From the NCBI RefSeq assembly GCF_016429285.1, contig NZ_JAELUI010000039.1, forward strand, positions 1-44,688: a stretch of 44,688 nt of DNA, given 5' to 3'. Source of the stretch: Ralstonia sp. ASV6. GTDB lineage: Bacteria; Pseudomonadota; Gammaproteobacteria; Burkholderiales; Burkholderiaceae. The notes beneath the pieces were generated by a model. The model worked only from the letters and a program-made list of their open reading frames with translations. It ran no database searches and had not been told where the DNA came from. Positions 1 to 44,688 of the stretch are shown here, piece after piece. Position numbers and translations under genes: made by a program. Each line of letters begins with the position of its first letter. Position 1 is the first letter of the stretch.

Positions 1-1
1 G

Positions 2-262
2 CTGTGTACGGCAGCGGGCCTGGGCGTGGCCATCCCCGCGCTGTTCGGCTACAACTGGCTCGCCTCCCGGTCAGATGCCATCGCCGCCGACATGGCGGTG
101 TTCGTGGACGAGTTCGCTACGCGCCTGGCGGAAGAGCACGGCGACGGTCGCGCCACCGTTGTACTGGGCGATACCGCACCGCGTGCGGCGCATGCAGACC
201 ATCGCACCGACACGTCGGGCGGCGGCTTCGTGGCCAGCCCGGCCGCGCCGCACCGCGAGTAA
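2..262 (+). CDS. exbB: MotA/TolQ/ExbB proton channel, C-terminal fragment
   Basis: The reading frame enters from the left edge and ends at 262, so only the last 86 residues are visible. The segment begins with TAAGLGVAIPALFGYNWL, the small-residue-rich last transmembrane helix typical of ExbB/TolQ channels, followed by a cytoplasmic amphipathic tail (DEFATRLAEE) and a disordered Ser/Gly-rich end. ExbB forms the inner-membrane pentamer that passes protons and energises TonB. It is followed 9 bases later by exbD and then tonB, which supports the call. Its start and N-terminal helices lie outside the window. TolQ is less likely because a TonB gene, not TolA, follows. Confidence 0.88.
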   Translation: MCTAAGLGVAIPALFGYNWLASRSDAIAADMAVFVDEFATRLAEEHGDGRATVVLGDTAPRAAHADHRTDTSGGGFVASPAAPHRE

Positions 263-271
263 GGGGCCGCC

Positions 272-685
272 ATGGCAAACGTGTCCCGCTTTGGGCCCAA
301 GAAGCGCGCCAGCGGCATCAACATCACGCCGTTTGTGGATGTGCTGCTGGTGGTGCTGGTGATCTTCATCCTCACCAGCAACGCGAGCATCCCCGGTATC
401 AAGGTCAACCTGCCGAAGGCGAGCGCCAGCGTGGCGTTGGAGAAGCCCAAGACCAAGGCCATCACCATCGACAACAACGGGCAGGTGTTCCTGGATGCGT
501 ATCCGGTCACGCTGCCCGAGCTGGAAGACCGCCTGCGCACCGAGAAGGCCGTCACGCCGGATTTTCCGGTGATCGTGCGTGGCGACGCATCCGTGCAGTA
601 CGCCAAGGTGGTGGAGGTGCTCGACCTGTTGCGCAAGATCGAGCTCAACCAGATCGGTCTGGTGACCGGCAAGCCGGCAGCGTGA
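272..685 (+). CDS. exbD: ExbD/TolR family biopolymer transport protein
   Basis: This 137-residue protein is the partner of ExbB in the proton-driven TonB energy-transducing complex. It has a short basic cytoplasmic tail, one transmembrane helix at about residues 18-36 and a periplasmic domain. The hallmark NITPFVDVLLVVLVIF includes the membrane aspartate Asp23, the proton-carrying residue in the family. The length is normal for ExbD. The ATG at 272 follows AAGGGG and lies 9 bases after the exbB stop, so the two are probably co-transcribed and co-translated. TolR is the main alternative, but the following TonB-type gene favours ExbD. Confidence 0.93.
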   Translation: MANVSRFGPKKRASGINITPFVDVLLVVLVIFILTSNASIPGIKVNLPKASASVALEKPKTKAITIDNNGQVFLDAYPVTLPELEDRLRTEKAVTPDFPVIVRGDASVQYAKVVEVLDLLRKIELNQIGLVTGKPAA

Positions 686-698
686 GGGCGGCGCAATC

Positions 699-1415
699 AT
701 GCAGCTTGACCTGAACCCGTCCACGCCCACGGCGGATCCGCAGCCGGCTTTCTGGCGGCGCTGGGGCAGCTATGTGATCGGCGCCGTAGCGGCGCTGATC
801 GTCGTGGCGGTGGTGTGGTATCTGCTCGCGGGCACGGCGAGCACCAAGCGTGAGGCACCGTCCACGCCGATGCTCGTGCTGCAGCCGCCACCACCTCCAC
901 CGCCTCCGCCACAACCCGAAAAGCAACCGGAGCCTGACAAGGTGAAGCCCGAAGTGGTGGAGCCCAAGCCCGACCCCACGCCCGAAACACCCAAGCCGGC
1001 AGAAGACACACCCAACCCCGCGAAGGACCTGTCCGACCCCGTCACCATGAATGCCGACGGGCAGGCCGGCACTGACGCCTTCGGTATCGGCGCAGGCAAG
1101 GGCGGCGGCATGAGCGGCGCGGGTGCCGGCGGCGGCAATGCCACGTATGGCCGCTATTTCGGCTACGTGCTGCAGCAGGCCCTGTCGCGCGATGACCGCG
1201 TACGCCGCCTGGCGTTCCTGATGCAGGTGAACGTGTGGCTGGACCCGAACGGCCGCGTCACCCGCGTCGAGCTCGTGCACGGCAGCGGCAATGCCGACAC
1301 CGATCAGGCCGTGCTCGCCTCCTTGCGCGCGATTGAGCGCGTGGATGAACGGCCACCGGCTTCCCTGCAGTTTCCGCAGCGCGTGACGCTGCAAGGCAAG
1401 CGGCCCGCCGGTTGA
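699..1415 (+). CDS. tonB: TonB family energy transducer
   Basis: The 238-residue protein has the TonB layout. A single transmembrane helix lies at about 27-46 and a run of nine prolines near 64-72. A long Pro/Lys/Glu-rich periplasm-spanning linker reaches to about 115, then a Gly-rich stretch, then a C-terminal domain (about 145-230) with the 'DPNGRVTRVEL' strand typical of TonB C-terminal folds. TonB transmits the proton motive force harvested by ExbB/ExbD to outer-membrane transporters. It follows exbD by 13 bases, with GAGGG upstream of the ATG. The Gly-rich insert (GIGAGKGGGMSGAGAGGG) is longer than usual. The client here may be unusual because the next gene is a porin-like protein, not a classical TonB-dependent receptor. 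Confidence 0.9.
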   Translation: MQLDLNPSTPTADPQPAFWRRWGSYVIGAVAALIVVAVVWYLLAGTASTKREAPSTPMLVLQPPPPPPPPPQPEKQPEPDKVKPEVVEPKPDPTPETPKPAEDTPNPAKDLSDPVTMNADGQAGTDAFGIGAGKGGGMSGAGAGGGNATYGRYFGYVLQQALSRDDRVRRLAFLMQVNVWLDPNGRVTRVELVHGSGNADTDQAVLASLRAIERVDERPPASLQFPQRVTLQGKRPAG

Positions 1416-1489
1416 AACACATGACAACGATAGCGCCGGCTCGGCAGTCGAGCCGGTACTCCAGCATGCAACGCACTTCTTCCAAGAAC

Positions 1490-3241
1490 ATGGCACTCAA
1501 CCCTGTTACCCACCCATTCCGTGCCGCCGCGCTGGCATCGGCTGTCGGCTTGTTGATCGCGTCGGGCAGCGTGCACGCGCAGGCCGCCGCGGGCGAGACC
1601 ACGATGGTCAAGCTCATCCGCGGCCTGATCCAGAGCGGCGCGCTCAAGAAAGACGTCGGCGAAGCGCTGCTCGCGCAAGCCCGTGCCGAAGCGCAGGCCA
1701 CGCAGCAACTGCAGCGCCAGGTGGCCGCGCAGGCTGCTCAACCTACGCAAACGGCAGGCGTGAAAGCCGAGCCCGGCGATGTGCGCGTGCCCTATGTGCC
1801 GCAGACCGTGCGCGATCAGATTCGCGACGAGGTCAAGAGCGAGGTGCTGGCCCAGGCCAAGACCGAGCGCTGGGCGGCGCCCGATGCCATCCCCGCCTGG
1901 ACGCAGGGCATTCGCGTGGAAGGCGACGTGCGCGTGCGCAACGAATCGCGCTTCCTGTCGAATCAGAACAGCAACATCGAAATCGACTGGGCGGCCATCA
2001 ACGCCGGCACCGGTTTCGACGTCAACACCAACACGAATACCAAGTTGCCGCCGCTGCTCAACACCTCGCAGAACCGCCGCAACCAATGGCGTGTGCGGGC
2101 GCGGCTGGGCGTCTTCGCAGATATCTCCGAGAGCACGCAGGCTGGCATCCGCCTGGCCTCGGGCAGCGACAACAACCCCGTGTCGACCACGCAGTTGCTG
2201 GGCACCGCGCAGGGCAAGAAGAACGTGTGGCTGGATCAGGCATGGATCTCGCACAAGCCGGCCGACTGGGTGACGATCACGGGCGGCCGCTTTGCCAATC
2301 CGTTCTGGTCGACCGACCTGCTGTTCTCGCAAGACCTGAACTTTGACGGCATTGCCGCCAACTTCAGCAAGACACTGCGCGGCGACACCATCACCGTGTT
2401 CGGTACCGCCGGCGTGATCCCGCTGGAGTACTCGGCAGATGGCTTCCCCAGCCGCAGCCAGGACAAGAGCTCAAGCCAGAACAAGTGGCTGTTTGCCGCT
2501 CAGGCGGGCGCGGAGTGGAAGGTGGATTCACGCAACACGGTGCGCGGCGCGGTGGGCTACTACAACTTCAACAACGTCACGGGGCAGGTGTCGCAACCGT
2601 GCGCGTTGTACTCGGGGCTGGACAACTGCAGCACGGACTGGTCGCGTCCGGCCTTCATGCAGAAGGGCAACACGCTGATGCTCCTGCGCAATATCGCGCT
2701 CAACCCGCTGGACCCGGCCAACACGCCGCAGCCGCAGTACGTGGGCCTGGCATCCGAGTTCCGCCTGCTGGACCTGAACGCGCGCTGGGACACCAAGGTC
2801 ATGGGCAACTACGGCCTGCGCTTCGACGCCAACTACATCCGCAACCTGGCGTACGACGCCGACAAGATGTGGCAGCACGCCGGGCCGGGCGGCATCGTCA
2901 ACAACTTCGGCGGCACCGGCGGAACGAACCGCTCGGACTTCCGCAGCGGCGGCAACGCGTACATGTTTCAGGCCACCTTCGGCAAGCCGGCCCCGAGCGC
3001 GCGCGGCGACTGGAACGTCATCGCTGGCTACAAGCGCATCGAGGCGGATTCCATGCCCGACGGCTACAACGACCCGACCTTCCACGGCGGCGGCACCAAT
3101 GCGCGCGGCTACTACTTCGGCGGCTCGTATGCGGTGGACAAGAACGCGTGGTTCACCGGCCGCTGGATCTCCACGCGTGAAGTGACCGGCCCGCGCCTGT
3201 CGATCGACACGCTGCAGCTCGACTTCAACGCCAAGTTCTAA
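1490..3241 (+). CDS. putative outer-membrane porin (Porin_5-like)
   Basis: The mature protein begins after a signal peptide ending VHAQA, preceded by an Ala/Leu/Ile-rich core. A short helical stretch rich in Ala/Gln (LIRGLIQSGALKK onwards) is followed by a long domain of alternating polar and aromatic residues. The protein ends in a beta-strand with terminal Phe (LQLDFNAKF), the outer-membrane barrel signature. The roughly 580-residue size and the N-terminal helix plus barrel resemble the family annotated 'putative porin'. The reading frame is open back to a TTG at 1412 overlapping the tonB stop, with ATGs at 1421, 1466 and 1490. None has a strong Shine-Dalgarno. I chose 1490 because it gives the most normal signal peptide. 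Its place after exbB-exbD-tonB suggests coupled function, but no TonB box or plug is evident. Confidence 0.8.
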   Translation: MALNPVTHPFRAAALASAVGLLIASGSVHAQAAAGETTMVKLIRGLIQSGALKKDVGEALLAQARAEAQATQQLQRQVAAQAAQPTQTAGVKAEPGDVRVPYVPQTVRDQIRDEVKSEVLAQAKTERWAAPDAIPAWTQGIRVEGDVRVRNESRFLSNQNSNIEIDWAAINAGTGFDVNTNTNTKLPPLLNTSQNRRNQWRVRARLGVFADISESTQAGIRLASGSDNNPVSTTQLLGTAQGKKNVWLDQAWISHKPADWVTITGGRFANPFWSTDLLFSQDLNFDGIAANFSKTLRGDTITVFGTAGVIPLEYSADGFPSRSQDKSSSQNKWLFAAQAGAEWKVDSRNTVRGAVGYYNFNNVTGQVSQPCALYSGLDNCSTDWSRPAFMQKGNTLMLLRNIALNPLDPANTPQPQYVGLASEFRLLDLNARWDTKVMGNYGLRFDANYIRNLAYDADKMWQHAGPGGIVNNFGGTGGTNRSDFRSGGNAYMFQATFGKPAPSARGDWNVIAGYKRIEADSMPDGYNDPTFHGGGTNARGYYFGGSYAVDKNAWFTGRWISTREVTGPRLSIDTLQLDFNAKF

Positions 3242-3250
3242 GGGGGCGAC

Positions 3251-3949
3251 GTGGACGAGAACCGAACGGTTTCACGGCTGATGCTGGCGTTGTTGGTGGC
3301 GGCATCTCTGGCCCCCTGTGCCGCGTCGGCGCAGCAGCCCAGCATGGAGGAGCGTTTGCGTGCACAGCTGCGCGCGACCACTACGCAGCTTCAACAAGCA
3401 CAGGCGCAGCTCGCCCAACTGCAGGCGGGCGGTGGTACCAACGCGCCCGCATCGGATGCCTCCAAGAAGGAGCTTGCCGACCTGCGCACCCAGCTTGATG
3501 CGGAGCGTGCGCGCACGCGGCAACTGAGCGAGGGTAGCGCCGCCGCCCATCGTGAAGCGCAGACCGTGGCTGACAAGGCCAATACGCAGATCACGCAGCT
3601 GCGCGCCGCGTACGATGAGTTGCTGCGCCGCGCCCGCGCCAGTGAAGCGGAGCGCCAGAAGCTGGCCACCGCAACGGCCACGCAGCAGAACGCCCTGCAG
3701 CAATGCGAGGCCAAGAACGCCAAGCTCTACGCCGTCGGCCAGGAAGTTCTGAGCGCCTACGAGTCGATGGACGTGACCACCGTCATCGCCGCTCGCCAGC
3801 CGTTTGCCACCAAGTCGCGCGTCAAGTACGAGCAGATTGCGCAGGAGTACGGCGACAAGCTGTACGAGGGCCGCTTTGATCCGCGCGCTGTTACCGCGCC
3901 GACACCGGAAGCCTCCGCACCGCACGCAGAAGCGCCCAAGGCGCCCTGA
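3251..3949 (+). CDS. exported coiled-coil protein of unknown function
   Basis: The 232-residue protein has a signal peptide (core LMLALLVAASLAPCAASAQ, about residues 10-28). A long Gln/Ala/Leu heptad-like region follows at about 30-165, rich in 'QLQQAQAQLAQLQ'-type stretches, predicting a parallel coiled coil. The C-terminal part (about 165-215) is more globular. It contains YESMDVTTVIAARQPF and KSRVKYEQIAQEYGDKLYEGRF, and the protein ends in a Pro/Ala-rich tail. It starts with GTG 9 bases after the porin stop, preceded by AAGGGGG. It lies in line with the TonB-porin genes, so a periplasmic scaffold or adaptor for that system is a reasonable guess. No enzymatic motif is visible and I do not assign a family. 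Confidence 0.72.
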   Translation: MDENRTVSRLMLALLVAASLAPCAASAQQPSMEERLRAQLRATTTQLQQAQAQLAQLQAGGGTNAPASDASKKELADLRTQLDAERARTRQLSEGSAAAHREAQTVADKANTQITQLRAAYDELLRRARASEAERQKLATATATQQNALQQCEAKNAKLYAVGQEVLSAYESMDVTTVIAARQPFATKSRVKYEQIAQEYGDKLYEGRFDPRAVTAPTPEASAPHAEAPKAP

Positions 3950-3978
3950 GTTTTCTCCTCTCCGATTCACCCACGCAC

Positions 3979-4467
3979 ATGACCACCATGTCCATGCTGA
4001 CAACCCTTTCCCCCACCGATGTGGCCGACGCCATCAAGGCAGCGGGCGGTGCTGTGACTGCCATTGAGCAAGGCGGCATCACCTACCTGACCAGCGCCAG
4101 CCACGGCATCAGCTTCCAGATCCTGTGGGGCAACGCCATCGAGCCCGGCCGCTATGCAGATCTCACGTTGAGCTGCCCGCTGCGTGTGCAGGGTGGCGCG
4201 CTGCCCGACGGTCTCATTGCCGATTGGCACCGCTCACGTCGTTTTGCGCGTTTGGCGCAGCACGGTGATTTTGTTGTGCTGGAGATGGATGTGATTGCTG
4301 CCGGAGGCATCTCCGTTGAGCACCTCGTCACGCAGATCCGCCTGTGGATGCAGATGATGGGCGAGTTCTTCGTGTACCTGCGCAACTATCGCAACGAGCC
4401 GGCAGCACAGACTGCAACGGCTTCGGGTGCTGGCGTGGCTCAGCCTGTGGAAGCCGTCACGCAATAA
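3979..4467 (+). CDS. YbjN domain-containing protein
   Basis: The 162-residue soluble protein has no signal peptide or membrane segment. Its pattern matches the YbjN / type III secretion chaperone-like fold: an N-terminal helix (PTDVADAIKAAG), a beta-meander with ITYLTSASHGISFQILWG, a helix RSRRFARLAQHGDFVVLEMDV, and a final helix VTQIRLWMQMMGEFFVYLRN. YbjN-family proteins are small cytoplasmic proteins implicated in stress responses and protein interactions; no catalytic activity is expected. It is the last same-strand gene of the exbB-to-ybjN group, 29 bases after the coiled-coil gene, and is probably in the same transcript. The assignment rests on pattern, not on a search. Confidence 0.7.
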   Translation: MTTMSMLTTLSPTDVADAIKAAGGAVTAIEQGGITYLTSASHGISFQILWGNAIEPGRYADLTLSCPLRVQGGALPDGLIADWHRSRRFARLAQHGDFVVLEMDVIAAGGISVEHLVTQIRLWMQMMGEFFVYLRNYRNEPAAQTATASGAGVAQPVEAVTQ

Positions 4468-4513
4468 CGTAATCAATCGTCGCGCTTCCATGCTGCAAGG
4501 TTTGCGTTGGCAT

Positions 4514-4540
4514 GAAAAAAGCCCGGCAATGCCGGGCTCA
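4514..4540 (-). terminator. Rho-independent terminator of the PstS-like gene
   Basis: Read on the minus strand, a perfect 8-bp GC-rich stem (AGCCCGGC / GCCGGGCT, positions 4520-4527 and 4531-4538) with a 3-base loop is followed directly by a run of six T (4515-4520). It lies about 45 bases beyond the stop of the PstS-like gene. The plus-strand exbB-ybjN group ends just before it and reads through the same stem, but without a T run in that direction. Confidence 0.9.
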
Positions 4541-4582
4541 AACCTCGCGACAGCGGTGAACCGCCGTCTGTATCCCTATCGA

Positions 4583-5800
4583 TTAACGACCAGCCTTGCC
4601 TGCGCAAGCCGTGGTGTTGCCGATGTTGACGTTCTTGCCGTTGACGTTGTTGAGCAGGTTGTCGCGGATCAGGCTGACCAGCGCGTCCGGCAGCGGGGCG
4701 AAGCCGTTGCCGGTGATGCGCGGCAGGTTGCTGTTGATGCCCGAGTACGTCGTGTGGCGGTCCAGGAACGTCTGGATCTTGCTCAGCACCGTGGCGTTGG
4801 CGTAGCACTGGACGTGGTCCAGGTAGGTCACGCCTGCGATCGGGTAGCCCGTGGAGGGGTTGGCAACCGTCAGCGCCCAGGTGTTCGGGTCAGCCAGGTT
4901 GGACGACAGCGTAGGCAGGGTGAGGTTGCTGAGCGCCGTGGTGGTGTTTGCCGACGTCGGGTCGTAGGTCTGACCATCGTTGCTGTTCGTCAGGCTGGCA
5001 GCCGACAGGTTCTTCGTTGCAACGGTCGAGTTCGGGGCAAGCGTGGTGTTGATGTAGTCCGGGCTCAGGTAGCCGATGCCGCTGTTGGCGGCCACAGCGT
5101 CACGCACACCGGCGCTCAGGTTGCCACCCACGAAGTTGGACGGAACGCCACCCGGGAAGCTGTCGGTGAACTTCGTGCTCGTCACGAACGTCACGTTGGA
5201 GTTGTTGGCGTTGCAGACCGCGGCAAGGTGACGCGTGAAGATCTCCGACGTGCCGCTGCTGTCCGAGCGGTAGACGACCTTGATCGGGCCAGAGGCGCCG
5301 CCGAGCGCTGCCCAATCGGTGATTTGACCGGAGAACACACCGCACAGCTGGTCGTCGTTCAACGTCAGGCTGCTCAGGCTGGCGTTCTGGAACGGAATGC
5401 CAACAGCGGTACCGACCGACGGGATCTGCACCAGGGCGCCGTCCGTGCCCTTGCGGGGGGCGAAGGCGCTGATATCCGACGAGCTCAGGATCGAGTCGCT
5501 GCCGGCGTAGTGCACGGTCGTGTCCGTGCGCGGCGTGACGTAGGCGGCGTTGAAGGCGGCCGGGTTGTTGGTGGTCAGTGCGGTCTTGCCACCGCCGCTA
5601 CCCGTCACGGCGTAGATGTGGTTCGGGCCAAACACAGCGATTTCCGAGCTGTACAGGAACTCGGGCAGCGAAGCGCCACCGCCTACGACCACCGGCGATG
5701 CCGGGCTCGGGTTCGGTTGCGTACCGGCAAAGGCCACCGTGGCGGTGCCCAGGGCCAGCGCGGCGCAGGCGGCTTGAATCATGACTTGCTTCAGCTTCAT
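4583..5800 (-). CDS. PstS-like secreted phosphate-binding / DING-type protein
   Basis: The 405-residue protein starts at the ATG at 5798-5800, 6 bases downstream of GGAG. This is preferred over an in-frame upstream start at 5836. A signal peptide (MKLKQVMIQAACAALALG, cleaved near VAFA) is followed by periplasmic-binding-protein-like motifs around the phosphate site of PstS. These are GGGASLPEFLY (about 40-50), HYAGSDSILSS (98-107) and RSDSSGTSEIFTRHL (178-192). No pst permease or ATPase genes adjoin it. It stands alone with its own terminator and is divergent from a T2SS gene. Related stand-alone proteins in Pseudomonas include DING phosphatases such as LapA, exported by a dedicated type II system. 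The function here could be extracellular phosphate binding, phosphatase, or a generic binding protein. Confidence 0.75.
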   Translation of the reverse strand: MKLKQVMIQAACAALALGTATVAFAGTQPNPSPASPVVVGGGASLPEFLYSSEIAVFGPNHIYAVTGSGGGKTALTTNNPAAFNAAYVTPRTDTTVHYAGSDSILSSSDISAFAPRKGTDGALVQIPSVGTAVGIPFQNASLSSLTLNDDQLCGVFSGQITDWAALGGASGPIKVVYRSDSSGTSEIFTRHLAAVCNANNSNVTFVTSTKFTDSFPGGVPSNFVGGNLSAGVRDAVAANSGIGYLSPDYINTTLAPNSTVATKNLSAASLTNSNDGQTYDPTSANTTTALSNLTLPTLSSNLADPNTWALTVANPSTGYPIAGVTYLDHVQCYANATVLSKIQTFLDRHTTYSGINSNLPRITGNGFAPLPDALVSLIRDNLLNNVNGKNVNIGNTTACAGKAGR

Positions 5801-6294
5801 GGAGTGCTCCAGAGGAATAGGGATCAGCAAATACAAGTTGTGTTGTTTTGCCGATGTGCGCTCATGAATGAATTCACACCGGCATGCAAAGTATTGATAC
5901 CGGGTGTGAATCAGGTGGGATAAGCAGATGAAAAAGCGATGGCGCTAGCTCATGCGTTCTCGTCATGCGTTTCTGCGGAATGAAAGCCGTGGAATATAAG
6001 CAGTGTGCGGTTTTGCAGGTCGCCGTTCGTCAATTAGAGGCGGACTGTGCGTTTGAGTTTCACACGTGACAGACGCAAGGCATTGCACCATGCATGAATG
6101 CGGAATGCAATTCGAACAATTGAATTGTATGGCTGCATTCTGATTGAAATTCAATTGAATACAAGCCATGGCGTATTTGCCAGGGGTGCGTGTTGTCTTT
6201 TGATCTTGCTCCAAAGTAGAGCAGGACACAGGGCGCCACGCAATGCATCACAAAGGGGGGGCGCTGCAGAACCACTCAACCATGAGGTCCGTTC
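5801..6294. other. AT-rich divergent intergenic region with nested inverted repeats
   Basis: This 494-base region separates the minus-strand PstS-like gene from the plus-strand zinc-finger-like gene and must hold both promoters. It is much richer in A/T than its surroundings. Visible structure includes an imperfect inverted repeat with arms ATTCACACCGG (5872-5882) and CCGGGTGTGAAT (5900-5911). A cluster of nested palindromes lies at 6103-6160: GAATGCA (6103-6109) with TGCATTC (6134-6140), CAATTC (6108-6113) with GAATTG (6122-6127), ATTGAA-A-TTCAAT (6143-6155) and the perfect 12-mer at 6149-6160. I saw no convincing gene. Exact -35/-10 elements could not be fixed. Confidence 0.6.
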
Positions 6295-7038
6295 ATGAAC
6301 CTGGCTTTGCATCCGACCGAAGAGCGCATGTTGACGGTAGCGATGTATATCGAGGAGTTTGGTCATCTGACCAAGGCGGAACACGTGCCGCGCGCACGGT
6401 GTCCGATCTGTCATGGGGCGCTTTATGTGATCGGCTCGAAGAGCGACAAGCTCAAGCCGCGCTTCAGCCATATCAGCGGCGAGCGGTTGTGCTGTCCGCT
6501 CGTGCGCAATGGCGAGGCGCCGTCCGACATCACGGTCGAACAGCAGGCCGACGTCGTGCTCGCGCAGCGCAACCGCGAGCGCTTTCTCGCGCAATGGCAG
6601 TGGCACTTTGCGTTCATGAAGCGGCCACACCACGCGCCTACGCTGTCCATGGCGCGCTTCATTGCCTTGCTCGACTACGCTTCGGCACGCAACCTGTGGG
6701 CGTACGAAGAACTCAAGCCGGCGAGCGTGCCGTACATCCTGCTGTCGTATGCCGGCTTCATCCTGGCGGGGCGGCAGCGCGGTGGGCGATGGCTGCATTT
6801 CTGGTTCGACTCGTCTGTGCGTGACGTGCACGATCTGCACATGCCGCGCCGCTCGCCACCGCGTTTCTTTCGCGCGCACTACACGCACCCGCGTGCGACG
6901 CTGCTGCCGTCACAACAGCATCTGTTCCACATGGAGGAGGTGAGCTTGTCGCAGACGTATCTTGAAGAAGCACAGCCCGACGTGAATGCAGAAGACGTGG
7001 GTGCGTTCTGGACCTATCTGCGCCGGGCGGAGGCATGA
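6295..7038 (+). CDS. uncharacterised protein with N-terminal Cys/His zinc-finger-like motif
   Basis: The 247-residue protein has no signal peptide or membrane helix. Near the N-terminus, CPIC (residues 40-43) is followed after about 25 residues by FSHISGERLCCPL. This Cys/His pattern could bind zinc, as in the zinc finger that precedes nuclease domains in CoiA-like proteins. No nuclease motif is obvious in the rest, which is rich in Trp, Tyr, Arg and His (for example RWLHFWFDSSVRDVHDLHM). Its stop overlaps the gspK start in an ATGA junction, so the two are translationally coupled. This links it to type II secretion or to the adjacent PstS-like protein. I do not recognise the family and assign no function. 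Confidence 0.75.
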   Translation: MNLALHPTEERMLTVAMYIEEFGHLTKAEHVPRARCPICHGALYVIGSKSDKLKPRFSHISGERLCCPLVRNGEAPSDITVEQQADVVLAQRNRERFLAQWQWHFAFMKRPHHAPTLSMARFIALLDYASARNLWAYEELKPASVPYILLSYAGFILAGRQRGGRWLHFWFDSSVRDVHDLHMPRRSPPRFFRAHYTHPRATLLPSQQHLFHMEEVSLSQTYLEEAQPDVNAEDVGAFWTYLRRAEA

Positions 7039-8015
7039 AGCGCAGCCGCATACGCCGGGAGCGTGGCGCGGCCGTCGTCACCGCGTTGCTGGTGGTGGCA
7101 ATGGCGGTGACGCTCGTGGCGACGATGTTTGCCGGCCAGCGCGCGGCCATTCGCACGGTGGAGGTGCAGCGCCTGCGTGCCGACACGGTGTGGATGCAGC
7201 GAGCTTCCGTGGAGTGGGCACGCCTGTTGTTGCGCGAGAACGCACGTACCGCGCCCGTCGATCATCTCGGCCAGCGCTGGGCGTCGCCCGTCAACGATCT
7301 GCCGGTGGCCAACGTACTGGGTAAGACGGGTGTGCAGGCGTTCGACGCTGCAGGCGACATGCGCGTCGACGGCTACATCGAAGATGCACAGGCGCGCTTC
7401 AACCTCAACACACTGATTACTGCCGCCGAAGGTGGCAAGCCGCCAGGCATTCGACCAGAAGGTGTACGTGTGTATCAGCAGTTGCTGACGAAAGCCGATC
7501 TCGATCCGTCGTTGGCGATGCTGACGGCCACCACCATTCTGCGTAGTCTTGATGCAAAGGGCTCGTCCGCATTTGCGCTCGCGCAGCCGGTGGACCTTGT
7601 CCGCATTTCCGGCTACACGGCCGACGGTGTGCGCAAGCTCGCGCCGTATGTGGTCGTGCTGCCGGAGCCGACGTCGGTCAACGTCAACACGGCGGGGCCA
7701 GAAGTGCTGGCAGCGACGATCCGTGGCCTGTCGCCGGGGCAGGCCGCAGCGCTGGTGTCGAGTCGCGACAGGGCATGGTTTCGCGATATGGGGGATCTCA
7801 CCAACCGCCTCAAGGCCATCGCACCCGGTCTGGCTGAGCAGGGTGACATCCTGCTGGAAACGCGCAGCCGCTACTTCATCGCGCACAGCCGGTTGCGCAA
7901 CGGGCGGGCTACACGCGCGCTGGATGCGCTGATCCTGCGCGAGGGCATCGGTGAGCGCTACCGCACCTCCCTGCTGTGGGTGCGTGAACCGGCTATGCCA
8001 GGCATCGATGGTTGA
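7035..8015 (+). CDS. gspK: type II secretion minor pseudopilin GspK
   Basis: The 326-residue protein has a short basic leader (MKRSRIRRERG), then a prepilin-type hydrophobic helix (AAVVTALLVVAMAVTLVATMF). As is usual for GspK, the conserved Glu5 of other pseudopilins is absent. A large periplasmic domain contains GYIEDAQARFNLNTLI near residue 112 and helix-hairpin-helix-like segments (GLSPGQAAALVSSRDRAWF). GspK caps the pseudopilus with GspI and GspJ. It overlaps the upstream zinc-finger-like gene by 4 bases. It converges on gspJ, with stop codons only 15 bases apart, whereas in typical gsp operons gspK directly follows gspJ on the same strand. The separation therefore suggests an inversion or an independently built locus. 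Confidence 0.9.
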   Translation: MKRSRIRRERGAAVVTALLVVAMAVTLVATMFAGQRAAIRTVEVQRLRADTVWMQRASVEWARLLLRENARTAPVDHLGQRWASPVNDLPVANVLGKTGVQAFDAAGDMRVDGYIEDAQARFNLNTLITAAEGGKPPGIRPEGVRVYQQLLTKADLDPSLAMLTATTILRSLDAKGSSAFALAQPVDLVRISGYTADGVRKLAPYVVVLPEPTSVNVNTAGPEVLAATIRGLSPGQAAALVSSRDRAWFRDMGDLTNRLKAIAPGLAEQGDILLETRSRYFIAHSRLRNGRATRALDALILREGIGERYRTSLLWVREPAMPGIDG

Positions 8016-8030
8016 AGCGTAAGCAGCGCG

Positions 8031-8660
8031 CTACAGGTCCGCCAGAACCACCTTGGTATAGGGCGCGTCATTGACCATCACGGTCACTTCCAGGCCCGTC
8101 ACAGCGTTGGGGGTGATCCGCGGCAGCATGCCGGAGGCCGCCACGGCGGATGCGGGGCGCGATGCATCCGCCGACAACGCCTTCCACCCCTGCGTTGTCC
8201 ACCCCCGCACTTGCAGTGCTGACGTGTGCTCCACCAGCGTCAGCCGCTCCGGCAATGTGGCATTCAGTGCTTCACGCGCGGGGCCGCGCTCGTTGAGCGG
8301 TGCTGAAGCTTCGCGGATGAGCGAGCCGCCGTCCACACGATAGCGCACCACCTGCCAGCGGATCGGCTGACGCGAATCGCGCAGCATGCGCACGATGCGA
8401 AGGTCACCATCGCCAAACACAACGGCTGGCTGACCAAGGTCGTCGTCACGCACGGCTTCACCAAAGTCCGTATCGAGCTGCTCGAACAGACGGTCGATGG
8501 CGCGCGTCTCCTCCAGGCTGTCCGCCAGCCGATGCTGGCCGCGGATGATGCCGTCCAGCGACCGCCACGAGATCAGCGCAATGATCGCCAGGATCGTGAT
8601 GGCGATCACCATTTCGATGAGGGTGAAGCCAGTTGACGGGCGGGCGCGCTGCATCAGCAT
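8031..8660 (-). CDS. gspJ: type II secretion minor pseudopilin GspJ
   Basis: The 209-residue protein starts with MLMQRARPSTGFTLIEMVIAITILAI..., a class III signal with the prepilin peptidase site before F and the conserved Glu5. The hydrophobic helix continues to about residue 30. The periplasmic part (RSLDGIIRGQHRLADSLEETRAIDRLFEQLDTDF) is the long helix typical of GspJ, followed by a beta-rich domain with VVRYRVDGGSLIREA. GspJ joins GspI and GspK in the pseudopilus tip. The start codon overlaps the gspI stop in an ATGA junction at 8657-8660; a second in-frame ATG lies at 8654. It is the last gene of the minus-strand gspF-H-I-J run. Confidence 0.9.
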   Translation of the reverse strand: MLMQRARPSTGFTLIEMVIAITILAIIALISWRSLDGIIRGQHRLADSLEETRAIDRLFEQLDTDFGEAVRDDDLGQPAVVFGDGDLRIVRMLRDSRQPIRWQVVRYRVDGGSLIREASAPLNERGPAREALNATLPERLTLVEHTSALQVRGWTTQGWKALSADASRPASAVAASGMLPRITPNAVTGLEVTVMVNDAPYTKVVLADL

Positions 8661-9070
8661 CAGAAGGCCTGATTGGAGGTGTCGGCCAGTACGGTGGCCA
8701 CTTGCGCCAGGCGCACGCGCGTCTCCAACCCTTCGCCTTCGCGATAGACGGAGACGACGACCAAGTGGAATACGGGGTTCTCTAGCACGATGACGGTGTC
8801 CTCGCACGTGAGCGCGATGCGCCCCTGGCCACACGGCGTGCGGTGCAGCCCCGGGGGCGGTACCGCATTGGCCAGGCGCATGCGCGCAAGGTGGTTGGTG
8901 GCGCTCCATTGCGCCAGCGTGCGCTCGCGCATGCCGGCGCTGGAATCGGCCAGCAAGCCGGTCGCCCGCAGGCAAGCACCCAGCGCCACGGCCACGATCA
9001 CCAGTGCCACCAGCACTTCCAGCAGCGTGAAGCCGGCAATGTGCCGCCGCGTGGCTCTATTGCACAACAT
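8660..9070 (-). CDS. gspI: type II secretion minor pseudopilin GspI
   Basis: The 136-residue protein is read from MLCNRATRRHIAGFTLLEVLVALVIVAVALGACL: a short basic leader, prepilin cleavage before F, Glu5 and a hydrophobic helix. The small C-terminal domain (about 100 residues) has the expected size for GspI. The frame is open further upstream to 9160, but the pilin leader fixes the start at 9070, which overlaps the end of gspH by 14 bases. The stop overlaps gspJ. GspI initiates assembly of the pseudopilus tip with GspJ and GspK. Overlap on both sides indicates tight translational coupling within the gspF-H-I-J unit. Confidence 0.9.
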   Translation of the reverse strand: MLCNRATRRHIAGFTLLEVLVALVIVAVALGACLRATGLLADSSAGMRERTLAQWSATNHLARMRLANAVPPPGLHRTPCGQGRIALTCEDTVIVLENPVFHLVVVSVYREGEGLETRVRLAQVATVLADTSNQAF

Positions 9071-9527
9071 AGCGGCTCGGGCCCGTGGTGACGATATCGA
9101 CCTGTGCCGTGTCGGCGGCCATGTGCAGGGTGATGGGCGGTTCGATGGCTTCGCGGCCAAACAGCATGTGCACGCTGCCGGATTGCGCGGGGCGGCCTAC
9201 CTGCATGAGTGACAGTGCAGACAAGGGCTGCCGCCACTCGCTCGCGCGCAGCACGTCGTCACGCAAGGGTTGCCAGGCATCGTGCTCGCGGATGAGGAAG
9301 CGGTAGCCCTCGGGCGTCGCCTCCCACACGATGGGTTGGGAGCGCAGGCGCGCCTCGTCATGCGCCGCCTGCAGCAGAAAAATCAGGCGCTGCGCCTGGT
9401 GTTCAAGCACCGTGCGCTGGCTTGGTTGCGCATTGACGACCACCGCCCCCATCACGATGCCGATGATGACCACCACCACCAGCATCTCCAGCAGCGTGAA
9501 GCCGCGTGCGCGCATGCCGGTGCGCAT
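9057..9527 (-). CDS. gspH: type II secretion minor pseudopilin GspH
   Basis: The 156-residue protein begins MRTGMRARGFTLLEMLVVVVIIGIVMGAVVV, a classical prepilin leader with Glu5 and a long hydrophobic helix. The C-terminal domain (for example VWEATPEGYRFLIREHDAWQPL) matches the GspH/FimT beta-rich fold, in which a residue pair such as 'GYRF' recurs. GspH is a minor pseudopilin between the tip complex and the GspG shaft. The start lies 2 bases after the gspF stop and the end overlaps gspI. The major pseudopilin GspG, normally between gspF and gspH, is missing here. The longer open frame to 9995 is a shadow in gspF. Confidence 0.9.
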   Translation of the reverse strand: MRTGMRARGFTLLEMLVVVVIIGIVMGAVVVNAQPSQRTVLEHQAQRLIFLLQAAHDEARLRSQPIVWEATPEGYRFLIREHDAWQPLRDDVLRASEWRQPLSALSLMQVGRPAQSGSVHMLFGREAIEPPITLHMAADTAQVDIVTTGPSRYVVQ

Positions 9528-9529
9528 GC

Positions 9530-10744
9530 TCAGTGCACCATCTGGTTGATGTCGAGAATCGGCATCAGTACGGCCAGCACGATCAGCAGCACCATCACGC
9601 CCATGCTCAGGATAAGCGCGGGTTCCAGCAGGCTGGTGATGAACAGCGTGCGGCGCTCCAGTTCGCGTGTCTCGCCCTCGGCTGCACGGTCCAGCATGGG
9701 AGCGAGGTTGCCGGTGGATTCTCCAGAGCGGATCAGGTGGACCAGCACAGGTGGAAACCGGTTGGCATGCGCCAGCGCGCGTGACAGCGACGTGCCCTCG
9801 CGCACGCGGCCGATGGCGTCTTCCACGTTCTGGCGCAGCACCACGTTGTTGAGCGTTTCCCCAGCCGCTTGCAGCGCCCGCAAGATTGGTACCCCCGCGC
9901 TGATGAGAATGGCCAACGTGCTGGCAAAGCGCGCCGTGTTGTAACCGCGCACGAGCCGGCCGATAAGCGGCGCGCCCAATAACCAGCCGTGCCATGCTTG
10001 ACGCGGGCCGGGTCGTCGCAACAGGCGTTTGACGCTCATACCGATTGCCGCTGCTACCAGTGCAGCCAGCCAGCCCCAGTCGCGCGCGAAATCGCTGCAG
10101 GCCAACATGATGATGGTCAGCGTCGGCAGCTTTTGCTTGGTCGTCGTGAAGACCCCCACCACCTGCGGCACCACGTAGGTCAGCAGGAAGACCACGATGC
10201 CAAACGCCACCACGGTGACGACGGCCGGATAAGTAAAGGCCAGCTTGATCTTTTGCGTGAGGGCGTTGCGGCCTTCGATGTAGTCGGCCAGGCGCGAGAG
10301 CACCACGTGCAGCTTGCCGGTGTGCTCACCGGCGGAAACCAGCGCGCGGTAGATGTCAGGAAAGTCGCGCGGGTGGCGGGCTAGCGCACCAGACAGCGAT
10401 TGCCCGCCCACCACCTCCGAGCGCAGCGTGCCGATGAGGTCGCGCACGTAGTCGCGCTCGGCTTCAGCCGCCAGGGCAGAGAGCGCTTCGTCCAGCGGCA
10501 GCCCGGCCGTCAGCAGGCTGGCCAGTTGGCGCGTGAACAGCGCTTGCTCCGTGGTGCCGAGGCGATGGCCGAACAACCCGTTGAGGCTCGTGCTGGCCGT
10601 GCGTTCGGTCACGGCGGATACGTCGATCGGCGTCATGCCGCGCGAGCGCAGCAGCGTGCGCGCACCTCGGCTGCCATCGGCATCGATGACGCCACGGCGC
10701 AGTTGTCCGGCCGGCGTGACGGCCTCGTAGCGAAAGGTCGGCAT
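9530..10744 (-). CDS. gspF: type II secretion inner-membrane platform protein GspF
   Basis: The 404-residue length is normal for GspF. It starts MPTFRYEAVTPAGQLRRGVIDAD, the conserved cytoplasmic N-terminus. Two repeated T2SSF domains follow (about 70-190 and 270-395), each with acidic loop motifs (LSGALARHPRDFPDIYRALVSAGEHTG; LSRALAHANRFPPVLVHLIRSGESTGNL). Transmembrane helices lie near 170-192, 220-238 and at the C-terminus (ILSMGVMVLLIVLAVLMPI). GspF is the membrane platform that links the GspE ATPase to pseudopilus assembly. It is the first gene of the minus-strand gspF-H-I-J unit. No gspC, D, E, G, L or M lies in this window, so the machine needs parts encoded elsewhere. Type IV pilus PilC is excluded by the neighbours. 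Confidence 0.93.
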   Translation of the reverse strand: MPTFRYEAVTPAGQLRRGVIDADGSRGARTLLRSRGMTPIDVSAVTERTASTSLNGLFGHRLGTTEQALFTRQLASLLTAGLPLDEALSALAAEAERDYVRDLIGTLRSEVVGGQSLSGALARHPRDFPDIYRALVSAGEHTGKLHVVLSRLADYIEGRNALTQKIKLAFTYPAVVTVVAFGIVVFLLTYVVPQVVGVFTTTKQKLPTLTIIMLACSDFARDWGWLAALVAAAIGMSVKRLLRRPGPRQAWHGWLLGAPLIGRLVRGYNTARFASTLAILISAGVPILRALQAAGETLNNVVLRQNVEDAIGRVREGTSLSRALAHANRFPPVLVHLIRSGESTGNLAPMLDRAAEGETRELERRTLFITSLLEPALILSMGVMVLLIVLAVLMPILDINQMVH

Positions 10745-10866
10745 GAGCGAGAACGGGCGAAGACTGCGGGTTCATCAGCAAAGCCGGACCGACTCTATGC
10801 AACAATGATGGCGATGTGGTGTGCGAAAGTTTGCACAAGCGTGTCAATGCGCCATGCGCGGCGGGT

Positions 10867-12285
10867 TTAGGCCCGCTTGCGTACCGGGCGCCGGCCCATC
10901 TCCTGCAGGAAGGCCCGTGCACGTGCCTCGCCGGTGTAGGCCGTGTTGATCCGCACCCAAGGCGAGACCTCCAGATTGGGCCGGAAGTAACTACCGGGCG
11001 CCAGCGTCACACCATGCCGCTCAGCCGCGGTAACGAGTTCGCGCGAATCCTCCACGTGCGGCACGCGCGCCCACAGGAAGTTGCCGCCGGTTGGGTGATG
11101 AAACACTTCCCAGCCCGCGTCCGTCAGCACGTCGAGCGAGGCGATGAGCGAATCGCCGATGCGTTGCCGCAGCCGCTCGGTGTATTTGCGGTACGCACCG
11201 CGCTCCAGCAGTGTTGCCACGACCGCCTCTGAAAAGCGCGAGCCGCCCACGCTGGTGAGCATCTTTACGTCGGTCAGGTCCTGCACGAGATCGCGCCGCG
11301 CAATCAGGTAGCCCACGCGCAGCGATGCCGATACCGTTTTGGAGAACCCGCCCACGTAGATCACGTGTTCAAGCTGGTCCAGCGTGGCCAGCCGTGCGGT
11401 CGGGTCGGCTTGGATGTCGGCAAAGATGTCGTCTTCCACAAAGACAAAGCCGTGGCGACGCGCCAGCTCCAGCAGGCGGAACGCAACCGGCGGAGACAGC
11501 ACCGAGCCTGTCGGGTTGTGCAGCACGCTGTTGATGAAGAACAGCTTGGGCCGGTGCTCACGCAGCATCGCCTCGGTCACCTCCACGTCGGGGCCATCGG
11601 CGGTGCGTGGAATGCCGACCAGCTTGACGCCATGCAGGCGCAGCAGGCCGAACACGTTGTAGTAGCCCGGGTCTTCCACGAACACGGTATCGCCGGGCTT
11701 GAGCAGATGGCGGATGACGAGATCGATGGCCTGGCTTGCGCCCACCGTCATCATCACGTTGGGCAGCTCGGCCTGGATGCCCAGTTGGCGTGCGCGCGTC
11801 ATGATCTGGTGCCGTAGCGCGGTGTTGCCCAGCGGTGTGGCGTAGTCGATCACCGCTTCCACGTCGGTGCGCGAGACCTGGCGGATGGCCTGCGTAAGGC
11901 CGCCCATGTCGCGCCAGTCCGCCGGCACAAAACCGCCGCCCAGCTTGAGCGACGCGTCAGGGTAGTTGAACTGCTCAAGGATGTGATCAGATTCGACCTC
12001 TGCGCGGCGCGGGTCAGACCAGCCGCGTCCTGCGCGCCCGGTCAGGCCGCTCTCGGCCACGTAGAAGCCCGAGCCGTGGCGCGAGTCCAGCAGCCCCAGC
12101 GACACCAGTCGGTCATACGCCTCGATCACCGGAAATCGGCTGATGCTGTACTCGGCCGCCAACTGGCGGATCGACGGCAGCTTGGCGCCGGGCCTCACAT
12201 CGTTGTCGCGAATCCAGGTCTGCACGCCGGCCACGATCTGGTCAGCAATGGGCACGCGGGTGGTGGCGTCGATCAGGAGCTTCAT
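10867..12285 (-). CDS. MocR-type GntR regulator with aminotransferase domain
   Basis: The 472-residue protein combines a GntR winged helix-turn-helix (residues 1-78; PGAKLPSIRQLAAEYSISRFPVIEAYDRL) with a fold-type I aminotransferase domain (about 110-465). In the latter, Lys316 in GGFSKTVSASLRVG is the expected PLP Schiff-base lysine, HNPTG lies at 256-260 and VEDD at 283-286. MocR proteins sense PLP or PLP adducts of amino acids and act as transcription factors. The ATG at 12285 follows GGAGG. Just upstream is a composite ACTGTTC operator, repeated with identical spacing in front of the DUF2917 gene near 18451, suggesting autoregulation plus control of that divergent region. The true ligand cannot be read from the sequence. 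Confidence 0.92.
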   Translation of the reverse strand: MKLLIDATTRVPIADQIVAGVQTWIRDNDVRPGAKLPSIRQLAAEYSISRFPVIEAYDRLVSLGLLDSRHGSGFYVAESGLTGRAGRGWSDPRRAEVESDHILEQFNYPDASLKLGGGFVPADWRDMGGLTQAIRQVSRTDVEAVIDYATPLGNTALRHQIMTRARQLGIQAELPNVMMTVGASQAIDLVIRHLLKPGDTVFVEDPGYYNVFGLLRLHGVKLVGIPRTADGPDVEVTEAMLREHRPKLFFINSVLHNPTGSVLSPPVAFRLLELARRHGFVFVEDDIFADIQADPTARLATLDQLEHVIYVGGFSKTVSASLRVGYLIARRDLVQDLTDVKMLTSVGGSRFSEAVVATLLERGAYRKYTERLRQRIGDSLIASLDVLTDAGWEVFHHPTGGNFLWARVPHVEDSRELVTAAERHGVTLAPGSYFRPNLEVSPWVRINTAYTGEARARAFLQEMGRRPVRKRA

Positions 12286-12315
12286 GGGCGATAGCCCTCC
12301 GTAGCGGATGATGCG

Positions 12316-12347
12316 GAACAGTCATGTGCAACTGTTCGTGACTGTTC
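12316..12347 (-). promoter_or_regulatory. predicted operator of the MocR-type regulator (site 1)
   Basis: One GAACAGT (12316-12322) is followed after 8 bases by ACTGTTC (12331-12337) and, 10 bases start to start, by a second ACTGTTC (12341-12347). This is an inverted plus direct repeat array typical of MocR binding sites. It ends 30 bases upstream of the regulator's start codon, consistent with autoregulation. The same array with the same spacings is found at 18326-18357. Confidence 0.75.
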
Positions 12348-12558
12348 ACATTGTAACGATCCGCTGTCCAACTGAAAGAAGCGCCGATGCCCGGCTGGCG
12401 TATTTCAACGCACATGAACTCCAACATCGACTGCGCGGCCCATGAACTGGCTGCACGAGCGAACGATGCCTGGGAGGAGGGTGCACGCGACAAGGTGGCC
12501 GCCTCTTTGAGGGAGGCGTTCGTCCCGCGAGATCATCTTCTTGTGCAGCGCCACGGAG

Positions 12559-12711
12559 GCGAGCAACCTCGTGGCACAGACGCTTGGTCGCCAGCAGCAC
12601 GCCGGTCTGAAGAAGGCCGGCAGGGCCGGGCATTCGCTGAAAGAGCAAAGCCAGCAGCTTAAGCAGGTGGTGTCGGTGTTCCGGATTGATCGGGAAGCGG
12701 CACTCGGGTGA
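12559..12711 (+). pseudogene. remnant of a methyl-accepting chemotaxis protein (C-terminal end)
   Basis: In one frame the translation ends HSLKEQSQQLKQVVSVFR followed by IDREAALG and a stop. This closely matches the conserved C-terminal end of the chemoreceptor signalling domain (SL-x-EQA-x-L-x-x-x-V-x-x-FR). Upstream, VAQTLGRQQHAGLKKA resembles the '[18 protein letters not shown]' segment with substitutions and a loss of about three residues. The frame is closed by a stop at 12508-12510 and no signalling-hairpin core or N-terminal sensor is present, so only the 3' end of a gene remains. Comparison with the intact receptor at 33140-34993 shows the same end layout ([17 protein letters not shown]). 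Confidence 0.55.
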
Positions 12712-12732
12712 TCGCGCTGGTGGTAAGGCAAG

Positions 12733-12767
12733 ACCGGCGCCCTGGGCAAGGAGCCGGTTTTTCTTTG
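12733..12767 (+). terminator. terminator-like hairpin after the chemoreceptor remnant
   Basis: ACCGGC (12733-12738) pairs with GCCGGT (12753-12758) and is followed by TTTTTCTTT. A small inner GCCC/GGGC pairing lies in the loop. It is placed 22 bases past the remnant's stop, as expected for the terminator of the lost chemoreceptor gene. Confidence 0.6.
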
Positions 12768-12819
12768 GTCAGATGCCGAGGTCTAGCAAAAACGGATGGA
12801 GCGCGCCGTCAACGCGCCG

Positions 12820-13473
12820 TCAACGCCCCTTCATCCGCTGCACGGATCGATCCCCAACCCACTGCACTACGCTTACCAGGGCAATCAGCAGCACGATCAC
12901 GACCGCCATGACCGTGGTGTCGAAGCGCTGATAGCCGTAGCGGATGGCGATGTCACCCAGGCCGCCTGCGCCCACCGCGCCCGCCATGGCCGATGCGCCA
13001 ATCAGCGAGACGATGGTGAGCGTGAAGCCGCCGATGATGCCGGGCAGTGCCTCGGGCAGCAGCACATGCCAGACGATGTGTCGGCGCTTGCAGCCCATCG
13101 CCTGCGCGGCTTCCACCAGGCCGCGGTCGACTTCGCGCAGGCTGATCTCGGCAATGCGCGCAAAGAACGGCGTGGCGCTGATCGACAGCGGCACGACCGC
13201 CGCCCATACGCCAATGGTGGCCCCCACCACCAGCCGTGTGAACGGCAGCAGTGCCACCAGCAGGATGATGAAGGGCGTGGCACGAAAGCCGTTGATGAGC
13301 GCACCCAGCACGCGGTGCACGCGGGGCGATTTCAGCGTGTTGCCTGGCGCCGTCAGCACCAGGATCAGCGCCAGGGGGATACCGGCCAGCGCGGCGATCA
13401 GCGCAGATGCGGACACCATCGTCAGCGTGTCGAGCAGGCCCTGCCAGATGCGGTCAATCGTGAGCGGGGACAT
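12820..13473 (-). CDS. metI: methionine ABC transporter permease MetI
   Basis: The 217-residue integral membrane protein has about five helices and the binding-protein-dependent permease fold. The cytoplasmic coupling loop [29 protein letters not shown] (residues about 120-150) is the EAA motif that contacts the ATPase. Its size and sequence ([22 protein letters not shown]) match MetI of the D/L-methionine importer MetNIQ. The ATG at 13473 is preferred over a TTG two codons upstream; it overlaps the end of metN by 20 bases. It is the last gene of the metQ-metN-metI operon. Confidence 0.93.
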
Positions 13474-14590
13474 AGCCAAGGCTCCGGGTGGACTGGGACA
13501 GTTGCAAGGCCGCTAGCGCATCTTGCGAGAGGGTGCCGCCCGCTGCCGCAACCAGCAGGTGCCCTTGCGTGCGGCCCTGGATGCGATCGAGATCGGCGCG
13601 CAGCAGACGTGTCGGGTGGCGCAGCGCCTGAGCGATCTGCGCCAGCTCGGGCACGGCGACCGTACCGGTGTAGCCCAGTTCAATCAATTGTTCAAAGGTG
13701 CCGCGCGTGGGCGGGGTGGGCTGCAGGCGTGCCGCCACGTCGTCGGGCAAGCCGCCGCGCAGCGGTTGCAGCAGGGCGCGCGTGGCGTCGTGCTGCGGGT
13801 CACCAAAGACGCGCCACACGGGGCCCTGCTCTGCGACGCGGCCGGCTTCGAGCACCAGCACGTTGTCGCAGATGTCGCGGATCACCCCCATCTCGTGCGT
13901 GATGAGCACGATGGTCAGGCCTAGGCGGCGGTTGATGTCGCGCAGCAGAGCGAGGATGGCGTCGGTCGTTTCCGGGTCAAGCGCGGAGGTGGCTTCGTCG
14001 CACAGCAGGATCTCAGGCCGGTGCACCAGTGCACGGGCAATGCCCACACGCTGCTTCTGCCCGCCGGACAGGCGCCCTGGATACACGTGCTGCTTGCCCT
14101 CCAGCCCGACCAGCGCCAGTAGCGCATCCACGCGTTGCGCAATCTCCGCCGCCGGCACACCGGCCACCCTCAACGGCAGCGCGACGTTCTCCCACACCGT
14201 CTTGGCAGAGAGCAGATTGAAGTGCTGGAAGATCATGCCGATGCGCCGGCGCAGCCCCACCAGCGCATGCGTGCCAAGCGTGCCGACGTCGACACCGTCT
14301 ACCAGCACCTGCCCGCTAGTCGGCTTCTCCAGCCCGTTGATGGTGCGCAGCAGGCTGGACTTACCCGCACCGCTGCGCCCAATGATGCCGAAGATGCCAC
14401 CGGCCGGAATGTCGAGATCGATGCCTTGCAGCGCATGCACATCGCCCGCCGCCGCGCGGTACGTCTTGCCGACGTTGCGGAAGGTGATGGTGCCTGCGGT
14501 GGGCGCAGCAACAACCGCATCGGCGGCCCTGGCGTGCGGCACCGTGGCGTCGTGCCAGGCGTGGACGGGGTTTGAGACAAGTGTGGTCAT
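13454..14590 (-). CDS. metN: methionine ABC transporter ATP-binding protein MetN
   Basis: The 378-residue ATPase has a Walker [10 protein letters not shown] near residue 72, signature [15 protein letters not shown] and Walker [14 protein letters not shown], then an H-loop (LITHE). A C-terminal extension (about 290-370) fits the NIL/ACT-like domain that in MetN binds methionine and inhibits transport when the cytoplasm is replete. The first 33 residues ([33 protein letters not shown]) precede the usual MetN start and may be an unstructured extension. No later in-frame ATG is available before the ABC core. It lies 20 bases after metQ and overlaps metI. Confidence 0.93.
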
Positions 14591-14610
14591 GGCGTTACCG
14601 GGTCATCGTT

Positions 14611-15420
14611 TCAGCGCTTGAGCCAGGGCAGGGTGTAGAGCTTGTTGTCGTTGGCATACGACGTGTGGATCTGCTGCTGTACCGCTGGCGACTCCTGATA
14701 CAGCTTGATGAAGCGCGCGATGCGTGGGTCGCCCGCGTTGTCGCGCCGCGCCACGAAGCGGATGGCGAAGTACTCGTCGTCGATGCCCGAGTACAGCAGG
14801 CCTGCGCCGGCAATGTCGGCCTTGCCCGCATTGACGAAGTGCGCCGGATAGCCCTGAGCGAGGTCCACGTCGTCCAGTGCGCGCACGAGCTGCGGGCCCT
14901 CGATCTCGACAAACTTGAGCTTCTTCGGGTTGGCCACCACGTCATTGAGCGTGCCGCGCGCGCCTACGCCGTCACGCAGCTTGATCAGCCCAGCCTTCTG
15001 CAGCAGCAACAGGCCGCGGCCCTGGTTGACGGGGTCGTTGGCTACCGCCACGCGCGCGCCGTCCTTCAGATCAGCCAGGCGCTTGATCTTGCTGGAATAC
15101 AGGCCGATGTTGCCCAGCACGCCGATGCCGACGCTCTTGAACGCATAGCCGCGCTCCTTGACGGCGTTGTCCAGAAAGGCCTGGTGCTGGAAATAGTTGA
15201 GGTCCAGGTCGCCCGAGGCGAGCGCGACATTGGGGGTGGTCCAGTCGGTCAACTCGACCACCTTGACATCCAGCCCCTGCTTGCGGGCTTCAGCGGCGGC
15301 TACCTCCACGGAATCGGCCAGCGCGCCGGGTGTGACGCCAATGCGCAACGGTGCCGCATATGCGGCGGCGGTCAAGGTGAGTGTGGCGAAGGCGAGGAAG
15401 AGTCGATGTGTGAGCTTCAT
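14611..15420 (-). CDS. metQ: MetQ/NlpA-family methionine-binding protein, non-lipidated
   Basis: The 269-residue substrate-binding protein of the methionine importer starts at MKLTHRLFLAFATLTLTAAAYAAPLRIGV. The open frame extends to 15483, but the signal peptide fixes the ATG at 15420. Family motifs visible are VELTDWTTPNVALASGDLDLNYFQHQAFLD, IGVLGNIGLYSSKIK and VANDPVNQGRGLLLLQKAGLI. Most MetQ proteins in enteric bacteria are lipoproteins. Here the signal peptide has no cysteine, so this is predicted to be a soluble periplasmic protein. It is the first gene of metQ-metN-metI. I saw no S-box or SAM-type riboswitch in its 211-base upstream interval. Confidence 0.92.
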   Translation of the reverse strand: MKLTHRLFLAFATLTLTAAAYAAPLRIGVTPGALADSVEVAAAEARKQGLDVKVVELTDWTTPNVALASGDLDLNYFQHQAFLDNAVKERGYAFKSVGIGVLGNIGLYSSKIKRLADLKDGARVAVANDPVNQGRGLLLLQKAGLIKLRDGVGARGTLNDVVANPKKLKFVEIEGPQLVRALDDVDLAQGYPAHFVNAGKADIAGAGLLYSGIDDEYFAIRFVARRDNAGDPRIARFIKLYQESPAVQQQIHTSYANDNKLYTLPWLKR

Positions 15421-15631
15421 GGGTGTGCATGCTGCAAAGGGAACATGGGGTGATTCCAGCATGGCGGGTGGCCCTATTCCCACGAATATTTGCGTAGATG
15501 GTTACTCGGTCCGGACATGGCCCTGTAGCGGGGTGTGCTGGCGGCGGCACGCGAGTACAGCGATACTGGTGCCTTACGCCCGGTGCACGCATGCTGGGCG
15601 AAGGCAGTTCACCCTCAAGGAGCGGAGACCA

Positions 15632-17143
15632 ATGAGAGCGTCGTACAAGCGTCGTGGTGCAGTGATCGGGCGGCTGTTGCGGCTCGTGATCGCAGTGGTG
15701 GTTGTGGTGGCGGCCTATGTGGCCTTCAACACCTGGCGGCATGGCTCGCGCCAGCTCGATGTGCCGGCCGTCACGCCGGTGGCCGTGGATGGCCCGGCGG
15801 CTGCCGCACACTTGGCGGAAGCCGTGCGTGCACGTACCGTGTCCAGCGCCACCGACGCACAGTTGAACGCCGACCAGTTCCGCCAGCTGCACGCCATGCT
15901 GGAGGCGCGTTACCCCAAGGCGCACGCCGTGCTTCAGCGCGAGCAGGTGGGTGACTTTGCGCTGCTCTACACCTGGAAGGGTTCCGACCCGTCACTCCAG
16001 CCCATCATGCTGATGGCGCACCAAGACGTCGTGCCCATCGCCTCCGGCACCGAAGGCGACTGGACCGAGCTGCCGTTCGACGGCGTGATCAAAGACGGCA
16101 TGGTCTGGGGCCGGGGCGCATGGGACGACAAGGGCAACCTGATCTCGCAGATGGAAGCCATCGAACTGCTGGCCGCCAGCGGCTTCAAACCGCGCCGTAC
16201 CATCCATCTGGCCTTTGGTGCCGACGAGGAAGTGGGCGGCGACCGTGGTGCCAAGCAGATCGCCGCGCTGCTCAAGTCGCGCGGCGAGCGCCTCGATTTC
16301 GTGATCGATGAAGGGCTGCTGATTACCGAAGGCGTGCTGCCGGGCCTGACCAAGCCGGCAGCGCTGATCGGCGTGGCTGAGAAGGGCTTCCTGTCAATGC
16401 AGCTCAAGGTGTCGGCCACGCCGGGGCATTCGTCGATGCCGCCGCCGCACGGCCAGAGCGCCATCGCCATGATGAGTGCCGCGCTCAAGCGCTTGGACGA
16501 CGATCAACTGCCCGCCGGCATCCGTGGTGTGGCGCAGGAGATGTTCCAGACGCTGGCGCCCGAAATGCAGGGCTTCAGCCGTGTCGCGCTGTCTAACCTG
16601 TGGCTGTTCGGCCCGCTGGTGCAGAAGCAGCTGGAGGCGTCTGCCAGCTCCAATGCCATGCTGCGCACCACCACGGCGCTGACCGTCATCCAGGCCGGCA
16701 ACAAGGACAACGTGCTCCCGGGCCGTGCCGAGGCCATCGTCAACTTTCGCCTACTGCCTGGCGATACCGTGGCGTCAGTGACGGAGCACGTGGAGAACGC
16801 CGCCAAGGCCGCGGCACCCAACGGCAAGTTCGAGCTGAGCAACTTGCCGGGCGTGAGTGAGGCCTCGCCGGTGTCGCCCACGCAATCGGCGTCGTATCAG
16901 TTGATCAATAAGACGGTGCGTGAGCTGTTTCCGGGCACGGTGGTGGCGCCGGGGCTGATGATCGGCGCGACGGACTCACGCCACATGATCGGGATTGCGG
17001 ACCACGTGTACCGTTTCTCGCCGGTGCGCGCGAAGCCGGAAGATCTGCCGCGCTTTCACGGCACGAACGAACGGATTACCGAGGCCAACCTGGTCGAGTT
17101 GATCCGCTTTTACCACCGGCTGGTGCAGCAGGCGGCGGGCTGA
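15632..17143 (+). CDS. membrane-anchored M20 family metallopeptidase (PM20D1-like)
   Basis: The 503-residue protein begins with a basic N-terminus and a single transmembrane helix (about 10-32), then a zinc-dependent peptidase domain. MAHQDVVP holds the metal ligand His130 and Asp132. GRGAWDDKG (160-168) contains the bridging aspartate, ADEEVGG (197-203) the catalytic glutamate and a zinc ligand, and GATDSRHM near 445 a late metal-binding segment. M20 enzymes cleave dipeptides, N-acyl amino acids or carbamoylated substrates. The long form with an N-terminal anchor resembles carboxypeptidase S / PM20D1. The start is set by the ATG at 15632 behind AAGGAG, although the frame is open much further upstream. 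It lies divergent to metQ and converges on the YddG-like gene. Confidence 0.9.
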   Translation: MRASYKRRGAVIGRLLRLVIAVVVVVAAYVAFNTWRHGSRQLDVPAVTPVAVDGPAAAAHLAEAVRARTVSSATDAQLNADQFRQLHAMLEARYPKAHAVLQREQVGDFALLYTWKGSDPSLQPIMLMAHQDVVPIASGTEGDWTELPFDGVIKDGMVWGRGAWDDKGNLISQMEAIELLAASGFKPRRTIHLAFGADEEVGGDRGAKQIAALLKSRGERLDFVIDEGLLITEGVLPGLTKPAALIGVAEKGFLSMQLKVSATPGHSSMPPPHGQSAIAMMSAALKRLDDDQLPAGIRGVAQEMFQTLAPEMQGFSRVALSNLWLFGPLVQKQLEASASSNAMLRTTTALTVIQAGNKDNVLPGRAEAIVNFRLLPGDTVASVTEHVENAAKAAAPNGKFELSNLPGVSEASPVSPTQSASYQLINKTVRELFPGTVVAPGLMIGATDSRHMIGIADHVYRFSPVRAKPEDLPRFHGTNERITEANLVELIRFYHRLVQQAAG

Positions 17144-17165
17144 GGCGCGGGCACCGGCCCGGCGC

Positions 17166-18116
17166 TCACTGTCCGTGGGTGCTGGGCAGCTCGTGCGAAG
17201 GCGCTGGTTTTGGCGCGGACGATGCCTTTGCGCGTTGTCCGCGCGTCGCGAGCCAGCACAGGATCGACCCAGCAACCACCATCGACGCGCCTTTCCAGAA
17301 CGCGAACGACAGCGGGGCATGCAGCAGCGCAGCCGCCAGCGCGGCGGAAAACACGGGAATGAAGTACGACGCGCCTGCCAACACCGTCACGTTGCCGTGC
17401 AGGATGCCGACGTTCCAGGCCGCATAGCCGAACCCCATCGCGCAAGCGGCCAACGCCAGATAGATGGCAGCCGGGATGCTGAAGTGCATGGCGCCGCCGC
17501 CCGTTGTGAAGAATTTGATCCACAGGGCGAGCGCCGTCAGCATGAAGAACAGCGTGACGCCATTCTTACCCCCGGCAATGCGGCTGGTGACCGTACAGTA
17601 CGCCGCCCAGATCATCGCCCCGGCGAAGGCCAGTCCGTAGCTGAGCGGGTTGTCCTTCACGTTTGCGGCCATGCCGGCCAGATCCAGCCCCTGGTCACCG
17701 CCAAGCACCAGGCAGATCCCCAGGATGGAGATCAGCGCACCCGGAACGATCAGAGCATTCGCGCGCTGCTTGTTGAACGCAATGGCCGACAGCATCGTGA
17801 AGGTCGGCCACAGGTAGTTGACCATCCCGACCTCGATGGCCTGCCGGCCGCTGTTGGCATAGCCGATCGACAAAGACAGGCACAGCTCGTAGGAAACGAA
17901 CAGCAGGCTGCCCCACACCAGATAGCGCCGGGGAAACGTCTTCAGGTTGCCGAGGCCAACCGTGAACAACAGCAGCACCGATGCCACCGAATAGATCATG
18001 GCGGCGCCGCCCACCGCCCCCAGGCTTTGGCTGACGCCCCGGATCAAGCCGACGATTGAGCTCCACAGCAGCACCGCGATGAGTCCGATCAGTGTTGCCC
18101 TACTTTTGCTTTGCAT
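17166..18116 (-). CDS. yddG: EamA/DMT-family transporter, YddG-like aromatic amino acid exporter
   Basis: The 316-residue integral membrane protein has about ten hydrophobic helices, arranged as two EamA repeats (about 8-135 and 155-285). The sequence LLWSSIVGLIRGVSQSLGAVGGAAMIYSVAS at the start and SIGYANSGRQAIEVGMVNYLWPTFT in the middle resemble YddG, which exports aromatic amino acids and related compounds. The C-terminus is a short, charged cytoplasmic tail. ATG at 18116 is chosen over a GTG five codons upstream. It converges on the M20 peptidase gene and is divergent from the DUF2917 gene. The MocR operator copy at 18326-18357 lies in the shared upstream region. Confidence 0.82.
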   Translation of the reverse strand: MQSKSRATLIGLIAVLLWSSIVGLIRGVSQSLGAVGGAAMIYSVASVLLLFTVGLGNLKTFPRRYLVWGSLLFVSYELCLSLSIGYANSGRQAIEVGMVNYLWPTFTMLSAIAFNKQRANALIVPGALISILGICLVLGGDQGLDLAGMAANVKDNPLSYGLAFAGAMIWAAYCTVTSRIAGGKNGVTLFFMLTALALWIKFFTTGGGAMHFSIPAAIYLALAACAMGFGYAAWNVGILHGNVTVLAGASYFIPVFSAALAAALLHAPLSFAFWKGASMVVAGSILCWLATRGQRAKASSAPKPAPSHELPSTHGQ

Positions 18117-18450
18117 AACGCTTGCCTGCACGGATTCGTCGATCTGAAGTCAATACTGTCCATACCTACCACACCCGGTTCCATCCTGACCAGCAGGACG
18201 CGATTCTGGCCGGGCGGCGGAGCATCCATAGGGATGCCTGATGGGCAAAGGAGCGGAGGGCGGCCAGTTTAGCAATCGAATGTTCCGGGCCGGATTGGGG
18301 CGGCAAACTGTTCGCGAAAGATGCTGAACAGTTCAGCCAAACTGTTCGCAACTGTTCATGTCAATGCCTTGACGCGCCGCGCAAGATGGAATCGTGCCGA
18401 CCAGCAATGCCAAAAATCCATCACGAACCCCGGCACAAGGAGTCTCCATC
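18117..18450. other. divergent intergenic region yddG / DUF2917
   Basis: The 334 bases between the two divergent genes hold the predicted MocR operator array and both promoters. An additional single ACTGTTC copy lies at 18307-18313, outside the main array. No small gene is evident. No -10/-35 pair could be assigned with confidence. Confidence 0.6.
18326..18357 (+). promoter_or_regulatory. predicted MocR operator (site 2)
   Basis: GAACAGT (18326-18332), 8 bases, ACTGTTC (18341-18347), 3 bases, ACTGTTC (18351-18357): the same elements, order and spacing as the site at 12316-12347 upstream of the MocR-type gene. An additional ACTGTTC lies at 18307-18313. It ends 93 bases upstream of the DUF2917 start and about 210 bases from the yddG start. 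Confidence 0.75.
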
Positions 18451-18813
18451 ATGCGCGAAATCAGGATCTTCGAACTGGACCGGCCGGGCGTGCCGGTGAG
18501 CTGGCGGTCGGCACGGACCCAAACCATCGCCGCACAAGCCGGGCTGTTGTGGGTGACGCAAGAACACCAGTTGCAGGACATCTGGCTCAGGCCTGGTCAA
18601 TCGATCGACGTGCCGGCAGGTGTGCGCTTCTGGCTCTCGGGCGATCCGGCAGACGGCATGGCAGCGCGCTTTGCCGTCACGGAAGACATCAATGCACCGC
18701 GCCGTCTGCTGCGCTTCATTGGCCAACGGGTGGCCGCAGCGTATCGGCAGGTCCTGCGCGATGACGGGCGTGATGCAACACGCACGCCGTCGGCATTGCG
18801 GATCGGTACCTGA
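18451..18813 (+). CDS. DUF2917 domain-containing protein
   Basis: This 120-residue cytoplasmic protein starts at the ATG at 18451, 10 bases downstream of AAGGAG. The sequence reads as a small cupin-like beta-barrel: IAAQAGLLWVTQEHQLQDIWLRPGQSIDVPAGVRFWLSGDP matches the pattern of DUF2917 proteins, common in Burkholderiales and of unknown function. Pro-Gly turns (LRPGQSIDVPAGV) are typical of cupins. No metal-binding histidine cluster is clear. Its promoter region carries a copy of the MocR operator, so it may respond to the same amino-acid or PLP signal and be co-controlled with the divergent YddG-like exporter. Confidence 0.8.
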   Translation: MREIRIFELDRPGVPVSWRSARTQTIAAQAGLLWVTQEHQLQDIWLRPGQSIDVPAGVRFWLSGDPADGMAARFAVTEDINAPRRLLRFIGQRVAAAYRQVLRDDGRDATRTPSALRIGT

Positions 18814-18819
18814 GCGTAC

Positions 18820-20253
18820 CTAAGCCGGAAACACCAGCCGGAACTCGGTCCGCCCATCCGGCGGGCTGCTGGCCTGCACCGTACCCCCGTGCAGGTCCAT
18901 GATGGTCTTCACGATGGCCAGTCCCAACCCCGTGGACTGGCTGGATGGTTCACCGGACTGCGCACCGGATTGCGCCCGTGAGGGGTCGCCCCGGTAGAAC
19001 CGCTCGAACAGCAGCGGCAGACTCTCGGCCGGAATGGTCGCCCCCGGGTTGCGCACAACAATGCCGATCTCGTGCTGCAGGTATTCGACCACCACGTCGA
19101 TGCGTTCACCCGTCGGCGTATAGCGCAGTGCGTTGTCCAGCAGGTTGTTGATCGCCCGGCGCAGCAGCGTCGCATCTGCGTGCACCTGCGCATCGCCCGT
19201 GACGTGGATGGCGATCTCGCGATCGGCGGCCACGGCCTCGAAGTAGTCCACCAGCACCTGAATTTCGTGTCGCGCATCCAACGGCGCCACGGACAACGCC
19301 ACGCGCGCATGATCGGCACGCGCCAGGAACAGCATGTCTTCAATCATGTGCGACAGGCGTGCGTATTCCTCCAGATTGGATTCGAGCACGCTGCGGTATT
19401 CGTCCACCGTGCGCGGGCGGGCGAGCGTGACTTCAGTCTGGCCGACGAGGTTGGCCAGCGGCGTGCGGAAGTCGTGTGCCAGATCTGCCGAGAATTGCGA
19501 GAGCCGTGCAAAGCCATCCTGCAGCCGCGTGAGCATGGCGTTGAGTGAGGTCAGCAGGTCAGCCAGTTCGCGCGGCGCACCCTCCAGCGCGAGGCGTGTG
19601 TCGAGCTGGCTGGGGACCACCGCCGCCGCTTGCCGGCCGATGCGCTCCAGTCCCCGCAACGTGCTGCGCACCAGCAGCAGGCTTAGCAGCGCCACGGCAG
19701 CCACGCCGCCAACTACCGCAAAGACAATGTGCCGCTGGTAGCTGGCCAGCAGCGCGGCGCGGCTGTCGCCGTCCTGGGCGACCAGCACGATCACCTTGGT
19801 GCCGGTCTGCCCAAGCCACGCCTCGGCCGCCACGGCTCGCGACGCAATGCCAGACATGGACGTCCAGGTGCGCACGGCCGATTCAGCGGGTGACGTTTCG
19901 GCCAGAACAGCAGGTGGCGTCGTCACCGATTCGCCTTCCGGATTGACTTCGATCAGCGTGCGCCCCTCTGGCGTGGCCATGCGCAGGATCAGCCCGTCAT
20001 GGCCGGAGACCACGTCGGTATAACGGTGAGCACTGCGCGTCAGATCGTCTGCGCTGGTCGCCTCGCTGGCCAGGTGGCGCAGCTGCGTGATCTTGCCGAG
20101 CAGCATGGCGTCGTCGGTGGCGCGCAACTGGGCGTTCAGCGCGTAGTACAGATACGCGCCGGCCGCGGTGAGCGTGACGGCCGCCACCACAACAAAGGCC
20201 AGCACCAGCCGGCCGGCGAGCGATGCAGGCCAGCGCATCAGCGGGCCCATCAA
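18820..20253 (-). CDS. heavy-metal sensor histidine kinase (CusS/CzcS-like)
   Basis: The 477-residue kinase has a first transmembrane helix at about 14-36, a periplasmic sensor domain of about 135 residues (37-172), a second helix at about 175-197, and HAMP at about 198-250. The phosphoacceptor motif AHDFRTPL has His260, and the ATPase domain has the N box [12 protein letters not shown] and G boxes ([18 protein letters not shown]). Length and architecture match the CusS/CzcS/CopS family that senses periplasmic metal cations. The start codon overlaps the response regulator stop (ATGA), so the pair is translationally coupled. It diverges from the metal-efflux operon at 21130-27153, its likely target. 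Metal identity cannot be read from the sequence. Confidence 0.9.
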
Positions 20254-20924
20254 CGCCCCACCGCGTCCAGCACGTAGCCCATGCCGCGCAGCGTGTGGAT
20301 CAGCTTGTGCTCGAAGGGGTCATCCACCTTGGCGCGCAGGCGGCGGATCGATACATCGACCACGTTGGTGTTGCTGTCGAAGTTCACGTCCCACACCTGC
20401 GAAGCGATCAGCGAGCGCGACAGCACCTCGCCCGCGCGGCGTGCCAGCAGATGCAGCAGTGCGTATTCCTTGGCGGTCAGGTCAATGCGTTGTCCAGCAC
20501 GTGTGACGCGGCGCTTGATGGTGTCGATGGTCAGGTCGGCGATTTCCAGGACTTCGTTCTCGCGCAGCGGGCCGCGCCGCAGGATGGTGCGCACGCGCGC
20601 CACCAGTTCGGCAAAGGCGAAGGGTTTGACAAGGTAATCGTCGGCGCCCAGTTCCAGGCCCTTGAGGCGATCGTTCAGATCATCACGCGCGGTCAGGAAC
20701 AGCACCGGCGTGTTTTTTTGGCGGCGCAGCTGTTGGATGACTTGCCAGCCGTCCATGCCGGGCAGCATGACGTCGAGCACGATCAGATCGTAGTCGTGTT
20801 CCATGGCCTGGAAGAGTCCATCCGGGCCGGTGCGGGCGAGGTCGGCCACGAAGCCGGATTCCGTCAGGCCCTTCAGGAGGTAGTCGCCCGCTTTGGGCTC
20901 GTCTTCAACGATGAGCAGTCGCAT
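20250..20924 (-). CDS. heavy-metal response regulator (CusR/CzcR-like, OmpR family)
   Basis: The 224-residue regulator has a receiver domain (residues 1-120) with acidic pocket E7/D8, phosphoacceptor Asp51 ([14 protein letters not shown]), Thr78 and Lys100. The C-terminal winged helix (about 128-222) contains [32 protein letters not shown] features and ends [20 protein letters not shown]. That last segment is characteristic of CusR/CzcR/CopR. It starts 206 bases upstream of the divergent efflux operon. A perfect ATGACAA-N2-TTGTCAT inverted repeat at 21012-21027, the core of the CusR/CopR box, lies between them, which supports direct activation of the pump genes and possibly autoregulation. 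Confidence 0.93.
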
Positions 20925-21011
20925 GATGAAAGTTGCGGGCGCCCGTGGTGCGGCCCGTCTTGGCTGCCGATGCCGCCACGATATGCCAAAACCCCTGCTG
21001 CGGGGCCGAAG

Positions 21012-21027
21012 ATGACAAGTTTGTCAT
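21012..21027 (+). promoter_or_regulatory. CusR/CopR-type response regulator box
   Basis: ATGACAA (21012-21018), GT, TTGTCAT (21021-21027) is a perfect 7-bp inverted repeat with a 2-base spacer, the same core as the known CusR/CopR box. It lies between the divergent response regulator gene and the metal-efflux operon. A possible -10 (TAGACT, 21061-21066) lies downstream, so the box would sit upstream of the core promoter, as for an activator. Confidence 0.82.
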
Positions 21028-21129
21028 GTTCAGGTCATGCCCGCGTGGCGACCCCCTCCCTAGACTGGCCCCACTGACACCGCCCCCTTTTCCTGTCTTG
21101 CTGGTGTCAGGCTATCTAAGGAGATCATC

Positions 21130-21468
21130 ATGGCGATTCGATTCCAACGTGTACTGCCCCTGGCGGCTTCTGCCGCGCTGGCAGCATTGCTGGTTTCCGG
21201 CACTGCCGTGGCCGCGCAAGACCATCACGACGCCTGCTGTGACCCACAAGTCAAGTCGATGGCGGCTCCGCTGGCCAAGGCTGGCCCGCGTGACCCCTAC
21301 ACCGACGGCGCCAAATCCGGCGCACGTGATCCGTACACCGACGGTGCTGCTGCACACGCCGTGCTCGAAGCACGCATCGGACCGCGCGACCCGTACACCG
21401 ATGGCGGCCTGACCGACACGCGTGGCCCGCGCGAGCGCAATCCGTACACCGACGGCGCCCGCGTGTGA
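21130..21468 (+). CDS. small exported protein with four RDPYTDG repeats
   Basis: The 112-residue protein starts at an ATG preceded by AAGGAG. Its signal peptide (about 1-29, core LPLAASAALAALLVSGTAVA) ends at VAAQ. The mature protein opens with DHHDACCDPQ, a cluster of Asp, His and Cys that could bind metal. Four copies of a seven-residue repeat follow: RDPYTDG at 54-60, 66-72 and 87-93, and RNPYTDG at 103-109. The spacing is uneven and the linkers are Ala/Gly-rich. The first gene of the metal-efflux operon, it overlaps the czcC start by one base (TGATG). I recognise no family. A periplasmic metal-binding or chaperone-like accessory role is an inference from context. Confidence 0.85.
   Translation: MAIRFQRVLPLAASAALAALLVSGTAVAAQDHHDACCDPQVKSMAAPLAKAGPRDPYTDGAKSGARDPYTDGAAAHAVLEARIGPRDPYTDGGLTDTRGPRERNPYTDGARV
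21286..21459 (+). repeat. tandem-like coding repeats (RDPYTDG)
   Basis: Four copies of a 21-base unit encoding R-D/N-P-Y-T-D-G begin at 21289, 21325, 21388 and 21436. The copies differ mainly at third codon positions, while the amino acids are kept. This suggests selection on the protein repeat, not recent DNA duplication. Confidence 0.85.
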
Positions 21469-22757
21469 TGCACGCCAAGCCCTGGCTCTATCGGCCCGTT
21501 GGAGCGGCCCTTGCGTGTCTTCTGGCCGCTCCTTTGGCTGCCGTGGCGGCAACTGACCCTGTCACCCCGGCAGACCTTTCTGCAATTGCCTCCGCCGATG
21601 TGGTTGCCGGCCAGACCGAACGTGTGACGCTGCAGCAAGCGGTGGAGCGCGCCATGCAGACGCATCCCGTGCTGGCCGCTGCCAGCTACGAGATGGCCGC
21701 CAGTGAAGGTGCGCTGGATCAGGCGAGCCGCCTGCGCAATCCCGAGGCCGCGTTCGTTACCGAAGACGTGCGCCGCAACCGCGCCACCATGACGGCGCAA
21801 CTCAATATCCCGCTGGAACTTGGCGGTAAGCGCGCAGCCCGCACGCGTGCAGCCGAGCTGGGGCGCGACGCTGTTACGCAAGGCGCGGCAGTCCTGCGCG
21901 CCGAGTTGCGCGCCGACGTGACACGCACGTTCTTCGACTTGCTGATTGCGCAGGAGCGTCTGACGCTGGCGCAGGCCTCCGATACGCTGGCTGCGCAGGC
22001 GGAGTCGGCTGCCGCGCGGCGCGTGCAAGCGGGCAAGGTGTCGCCCGTAGAGCAGACCAAGGCGGGTGTGGCGCGTGCCAGCGCTGCCATTGAGTTGCGC
22101 GATGCGGGTGCTGAGTTGCTGGTCGCGCAGCGCGCGTTGTCTGCATTCTGGGGCGGGGCGGCTGCCGCGCCGCAAGCCGACGGCAGTGCCGAGACGCTGC
22201 CCGTTGTACCGCCTGAAGCGCGTCAGGCCACCACCACACTGGACAACACGCCCCGTGCGGTCCGCGCCCGGCTGGAGATCGACCGCCGCCAGGCACTCGC
22301 CAACGTTGAGCGCAGCAAGCGCGTGCCGGATGTGACGGTCAACGTGGGGGTCAAGCGCGATAGCAGCGCGAACAACAACATGGCCGTGCTCGGCGTTGCC
22401 GTGCCGTTGCCATTGTTTGACCGCAATCAGGGCAACCTGCTTGAAGCACAGCGCTTGGCTGACAAGGCCTTCGAAGACTACCGCGCGCTGCAGCTTGAAC
22501 AGAACGCCACCCTGGCACAGGACGTTGCCCGGCTCGATGCGGCGCGCACCGCTGTGCAGTCGCTGCGTCAGGACGTGCTGCCTGGCGCGCAGCGTGCCTA
22601 TGACGCCGCACGCATTGGCTTTGATGCCGGCAAGTTCAATTTTCTCGATGTGCTGGATGCCCAGCGCACGCTGTTTCAGGCGCGTGCGCAGTACCTGGCC
22701 GCGTTGTCGCGTGCGCATCAGGCGGCAGCCGGCATCGATCGCATTCTCGGCCGGTGA
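21468..22757 (+). CDS. czcC: CzcC-like outer-membrane efflux channel (TolC family)
   Basis: The 429-residue outer-membrane factor starts with a signal peptide (MHAKPWLYRPVGAALACLLAAPLAAVAA). It contains two OEP repeats with long helices: QAVERAMQTHPVLAAASYEMAASEGALDQASRLRNPE near 60-95 and the corresponding repeat from about 250. It includes the characteristic GGKRAARTRAAELG and FDAGKFNFLDVLDAQRTLFQARAQYL segments of CzcC/CnrC. It forms the trimeric exit duct for the CzcA pump. The ATG at 21468 overlaps the stop of the repeat-protein gene. CusC-type channels are usually lipidated; no lipobox is seen here, which fits CzcC. Confidence 0.9.
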   Translation: MHAKPWLYRPVGAALACLLAAPLAAVAATDPVTPADLSAIASADVVAGQTERVTLQQAVERAMQTHPVLAAASYEMAASEGALDQASRLRNPEAAFVTEDVRRNRATMTAQLNIPLELGGKRAARTRAAELGRDAVTQGAAVLRAELRADVTRTFFDLLIAQERLTLAQASDTLAAQAESAAARRVQAGKVSPVEQTKAGVARASAAIELRDAGAELLVAQRALSAFWGGAAAAPQADGSAETLPVVPPEARQATTTLDNTPRAVRARLEIDRRQALANVERSKRVPDVTVNVGVKRDSSANNNMAVLGVAVPLPLFDRNQGNLLEAQRLADKAFEDYRALQLEQNATLAQDVARLDAARTAVQSLRQDVLPGAQRAYDAARIGFDAGKFNFLDVLDAQRTLFQARAQYLAALSRAHQAAAGIDRILGR

Positions 22758-22781
22758 TCCGGCATCTCTTTTTTCGTTGAC

Positions 22782-23972
22782 ATGACACTTCCACCGCAAC
22801 AACGGCGCGTCATCGCGCTCATCGTCTTGCTGAGCGCACTGGCTGCGGCCGGACTGTGGTTCGGCATGGGCGCACGCCAGGCTGCCACCGCCGAGGCCGA
22901 AGCCGCACCCACGCCCGCCGCCACGGAGCAGGCCGAGGCAGCGCACGCCGAAACGCTCACCATGACGGCCGAAGCGATTTCCAACGCCAAGATTGGTGTG
23001 GAGACGGCGGGTGCGACGGAGTTGCGAACGGAAGTTGTCCTGCCCGGCGAGATTCGCCTGAATGAAGATCGCACCGCGCATGTCGTGCCGCGTGTGGCGG
23101 GCGTGGCCGAGAAGGTGGCAGTGGAGCTGGGCCAGCCGGTTAAGCAAGGCCAACTGCTTGCCGTGCTGTCGAGCCCCGCGCTGTCAGACCAGCGCAGCGA
23201 GTTGCAGGCCGCGCAACAGCGCCTGGCACTGGCGCAGGAAACCCATGCGCGCGAGAAGCGCCTGTGGGAGCAGGGCATTGCCGCCGAGCAGGACTACCAG
23301 CAGGCGCGCACCTCGTTGCAGGAAGCACGCATCGCGGCGGATAACGCGCGCCAGAAGTTGACGGCCATTGGCGCTGCGCCGTCAGGGGCGACGCTCAACC
23401 GCTTCGAGTTGCGTGCGCCGTTTGATGGTGTGGTCGTCGCCAAGCATTTGTCGCAAGGCGAGGCCGTGCAGGCCGAGACGGCGGTCTTTACCGTGGCCGA
23501 CCTGCGCACTGTGTGGGCGGATTTCTCCATCACCGCCAAGGACCTGGAAGCAGTGACCACCAACGCCGCTGCTACTGTGCGTGCAACGGCCACCGGCACC
23601 GCTGTGCAGGGCAAGGTGTCGTACGTGGGCGCATTGCTGGGCGAACAGACGCGCACGGCACCGGCGCGCGTGACGTTGGACAACCCCAAGCTGGCCTGGC
23701 GCCCAGGCATGTTCGTCAACGTGTCGGTGGAGTCGGGTCGCACGCAGGTGCCCGTGGCCGTGCGCGCAGACGCCGTGCAAACGGTGGATGACAAACCTTC
23801 GGTATTTGTCCCCGTGCCCGCAGGGTTCGAGGTACGCCCGGTCAAGATCGGCCGCTCAGACGGCACGTGGACAGAGATCGTTGAAGGCCTGCCCGCAGGC
23901 ACGCGCTATGCCGCTGCCAACAGCTACGTGCTGAAGGCCGAAGCCGGCAAGTCCGCCGATCACGGCCACTGA
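22782..23972 (+). CDS. czcB: CzcB-like periplasmic adaptor (RND membrane fusion protein)
   Basis: The 396-residue adaptor has an N-terminal hydrophobic anchor or signal (about 10-29), an Ala/Glu-rich linker with HAE motifs, a barrel-sandwich domain (VVPRVAGVAEKVAVELGQPVKQGQLLAVLSSPALSDQ) and an alpha-hairpin (about 130-190). The second half of the lipoyl domain is LNRFELRAPFDGVVVAKHLSQGEAVQAETAVFTVADLRTVW, followed by beta-barrel and membrane-proximal domains. The C-terminus ends DHGH, a short metal-binding-like tail. It connects CzcA to CzcC. It starts 24 bases after czcC with a poor Shine-Dalgarno. The absence of a long His-rich N-terminal extension separates it from the C. metallidurans plasmid CzcB. 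Confidence 0.9.
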   Translation: MTLPPQQRRVIALIVLLSALAAAGLWFGMGARQAATAEAEAAPTPAATEQAEAAHAETLTMTAEAISNAKIGVETAGATELRTEVVLPGEIRLNEDRTAHVVPRVAGVAEKVAVELGQPVKQGQLLAVLSSPALSDQRSELQAAQQRLALAQETHAREKRLWEQGIAAEQDYQQARTSLQEARIAADNARQKLTAIGAAPSGATLNRFELRAPFDGVVVAKHLSQGEAVQAETAVFTVADLRTVWADFSITAKDLEAVTTNAAATVRATATGTAVQGKVSYVGALLGEQTRTAPARVTLDNPKLAWRPGMFVNVSVESGRTQVPVAVRADAVQTVDDKPSVFVPVPAGFEVRPVKIGRSDGTWTEIVEGLPAGTRYAAANSYVLKAEAGKSADHGH

Positions 23973-23982
23973 GAGGCGCCCC

Positions 23983-26900
23983 ATGTTCGAGAGCCTTCTG
24001 CGTACCGTCATTGCCCAGCGCTGGCTGGTGCTGCTGGCCGTGCTGGCCGCTGCCGCATTCGGCGCGTACAGCTACACGCGCCTGTCCATTGATGCGGTGC
24101 CCGACATCACCAACGTGCAGGTGCAGATCAACACACCGGCACCGGGCTATTCGCCGCTGGAAACCGAGCAGCGCGTCACCTATCCGCTGGAGACAGCCAT
24201 GGCGGGGCTGCCGAAGCTGGAGCAGACGCGCTCGCTGTCGCGTTACGGCCTATCGCAAGTCACCGTCATCTTCAAGGAAGGCACCGACATCTATTTCGCG
24301 CGCCAGTTGGTGAGCGAACGTCTGCAGGCTGCCAAGGAGCAGTTGCCCGCTGGCATGGCGCCGAGCATGGGGCCGGTCTCCACGGGGTTGGGCGAAATCT
24401 ATCTCTGGACCGTCGAAGCCGATGCCAATGCGCGCAAGCCTGACGGCACTGCTTACACGCCGGCCGATCTGCGCGAATTGCAGGACTGGGTGATCCGCCC
24501 GCAGATCCGCAACGTGCCGGGTGTGACGGAGGTCAACACGATCGGCGGGAATGCCCGTGAATTCCTGGTGGCGACCAGCCCCGAGCGCTTGGCTTCGTAC
24601 AAGCTCACGCTGGCCGACGTGGTGGCCGCATTGGATCGCAACAACGCCAGCGTCGGCGCCGGCTACATCGAGCGCAAGGGCGAGCAATACCTCGTGCGCG
24701 CGCCTGGTCAGCTGCGCGACGCGGCCGACATCGGCAACGTCGTGCTGGCAAGCCCCAACGGCACACCCGTGCGCCTGCGCGATGTGGCCACCATCGAAAG
24801 CGGCAGTGAGTTGCGCACCGGCGCAGCCACCAGCAACGGGCGCGAAGTCGTGCTCGGCACCGCATTCCTGCTGATGGGCGAGAACAGCCGCACCGTGTCG
24901 CAGGCGGTGGACAAGCGCATGCAAGAGATCCGCAAGACGTTGCCGGCGGGCGTTCGCGTGGAATCCGTCTACGACCGCACGGTGCTTGTCGATAAGGCCA
25001 TCGCCACGGTCAAGAAGAACCTGCTGGAAGGCGCCATTCTGGTCATGGCTGTCTTGTTCCTCTTCCTCGGCAACCTGCGTGCGGCAGTGCTCACCGCGTT
25101 GGTGATTCCGCTATCGATGCTGATGACCTTCAGCGGTATGGTGTCGGCCAAGGTGAGCGCCAACCTGATGAGCCTGGGCGCACTGGACTTCGGCATCATC
25201 GTCGATGGCGCGGTGGTGATCGTCGAGAACTGTGTGCGGCGCCTGGCGCATGCGCAGGAAGCACGTGGCCGGCCACTCACGCGCGCCGAGCGTTTTGAGG
25301 AGGTGTTTGAGGCCGCCCGCGAAGCACGCCGCCCGCTGCTGTATGGCCAACTCATCATCATGGTCGTGTACCTGCCGATCTTTGCGCTGTCGGGCGTGGA
25401 AGGGAAGATGTTCCACCCGATGGCGATCACGGTGGTGCTGGCGCTGGCTGCCGCCATGATCCTCTCCATCACGTTTGTGCCGGCGGCGGTGGCGCTGTTC
25501 ATTGGCGAGCGCGTGGCAGAGAAGGAGAACCGCCTGATGGGCTGGGCGCGCCGCATGTATGCGCCGTTGCTGGAGCGCGTGCTAGCTGCACCAGCTGTGG
25601 TGCTGATCTTTGCGGCTGTCGCGGTGACGGTCTCGCTGGTCGCCGCCACGCGCCTGGGCGCCGAGTTCGTGCCCAACCTGAACGAAGGCGATTTCTCCAT
25701 CCAGGCGATGCGCGTGCCCGGTACGGGCCTGGCGCAATCGCTGGAGATGCAGATGCAGATCGAGCGCACGCTCAAGGCGAAATTCCCCGAGATCGAACGC
25801 GTCTTCGCCCGTACCGGCACGGCTGAAGTGGCGACCGATGTGATGCCGCCCAGCATCTCAGACGGCTACATCATGCTCAAGCCAGAGAAGGACTGGCCCG
25901 CTGGCCAAGAAGGCAAGCGTCGCAACCGCGACCAACTGCTCGCCGACATTCGTGCCACGGTCGAAGCGCTGCCCGGCAACGCGTACGAGTTCTCGCAACC
26001 GATCCAGTTGCGTTTCAATGAGTTGATCTCGGGTGTGCGCAGTGACGTCGCCGTCAAACTGTTCGGCGATGACATGAATGTGCTCGAAGTGCAGGCCAAG
26101 ATCGTGGCGTCGCAACTCGGCAAGCTGGCTGGTGCCACTGAGGTGAAGATCGAGCAGACGGGTGGCTTGCCGTTTCTCAACGTCGACATCGACCGCGACA
26201 AGGCGGCACGTTACGGGCTGTCCATCGGCGCGATCCAGGACACGGTGTCAGCAGCCATCGGTGGCAAGGATGCCGGCACGGTGTTCCAGGGCGATCGCCG
26301 TTTCGGCATCGTGGTGCGCCTGCCGGAAGCCTTGCGCAGTGACCCCGCCGCGCTCGGCCGTCTGCCGCTCGCACTGCCCAACGGCCAGGGTTACGTGCCA
26401 CTTTCCGATGTCGCAACGCTCAACGAGGTCACCGGCCCCAACCAGGTCAGCCGCGAAGATGGCAAGCGACGCATCGTCATCAGCGCCAATGTGCGTGGGC
26501 GTGATATCGCCTCGTTCGTGGAGGAGGCGCAGACCGCGCTTGATGCACAGATGCGTCTGCCGACGGGCTACTGGATGGCGTGGGGTGGCCAGTTCGAGCA
26601 GTTGCAGTCGGCCACCGAGCGCCTGCAGATCGTGGTGCCGCTGGCGCTGGCGATGGTGCTCACGCTGCTGTTCATGATGTTCGGCAACCTGAAGGATGGC
26701 TTGCTGGTGTTCTCCGGCATTCCGTTTGCGCTGTCAGGCGGCATTCTGGCGCTGGCGTTGCGCGGCATTCCGCTGTCGATCTCTGCGGCGGTGGGTTTTA
26801 TCGCGCTGTCAGGCGTGGCTGTGCTGAACGGGCTGGTGATGCTGAGCTTCATCCGCAGCCTGCGTGAGGGTGGTCAGTCGGTCGATCAGGCTGTGCGGGA

Positions 26901-27153
26901 AGGGGCGCTGACGCGCTTGCGCCCGGTGCTGATGACGGCGCTGGTGGCATCGCTCGGTTTCGTGCCGATGGCGCTGGCGACCGGCACCGGTGCAGAGGTG
27001 CAGCGTCCGTTGGCGACTGTGGTGATTGGCGGGATCCTGTCTTCGACAGCGCTGACGCTGCTGGTGCTGCCGGTGTTGTATCGCCTGGCTTATCGGCGTG
27101 AGGCAAAGCCGGAAGGGGCGGCAATGTCGGCGCCCGAGGCGTCGTCCGCCTGA
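23983..27153 (+). CDS. czcA: CzcA-like heavy-metal RND efflux pump
   Basis: The 1056-residue inner-membrane pump has 12 transmembrane helices in two repeats and two large periplasmic loops. Helix IV carries DFGIIVDGAVVIVEN, with Asp402, Asp408 and Glu415. These are the proton-relay and transport residues of the HME-RND subfamily that exports divalent cations (Zn, Co, Cd, Ni), and their numbering matches CzcA. That signature argues against a CusA-type Cu/Ag pump even though the regulator pair and box resemble CusRS. N-terminal MFESLLRTVIAQRWLVLL and VPDITNVQVQINTPAPGYSPLETEQRVTYPLE are conserved in the family. It is the last gene of the operon, 10 bases after czcB with GAGAGG upstream. Confidence 0.95.
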   Translation: MFESLLRTVIAQRWLVLLAVLAAAAFGAYSYTRLSIDAVPDITNVQVQINTPAPGYSPLETEQRVTYPLETAMAGLPKLEQTRSLSRYGLSQVTVIFKEGTDIYFARQLVSERLQAAKEQLPAGMAPSMGPVSTGLGEIYLWTVEADANARKPDGTAYTPADLRELQDWVIRPQIRNVPGVTEVNTIGGNAREFLVATSPERLASYKLTLADVVAALDRNNASVGAGYIERKGEQYLVRAPGQLRDAADIGNVVLASPNGTPVRLRDVATIESGSELRTGAATSNGREVVLGTAFLLMGENSRTVSQAVDKRMQEIRKTLPAGVRVESVYDRTVLVDKAIATVKKNLLEGAILVMAVLFLFLGNLRAAVLTALVIPLSMLMTFSGMVSAKVSANLMSLGALDFGIIVDGAVVIVENCVRRLAHAQEARGRPLTRAERFEEVFEAAREARRPLLYGQLIIMVVYLPIFALSGVEGKMFHPMAITVVLALAAAMILSITFVPAAVALFIGERVAEKENRLMGWARRMYAPLLERVLAAPAVVLIFAAVAVTVSLVAATRLGAEFVPNLNEGDFSIQAMRVPGTGLAQSLEMQMQIERTLKAKFPEIERVFARTGTAEVATDVMPPSISDGYIMLKPEKDWPAGQEGKRRNRDQLLADIRATVEALPGNAYEFSQPIQLRFNELISGVRSDVAVKLFGDDMNVLEVQAKIVASQLGKLAGATEVKIEQTGGLPFLNVDIDRDKAARYGLSIGAIQDTVSAAIGGKDAGTVFQGDRRFGIVVRLPEALRSDPAALGRLPLALPNGQGYVPLSDVATLNEVTGPNQVSREDGKRRIVISANVRGRDIASFVEEAQTALDAQMRLPTGYWMAWGGQFEQLQSATERLQIVVPLALAMVLTLLFMMFGNLKDGLLVFSGIPFALSGGILALALRGIPLSISAAVGFIALSGVAVLNGLVMLSFIRSLREGGQSVDQAVREGALTRLRPVLMTALVASLGFVPMALATGTGAEVQRPLATVVIGGILSSTALTLLVLPVLYRLAYRREAKPEGAAMSAPEASSA

Positions 27154-27175
27154 GCGCCGTGCGTCGCTATCCCGC

Positions 27176-27355
27176 TCAGTGCCACAGGCCGGCGAGGTGC
27201 AGCAGCGCTGCGCATGCGCCGATCGCCACCAGGAACAGGCCGGCGCCAATGGGTGAGCCCCAGCCATACCAGCTCAGGGCCTTCTCGGCATTCGGGTCAA
27301 ACGGAATGGGCTGCGGTTGCGCATCGCGCGGCAGGGTTTGGGACGAGGTTTGCAT
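27176..27355 (-). CDS. small membrane protein next to PadR
   Basis: This 59-residue protein starts at the ATG at 27355, 5 bases downstream of GGAG; an earlier ATG at 27373 is possible. A hydrophilic N-terminus (MQTSSQTLPRDAQPQPIPFDPN) is followed by one or two hydrophobic stretches (YGWGSPIGAGLFLVAIGACAALLHLAGLW). The gene lies 52 bases downstream of padR on the same strand and converges on czcA with a 22-base gap. It is therefore probably in the padR transcript and under PadR control. I do not recognise a family. It could be a small stress-related membrane protein. Confidence 0.65.
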   Translation of the reverse strand: MQTSSQTLPRDAQPQPIPFDPNAEKALSWYGWGSPIGAGLFLVAIGACAALLHLAGLWH

Positions 27356-27407
27356 GGTGACTCCAGTGGTCATGCGACTACGAGAACTACGTTGAAGGCG
27401 GGTCAGC

Positions 27408-28037
27408 TCAGGCTGGCCCGGCGGTGGAAGCAGCCTTGTCGGCCGCCGCGCGCTGCTGGTGCCAGCCGCGCCAGAAGTCCAGCCCGCCCAGCGTGCCGGT
27501 CTCCATCTGAGTGACGAGCCCGCTGACGAACTGGCGTTCGGCCAGCAGCAGGGCGCGCTGGTATTCGGACTCGATCATGAAGAGCTGTGGAAGTTCTTGT
27601 GCTGCTCCGGTTGCCAGTTCGGCGTCGACTTCGGCAATGAGCGGATCGAGCCGCGCGAGGCGATCGCGCAGCAGATCGATTACGTGGTCTGGTGGCAGCG
27701 CCGGCAGCAGCGACAGCCCGGCTTCAAAGCGCAGGTACTCCTTCTCCGGCCGAGCGATCCATTCGCGCAGCCAGTCATTCATTTCGGCACGGCCGGCGGG
27801 AGTGATGGCGTAGACCGTGCGCTCGGGGCGGGCGCCATCGCGCACGGTTTCGGTCGGCACAATCAGCGCGGCGGCTTCCAGTGCGTCGATCACCGTGTAC
27901 AGCGAGCCGTAGCGCAGCTTGATGCTCTTCTCTTTGCCGCGTGCACGCATGGTCGACGCCATCTCGTACGGATGCATCGGCTTTTCAAACAGCAGGACTA
28001 GAACGGCAAGGGCCAGTGGGCTGGTCGGTCGTTTCAT
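27408..28037 (-). CDS. PadR family transcriptional regulator
   Basis: The 209-residue protein has an N-terminal PadR winged helix (residues 5-85: LALAVLVLLFEKPMHPYEMASTMRARGKEKSIKLRYGSLYTVIDALEAAALI, then TVYAITPAGRAEMNDWLREW). A helical C-terminal dimerisation domain of the Vir_act_alpha_C type follows (about 95-195). PadR proteins repress detoxification or transporter genes and are released by small aromatic or hydrophobic ligands. The ATG lies 6 bases from the edge of a 36-base near-perfect palindrome (28044-28079), which must overlap the promoter and suggests strong autorepression. A small membrane protein gene follows in the same direction. Confidence 0.92.
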   Translation of the reverse strand: MKRPTSPLALAVLVLLFEKPMHPYEMASTMRARGKEKSIKLRYGSLYTVIDALEAAALIVPTETVRDGARPERTVYAITPAGRAEMNDWLREWIARPEKEYLRFEAGLSLLPALPPDHVIDLLRDRLARLDPLIAEVDAELATGAAQELPQLFMIESEYQRALLLAERQFVSGLVTQMETGTLGGLDFWRGWHQQRAAADKAASTAGPA

Positions 28038-28043
28038 TTTGCT

Positions 28044-28079
28044 CGGTTACGTATATCCGTTAACGAATATACGTAACCG
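28044..28079 (-). promoter_or_regulatory. 36-bp palindromic PadR operator
   Basis: The two 18-base half-sites match in 17 of 18 positions (left CGGTTACGTATATCCGTT, right reverse complement CGGTTACGTATATTCGTT). The palindrome is centred at 28061.5 and ends 6 bases before the padR start codon, leaving little room for a ribosome binding site. It contains GTATAT/ATATAC arms that could also be the promoter -10. Confidence 0.85.
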
Positions 28080-28157
28080 ATTTCGTAAACGCAAGCCCAC
28101 CGTGGTGGCGATGCCGCACGTGAGGAAAGTGACGCTGTGGGAGGGTGCTGCGGGTGC

Positions 28158-28181
28158 CCAGGGCCGCGCAAACGGCCCTGG
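28158..28181 (-). terminator. hairpin downstream of the HIT gene
   Basis: A perfect 8-bp stem, CCAGGGCC (28158-28165) with GGCCCTGG (28174-28181), lies 14 bases beyond the stop of the HIT-family gene. No T run follows, so a termination role is tentative. Confidence 0.4.
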
Positions 28182-28195
28182 CGGGGTGACGCGGC

Positions 28196-28630
28196 TTATT
28201 CAGCCTGCAGTGCTGCGATGATCTTCTCGGCGTGGGCCTTGAGCTTGTCGCTGTCGGCTTGCACGCGGGCGTGCGGTTGCAGAGGGGTGTCGCTGTAGCG
28301 CGGCAGCACGTGGAAGTGCACGTGCGGCACGGTCTGGCCGGCGGCGCTGCCGTTGAGCTGGAAGATGGCGATGCCTGGCGGCGTGAAGGCGGTGCGCACG
28401 GCGCGGGCCAGCTTGCGCGTGGTGCGGATGGCGGCAGAAGCGGCCTCGTCCGACAGGTCGAACAACTCCGCCGCGCCTTCCTTGGGCAGCACCAGAACGT
28501 GGCCGTCGGCCTGCGGCATGATGTCCATGAAAGCGATGGTGTGGTCGTCCTCATACACCTTGATGCAGGGCAGTTCGCCGCGCAGGATCTTGGCGAAGAT
28601 GTTCTGGTCGTTGTACGTCGCGTCAGGCAT
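28196..28630 (-). CDS. HIT family nucleotide hydrolase
   Basis: The 144-residue protein starts at the ATG at 28630, 5 bases downstream of GGAGA; an upstream in-frame start at 28645 is less likely. NIFAKILRGELPCIKVYEDDHTIAFMDIMPQADGHVLVLPK is the conserved HIT N-terminal sheet. VPHVHFHVLPRY contains the catalytic triad HxHxH at His103, His105 and His107, with His105 the nucleophile. Family members hydrolyse purine nucleoside phosphoramidates or related dinucleotides. The 144-residue size and sequence resemble the HINT branch. The protein is cytoplasmic and monocistronic in this window. Confidence 0.93.
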   Translation of the reverse strand: MPDATYNDQNIFAKILRGELPCIKVYEDDHTIAFMDIMPQADGHVLVLPKEGAAELFDLSDEAASAAIRTTRKLARAVRTAFTPPGIAIFQLNGSAAGQTVPHVHFHVLPRYSDTPLQPHARVQADSDKLKAHAEKIIAALQAE

Positions 28631-28936
28631 GGATGTCTCCGGCAAAACAGGAAAGGGCAGCGCGCAGTATATCTGCCACAGGCGGGGGCACGTGTGGCGT
28701 GAACTTGGCGTAGATCAAGCGACACGGTCGTCCGCCGACAGCAGCGCGACAACCTGTTCCAGCGGTTCTCGCTCGGTAGGCGCTACTGATCTGCACACGC
28801 GCGCGTTGGTGAGTCCCGGCGCCGGTCAGCGTTACCTCCAGCCCGGCATGCCGGCTGGGAAGGTCGGGGCGCTGAAAGGCTGGCGAATCGGGTATCGCGG
28901 CTTATTCGCTCTGCAATGCGCGCGATGCGGCGCGAT
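28631..28936. other. 306-base gap without gene
   Basis: This lies between the HIT and TetR genes, both on the minus strand. It holds the HIT promoter and 3' sequence of the TetR gene. An inverted repeat with outer arms CCAGC (28838-28842) and GCTGG (28854-28858) around a CGGCATGCCG palindrome is visible but has no T run in either direction. I see no gene. Confidence 0.5.
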
Positions 28937-29590
28937 TCATTCCTGCGCGTTTTTGTTTGAAGCGACAAGCGGCGCGCCGGCCAGCAACGTGTCTTCAAAG
29001 AAACGGCGGCGTGCGTCCTTGTCTGGCTTGCTGCCCTGGTGCCAAAGCGTGGCTTCGGAGAGTTGGTAGGCGTACAGCATGAAGGCGCGTGTCTTGGCAT
29101 CCTTGCGCGTAAAGCCAATCGCCTGGAAGTGCTGGACGTAGTAGTCCATGCGGTGTTCGTCGACGGTTTCGACGGCCTCCTGTGCCATCGGGTCACGTCG
29201 TGCCCAGGCACGGATGGCGAACTCGATCATGGCGGTGCGGCGCGCGCTGCGGCCGCGAAACGGCAGCGCCAGCAGATCACGCACGAGGCCCTGTACAGAC
29301 GGGTTCTGCCGCTCGAGCTTGGGGCCGACGCGCGTGCGCTCGCTCCAGTCCTGCAGCACCTGGTGCAGCAGATCGTCGCGGTTCTTGAAGTGCCAGTAGA
29401 AGCTGCCGCGCGTGACTTCCAGTTGTTTGGCGAGCACGTCTACGCGCACGGCATCGATGCTCTTGGTGACGAGCAGATCGGTGGCCGCGCGCACCCAGTC
29501 GTTGGGTGTGAGCTGCGCACGCGGCGTGGCGGTGGAGGTGGATTCGGCGTCGACGGGTGCGTCGTGTTCGTCGATCAGCGGGGCGGGCAT
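28937..29590 (-). CDS. TetR/AcrR family transcriptional regulator
   Basis: The 217-residue regulator starts at the ATG at 29590 behind GAGGT, though the frame is open to 29905. An unusual 27-residue acidic, Ser/Thr-rich N-terminal extension (MPAPLIDEHDAPVDAESTST) precedes the TetR helix-turn-helix domain (about 28-75; NDWVRAATDLLVTKSIDAVRVDVLAKQLEVTRGSFYWHFKNRDDLLHQVL). The C-terminal ligand-binding part is helical. It diverges from an orphan periplasmic binding protein gene. A 24-base imperfect palindrome (29715-29738) over the promoter of that gene is its likely operator. The ligand is unknown. The regulator and binding protein suggest a substrate-responsive uptake module whose permease is elsewhere. 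Confidence 0.9.
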   Translation of the reverse strand: MPAPLIDEHDAPVDAESTSTATPRAQLTPNDWVRAATDLLVTKSIDAVRVDVLAKQLEVTRGSFYWHFKNRDDLLHQVLQDWSERTRVGPKLERQNPSVQGLVRDLLALPFRGRSARRTAMIEFAIRAWARRDPMAQEAVETVDEHRMDYYVQHFQAIGFTRKDAKTRAFMLYAYQLSEATLWHQGSKPDKDARRRFFEDTLLAGAPLVASNKNAQE

Positions 29591-29688
29591 GCACACCTCG
29601 TACGGCGTGGAGATGAAGGCGGATTCTATCGACGCTGACACCGCTGTCCAGCGCTGAGCGCATGCTGAGTGCCCCAGGTTTTCTCCGG

Positions 29689-29718
29689 TTGACATGTCAA
29701 CAAACGCACTCCTACCAT
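29689..29718 (+). promoter_or_regulatory. sigma70-type promoter of the binding-protein gene
   Basis: TTGACA (29689-29694), an 18-base spacer and TACCAT (29713-29718) form a near-consensus promoter 125 bases upstream of the ATG at 29844. The -35 lies within a perfect 12-base palindrome, TTGACATGTCAA (29689-29700). The -10 overlaps the predicted TetR operator. Confidence 0.65.
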
Positions 29719-29738
29719 GCACATACGTTTGTGTATGG
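29715..29738. promoter_or_regulatory. predicted TetR-family operator
   Basis: Two 12-base arms, CCATGCACATAC and the opposite-strand CCATACACAAAC, match in 10 of 12 positions with no spacer. The site overlaps the -10 and start region of the plus-strand promoter and lies 125 bases from the divergent TetR gene, as expected for repression. Confidence 0.7.
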
Positions 29739-29843
29739 AAGGATCGAGCTACCGTAAGCCTCGGTTTGCGGTTTTGTGCAAGGACCATGCTCGACGATGC
29801 CTTCTGCACGGCGTCTAAAGATAAAACATCAGGAGACATTTGC

Positions 29844-31088
29844 ATGAAGGCATTCCGACTCGCGCTGTGCGCGGCGGCCGTCGCGGGCGCATTTTGCGCG
29901 AGCACTGTTCACGCCGAGACCGTCAAGATCGCCTGGATCGATCCGCTGTCCGGGCTGATGGGCGCGCTGGGCCAGAACCAGCTGCGCAGCTGGCAATACG
30001 CGGCCGACCTGGCCAACCAGCAGAACTGGAGCGGCAACGGCACCAAGTTTGAAGTCGTGGGGTTTGACAACAAGGTCTCGCCGCAAGAGAGCCTGACGAT
30101 CCTCAAGCAGATCACCGATCAGGGCATCCGCTACGTTGCACAGGGCGACGGCTCCAGCGTGGGCATGGCACTGCAGGATGCCATTGCCAAGTACAACGAC
30201 CGCAACCCGGGCAAAGAGATCATCTATCTCAACTACGCCGCGGTCGACCCGGACATGACCAACAGCAAGTGCAACTACTGGCACTTCCGTCTGGACGCCA
30301 ACTCCGACATGAAGATGGAGGCCCTGACCACCTATCTGGCCAAGGACCCGAATATTAAGAAGGTCTACCTGCTGAACCAGAACTATTCGTTCGGCCATCA
30401 GGTGGCGCGTGCGGCCAAGGACTACCTCAAGCGCAAGCGTCCGGACATCCAGGTCGTGGGTGAAGACTTGCACCCACTGGCGCAGGTGAAGGACTTCTCG
30501 CCCTATGTGGCCAAGATTCGCGCGTCTGGCGCCGATACCGTGATCACTGGCAACTGGGGCAGCGACCTGGCCCTGCTGATTCGCGCAGCCAAGGATGCGG
30601 GCCTGAATACCAACTTCTACACGTACTACGCCGGTACCACGGGCGTGCCGACGGCCATGGGCGCATCGGGCGCAGATCGCGTGAAGGTCATCAGCTACTT
30701 CGCGCCGAACGACGGCAACCCCAAGACCAACGCGGTGCTCGACGGCTTTAAAAAGAAGTACAACGACGACTTCTTCAACGCCGATGTCTATACCGGCATT
30801 GCGTTCCTGGCCAAGGCCATCAAGACCAGCGGCTCGGCCGAGCCGGCCAAGGTGGCCAAGGTGATGGAGGGCATGACGGTTGAGAGCCTGAATGGCCCGG
30901 TCGAGATGCGCAAGACCGACCACCAGGCGCAGCAGACGCTGTACGTCACCACGTGGGTCAAGGCCGACGGCAAGAAGATCAAGTACGACCAGGAAAACAC
31001 CGGCTACGGCTGGCGCACCGACGTCACGCTTGAGCCGCACCTTGGTGCGCAGCCGACGTCGTGCCAGATGAAGCGGCCGGCGTCGTGA
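29844..31088 (+). CDS. ABC transporter substrate-binding protein (branched-chain amino acid type)
   Basis: The 414-residue periplasmic binding protein starts MKAFRLALCAAAVAGAFCASTVHAETVKIAWIDPLSG, with AGGAGA upstream of the ATG; the longer open frame to 29694 lacks a signal. The pattern matches the type 1 binding fold (Peripla_BP_6) used for branched-chain amino acids, amides or urea. It reads KIAWIDPLSGLMGALGQNQLRSWQYAADLANQQNWSGNG early, then YVAQGDGSSVGMALQDAIAKYND and RASGADTVITGNWGSDLALLIRAAKDAG. No liv-type permease or ATPase adjoins it, so it is an orphan. Control by the divergent TetR-family gene is likely. A dehydrogenase gene follows in the opposite direction. Confidence 0.9.
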   Translation: MKAFRLALCAAAVAGAFCASTVHAETVKIAWIDPLSGLMGALGQNQLRSWQYAADLANQQNWSGNGTKFEVVGFDNKVSPQESLTILKQITDQGIRYVAQGDGSSVGMALQDAIAKYNDRNPGKEIIYLNYAAVDPDMTNSKCNYWHFRLDANSDMKMEALTTYLAKDPNIKKVYLLNQNYSFGHQVARAAKDYLKRKRPDIQVVGEDLHPLAQVKDFSPYVAKIRASGADTVITGNWGSDLALLIRAAKDAGLNTNFYTYYAGTTGVPTAMGASGADRVKVISYFAPNDGNPKTNAVLDGFKKKYNDDFFNADVYTGIAFLAKAIKTSGSAEPAKVAKVMEGMTVESLNGPVEMRKTDHQAQQTLYVTTWVKADGKKIKYDQENTGYGWRTDVTLEPHLGAQPTSCQMKRPAS

Positions 31089-31100
31089 TCCTGTAGTTGA

Positions 31101-31128
31101 GGTGTCTCCGGTTCAGACCGGGGACACC
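31101..31128. terminator. bidirectional hairpin between convergent genes
   Basis: GGTGTC (31101-31106) pairs with GACACC (31123-31128), with an inner CCGGT/ACCGG, one G-T wobble and a TCAG loop. It lies 12 bases after the binding-protein stop and overlaps the 3' end of the convergent dehydrogenase gene. There is no T run, so termination strength is uncertain. Confidence 0.45.
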
Positions 31129-32045
31129 GCGCCTGTGCGCGCAAGATGCCCGCGGGCGTTGTCCAGAAAGCGATCCACCGTAGCCTGCACCGATTCCGGC
31201 GACCAGCCGGCAATGTGCGGCGTCAGCACGACCTGCTCCAAGTCCAGCAGGCCCACCGGCGGCTTCGGCTCACTCTCATACACATCCAGCCCTGCGCTGC
31301 CCAGCTTGCCTGTACGAATGGCGGCTTCCAGCGCCGCTGTATCCACCACGCTGCCGCGTGCGATGTTGACCACGCAGCCCGTCGGCCCCAGCGCCTCCAG
31401 AACTGACTGATTGACCAGGTGCCTGGTTTGCGCGCCGCCCGGCGTGGCAACGATCAGGAAGTCAGCCCACTCGGCCATCTCCTTGAGCGCACCGAAGTAC
31501 TGGTACGACACACCGTTGCGCGGTTTGCGGTTGTGATAGCCGATCTGCATGTCAAAGCCTGCGGCGCGGCGCGCGATCTGCAGGCCGATGGTGCCGAGGC
31601 CCACGATGCCCAGGCGCTTGCCGTACACACCAGGCTGCAGCGGAATGTCGTCGCGCCAGACACCTTTGCGCGTGGCGCGGTCCAGCTTCGGGATACCGCG
31701 CACGGCAGCCAGCAGCAGGCCGAAGGCGTGGTCTGCCACGCAGGCGTCGTTGGTGCCGGCGCCGTTGGCTACCACCACGCCGCGTGCACGGGCGGCTTCC
31801 ACGTCGATGTTCTCGTAACCGGCGCCCAGTGCGCAGGCCAGTTCCAATTTGGGCAGGGCGGCGATTTCTGCGCCGGTCAGGCCGGTCGAGCCGTTGGTCA
31901 GCACGATGCGCACGTCGTGCCCGTTTTGGGCGATGGCGGCGTCGCGTTCTGCTCGTGTCGGGGCGTGGATGACGTGGAAGTGTTGAGCGATCTGCGCCAC
32001 GTTGTCGGGCGTCATCGCAATCAGGATCAGGAGTGTCGGCTGCAT
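31113..32045 (-). CDS. D-isomer-specific 2-hydroxyacid dehydrogenase
   Basis: The 310-residue NAD(P)-dependent oxidoreductase starts at MQPTLLILIAM (ATG at 32045). A Rossmann nucleotide-binding motif GLGTIG is at 149-154. The family catalytic triad is visible as Arg230 (NIARGSVVD), Glu259 (YESEP) and His277 (LTPHIAGWS). Such enzymes reduce glyoxylate, hydroxypyruvate or other 2-keto acids. The substrate is not evident. It lies convergent to the orphan binding-protein gene, perhaps a shared metabolic theme, but no operon link exists. The frame is open upstream to 32186 without a better start. Confidence 0.93.
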   Translation of the reverse strand: MQPTLLILIAMTPDNVAQIAQHFHVIHAPTRAERDAAIAQNGHDVRIVLTNGSTGLTGAEIAALPKLELACALGAGYENIDVEAARARGVVVANGAGTNDACVADHAFGLLLAAVRGIPKLDRATRKGVWRDDIPLQPGVYGKRLGIVGLGTIGLQIARRAAGFDMQIGYHNRKPRNGVSYQYFGALKEMAEWADFLIVATPGGAQTRHLVNQSVLEALGPTGCVVNIARGSVVDTAALEAAIRTGKLGSAGLDVYESEPKPPVGLLDLEQVVLTPHIAGWSPESVQATVDRFLDNARGHLARTGAVSPV

Positions 32046-32305
32046 GGTGAGGAGCGGGCGAGGAAGACGGGCGGGCCGTGTCTTGTCAGCTGGAAGTGCT
32101 GCCCACGGCGCCCGAAGATCATAGCGTGCCCGCTGGCAGGGGCACTGGGAAGCCCCTGACACAGCGGGGTTACACGCCGTTACCAATGAAGAAATTTGGT
32201 TTCACGGGGCAAGCAGCGTGCGGCATAGACTTTGCGGCAAGAGGCGCAGACCGCAGGAAGGCCTCCGGCCTGAACCAGACGCCTCATCCATAGACGGAAA
32301 CAATC

Positions 32306-33037
32306 ATGCAAGCAACGAACAGGTGGGTACGCGTCAGTCGCGCGGCGCGATGGATGGCAATGGCGACCATGGCTGCGGCAGCAGCCGGCCTGGCCGGCTG
32401 TGTCACGGCGCCTTACCCCGGCTACGGTGCGGGCTATGGCGCCGGCTATGCGGCCGGCAGCAATGCATACGGCAACAGTTATGGCGGCACGACCTACAGC
32501 ACCGCGCCATACCCCAACGGCTATACCGGTGGGTACGACACCACCTACAACAACGGCTACAACGGCAGCTACGACCCGAACGCGCCGCAGCCGTATCCGC
32601 AGCAACCCTATCCGGCGCAACAGCCGGCCCCTGCGCCGGTGTATTCGCAACCGAACTATTCGCCGTATCCGAGTGGCGGCGAGCCTGCCTATCAGGCGCC
32701 GGCCGACAATCGCTACGGTGTGATTGAGCGCATTGATGCAGTGCCAGTGCGTGGGCAGCCCACCGGTGTAGGTGCGGTGCTGGGCGGTGTGGTGGGCGGC
32801 TTGCTTGGCCATCAGGTGGGTGGCGGACGCGGCAATACCGTGGCCACCATTGGTGGTGCGGTGGCAGGCGCCATGGCAGGCAATGCCGTGGAAGGCAATA
32901 CGGTGGTCGGCCAGACCTACCGCGTGACCATGCGCCTAAACGACAACTCCATGGTCACGCTCACGCAAAACAACCCCAACGGCCTGCGTCCGGGCGACCG
33001 CGCGCGCATCGAAAACAATATGGCCGTGCCGTATTAG
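32306..33037 (+). CDS. glycine-zipper 2TM-domain lipoprotein
   Basis: The 243-residue protein has a lipoprotein signal with LAGC lipobox (Cys about residue 32). A long low-complexity Tyr/Gly/Asn/Pro/Gln region follows (about 36-130, repeated GYGAGYGAGYAAGS- and YPQQPYPAQQP-type stretches). A glycine-zipper domain covers about 153-195 (GAVLGGVVGGLLGHQVGGGRG...). The C-terminal small beta domain (VGQTYRVTMRLNDNSMVTLTQ) is the SlyB/Rickettsia 17-kDa type fold. Such outer-membrane lipoproteins are envelope stress or integrity factors. The aromatic-rich linker is unusually long. It stands alone between the dehydrogenase and the chemoreceptor. Confidence 0.88.
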   Translation: MQATNRWVRVSRAARWMAMATMAAAAAGLAGCVTAPYPGYGAGYGAGYAAGSNAYGNSYGGTTYSTAPYPNGYTGGYDTTYNNGYNGSYDPNAPQPYPQQPYPAQQPAPAPVYSQPNYSPYPSGGEPAYQAPADNRYGVIERIDAVPVRGQPTGVGAVLGGVVGGLLGHQVGGGRGNTVATIGGAVAGAMAGNAVEGNTVVGQTYRVTMRLNDNSMVTLTQNNPNGLRPGDRARIENNMAVPY

Positions 33038-33139
33038 CCACTTTCTGCATGGGAGTTTGTCTGCGCCAGACTTCAGAAGGGGCGCGGACCGGCCGTTATA
33101 GCGGGTGCCGCAACCTGTTTTTTGCCCGCTTTGACTCCC

Positions 33140-34993
33140 ATGTTTAATCGACTCTCCATCCGTTTCCGACTCAATGCAGCCCTTGCGCTGCTCGCCGTGC
33201 TGCTGGCCACGATTGGCACCATTGGCGTGGTCGGCATGCGCGCATCCGACGCGAACAGCAAAGAGATCTATACCAACCAGCTCGCTTCGACCTCGCTGGT
33301 TGCCAAATCGCAACTGAACGCAGCCATCGTGCGCACCACGCTGGATCGCGCGGTTTTCCACCTCGACGCCGCTGACGTACCAGCCATCCTCGACAAGGCT
33401 GACGGTTATCGCGCAAAGTCGAACGAGGCCTGGAAACAGTACAAGGCGCTGCCCATGAGCGCTGATGAGGCGCGGCTGGCTGAAGATATGGAAGCCAAGC
33501 GCACGGCGCTGTTTCGCGACGGTATCGACCCATTGATGGCCGCGCTGCGCGCCCGCGATGCCGCTGCCGCTGACAAGGTGGTGATGAACACGATTCCGCC
33601 GCTGTCCGTGGCGCTGTCCGCCGCTGCGGATGCGCTGGACCGCAGCCAGACCGAACAGGCGAAGGCCGGCTACGACCGCGCAGTGGCGCGCTCGCACGGT
33701 TTCCTGATGCTGTGCATCGGCGCCGTTGTGGTGGGCATTGCGGCAGCGCTGGGCTGTGCGTTTGGTCTGCACCGCGCGATCTCTGTACCGCTGTCGCGCA
33801 TGCTTGGCCACTTTGGCGAGATTTCACGCGGTAACCTGACCGAGCACATCACCGTGACCAGCCATGACGAAATGGGCGCGCTCACCCGCGGCCTGATCGA
33901 CATGCAGCGTGGGCTGATCCGCACCATCGAGACGATGCGCGGCGGCAGCGATTCCATTGCCAGCGCGACCAAGCAGATTGCCGCCGGCAATCTTGATCTC
34001 TCGCAGCGCACGGAAGAGCAGGCATCTTCGCTGGAAGAGACGGCTTCCAGCATGGAAGAGCTGACCTCCATCGTGAAGCAGAACGCCGACAATGCACGCC
34101 AGGCCAGCCAGCTTGCTGGCAACGCATCAGACATCGCAGTCAAGGGCGGCGAAGTGGTGGGCCGCGTTATCGAAACGATGTCGGGCATCAACAACAGCAG
34201 CAAGAAGATCGCCGACATCATCGGCGTGATTGAAGGCATTGCCTTCCAGACCAACATCCTCGCCCTGAATGCCGCGGTGGAGGCTGCGCGTGCAGGCGAA
34301 CAAGGCCGTGGCTTTGCCGTGGTGGCCGGTGAAGTGCGCAGCCTGGCGCAGCGCTCGGCCACGGCGGCCAAGGAAATCAAGGAACTCATCAGCGATTCGG
34401 TTGGCCGTGTTGAAAACGGTTCGACGCTGGTGACCGAAGCCGGTACGGTGATTGACGAAGTGGTGGTGGCCGTCAAACGCGTGACCGACATCATGGGCGA
34501 GATCAGTGCCGCGTCGGATGAGCAGAGCGCGGGTATTGAGCAGGTCAACCAGGCCGTCACACAGATGGACGAAGTGACGCAGCAGAACGCGGCGTTGGTG
34601 GAAGAGGCTGCAGCCGCTGCGCAATCGCTGGAGGAGCAGGCTGGTGTGCTGCGCGAGACGGTGGCTTCGTTCCGTCTGCCGCCGGCCGGTGCACACGCCG
34701 CGTCGACGACGAGCATCAAGCCTGTAGTTGCTGCCTCCGCCGTTGCACCTGCCGCCAAAGCCGCCATGCCGGTGGCCATCAAGCCTGCGCCTCGCAAGCC
34801 TGCGGCGGTAAAGGCTCGTGCGATTGTGCGCAAGCCTGCAGTGGCGCCTGCAGCCGTAGAGCCGACGATGGCACCTTCACCAACCGCCGCACCTGCTGCC
34901 GCTGCGTCCATGCCGGTGGCACCCGCACCGAAGACCGGCAAACTGGCTCTGGCAGCATCGACCAGCGACGCGGACGACTGGGAGCAGTTCTAA
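33140..34993 (+). CDS. methyl-accepting chemotaxis protein
   Basis: The 617-residue receptor starts at [22 protein letters not shown] (ATG at 33140). It has a transmembrane helix at about 11-34, a periplasmic four-helix-bundle-like sensor (about 35-185) and a second helix at about 190-212. HAMP spans about 213-268 ([26 protein letters not shown]). In the signalling domain, [36 protein letters not shown] is the hairpin that contacts CheA and CheW. Beyond about residue 515, a long Ala/Pro/Lys-rich linker ends in DDWEQF, a C-terminal W-x-x-F motif of the kind that tethers CheR or CheB. The ligand is unknown. No chemotaxis operon adjoins it. An earlier ATG at 33122 lies in frame. Confidence 0.92.
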
Positions 34994-35736
34994 GCGTTGA
35001 TTTAGCCCTGGCGGCTGCGCATCACGCGCGGCCGCATGTTTCAGCGCTGCAACCGGATCGCTTGGCTGGCGCAGCCGATGTTGTCGATATTGCTGCATCG
35101 GCAGGAAAGCGGTGCGCCCGCTGTGCCGCCGCACCGGCCGATTCTGCACGGTGATCTTTGCGCATCAATGCGGGAGTACACAGACTTCCCGCAAAGCCTT
35201 ATGCCAAAAGGCTTCACAATCTCTTCAAACTTGTTGCGCGCTGCCCTCTGAACGCGTGTGCGTCCCGCCGCGCAATGTCCTCGCAAGCTCGCCTCATCCA
35301 AACAGCCTGCGCCTGACCGCAATGTCCCTCCGCCGTTTGTAGGGCGGCCCTATCGGCTACCCGGACGATCGTTGCGTGACCATGACGTGCATTGCATGCC
35401 GCGGCCATGATTGTTCCTGCGCGGCGTCGGGTTGAGCGCGTTCATCCTTGCAACAACGCGGTACGCTCCGCACCCGCGCAGCGCCCCCCGCGTTATGCCG
35501 CACCGCGTAACGGCGCGCCTTGGCGAGCCTTGGTACGGTCCTCGCGTTGCTTGTTTCCCGAAGCGAATCACAGAACGAAGCATTGGCTACCACTTGCCAG
35601 AAACGGTGGGGTCCACATGCCACGGCGCGCCATTGCGCCGCACGCCAAAAAGAACCTTGGGGGAAGCAATGAGCGCCATAGCGCAAAGCGGGGGAGCGGC
35701 CGGGCACCTTTTTGACGCCGGCGCGTGGGAGGGGCC
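34994..35736. other. 743-base gap with tandem hairpins upstream of nfrB
   Basis: This is the longest gene-free stretch in the window. At 35170-35192 an imperfect hairpin (GCGGGAGT with ACTTCCCGC) is followed directly by a perfect 7-bp hairpin (AAGCCTT 35194-35200, AAGGCTT 35208-35214). No T run follows. It could be the 3' end of the chemoreceptor transcript or a structured leader or RNA about 520 bases upstream of the NfrB-like gene. The rest is GC-rich with no coherent open frame. Short overlapping frames have no protein character. A long 5' leader for the exopolysaccharide locus is possible. Confidence 0.5.
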
Positions 35737-37854
35737 ATGAGCGATGTGCCATGGGAAATCTACCTGGCGTTGCTCAACACGCTGACGGTGGCGACCACGC
35801 TCGTCATCCTCATCAGCACCGCCGACGATTTCTTTCTGGACGCCTTCTACTGGGTGCGGGAACTGTGGCTCTGGCCGCAGCGCGGTCGCACGCCCGTCAC
35901 CATCTCGGCCCAGGCGCTACGCGAGCGCGAGGAGCGGTGGCTGGCCATCATGGTGCCGGCCTGGAAGGAGTACGACGTTATCGCCAAGATGGTGGAGAAC
36001 ACCTTGGCGACGATGGAGTACACGCACTTCATCATTTTTGCCGGGGCCTACCGCAATGATGCGGAAACCACCACCGAGGTCGAGCGCATGGTGCGCCGCT
36101 ATCCGGGGCGCGTGGTGCGGGCGGCTGTCACGCACGACGGCCCCACCTGCAAGGCCGACTGCCTGAACACCATCATCCAGACCATCATCCGCCACGAGGC
36201 AGGCCACGGCATCCGCTTTGCGGGCGTGATCATGCACGACTGCGAAGACGTGATTCACCCGCTGGAGCTGAAGTATTTCAATTACTTCATCGGCGATCAG
36301 GATCTCGTGCAGCTGCCAGTGCTCTCGCTTGAGCGCAAGTGGTACGAGTGGGTGGCCGGCACTTACATGGATGACTTCTCAGAGACACACCAAAAGGATC
36401 TGGTGGCGCGTCAGGCCCTGACCGGCACGGTGCCGGGGGCAGGTGTGGCGCTGTGCTACAGCCGTCGTGCCATTGAGGCCGTGATGAAGGTGCGCGGTGA
36501 TTCGCCCTTCAATACCAGCACGCTGACTGAGGACTACGACTTCAGCTTCCGCCTGCGTGAATTGGGCATGCGTGAAGCCTTCGTGCACTTCCCGATCTGT
36601 GAAAACGCGGCGCCTACTGAAGACGCCGAGGGCAACACGCGCACGCGCTGGCGTCTTGGGCGCCGCCGTGGCGTGCGCCCGCAGCTGCTGGCTACGCGAG
36701 AGTATTTCCCCAGCACTTTCCGAACCGCCTACCGGCAACGTGCGCGCTGGGTACTCGGCATTGCATTCCAGGGTTGGCTGCAGATGGGGTGGAAGGGCAA
36801 CCTCATCACCCGGTACATGTTCTTCCGTGACCGCAAGGGTGTGGTGACCGCACTGTTTTCGATCCTGGCGTATGTGCTCTCGCTCAACTATCTGGTGATT
36901 GGTGCGCTGCTGGTTAAGGGATGGGTTGCGATTCCGGATGGCTCTTTCGTGGTCGGCTCTGCATGGATGCAGGACTTGCTGGCCGTCAACGCAACGCTGC
37001 TGTTCAACCGGCTGGCGCAGCGCGTGTATTTTGTCGGGCGCCTGAATGGTCCGCTGCAGGGCGTGCTGTGCTTGCCCAGGCTGGTGGTGAACAACTTCAT
37101 CAACTTCTTCTCGGTATGCCGGGCGTGGAAGATCTTCCTGATCTATTGCCTGACCGGTAAGCCGATCGCGTGGGACAAGACCCAGCACACCTACCTGTCG
37201 AACGACGCGCTCGGCCGCACACGCTGCATGCTGGGTGAAACGTTGCTCAAATGGGAAGTGCTGACGCAGGCGCAGCTTGATGCGGCTTTGGCCATACAAC
37301 ACGAAACCGGCCGCCGGCTCGGGACCATCCTGGTCCAGCAAGGGCTGATCACGCCCGACACGCTGGCCGATGCGCTGGCCGAGCAGGTTGACCTGCCGCG
37401 CGTGAGCCTGACCAACGTCGTGTTGGGCGCATTGGCGGATTGTCTGCCGCGCGACCTGGCTGTGCGGCATCACGTGGTGCCGTTTTCCATTGGCGAGGAC
37501 GGCTCGCTGAATGTCGCCGTGTCGGAGTTGCCCAATGGTGAAGTGTTGGACGAGTTGGCCCGCGCGGCCGGGCGCAAGGTTGCGTGCTTCATGGCATGCG
37601 ACCACGAGATGTCGGCCGAGTTGATGCTGATGGCTGACCCCAATCGCCGTGCCACCGTCGTATTTGGCCCAGCGGCGTATTCGGCTACGCTAGCCGTTGA
37701 ATCCATGACGGGCGCCGGCCCGGCAGTAGCAGGCACGGCATCCGCAACCGAGGCTCCCCCCATCCCCCCGATACCTTCGGGGCCGGTCTTGCAAGGTCTG
37801 GCCTCCGGCCCTGAGGTACACCCCAATCCATCTGTTGCGGGAGGTGTGGCATGA
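35737..37854 (+). CDS. nfrB: NfrB-like membrane glycosyltransferase with C-terminal MshEN c-di-GMP domain
   Basis: The 705-residue protein starts at MSDVPW (ATG 35737, GGGAGGGG upstream). An N-terminal transmembrane helix (about 8-30) precedes a GT2 domain with HDCEDV (Asp168, Glu170/Asp171), TED (264-266, catalytic base) and QRARW (334-338, the QxxRW motif of processive synthases). Several helices follow (about 370-485). The C-terminal domain (about 490-640) is MshEN-like: a degenerate first motif (MLGETLLKWEVLTQAQL, 498-514) and a near-perfect second (RLGTILVQQGLITPDTL, 527-543, ending Gln550). In E. coli, NfrB is a c-di-GMP-activated exopolysaccharide synthase whose product is the phage N4 receptor. 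The stop overlaps the NfrA-like gene (ATGA). Confidence 0.88.
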   Translation: MSDVPWEIYLALLNTLTVATTLVILISTADDFFLDAFYWVRELWLWPQRGRTPVTISAQALREREERWLAIMVPAWKEYDVIAKMVENTLATMEYTHFIIFAGAYRNDAETTTEVERMVRRYPGRVVRAAVTHDGPTCKADCLNTIIQTIIRHEAGHGIRFAGVIMHDCEDVIHPLELKYFNYFIGDQDLVQLPVLSLERKWYEWVAGTYMDDFSETHQKDLVARQALTGTVPGAGVALCYSRRAIEAVMKVRGDSPFNTSTLTEDYDFSFRLRELGMREAFVHFPICENAAPTEDAEGNTRTRWRLGRRRGVRPQLLATREYFPSTFRTAYRQRARWVLGIAFQGWLQMGWKGNLITRYMFFRDRKGVVTALFSILAYVLSLNYLVIGALLVKGWVAIPDGSFVVGSAWMQDLLAVNATLLFNRLAQRVYFVGRLNGPLQGVLCLPRLVVNNFINFFSVCRAWKIFLIYCLTGKPIAWDKTQHTYLSNDALGRTRCMLGETLLKWEVLTQAQLDAALAIQHETGRRLGTILVQQGLITPDTLADALAEQVDLPRVSLTNVVLGALADCLPRDLAVRHHVVPFSIGEDGSLNVAVSELPNGEVLDELARAAGRKVACFMACDHEMSAELMLMADPNRRATVVFGPAAYSATLAVESMTGAGPAVAGTASATEAPPIPPIPSGPVLQGLASGPEVHPNPSVAGGVA

Positions 37855-39605
37855 CTACCGAGAGAACCATCCGTTCCACCCCGCGCCGCGCAGGTTGGCC
37901 GATCAGGTGGCCCATCGCTGCCGCAGTTTGGGCGCTATGTCATGGTGTATCCATGGCGGAGCAGACGGCGCAACCGCTTCAGCCCGACGCGTACTTCCGC
38001 GCAGACCGCGCTTACCATGCGATCGACGCCAACAAGCTCGATGATGCCGAAGCCGCCACGCGCGCCGCGTTGGTCGTGCAGCCTGACAGCCTGCAACTGA
38101 ACCTGCTGCTGCTCGATGTGCTTACGCGCAAAGGCCAGTTGGATGCGGCGCGCACGCAAGCCGATGCCCTCGTGCAGAAGTACCCCAACGAGCCGCGCGT
38201 GTATGCGCAGCACGGGTTCCTCGCGCAGAAGGCGAATGACCCGGCCACGGCCGAACAGGATTTCGCCCGTGCCGTCCAGGGCACGGACTGGACACCGCAG
38301 GAGCAGCGCAACCTGCGCCTTGCGTGGTCGGACAGCGCGTATTCAGCCAAGCACCCGCAGGCTGCGCTGGATGCACTGACGCCGCTGCAGGATCAACCCG
38401 ACCCTGACGTGCAACTGCGTCTCGCGCAATCGCGGCTGCAGTTGGGCGATCGCGCTGGCGCTGCCCAGGCTGCCAAGCTGGCTGCCGAACGCGCGACAGA
38501 CCCTGCCCGTCAACATTACGCACAAGCACTGCTTGCCCAGGCGATGGCACCGCAGGCGCAAAGTCCGGTTGCACCGGTTGACGACTCGCGCGTTGCCGGC
38601 CAGCGCGCGTTGAACGAAGCCTATGACCACCTGCGGGCACGCGATGACCGTGCAGCGCTCGCAGCCTTTCAGCGCGGTTTCGCTACGGGGCAGGGCAACT
38701 GGAGCCACTACGCGGATGCCGCCTACGCTGCCAAGCGCCTGGGCGACAACCCGACCGCCATCACGCTGTTCCGCAAGAGCCTGGACGTAGCCGATACCGA
38801 CGCCAATACCAAGAGCGACGTTGGCGGCAATGGCAATGACAGCCTTCCCGCTGACCGCCGCTTCGGCTATCGCCGCGAGGTGGAGCAGATGCAGCGCACC
38901 TGGGGCATGGTGCTGTCCGGCGCGTACCAGACATCGGCGTTTGGCCTGCCCAACACGGTAAGCGTGCTGCAGGGGGGCGCGGAGGTCTACTGGCAGCCTC
39001 CCGGCATCGGCTATCGAGACGGCAGCATCTTCCAGCTCTTCGTGCGCGGTTACGACAACCTTTATGACGGCAACGGCATCGCCGGCCTGCCGACGGCGCA
39101 AGGGTCGGTGGGGGCGCGCTATAAGCCGATCAAGGATCTCAATCTGGTGTTCACCGCCGAGCGGTTGATCCGCATCGGTACCCAGTCTGTCAATGACACG
39201 CTGCTGCGCATCGGCTTCTCCACCGACCAGGGCATCGACCTGCAGGTCACCAAACCGCGCTGGCAGACCTGGCAGGCGTATGGGGAAGGCGCGTACTTTC
39301 TCAATCAGGGCCGCATGATCATCAGCACCGAAGCGCGCTACGGCCACACCTGGTTACTCAACTCGATCAGCGATCATCTGACGGTCTATCCGCACGTGGT
39401 ACTGGCTGGTGACCACGACAACAAGGCCACCGACCGGCAACTCGCGCTGGGTATCGGCCCCGGCATCAACTTTCGCTACTGGTTTCGAGAGACGCAATAC
39501 AGCGCCCCGGCCAGTTGGCTGGATCTCACCGTGCAATACCGTCTGCCCCTGACCCACGCCGACCGGGCGAAGGGCGTAGTAGCGCGCGCCATCCTTTGGT
39601 TCTAG
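37851..39605 (+). CDS. nfrA: NfrA-like outer-membrane exopolysaccharide export protein (TPR + barrel)
   Basis: The 584-residue protein has a signal sequence (core WPIRWPIAAAVWALCHGVSMA). About 230 residues of TPR-like helical repeats follow (residues 45-270; for example ALVVQPDSLQLNLLLLDVLTRKGQLDAARTQADALVQKYPNEPRVYAQHGFLAQKANDPATA). The C-terminal part (about 340-584) alternates strands and ends YRLPLTHADRAKGVVARAILWF, as in outer-membrane barrels and NfrA C-terminal domains. NfrA is the outer-membrane component that exports the NfrB polymer and serves as phage N4 receptor in E. coli, where it is about 990 residues. This version is much shorter, mainly because it has fewer TPRs. It overlaps nfrB by 4 bases. 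Confidence 0.82.
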   Translation: MTTERTIRSTPRRAGWPIRWPIAAAVWALCHGVSMAEQTAQPLQPDAYFRADRAYHAIDANKLDDAEAATRAALVVQPDSLQLNLLLLDVLTRKGQLDAARTQADALVQKYPNEPRVYAQHGFLAQKANDPATAEQDFARAVQGTDWTPQEQRNLRLAWSDSAYSAKHPQAALDALTPLQDQPDPDVQLRLAQSRLQLGDRAGAAQAAKLAAERATDPARQHYAQALLAQAMAPQAQSPVAPVDDSRVAGQRALNEAYDHLRARDDRAALAAFQRGFATGQGNWSHYADAAYAAKRLGDNPTAITLFRKSLDVADTDANTKSDVGGNGNDSLPADRRFGYRREVEQMQRTWGMVLSGAYQTSAFGLPNTVSVLQGGAEVYWQPPGIGYRDGSIFQLFVRGYDNLYDGNGIAGLPTAQGSVGARYKPIKDLNLVFTAERLIRIGTQSVNDTLLRIGFSTDQGIDLQVTKPRWQTWQAYGEGAYFLNQGRMIISTEARYGHTWLLNSISDHLTVYPHVVLAGDHDNKATDRQLALGIGPGINFRYWFRETQYSAPASWLDLTVQYRLPLTHADRAKGVVARAILWF

Positions 39606-39839
39606 CGGCCAGGAGCCCAGGTGTCACGGATGAAACGATTTTGATCAACGAGGGGTACGGGCAACGACGATGAAGGGCAGTGGTGCACGCGCGATGGCGT
39701 CGTAGCGCCAGGGCAAGACCAGGCGGGATACATGGCACGACCTTCGCTCTAGGGTGAAATCTGCGCCGGTGTCAGAAGCGACGCGCTCGTCGTCGCGCTT
39801 GGAGTGACCAGCCGATGCAAATGACATGGGGAGAGCAAG

Positions 39840-41099
39840 ATGACCGGGAAGATTTTGACAGTGTTCGGCACGCGGCCAGAGGCGATCAAGATGGCGCCGC
39901 TGGTAAAGGCGTTGCAAGCCGAGGCAGGCTTCACGTCGGCGGTGTGTGTGAGCGCGCAGCACCGGCAGATGCTCGATCAGGTCTTGCAGCTCTTCGGCAT
40001 CGTGCCGGAGTTTGATCTGAACCTGATGCAGCCTGGGCAGACGTTGTCGGGCATCACCTCCAGCGTGCTGGGCGGCATCGACGGCGTACTGGATGCTTTC
40101 CAGCCCGACGCCGTGCTGGTGCATGGCGACACCACCACCACACTGGCCGCCAGCCTTGCAGCGTTCTACCGGCGTATCCCCGTGGGGCATGTCGAGGCAG
40201 GATTGCGCACGGGCAACATCTGGTCTCCGTGGCCGGAGGAGCTGAACCGCCGCGTGACCGATTCCGTGACCACTTGGCACTTTGCACCAACAGCTGAATC
40301 GCGCCAGAACCTGCTGGATGAAGGCATCGACCCGAGCCAGGTCACGCTCACCGGCAACACCGTTATCGACGCACTGCTGTCTGTGAAACGGCGCCTGGAT
40401 GCCGATGCGGCGCTATCGGCGGAGATGGCTGCGCGCTATCCATTCTTCGACGCGGGGCGGCGGATGATTCTCGTGACCGGGCATCGGCGCGAAAACTTTG
40501 GCGAGCCGTTCGAGAACTTCTGCGTGGCGTTGCGCTTGCTGGCGGCGCGCCACCCGGATCTGCAGATCGTCTATCCGGTGCATCTGAACCCGAACGTGCA
40601 GCAGCCGGTGAATGCCATCCTGGCAGGCCATGACAACGTTCATCTGATCGCGCCGCAAGACTACTTGCCGTTCGTCTACCTGATGGACCGAGCCTATCTG
40701 ATCGTCACCGATTCCGGCGGCATTCAGGAAGAGGCGCCTGCGCTGGGCAAACCGGTGCTGGTGACGCGTGACACAACCGAGCGGCCCGAGGCCGTGGCTT
40801 CCGGCACCGCACGCCTGGTTGGCACCGATACACAGCGCATCGTGGCGGAAGCCGAAACGCTCCTGCAGGACTCCGACGAATACCAGCGCATGGCGCAAGC
40901 CCACAACCCATATGGCGATGGCCACGCATGCCGTCGCATCGTCGATGCATTGAAAGCGGCCTTCGAGGCGCCCGCCAAGGTGGTGGCGCGTGGCCCGCAA
41001 CTCGTTCGCAAGCCGGCCACCGAGGCCGAGATCATCAATCTGGAAGCGGCACGCGCCACGGCGCTTGAGGCTGCGTCTGCGCAACGCCTGAACGGCTAG
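39840..41099 (+). CDS. wecB: UDP-N-acetylglucosamine 2-epimerase (WecB)
   Basis: The 419-residue cytoplasmic enzyme converts UDP-GlcNAc to UDP-ManNAc. Motifs visible are [78 protein letters not shown] and [28 protein letters not shown]. These match the non-hydrolysing epimerase family. A 40-residue C-terminal tail (from about 380; ending [13 protein letters not shown]) exceeds the usual length of about 376. The gene lies 234 bases after nfrA, with GGGGAG before the ATG. Placement with NfrB/NfrA fits the E. coli finding that WecB supplies UDP-ManNAc for the NfrB polymer. It could also serve other ManNAc pathways. Confidence 0.95.
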
Positions 41100-41108
41100 G
41101 AGGCTTGG

Positions 41109-41561
41109 ATGAAAGCGAAACGCATCGGGGCTGGCATCTTGCTGGCCTCCGCCCTGGTTGCCGGATGGCTGGTGTTGGCGCCACCGTGGGCCGGCAATGC
41201 GGGGGTTCCTGCCGTGGTTACAGGGGGTTCTGAGCAGCGCAATCCCAGCATGGATGCAGACAAGGCAAAGCCTGCATCCGCTTCCCCCAATGGCACGGTC
41301 GTGGCCGGGCAGCCCGCACAGGCAGCTGTTGTGGCTGTGGCCACACACAAGCCCGTGACCGGGGGCGGACGCGCCTACGGCTACGGCGTCATGGATGAAA
41401 ACGGGCAGGTCGTTCCGCCGCCGCGCCCACCTGGCATGACCGAAATCCGTCCCGGCATGCCAGAGAACGAGCCAACCGGCACGGAACGTGGCCACGACCG
41501 TGGTCCCAACTTCAACCTCGGGCTCTACCGCCAAGCGGATGGCTCGGTGTATCGCCCATGA
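41109..41561 (+). CDS. orphan membrane-anchored or exported protein of the exopolysaccharide locus
   Basis: The 150-residue protein has an N-terminal hydrophobic segment (about 6-26; IGAGILLASALVAGWLVLAPP), either a signal anchor or a signal peptide. An Ala/Ser/Pro-rich low-complexity region follows (about 35-85). The C-terminal part (GGGRAYGYGVMDENGQVVPPPRPPGMTEIRPGMPENEPTG, then NFNLGLYRQADGSVYRP) is Pro/Gly-rich. No family is recognised. It follows wecB by 9 bases with AGGAGG overlapping the wecB stop, so it is cotranscribed, and it directly precedes the deacetylase-like gene. A role as small scaffold or periplasmic partner of glycan export is speculative. Confidence 0.7.
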   Translation: MKAKRIGAGILLASALVAGWLVLAPPWAGNAGVPAVVTGGSEQRNPSMDADKAKPASASPNGTVVAGQPAQAAVVAVATHKPVTGGGRAYGYGVMDENGQVVPPPRPPGMTEIRPGMPENEPTGTERGHDRGPNFNLGLYRQADGSVYRP

Positions 41562-41575
41562 GTCGGAGAGCCATC

Positions 41576-43303
41576 ATGAAATCGATGTTTCGTAAGTTCC
41601 TATGCGCACTGATCTTTGCGGGCAGCCTGCTCGGCATCTCGCTGACCGGGCCAGCGCAGGCGTCCACTTGCACCATTGGGCTCGGGCCCATTTGCGTGAC
41701 GGTCGGCACAACGGCTTCGGCGCAGACCACGCCGGCTCCCATCCTGGTGTTGTACGATGCGCCCGCCAATGACCAGTACACCAACCTGGGCAAGGCGTAC
41801 GCGATCATGCTGTACAACCTGCTCGCGCACTTCAATACCACCATCACGATGCTGCCCGTGCAGAATTACACGGCTGGCATGACCGAGCAGTACACCGCCA
41901 CGTTCTATATGGGCAGTTATTACGCCAACCCTATACCGGCGGCGTTCCTGTCCGACGTGAGCACCACGCAAAAGACTGTCGTCTGGTTCAAGTACAACCT
42001 GTGGGAGCTGGCCTGGAACACGGCGTATCCGTTCACCTCGCGCTATGGCATCACATTCTCCAGCCTCGCCGGCATGAATGCTGCGCCGTCGGCTAGTGCC
42101 CCCAACCCTGGTTTCTACGATACGGTCACGTACAAGAACCAGACCATGACCAAGTACTACGCCTTCAACGCCACGACCGGGGCCATTTCCGCAGATCCGG
42201 ACATTGGCGTGACTGCGGTGGCCGACGCCACCAAGGCCACGGCTCTGGTGACCATCTCTAACTCGGTCAATCCCACCGCATATCCGGCCGTGCCGTACGT
42301 AATCCGCTCCGGCAATTTCTGGTACTTCGCCGACATGCCGTTCTCGTTCATCGGACCGCGTGATCGCTATCTGGTGGTCTGCGACATGCTGCACGATATT
42401 CTCGGCACCAACGCGCCGACGCAGCATCGTGCGCTGGTCAGGTTGGAGGACCTCAACGCCACCAATACCGTATCGTCGATCGAAACGCTGGCAGGCTATC
42501 TGTACGGCAAGAAGATCCCGTTCTCGCTTGCAACCATCCCGCTCTACACCGACCCGAATGGCGTCTACAACGGTGGCGTGGCACAGACCATTCACATGGT
42601 CAATGCGACAGGGTTGAAACAAGCGCTCAACTACTCGATTGCACGCGGCGGCAAGCTCCTGATGCACGGTTACACGCACCAGTACAGCAATATCCCCAAC
42701 CTTGTGAACGCCGTCAGCGCGAACGACTACGAGTTCTGGCTCGCTACGTTGAACCGGCCGGTGAATGAGGATTCAACGCAGTGGGCGGCAGGACGCCTGT
42801 CTGCCGGGTTACTGGAGTTGCAGCTCAACGGCTACACGCCGTTTGCATGGGAGGCACCACACTACCAATCCTCTCCACTGGCCATTGCGGCGGTGCCGAA
42901 GTACTTCAAGAACACATACCAACGCGTGGTGTACTACACGTCAAGCAACCCGCAGACGTTGAATGCAACCACGCCGGGCCATGACTTCTCGGTCGGCCAG
43001 TTCTTCCCCTACATCATTCAGAAGGACTACTACGGCCAGCGCGTGATTCCTGAGAACCTGGGTAACGTGGAGTACAACATCTGCAATATCGACCCGTCGT
43101 CGTGCCTGACGTACACCGCACAGGACATCCTGACGAACGCCAACTATGCGCTGGTTGTGCGCGATGGTTTTGCTTCGTTCTTCTTCCATCCATTCTGGCT
43201 TGAACCCGATCTTGGTACGCCAGGCTATGCGGACTTCCAAACCATCATTACCGGCATCACCAACCTGGGCTTTACCTGGGTAGATGCCAGCACGGCGCAG
43301 TAG
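41576..43303 (+). CDS. DUF2334 polysaccharide-deacetylase-like secreted protein
   Basis: The 575-residue protein starts at MKSMFRKFLCALIFAGSLLGIS (ATG 41576, behind GGAG). An upstream ATG at 41558 overlaps the previous stop but lacks a ribosome site. A signal peptide ends near AQAS. The first half (about 45-270) is a separate domain of unknown fold. From about 285 the DUF2334 deacetylase-like core shows RLEDLNA (289-295), MHGYTHQ (363-369), WEAPHY (425-430) and FFFHPFW (His538), a likely metal-binding His/Asp set as in CE4-type enzymes. It would act on the glycan in the periplasm or outside the cell, perhaps deacetylating ManNAc/GlcNAc residues. Enzyme activity is not proven by these motifs. 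Confidence 0.85.
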   Translation: MKSMFRKFLCALIFAGSLLGISLTGPAQASTCTIGLGPICVTVGTTASAQTTPAPILVLYDAPANDQYTNLGKAYAIMLYNLLAHFNTTITMLPVQNYTAGMTEQYTATFYMGSYYANPIPAAFLSDVSTTQKTVVWFKYNLWELAWNTAYPFTSRYGITFSSLAGMNAAPSASAPNPGFYDTVTYKNQTMTKYYAFNATTGAISADPDIGVTAVADATKATALVTISNSVNPTAYPAVPYVIRSGNFWYFADMPFSFIGPRDRYLVVCDMLHDILGTNAPTQHRALVRLEDLNATNTVSSIETLAGYLYGKKIPFSLATIPLYTDPNGVYNGGVAQTIHMVNATGLKQALNYSIARGGKLLMHGYTHQYSNIPNLVNAVSANDYEFWLATLNRPVNEDSTQWAAGRLSAGLLELQLNGYTPFAWEAPHYQSSPLAIAAVPKYFKNTYQRVVYYTSSNPQTLNATTPGHDFSVGQFFPYIIQKDYYGQRVIPENLGNVEYNICNIDPSSCLTYTAQDILTNANYALVVRDGFASFFFHPFWLEPDLGTPGYADFQTIITGITNLGFTWVDASTAQ

Positions 43304-43305
43304 TC

Positions 43306-44208
43306 ATGCGCTGGATGCGCTCGATACTGGCGGCAGCAACGCTGGTGTTGGGCGCCTCCACAAATGCCGCGGGGCCGGTGGGCACATTGCCTGCCGGCCC
43401 CGCGCCGCTATATGGCGTGACGGTGGATGCGGTGGACAACGTGCCCGCCGTGGTCGATGCGCTCTCGCACCTGTCACGCACGCCCACCGTGCGCATCGTC
43501 TTTGATGAAGGGATGGACGCACCGGACTACGCCGCGCCTGTCGCTGCCATCCGGCGCGTGGCCTACGTGATGGGCGAGCTGGTCGATTCGTCCACGCTCA
43601 GGCAAATCACCGTGCAGCAGATGCGCGAGCGCGCCAGCACATACGTTGATGCGCTGGGCCGTAACGTCGACATCTGGGAAGTCGGCAACGAGATCAACGG
43701 CGAGTGGACCGGCAGCACGCGCGATGTCATCGACAAGACGCTGGCCGCTTACGACGCCATCAAGCAGCGCGGTGGCCGCACGGCGCTCACGCTCTACTAC
43801 AACGAAGGCTGCGCTGAAACGCCATCACGCACCATGTTTGACTGGACCGAGCACAATTTGCCGCCAAGCCTGCGCAATGGCGTGGACTATGTATTCATCA
43901 GCTTTTACGAAGACGATTGCAAGATCGCACCGCCCGACTGGAACGCCGTATTCGACCACCTTGGAAGCCTGTTTCCGCAGGCGATGCTTGGCTTTGGAGA
44001 GGTCGGCACACGCCATGCGGCAGGCAAGGGCACATTGATCGCGCACTACTACGGCTTGTCGATTGCGCATCCGCGATTCGTTGGCGGCTATTTCTGGTGG
44101 TACTTCCGGCAGGACATGGTGCCGCGCACGCGACCGCTCTGGCGCAGCATCGACGCGGCCTTTCAGTCGATGCCAGCCAAACTGTTGCGAACGTCGCCTA
44201 CGCCCTAG
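43306..44208 (+). CDS. secreted clan-A-like glycoside hydrolase
   Basis: The 300-residue protein has a signal peptide (MRWMRSILAAATLVLGASTNAAG). It then has a TIM-barrel glycosidase pattern: WEVGNEINGEW with Glu129 as likely acid/base, FISFYEDDC (about 200) and GFGEVG with Glu232 as likely nucleophile. The pair separation (about 100 residues) fits retaining clan GH-A enzymes. The start lies only 2 bases after the deacetylase stop, without a clear ribosome site, so it is probably translated by coupling. A hydrolase at the end of a glycan locus may trim or release the polymer, as with the extra gene ybcH beside nfrAB in E. coli; homology to it was not tested. Its end overlaps a convergent channel gene by 11 bases. 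Confidence 0.82.
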   Translation: MRWMRSILAAATLVLGASTNAAGPVGTLPAGPAPLYGVTVDAVDNVPAVVDALSHLSRTPTVRIVFDEGMDAPDYAAPVAAIRRVAYVMGELVDSSTLRQITVQQMRERASTYVDALGRNVDIWEVGNEINGEWTGSTRDVIDKTLAAYDAIKQRGGRTALTLYYNEGCAETPSRTMFDWTEHNLPPSLRNGVDYVFISFYEDDCKIAPPDWNAVFDHLGSLFPQAMLGFGEVGTRHAAGKGTLIAHYYGLSIAHPRFVGGYFWWYFRQDMVPRTRPLWRSIDAAFQSMPAKLLRTSPTP

Positions 44209-44688
44209 CCCGTGTGCCTGGGTACTGCAGACCTTGCGGCGGCTGTCCATGGGTCTGCCCATCGGGCTCGACGGGTTCACCATGGCGTCGCACAAGCTGG
44301 ATGGTGCGGGTCGGCAGTGCGAAGGCTGCCCCGAGGTTCTGCAGCTCTTCAAGAATCGCCAGGTTGATGCGCTGCTGGATATCCATGTAGAGGTTGAAAT
44401 CGGGGCTGGTCACGAAGTACACCACCTCGAAGTTCAGCGCGTTCTCGCCAAATTCCTTGAAGTGCGCACGATCGAAGCGCGTATCTCCCGCCGTCTCGAC
44501 GGCGTGGCGCACGATGTCCGGGATCTTCTTCAACTGCGCGGCACGCGCGTCGTACGTCACCCCGAACGCGAACACGATGCGTCGTTCCTGCATCCGCTTG
44601 TAATTGTGGATCGTACTTTTGAGTAACGCAGTGTTGGACGTCACGATCTCTTCGCCCGAGAGGCTGCGGATGCGTGTGGTCTTGAGCC
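44198..44688 (-). CDS. MscS family mechanosensitive channel, C-terminal fragment
   Basis: The frame continues to the right edge, giving the last 162 residues. The visible part starts LKTTRIRSLSGEEIVTSN and TALLKSTIHNYKRM, the conserved MscS beta-domain segment (RIRxxDGxxVxIPNxxL in the family). It continues with the alpha/beta cytoplasmic domain (ERRIVFAFGVTYDARAAQLKKIPDIVRHAV; FKEFGENALNFEVVYFV). The membrane helices lie outside the window. The protein releases solutes under hypo-osmotic shock. It converges on the glycosidase gene with an 11-base overlap. Confidence 0.9.
   Translation of the reverse strand, partial: LKTTRIRSLSGEEIVTSNTALLKSTIHNYKRMQERRIVFAFGVTYDARAAQLKKIPDIVRHAVETAGDTRFDRAHFKEFGENALNFEVVYFVTSPDFNLYMDIQQRINLAILEELQNLGAAFALPTRTIQLVRRHGEPVEPDGQTHGQPPQGLQYPGTRARA

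Follow-up and report, generated by a model that had tools for sequence, protein, structure and literature searches.

A predicted c-di-GMP-activated Nfr-type exopolysaccharide locus of Ralstonia sp. ASV6 with a candidate N-deacetylation module

The Nfr machinery of Escherichia coli makes a surface sugar chain, the N4 glycan receptor (NGR), that is recognized by phage N4. The Nfr glycan is a recent finding, a surface polymer under c-di-GMP control that also serves as a receptor for phage. WecB was reported to be the sole member of the ECA pathway required for this glycan (PMC8669469, PMC8669472). YbcH was reported to be non-essential in E. coli and dispensable for N4 infection (PMC8669469), and it is therefore not strictly defining for Nfr systems. 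When six positions of the MshEN domain of E. coli NfrB were mutated, only the G491L and G519S replacements impaired infection (PMC8669472). Outside E. coli, linkage of wecB with nfrB was published in 2021 (PMC8669469), and Sellner et al. described an nfr cluster of Achromobacter with BcsB and O-acetyltransferase homologues (PMC8669472).

Within the window, the 44,688-nucleotide stretch of Ralstonia sp. ASV6 analyzed here (NZ_JAELUI010000039.1), an earlier sequence-only reading had joined six genes into one exopolysaccharide system. All six reading frames are open on the plus strand where that reading had placed them:

nfrB, 35737..37854, plus strand: predicted inner-membrane processive GT2 glycosyltransferase with a C-terminal MshEN c-di-GMP domain
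nfrA, 37851..39605, plus strand: predicted exporter with a signal-peptide-like start (by eye), a TPR region and a C-terminal outer-membrane domain
wecB, 39840..41099, plus strand: non-hydrolysing UDP-GlcNAc 2-epimerase (TIGR00236), for UDP-ManNAc supply
small ORF, 41109..41561, plus strand: probably secreted proline-motif protein (core PPP[LR]P...PGM), tied to the DUF2334 gene
DUF2334 gene, 41558..43303, plus strand: N-terminal alpha/beta domain and CE4-like N-deacetylase domain (PF10096, model)
GH-like gene, 43306..44208, plus strand: probably secreted clan GH-A-like glycosidase with a (beta/alpha)8 barrel (model)

Overlaps of 4 bases join nfrB to nfrA and the small ORF to the DUF2334 gene, two bases lie between the stop codon of DUF2334 and the start of the GH-like gene, and a gap of 234 bases lies between nfrA and wecB. 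An Rfam scan of 34900-44688 found no RNA at the gathering threshold; a sigma-70-like promoter scan of 35000-44688 returned 0 matches and, with a mean of 2.1 in shuffled sequence, is uninformative. The gene order was identical in 12/12 further loci of the genus picked by their GH gene, one of them cut by contig ends, and the nfrB, DUF2334 and small genes were found in the same 15 of 16 genomes of the genus, present or absent together. In a sample fetched by DUF2334 alone (the best 80 of 340 loci), nfrB lay within approximately 10 kb in 60/80. With this shared order, joint occurrence and proximity of nfrB to DUF2334, the six-gene set is not a product of chance; the deacetylase and glycosidase genes do lie beside nfrAB in relatives, so that one result named by the sequence-only reading as refuting it did not occur. 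In an nfrB-seeded sample, DUF2334 was absent from 18 of the 23 nfrB loci found elsewhere. Linkage of nfrB with wecB had already been published (PMC8669469); the literature search found no text describing a deacetylase module in nfr loci.

NfrB matched NF012033 (1138 bits), PF13641 (GT2) and PF05157 (MshEN; 9e-11), and aligned with E. coli NfrB at 39% identity over 613 columns. The DxD, TED and QxxRW motifs of GT2 enzymes are present as H167-D-C-E-D171 (HDCED), T264-E-D and Q334-R-A-R-W338. Its MshEN domain contains L499 G500 and L528 G529, matches the c-di-GMP motif NF053729 of NCBIfam at 64.7 bits (cut-off 38), and keeps the residue at 6/6 sites aligned with those altered in the E. coli NfrB mutants (L490, G491, L505, L509, L518 and G519). 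The c-di-GMP positions are accordingly in place, and this domain probably binds the nucleotide; the motif was absent from 4/34 NfrB proteins. NfrA has the features of an outer-membrane TPR exporter, with NfrA_C (PF13283, 5.7e-47) at residues 412-580 and a TPR_16 match (5.2e-07) just below its cut-off, all TPR matches being sub-threshold. WecB scored 514.6 bits against TIGR00236 (cut-off 210), as befits a UDP-ManNAc epimerase, and a query with it located three places in the genome, including one inside a second nfr locus (contig C18), such that the wecB copy is extra, as had been predicted.

The DUF2334 protein matched PF10096 at 2.2e-40. Its structure model (pLDDT 85.6) was matched by Foldseek to NDST1, Agd3 (second-best) and ArnD, and also to BA3943; in the VIA fold comparison, PelA and CE4 proteins matched, a viral turret protein, a glucanotransferase and an allantoinase, none of them deacetylases, scored like the CE4 proteins, and NDST1 and Agd3 were not among the 50 matches listed. 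No PDB chain was matched by sequence with the DUF2334 profile at E up to 1, and hence the deacetylase reading rests on fold and residues. E297, D298, H370, H374, R456 and H544 are invariant in 32/32 DUF2334 proteins, providing an HxxxH plus Asp metal triad (D298, H370, H374), a catalytic His (H544) and a base-coordinating Arg (R456), the roles of the latter two being assigned by motif order and not geometry. The catalytic-base Asp of the first motif was not found; Glu (E297) occupies its place in all 32. By predicted fold, then, the protein groups with the polysaccharide N-deacetylases Agd3, NDST1, PelA and CE4. A search for DUF2334 in phage records gave no match at 1e-3.

The product of the small ORF had been described as an orphan membrane-anchored protein, but it has relatives, with which it makes up a DUF2334-linked family whose members are small and probably secreted. 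It reached no Pfam or NCBIfam family at cut-off, and none of the library profiles scanned covers the family. An HMM of the family matched the window at 80 bits and gave 64 matches in 64 of the best 80 of 340 DUF2334 loci. In all, the small gene was not found in 14 of the 80, of which five start at a contig end. Genes of the family lie directly 5' of DUF2334 in 65/66 cases; one match (locus L109) is on the strand opposite DUF2334. Sixteen genomes of the genus contain 20 small genes and 20 full DUF2334 genes. In the nfrB-seeded sample, the small gene was found in none of the 18 nfrB loci without DUF2334 and in 1/5 of those with it, this being the window itself. The small protein does not qualify as an obligate partner, given that no small gene was encountered apart from DUF2334 but some DUF2334 genes have no small gene beside them; within the genus studied, the small protein probably helps the DUF2334 protein.

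The GH-like protein also matched no Pfam or NCBIfam family at cut-off. Clan GH-A enzymes carry one catalytic Glu after strand 4 (as NE) and another at strand 7, and the model is a (beta/alpha)8 barrel with N128-E129 at the end of strand 4 and E232 in strand 7, both Glu residues being invariant in 21/21 GH sequences. Matches to PDB sequences were weak and unrelated (best E 0.18), and PelA's own hydrolase family was not among the VIA matches listed. The protein was considered as a diverged YbcH (DUF4434), but no sequence-level relation to E. coli YbcH was found (BLASTP E 0.28; profile probability 0.7%). Among the 60 loci with both DUF2334 and nfrB, 27 carry a YbcH/DUF4434-family gene instead of GH and 19 carry both; strict alternation of the two is thereby ruled out, and GH is best regarded as a lineage-specific part. 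By modeled folds and catalytic residues, the deacetylase and glycosidase assignments of the earlier reading, with their PNAG/Pel-like logic, appear sound.

From gene content, conservation, linkage, model folds and catalytic-type residues, we infer that this is probably an Nfr-type locus with a deacetylation module, producing a c-di-GMP-activated, probably beta-linked ManNAc polymer that is partly N-deacetylated and trimmed in the periplasm. WecB would provide UDP-ManNAc, which NfrB, activated by c-di-GMP on MshEN, would polymerize across the inner membrane; GT2 enzymes such as NfrB are inverting, and beta linkages are therefore expected. The periplasmic DUF2334 protein would then remove N-acetyl groups by a metal-dependent CE4/CE18/PelA-like mechanism, probably assisted, in the genus studied, by the small secreted protein. 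The GH-A protein may trim or clear the chain, and its export by NfrA would yield a partly cationic ManNAc/ManN polymer.

That the polymer is instead not ManNAc-based, with NfrB using UDP-GlcNAc or a mixture, WecB working for a different pathway or supplying a minor residue, and DUF2334 de-N-acetylating a GlcNAc-type chain, seems unlikely. No wecB was in reach in 14/60 DUF2334+nfrB loci, weak matches to TIGR03937 (the PNAG synthase PgaC) were obtained with 3/34 and 3/19 NfrB proteins, and a glmS-type gene, which fits any UDP-HexNAc, adjoins 4 loci (HMM). Against this, wecB is present in 46/60, some of the other loci have it slightly more than 10 kb off (approximately 12 kb away in the Burkholderia-type loci L031, L032 and L034, fetched with longer reach), and WecB is the one ECA enzyme needed in E. 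coli (PMC8669469, PMC8669472). 

A reading of the DUF2334 and GH proteins as accessory housekeeping enzymes for turnover or clearance of cell wall or mislocalized polymer, rather than for tailoring of the exported chain, is judged quite improbable. Twenty of the 80 DUF2334 loci, at least six being truncated at a contig end, had no nfrB in the stretch examined, and the enzyme is therefore not confined to nfr loci. In favour of the housekeeping reading, 14 such copies have no contig break near the gene, yet 12 of these share an assembly with an nfr-linked copy from the 80-locus set (accession prefix, by eye). Also in its favour, a second GH copy lies away from the locus in 13/14 genomes of the genus and groups with nfr-linked GH of Burkholderia and Trinickia (three genomes tested), and in E. 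coli N4 can infect without the accessory YbcH (PMC8669469). The joint presence or absence of nfrB, DUF2334 and the small gene across 16 genomes argues for tailoring, as do fold matches that include enzymes modifying polysaccharide during synthesis or secretion. Far less probable is a DUF2334 pseudo-enzyme or binding scaffold, inactivated by the invariant Glu at the base position, whose alpha/beta domain merely holds the chain: CE4 pseudo-enzymes are known, and BA3943 is among the fold matches, but a dead enzyme would not need the metal-type D298/H370/H374 together with H544 and R456, kept in every sequence.

The second nfr locus of the same genome is BcsB-type; its contig (C18) ends inside nfrA, and thus any O-acetyltransferase beyond is unseen. 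An AlgI-like gene was found in 3/18 nfrB loci without DUF2334 and in 0/64 with it (Fisher p 0.009), a difference that is only suggestive of exclusivity between acetyltransferase and deacetylase, because sampling differed between the two sets and the loci are related. We raise tentatively, as an extension less likely than not to hold, that there are chemically different kinds of Nfr system which exclude one another: N-deacetylation by DUF2334, with a small secreted partner in most fetched Burkholderiales loci, to a cationic beta-ManNAc/ManN chain, or MBOAT/AlgX O-acetylation. Glycan deacetylase tailspikes have been reported in N4-type phages that need WecB, and self-deacetylation could therefore also hide the receptor from them.

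If the proposal is true, acetyl removal and trimming would alter the charge and stickiness of the chain, DUF2334, a domain of unknown function, would gain a concrete testable role, and the deacetylase, the unnamed small protein and the GH-A enzyme, linked with the Nfr glycan in many Burkholderiales, would serve as handles for determining its chemistry. It suggests that Nfr polymers may mature by N-deacetylation, like PNAG, Pel and fungal GAG.

Compared with the NfrB-NfrA-YbcH plus WecB system of E. coli, the locus shares the glycosyltransferase motifs and MshEN domain of NfrB, the NfrA_C exporter, the UDP-ManNAc epimerase and the overlap of nfrB with nfrA. It differs in enclosing wecB, in the added DUF2334, small and GH-A proteins, in the length of NfrA (584 aa against 990 aa), and in giving no family HMM match to the third gene, ybcH (DUF4434), either in the window or in the loci of the genus. 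The PNAG system (PgaB/IcaB) involves a c-di-GMP-controlled GT2 synthase, a periplasmic deacetylase and a TPR outer-membrane exporter, an arrangement to which the present one appears analogous; the sugar and linkage would differ, and here the predicted deacetylase and glycosidase each have a gene of their own. PelA of the Pel system (CE21 deacetylase) also has a hydrolase domain, whereas here the proteins are separate, the hydrolase is a GH-A barrel, the synthase is the GT2 enzyme NfrB, and ManNAc is expected instead of GalNAc. As in the galactosaminogalactan deacetylase Agd3 (CE18) and PelADA (CE26), the modeled DUF2334 protein combines an N-terminal alpha/beta domain with a CE domain, but with Glu-Asp for Asp-Asp in the first motif and no sequence-level PDB match. 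Agd3 homologues have been described in exopolysaccharide operons of bacteria, including Burkholderia, with other synthesis genes and often GH114, unlike the nfr locus (PMC7229062). Like the Achromobacter-type cluster, the Ralstonia locus groups nfrA, nfrB and wecB in a betaproteobacterium, with a predicted deacetylase in place of the BcsB and O-acetyltransferase genes reported there (PMC8669472).

Six closely packed genes on the + strand fill the last 8.5 kb of the window (35737-44208), in the order:

first gene, + strand: NfrB, with GT2 domains and MshEN
second gene, + strand: NfrA, with NfrA_C and TPR-like matches
third gene, + strand: WecB
fourth gene, 41109-41561, + strand: small ORF
fifth gene, + strand: DUF2334 protein, a putative polysaccharide N-deacetylase
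sixth gene, + strand: clan GH-A-like glycosidase (GH)

Neither the small ORF nor the GH-like ORF matched a family above cut-off in a Pfam/NCBIfam scan. The window NfrB shares 39% identity with E. coli NfrB, retains the glycosyltransferase motifs and, in the alignment of the two, keeps all six MshEN positions mutated by Sellner et al.; most of the six substitutions in the E. coli protein were without effect, G491L and G519S being those that had one (PMC8669472). The DUF2334 gene is present in single copy in the window's genome. Just upstream of the locus lies a methyl-accepting chemotaxis protein gene (33122-34993), and Ralstonia loci likewise have, upstream of nfrB, a family of comparable length.

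The sequence-only reading had taken these genes as one system, with a deacetylase and a glycosidase beside nfrAB, and related genomes bear this out. All 12 other Ralstonia loci with a linked GH, selected by that gene (one, L046, being cut by contig ends), carry the six genes in identical order and orientation, while five loci from two other genera hold nfrB, nfrA, wecB, GH and DUF2334 together in varying order and strand. That the five genes stay grouped although their arrangement differs argues for a shared function, not mere operon inheritance. GH was present in 28 of 150 Burkholderiaceae genomes, 13 of them among the 14 Ralstonia genomes of that draw, and whole-genome searches located nfrB, DUF2334 and the small gene each in 15/16 Ralstonia genomes; from one Ralstonia genome, G087, these three and GH are all absent. 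The locus at times decays, as seen in apparently broken parts of some relatives: a DUF2334 gene split over two frames (L102), short pieces of nfrB (L084) and wecB (L058), and stop-bearing DUF2334 fragments (G058, contig C57). An unlinked second GH-A copy occurs in 13/14 Ralstonia genomes; that of the window's genome (L027:9026-9964; G000:C371) lies, by eye, beside a galU-like gene. In the three genomes tested, the second copy falls into one group with the GH that is linked to nfr in Burkholderia and Trinickia.

The association was also approached from DUF2334, using a query devoid of any nfr gene. Its alignment, scanned against named genomes, returned 340 relatives, of which the best 80 were kept; tblastn and HMMs, the latter built from genes of these same 80 loci, agreed in finding nfrB in 60. 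These 60 loci include nfrA (57), the small gene (53), wecB (46), GH (29) and a gene of the YbcH/DUF4434 family, the third member of the E. coli nfr set (46), with GH or the YbcH-family gene in 56 and both in 19. The other 20 lack nfrB, at least six of them being cut by contig ends. The sources of the 80 were Burkholderiales (Ralstonia, Burkholderia, Paraburkholderia, Trinickia, Collimonas, Comamonas, Ramlibacter and others), Azoarcus, Halopseudomonas, Microbulbifer and one Omnitrophota-labelled MAG. In a rough tree of 84 DUF2334 rows, of which 65 were linked to nfr, 14 stand-alone and 5 unclear, at least five label changes are required, and the stand-alone copies are scattered over it; for 12 of these 14, the assembly of origin also contributes an nfr-linked member to the 80, as judged by eye from accession prefixes, the exceptions being L104 and L121.

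Some loci carry several DUF2334 genes (three in L085, 9974-15340; two each in L113 and L156), and relatives occur on three of 72,556 plasmid records (NZ_CP091982.1, CP099603.1 and NZ_CP108510.1), one being a Streptomyces plasmid (34% identity over 93%). A glmS-type gene, with SIS and glutaminase domains as scanned in L067, adjoins the DUF2334/nfr locus in four Burkholderiaceae stretches (L067, L070, L077, L102), pointing to amino-sugar supply. Ramlibacter-type loci (L094, L098, L103, L105, L108, L110, L111, L117) encode a protein of 480-960 aa after the YbcH-family gene or nfrA, with a FimV_N match under its cut-off in L094, and combine a BcsB-like gene with DUF2334. In L087, L099, L107, L118, L119, L151 and L156 the NfrB match spans approximately 480-540 aa, a length taken from the HMM extent and not from the complete ORF, and its MshEN region is short or absent; some such proteins of DUF2334 loci may lie outside c-di-GMP control.

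The fourth gene, initially regarded as an orphan, instead belongs to a family in which 65/66 members sit immediately 5' of a DUF2334 gene in the same orientation; the exception (L109, 9433-9699) is on the opposite strand, divergent from its DUF2334. With other HMM settings, a search seeded with ten rows (eight Ralstonia-type, two relatives; window row excluded) and run iteratively on 16,296 six-frame segments returned 64 matches, spread over 64 of these 80 loci with DUF2334. Across 16 Ralstonia genomes, 20 small genes were counted against 20 full DUF2334 genes, with 19 pairs adjacent and the last match stopping 17 bases short of a contig end; G058 has two extra broken DUF2334 fragments. The small gene accompanies DUF2334 in 13 of the 20 loci without nfrB and was found in none of 18 nfrB loci without DUF2334; it therefore tracks the deacetylase, not NfrAB. 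It was not found in 14 of the 80 DUF2334 loci, five of them beginning at the end of a contig. Among the five DUF2334 loci of the nfrB-seeded sample, it was present in one, the window; DUF2334 can occur without the small gene, and the association is one-way. The conserved core, PPP[LR]P...PGM, has one Pro and one Gly in 64/64 rows, and signal-peptide-like starts, read by eye, suggest that the protein is secreted.

Mapping every nfrB match in draws of 200 and 399 Burkholderiales genomes and 369 gammaproteobacterial genomes yielded 23 loci, including the window and a second nfr locus of its genome; several stretches stop at contig ends. DUF2334-family genes occur in five (the window, L151, L156, L157 and L160), three having only low-scoring relatives, and an AlgI-type O-acetyltransferase in three (L142, L144, L145). 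The two were together in none of the 23, and AlgI was found in none of the best 80 DUF2334 loci, which is at most suggestive of mutual exclusion in nfr loci. The second locus, L138 (G000:C18:1-6835), comprises an nfrA truncated where the contig stops, an nfrB at 48% identity, a BcsB-like gene and wecB; DUF2334, the small gene and GH were not found in this stretch. Two other Ralstonia genomes also have a second nfrB.

Clan GH-A enzymes prefer beta bonds. Gene content, linkage, the folds of the models and conserved residues are established, and GT2 chemistry, WecB and the GH-A preference together suggest that the polymer would be beta-linked ManNAc. It may be partly deacetylated, and hence cationic, with the small protein possibly aiding the deacetylase.

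Junkermeier and Hengge (PMC8669469) had already described the nfrBA-ybcH set, its binding of c-di-GMP, its dependence on UDP-ManNAc and its linkage to wecB, and reported homologues of NfrB from 406 other species. The text of that paper has no word beginning 'deacetyl' or 'glycosid'; the text of Sellner et al. (PMC8669472) uses 'deacetylase' only for phage tailspikes. DUF2334 could still appear in Fig. 7B, Fig. S5 or the supplements of this earlier work. Literature searches found, by listing, only marine metagenome work for DUF2334 and only phage Moo19/B2 work for nfrB in Ralstonia, none for DUF4434, and only Sellner et al. for NfrB, deacetylase and ManNAc combined; for mannosamine polymers, the matches listed comprised nanoparticle coatings, E. 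coli or meningococcal vaccines or vesicles (by titles) and Sellner et al. Among known systems, Agd3 homologues are reported from bacterial exopolysaccharide operons, including those of Burkholderia (PMC7229062), and the Achromobacter nfr genes neighbor BcsB and O-acetyltransferase homologues (Sellner et al., PMC8669472). As N4-type phages that depend on WecB are reported to bear glycan deacetylase tailspikes (PMC8669472), masking of the N4 receptor, the Nfr glycan, is a possible consequence of deacetylating the polymer.
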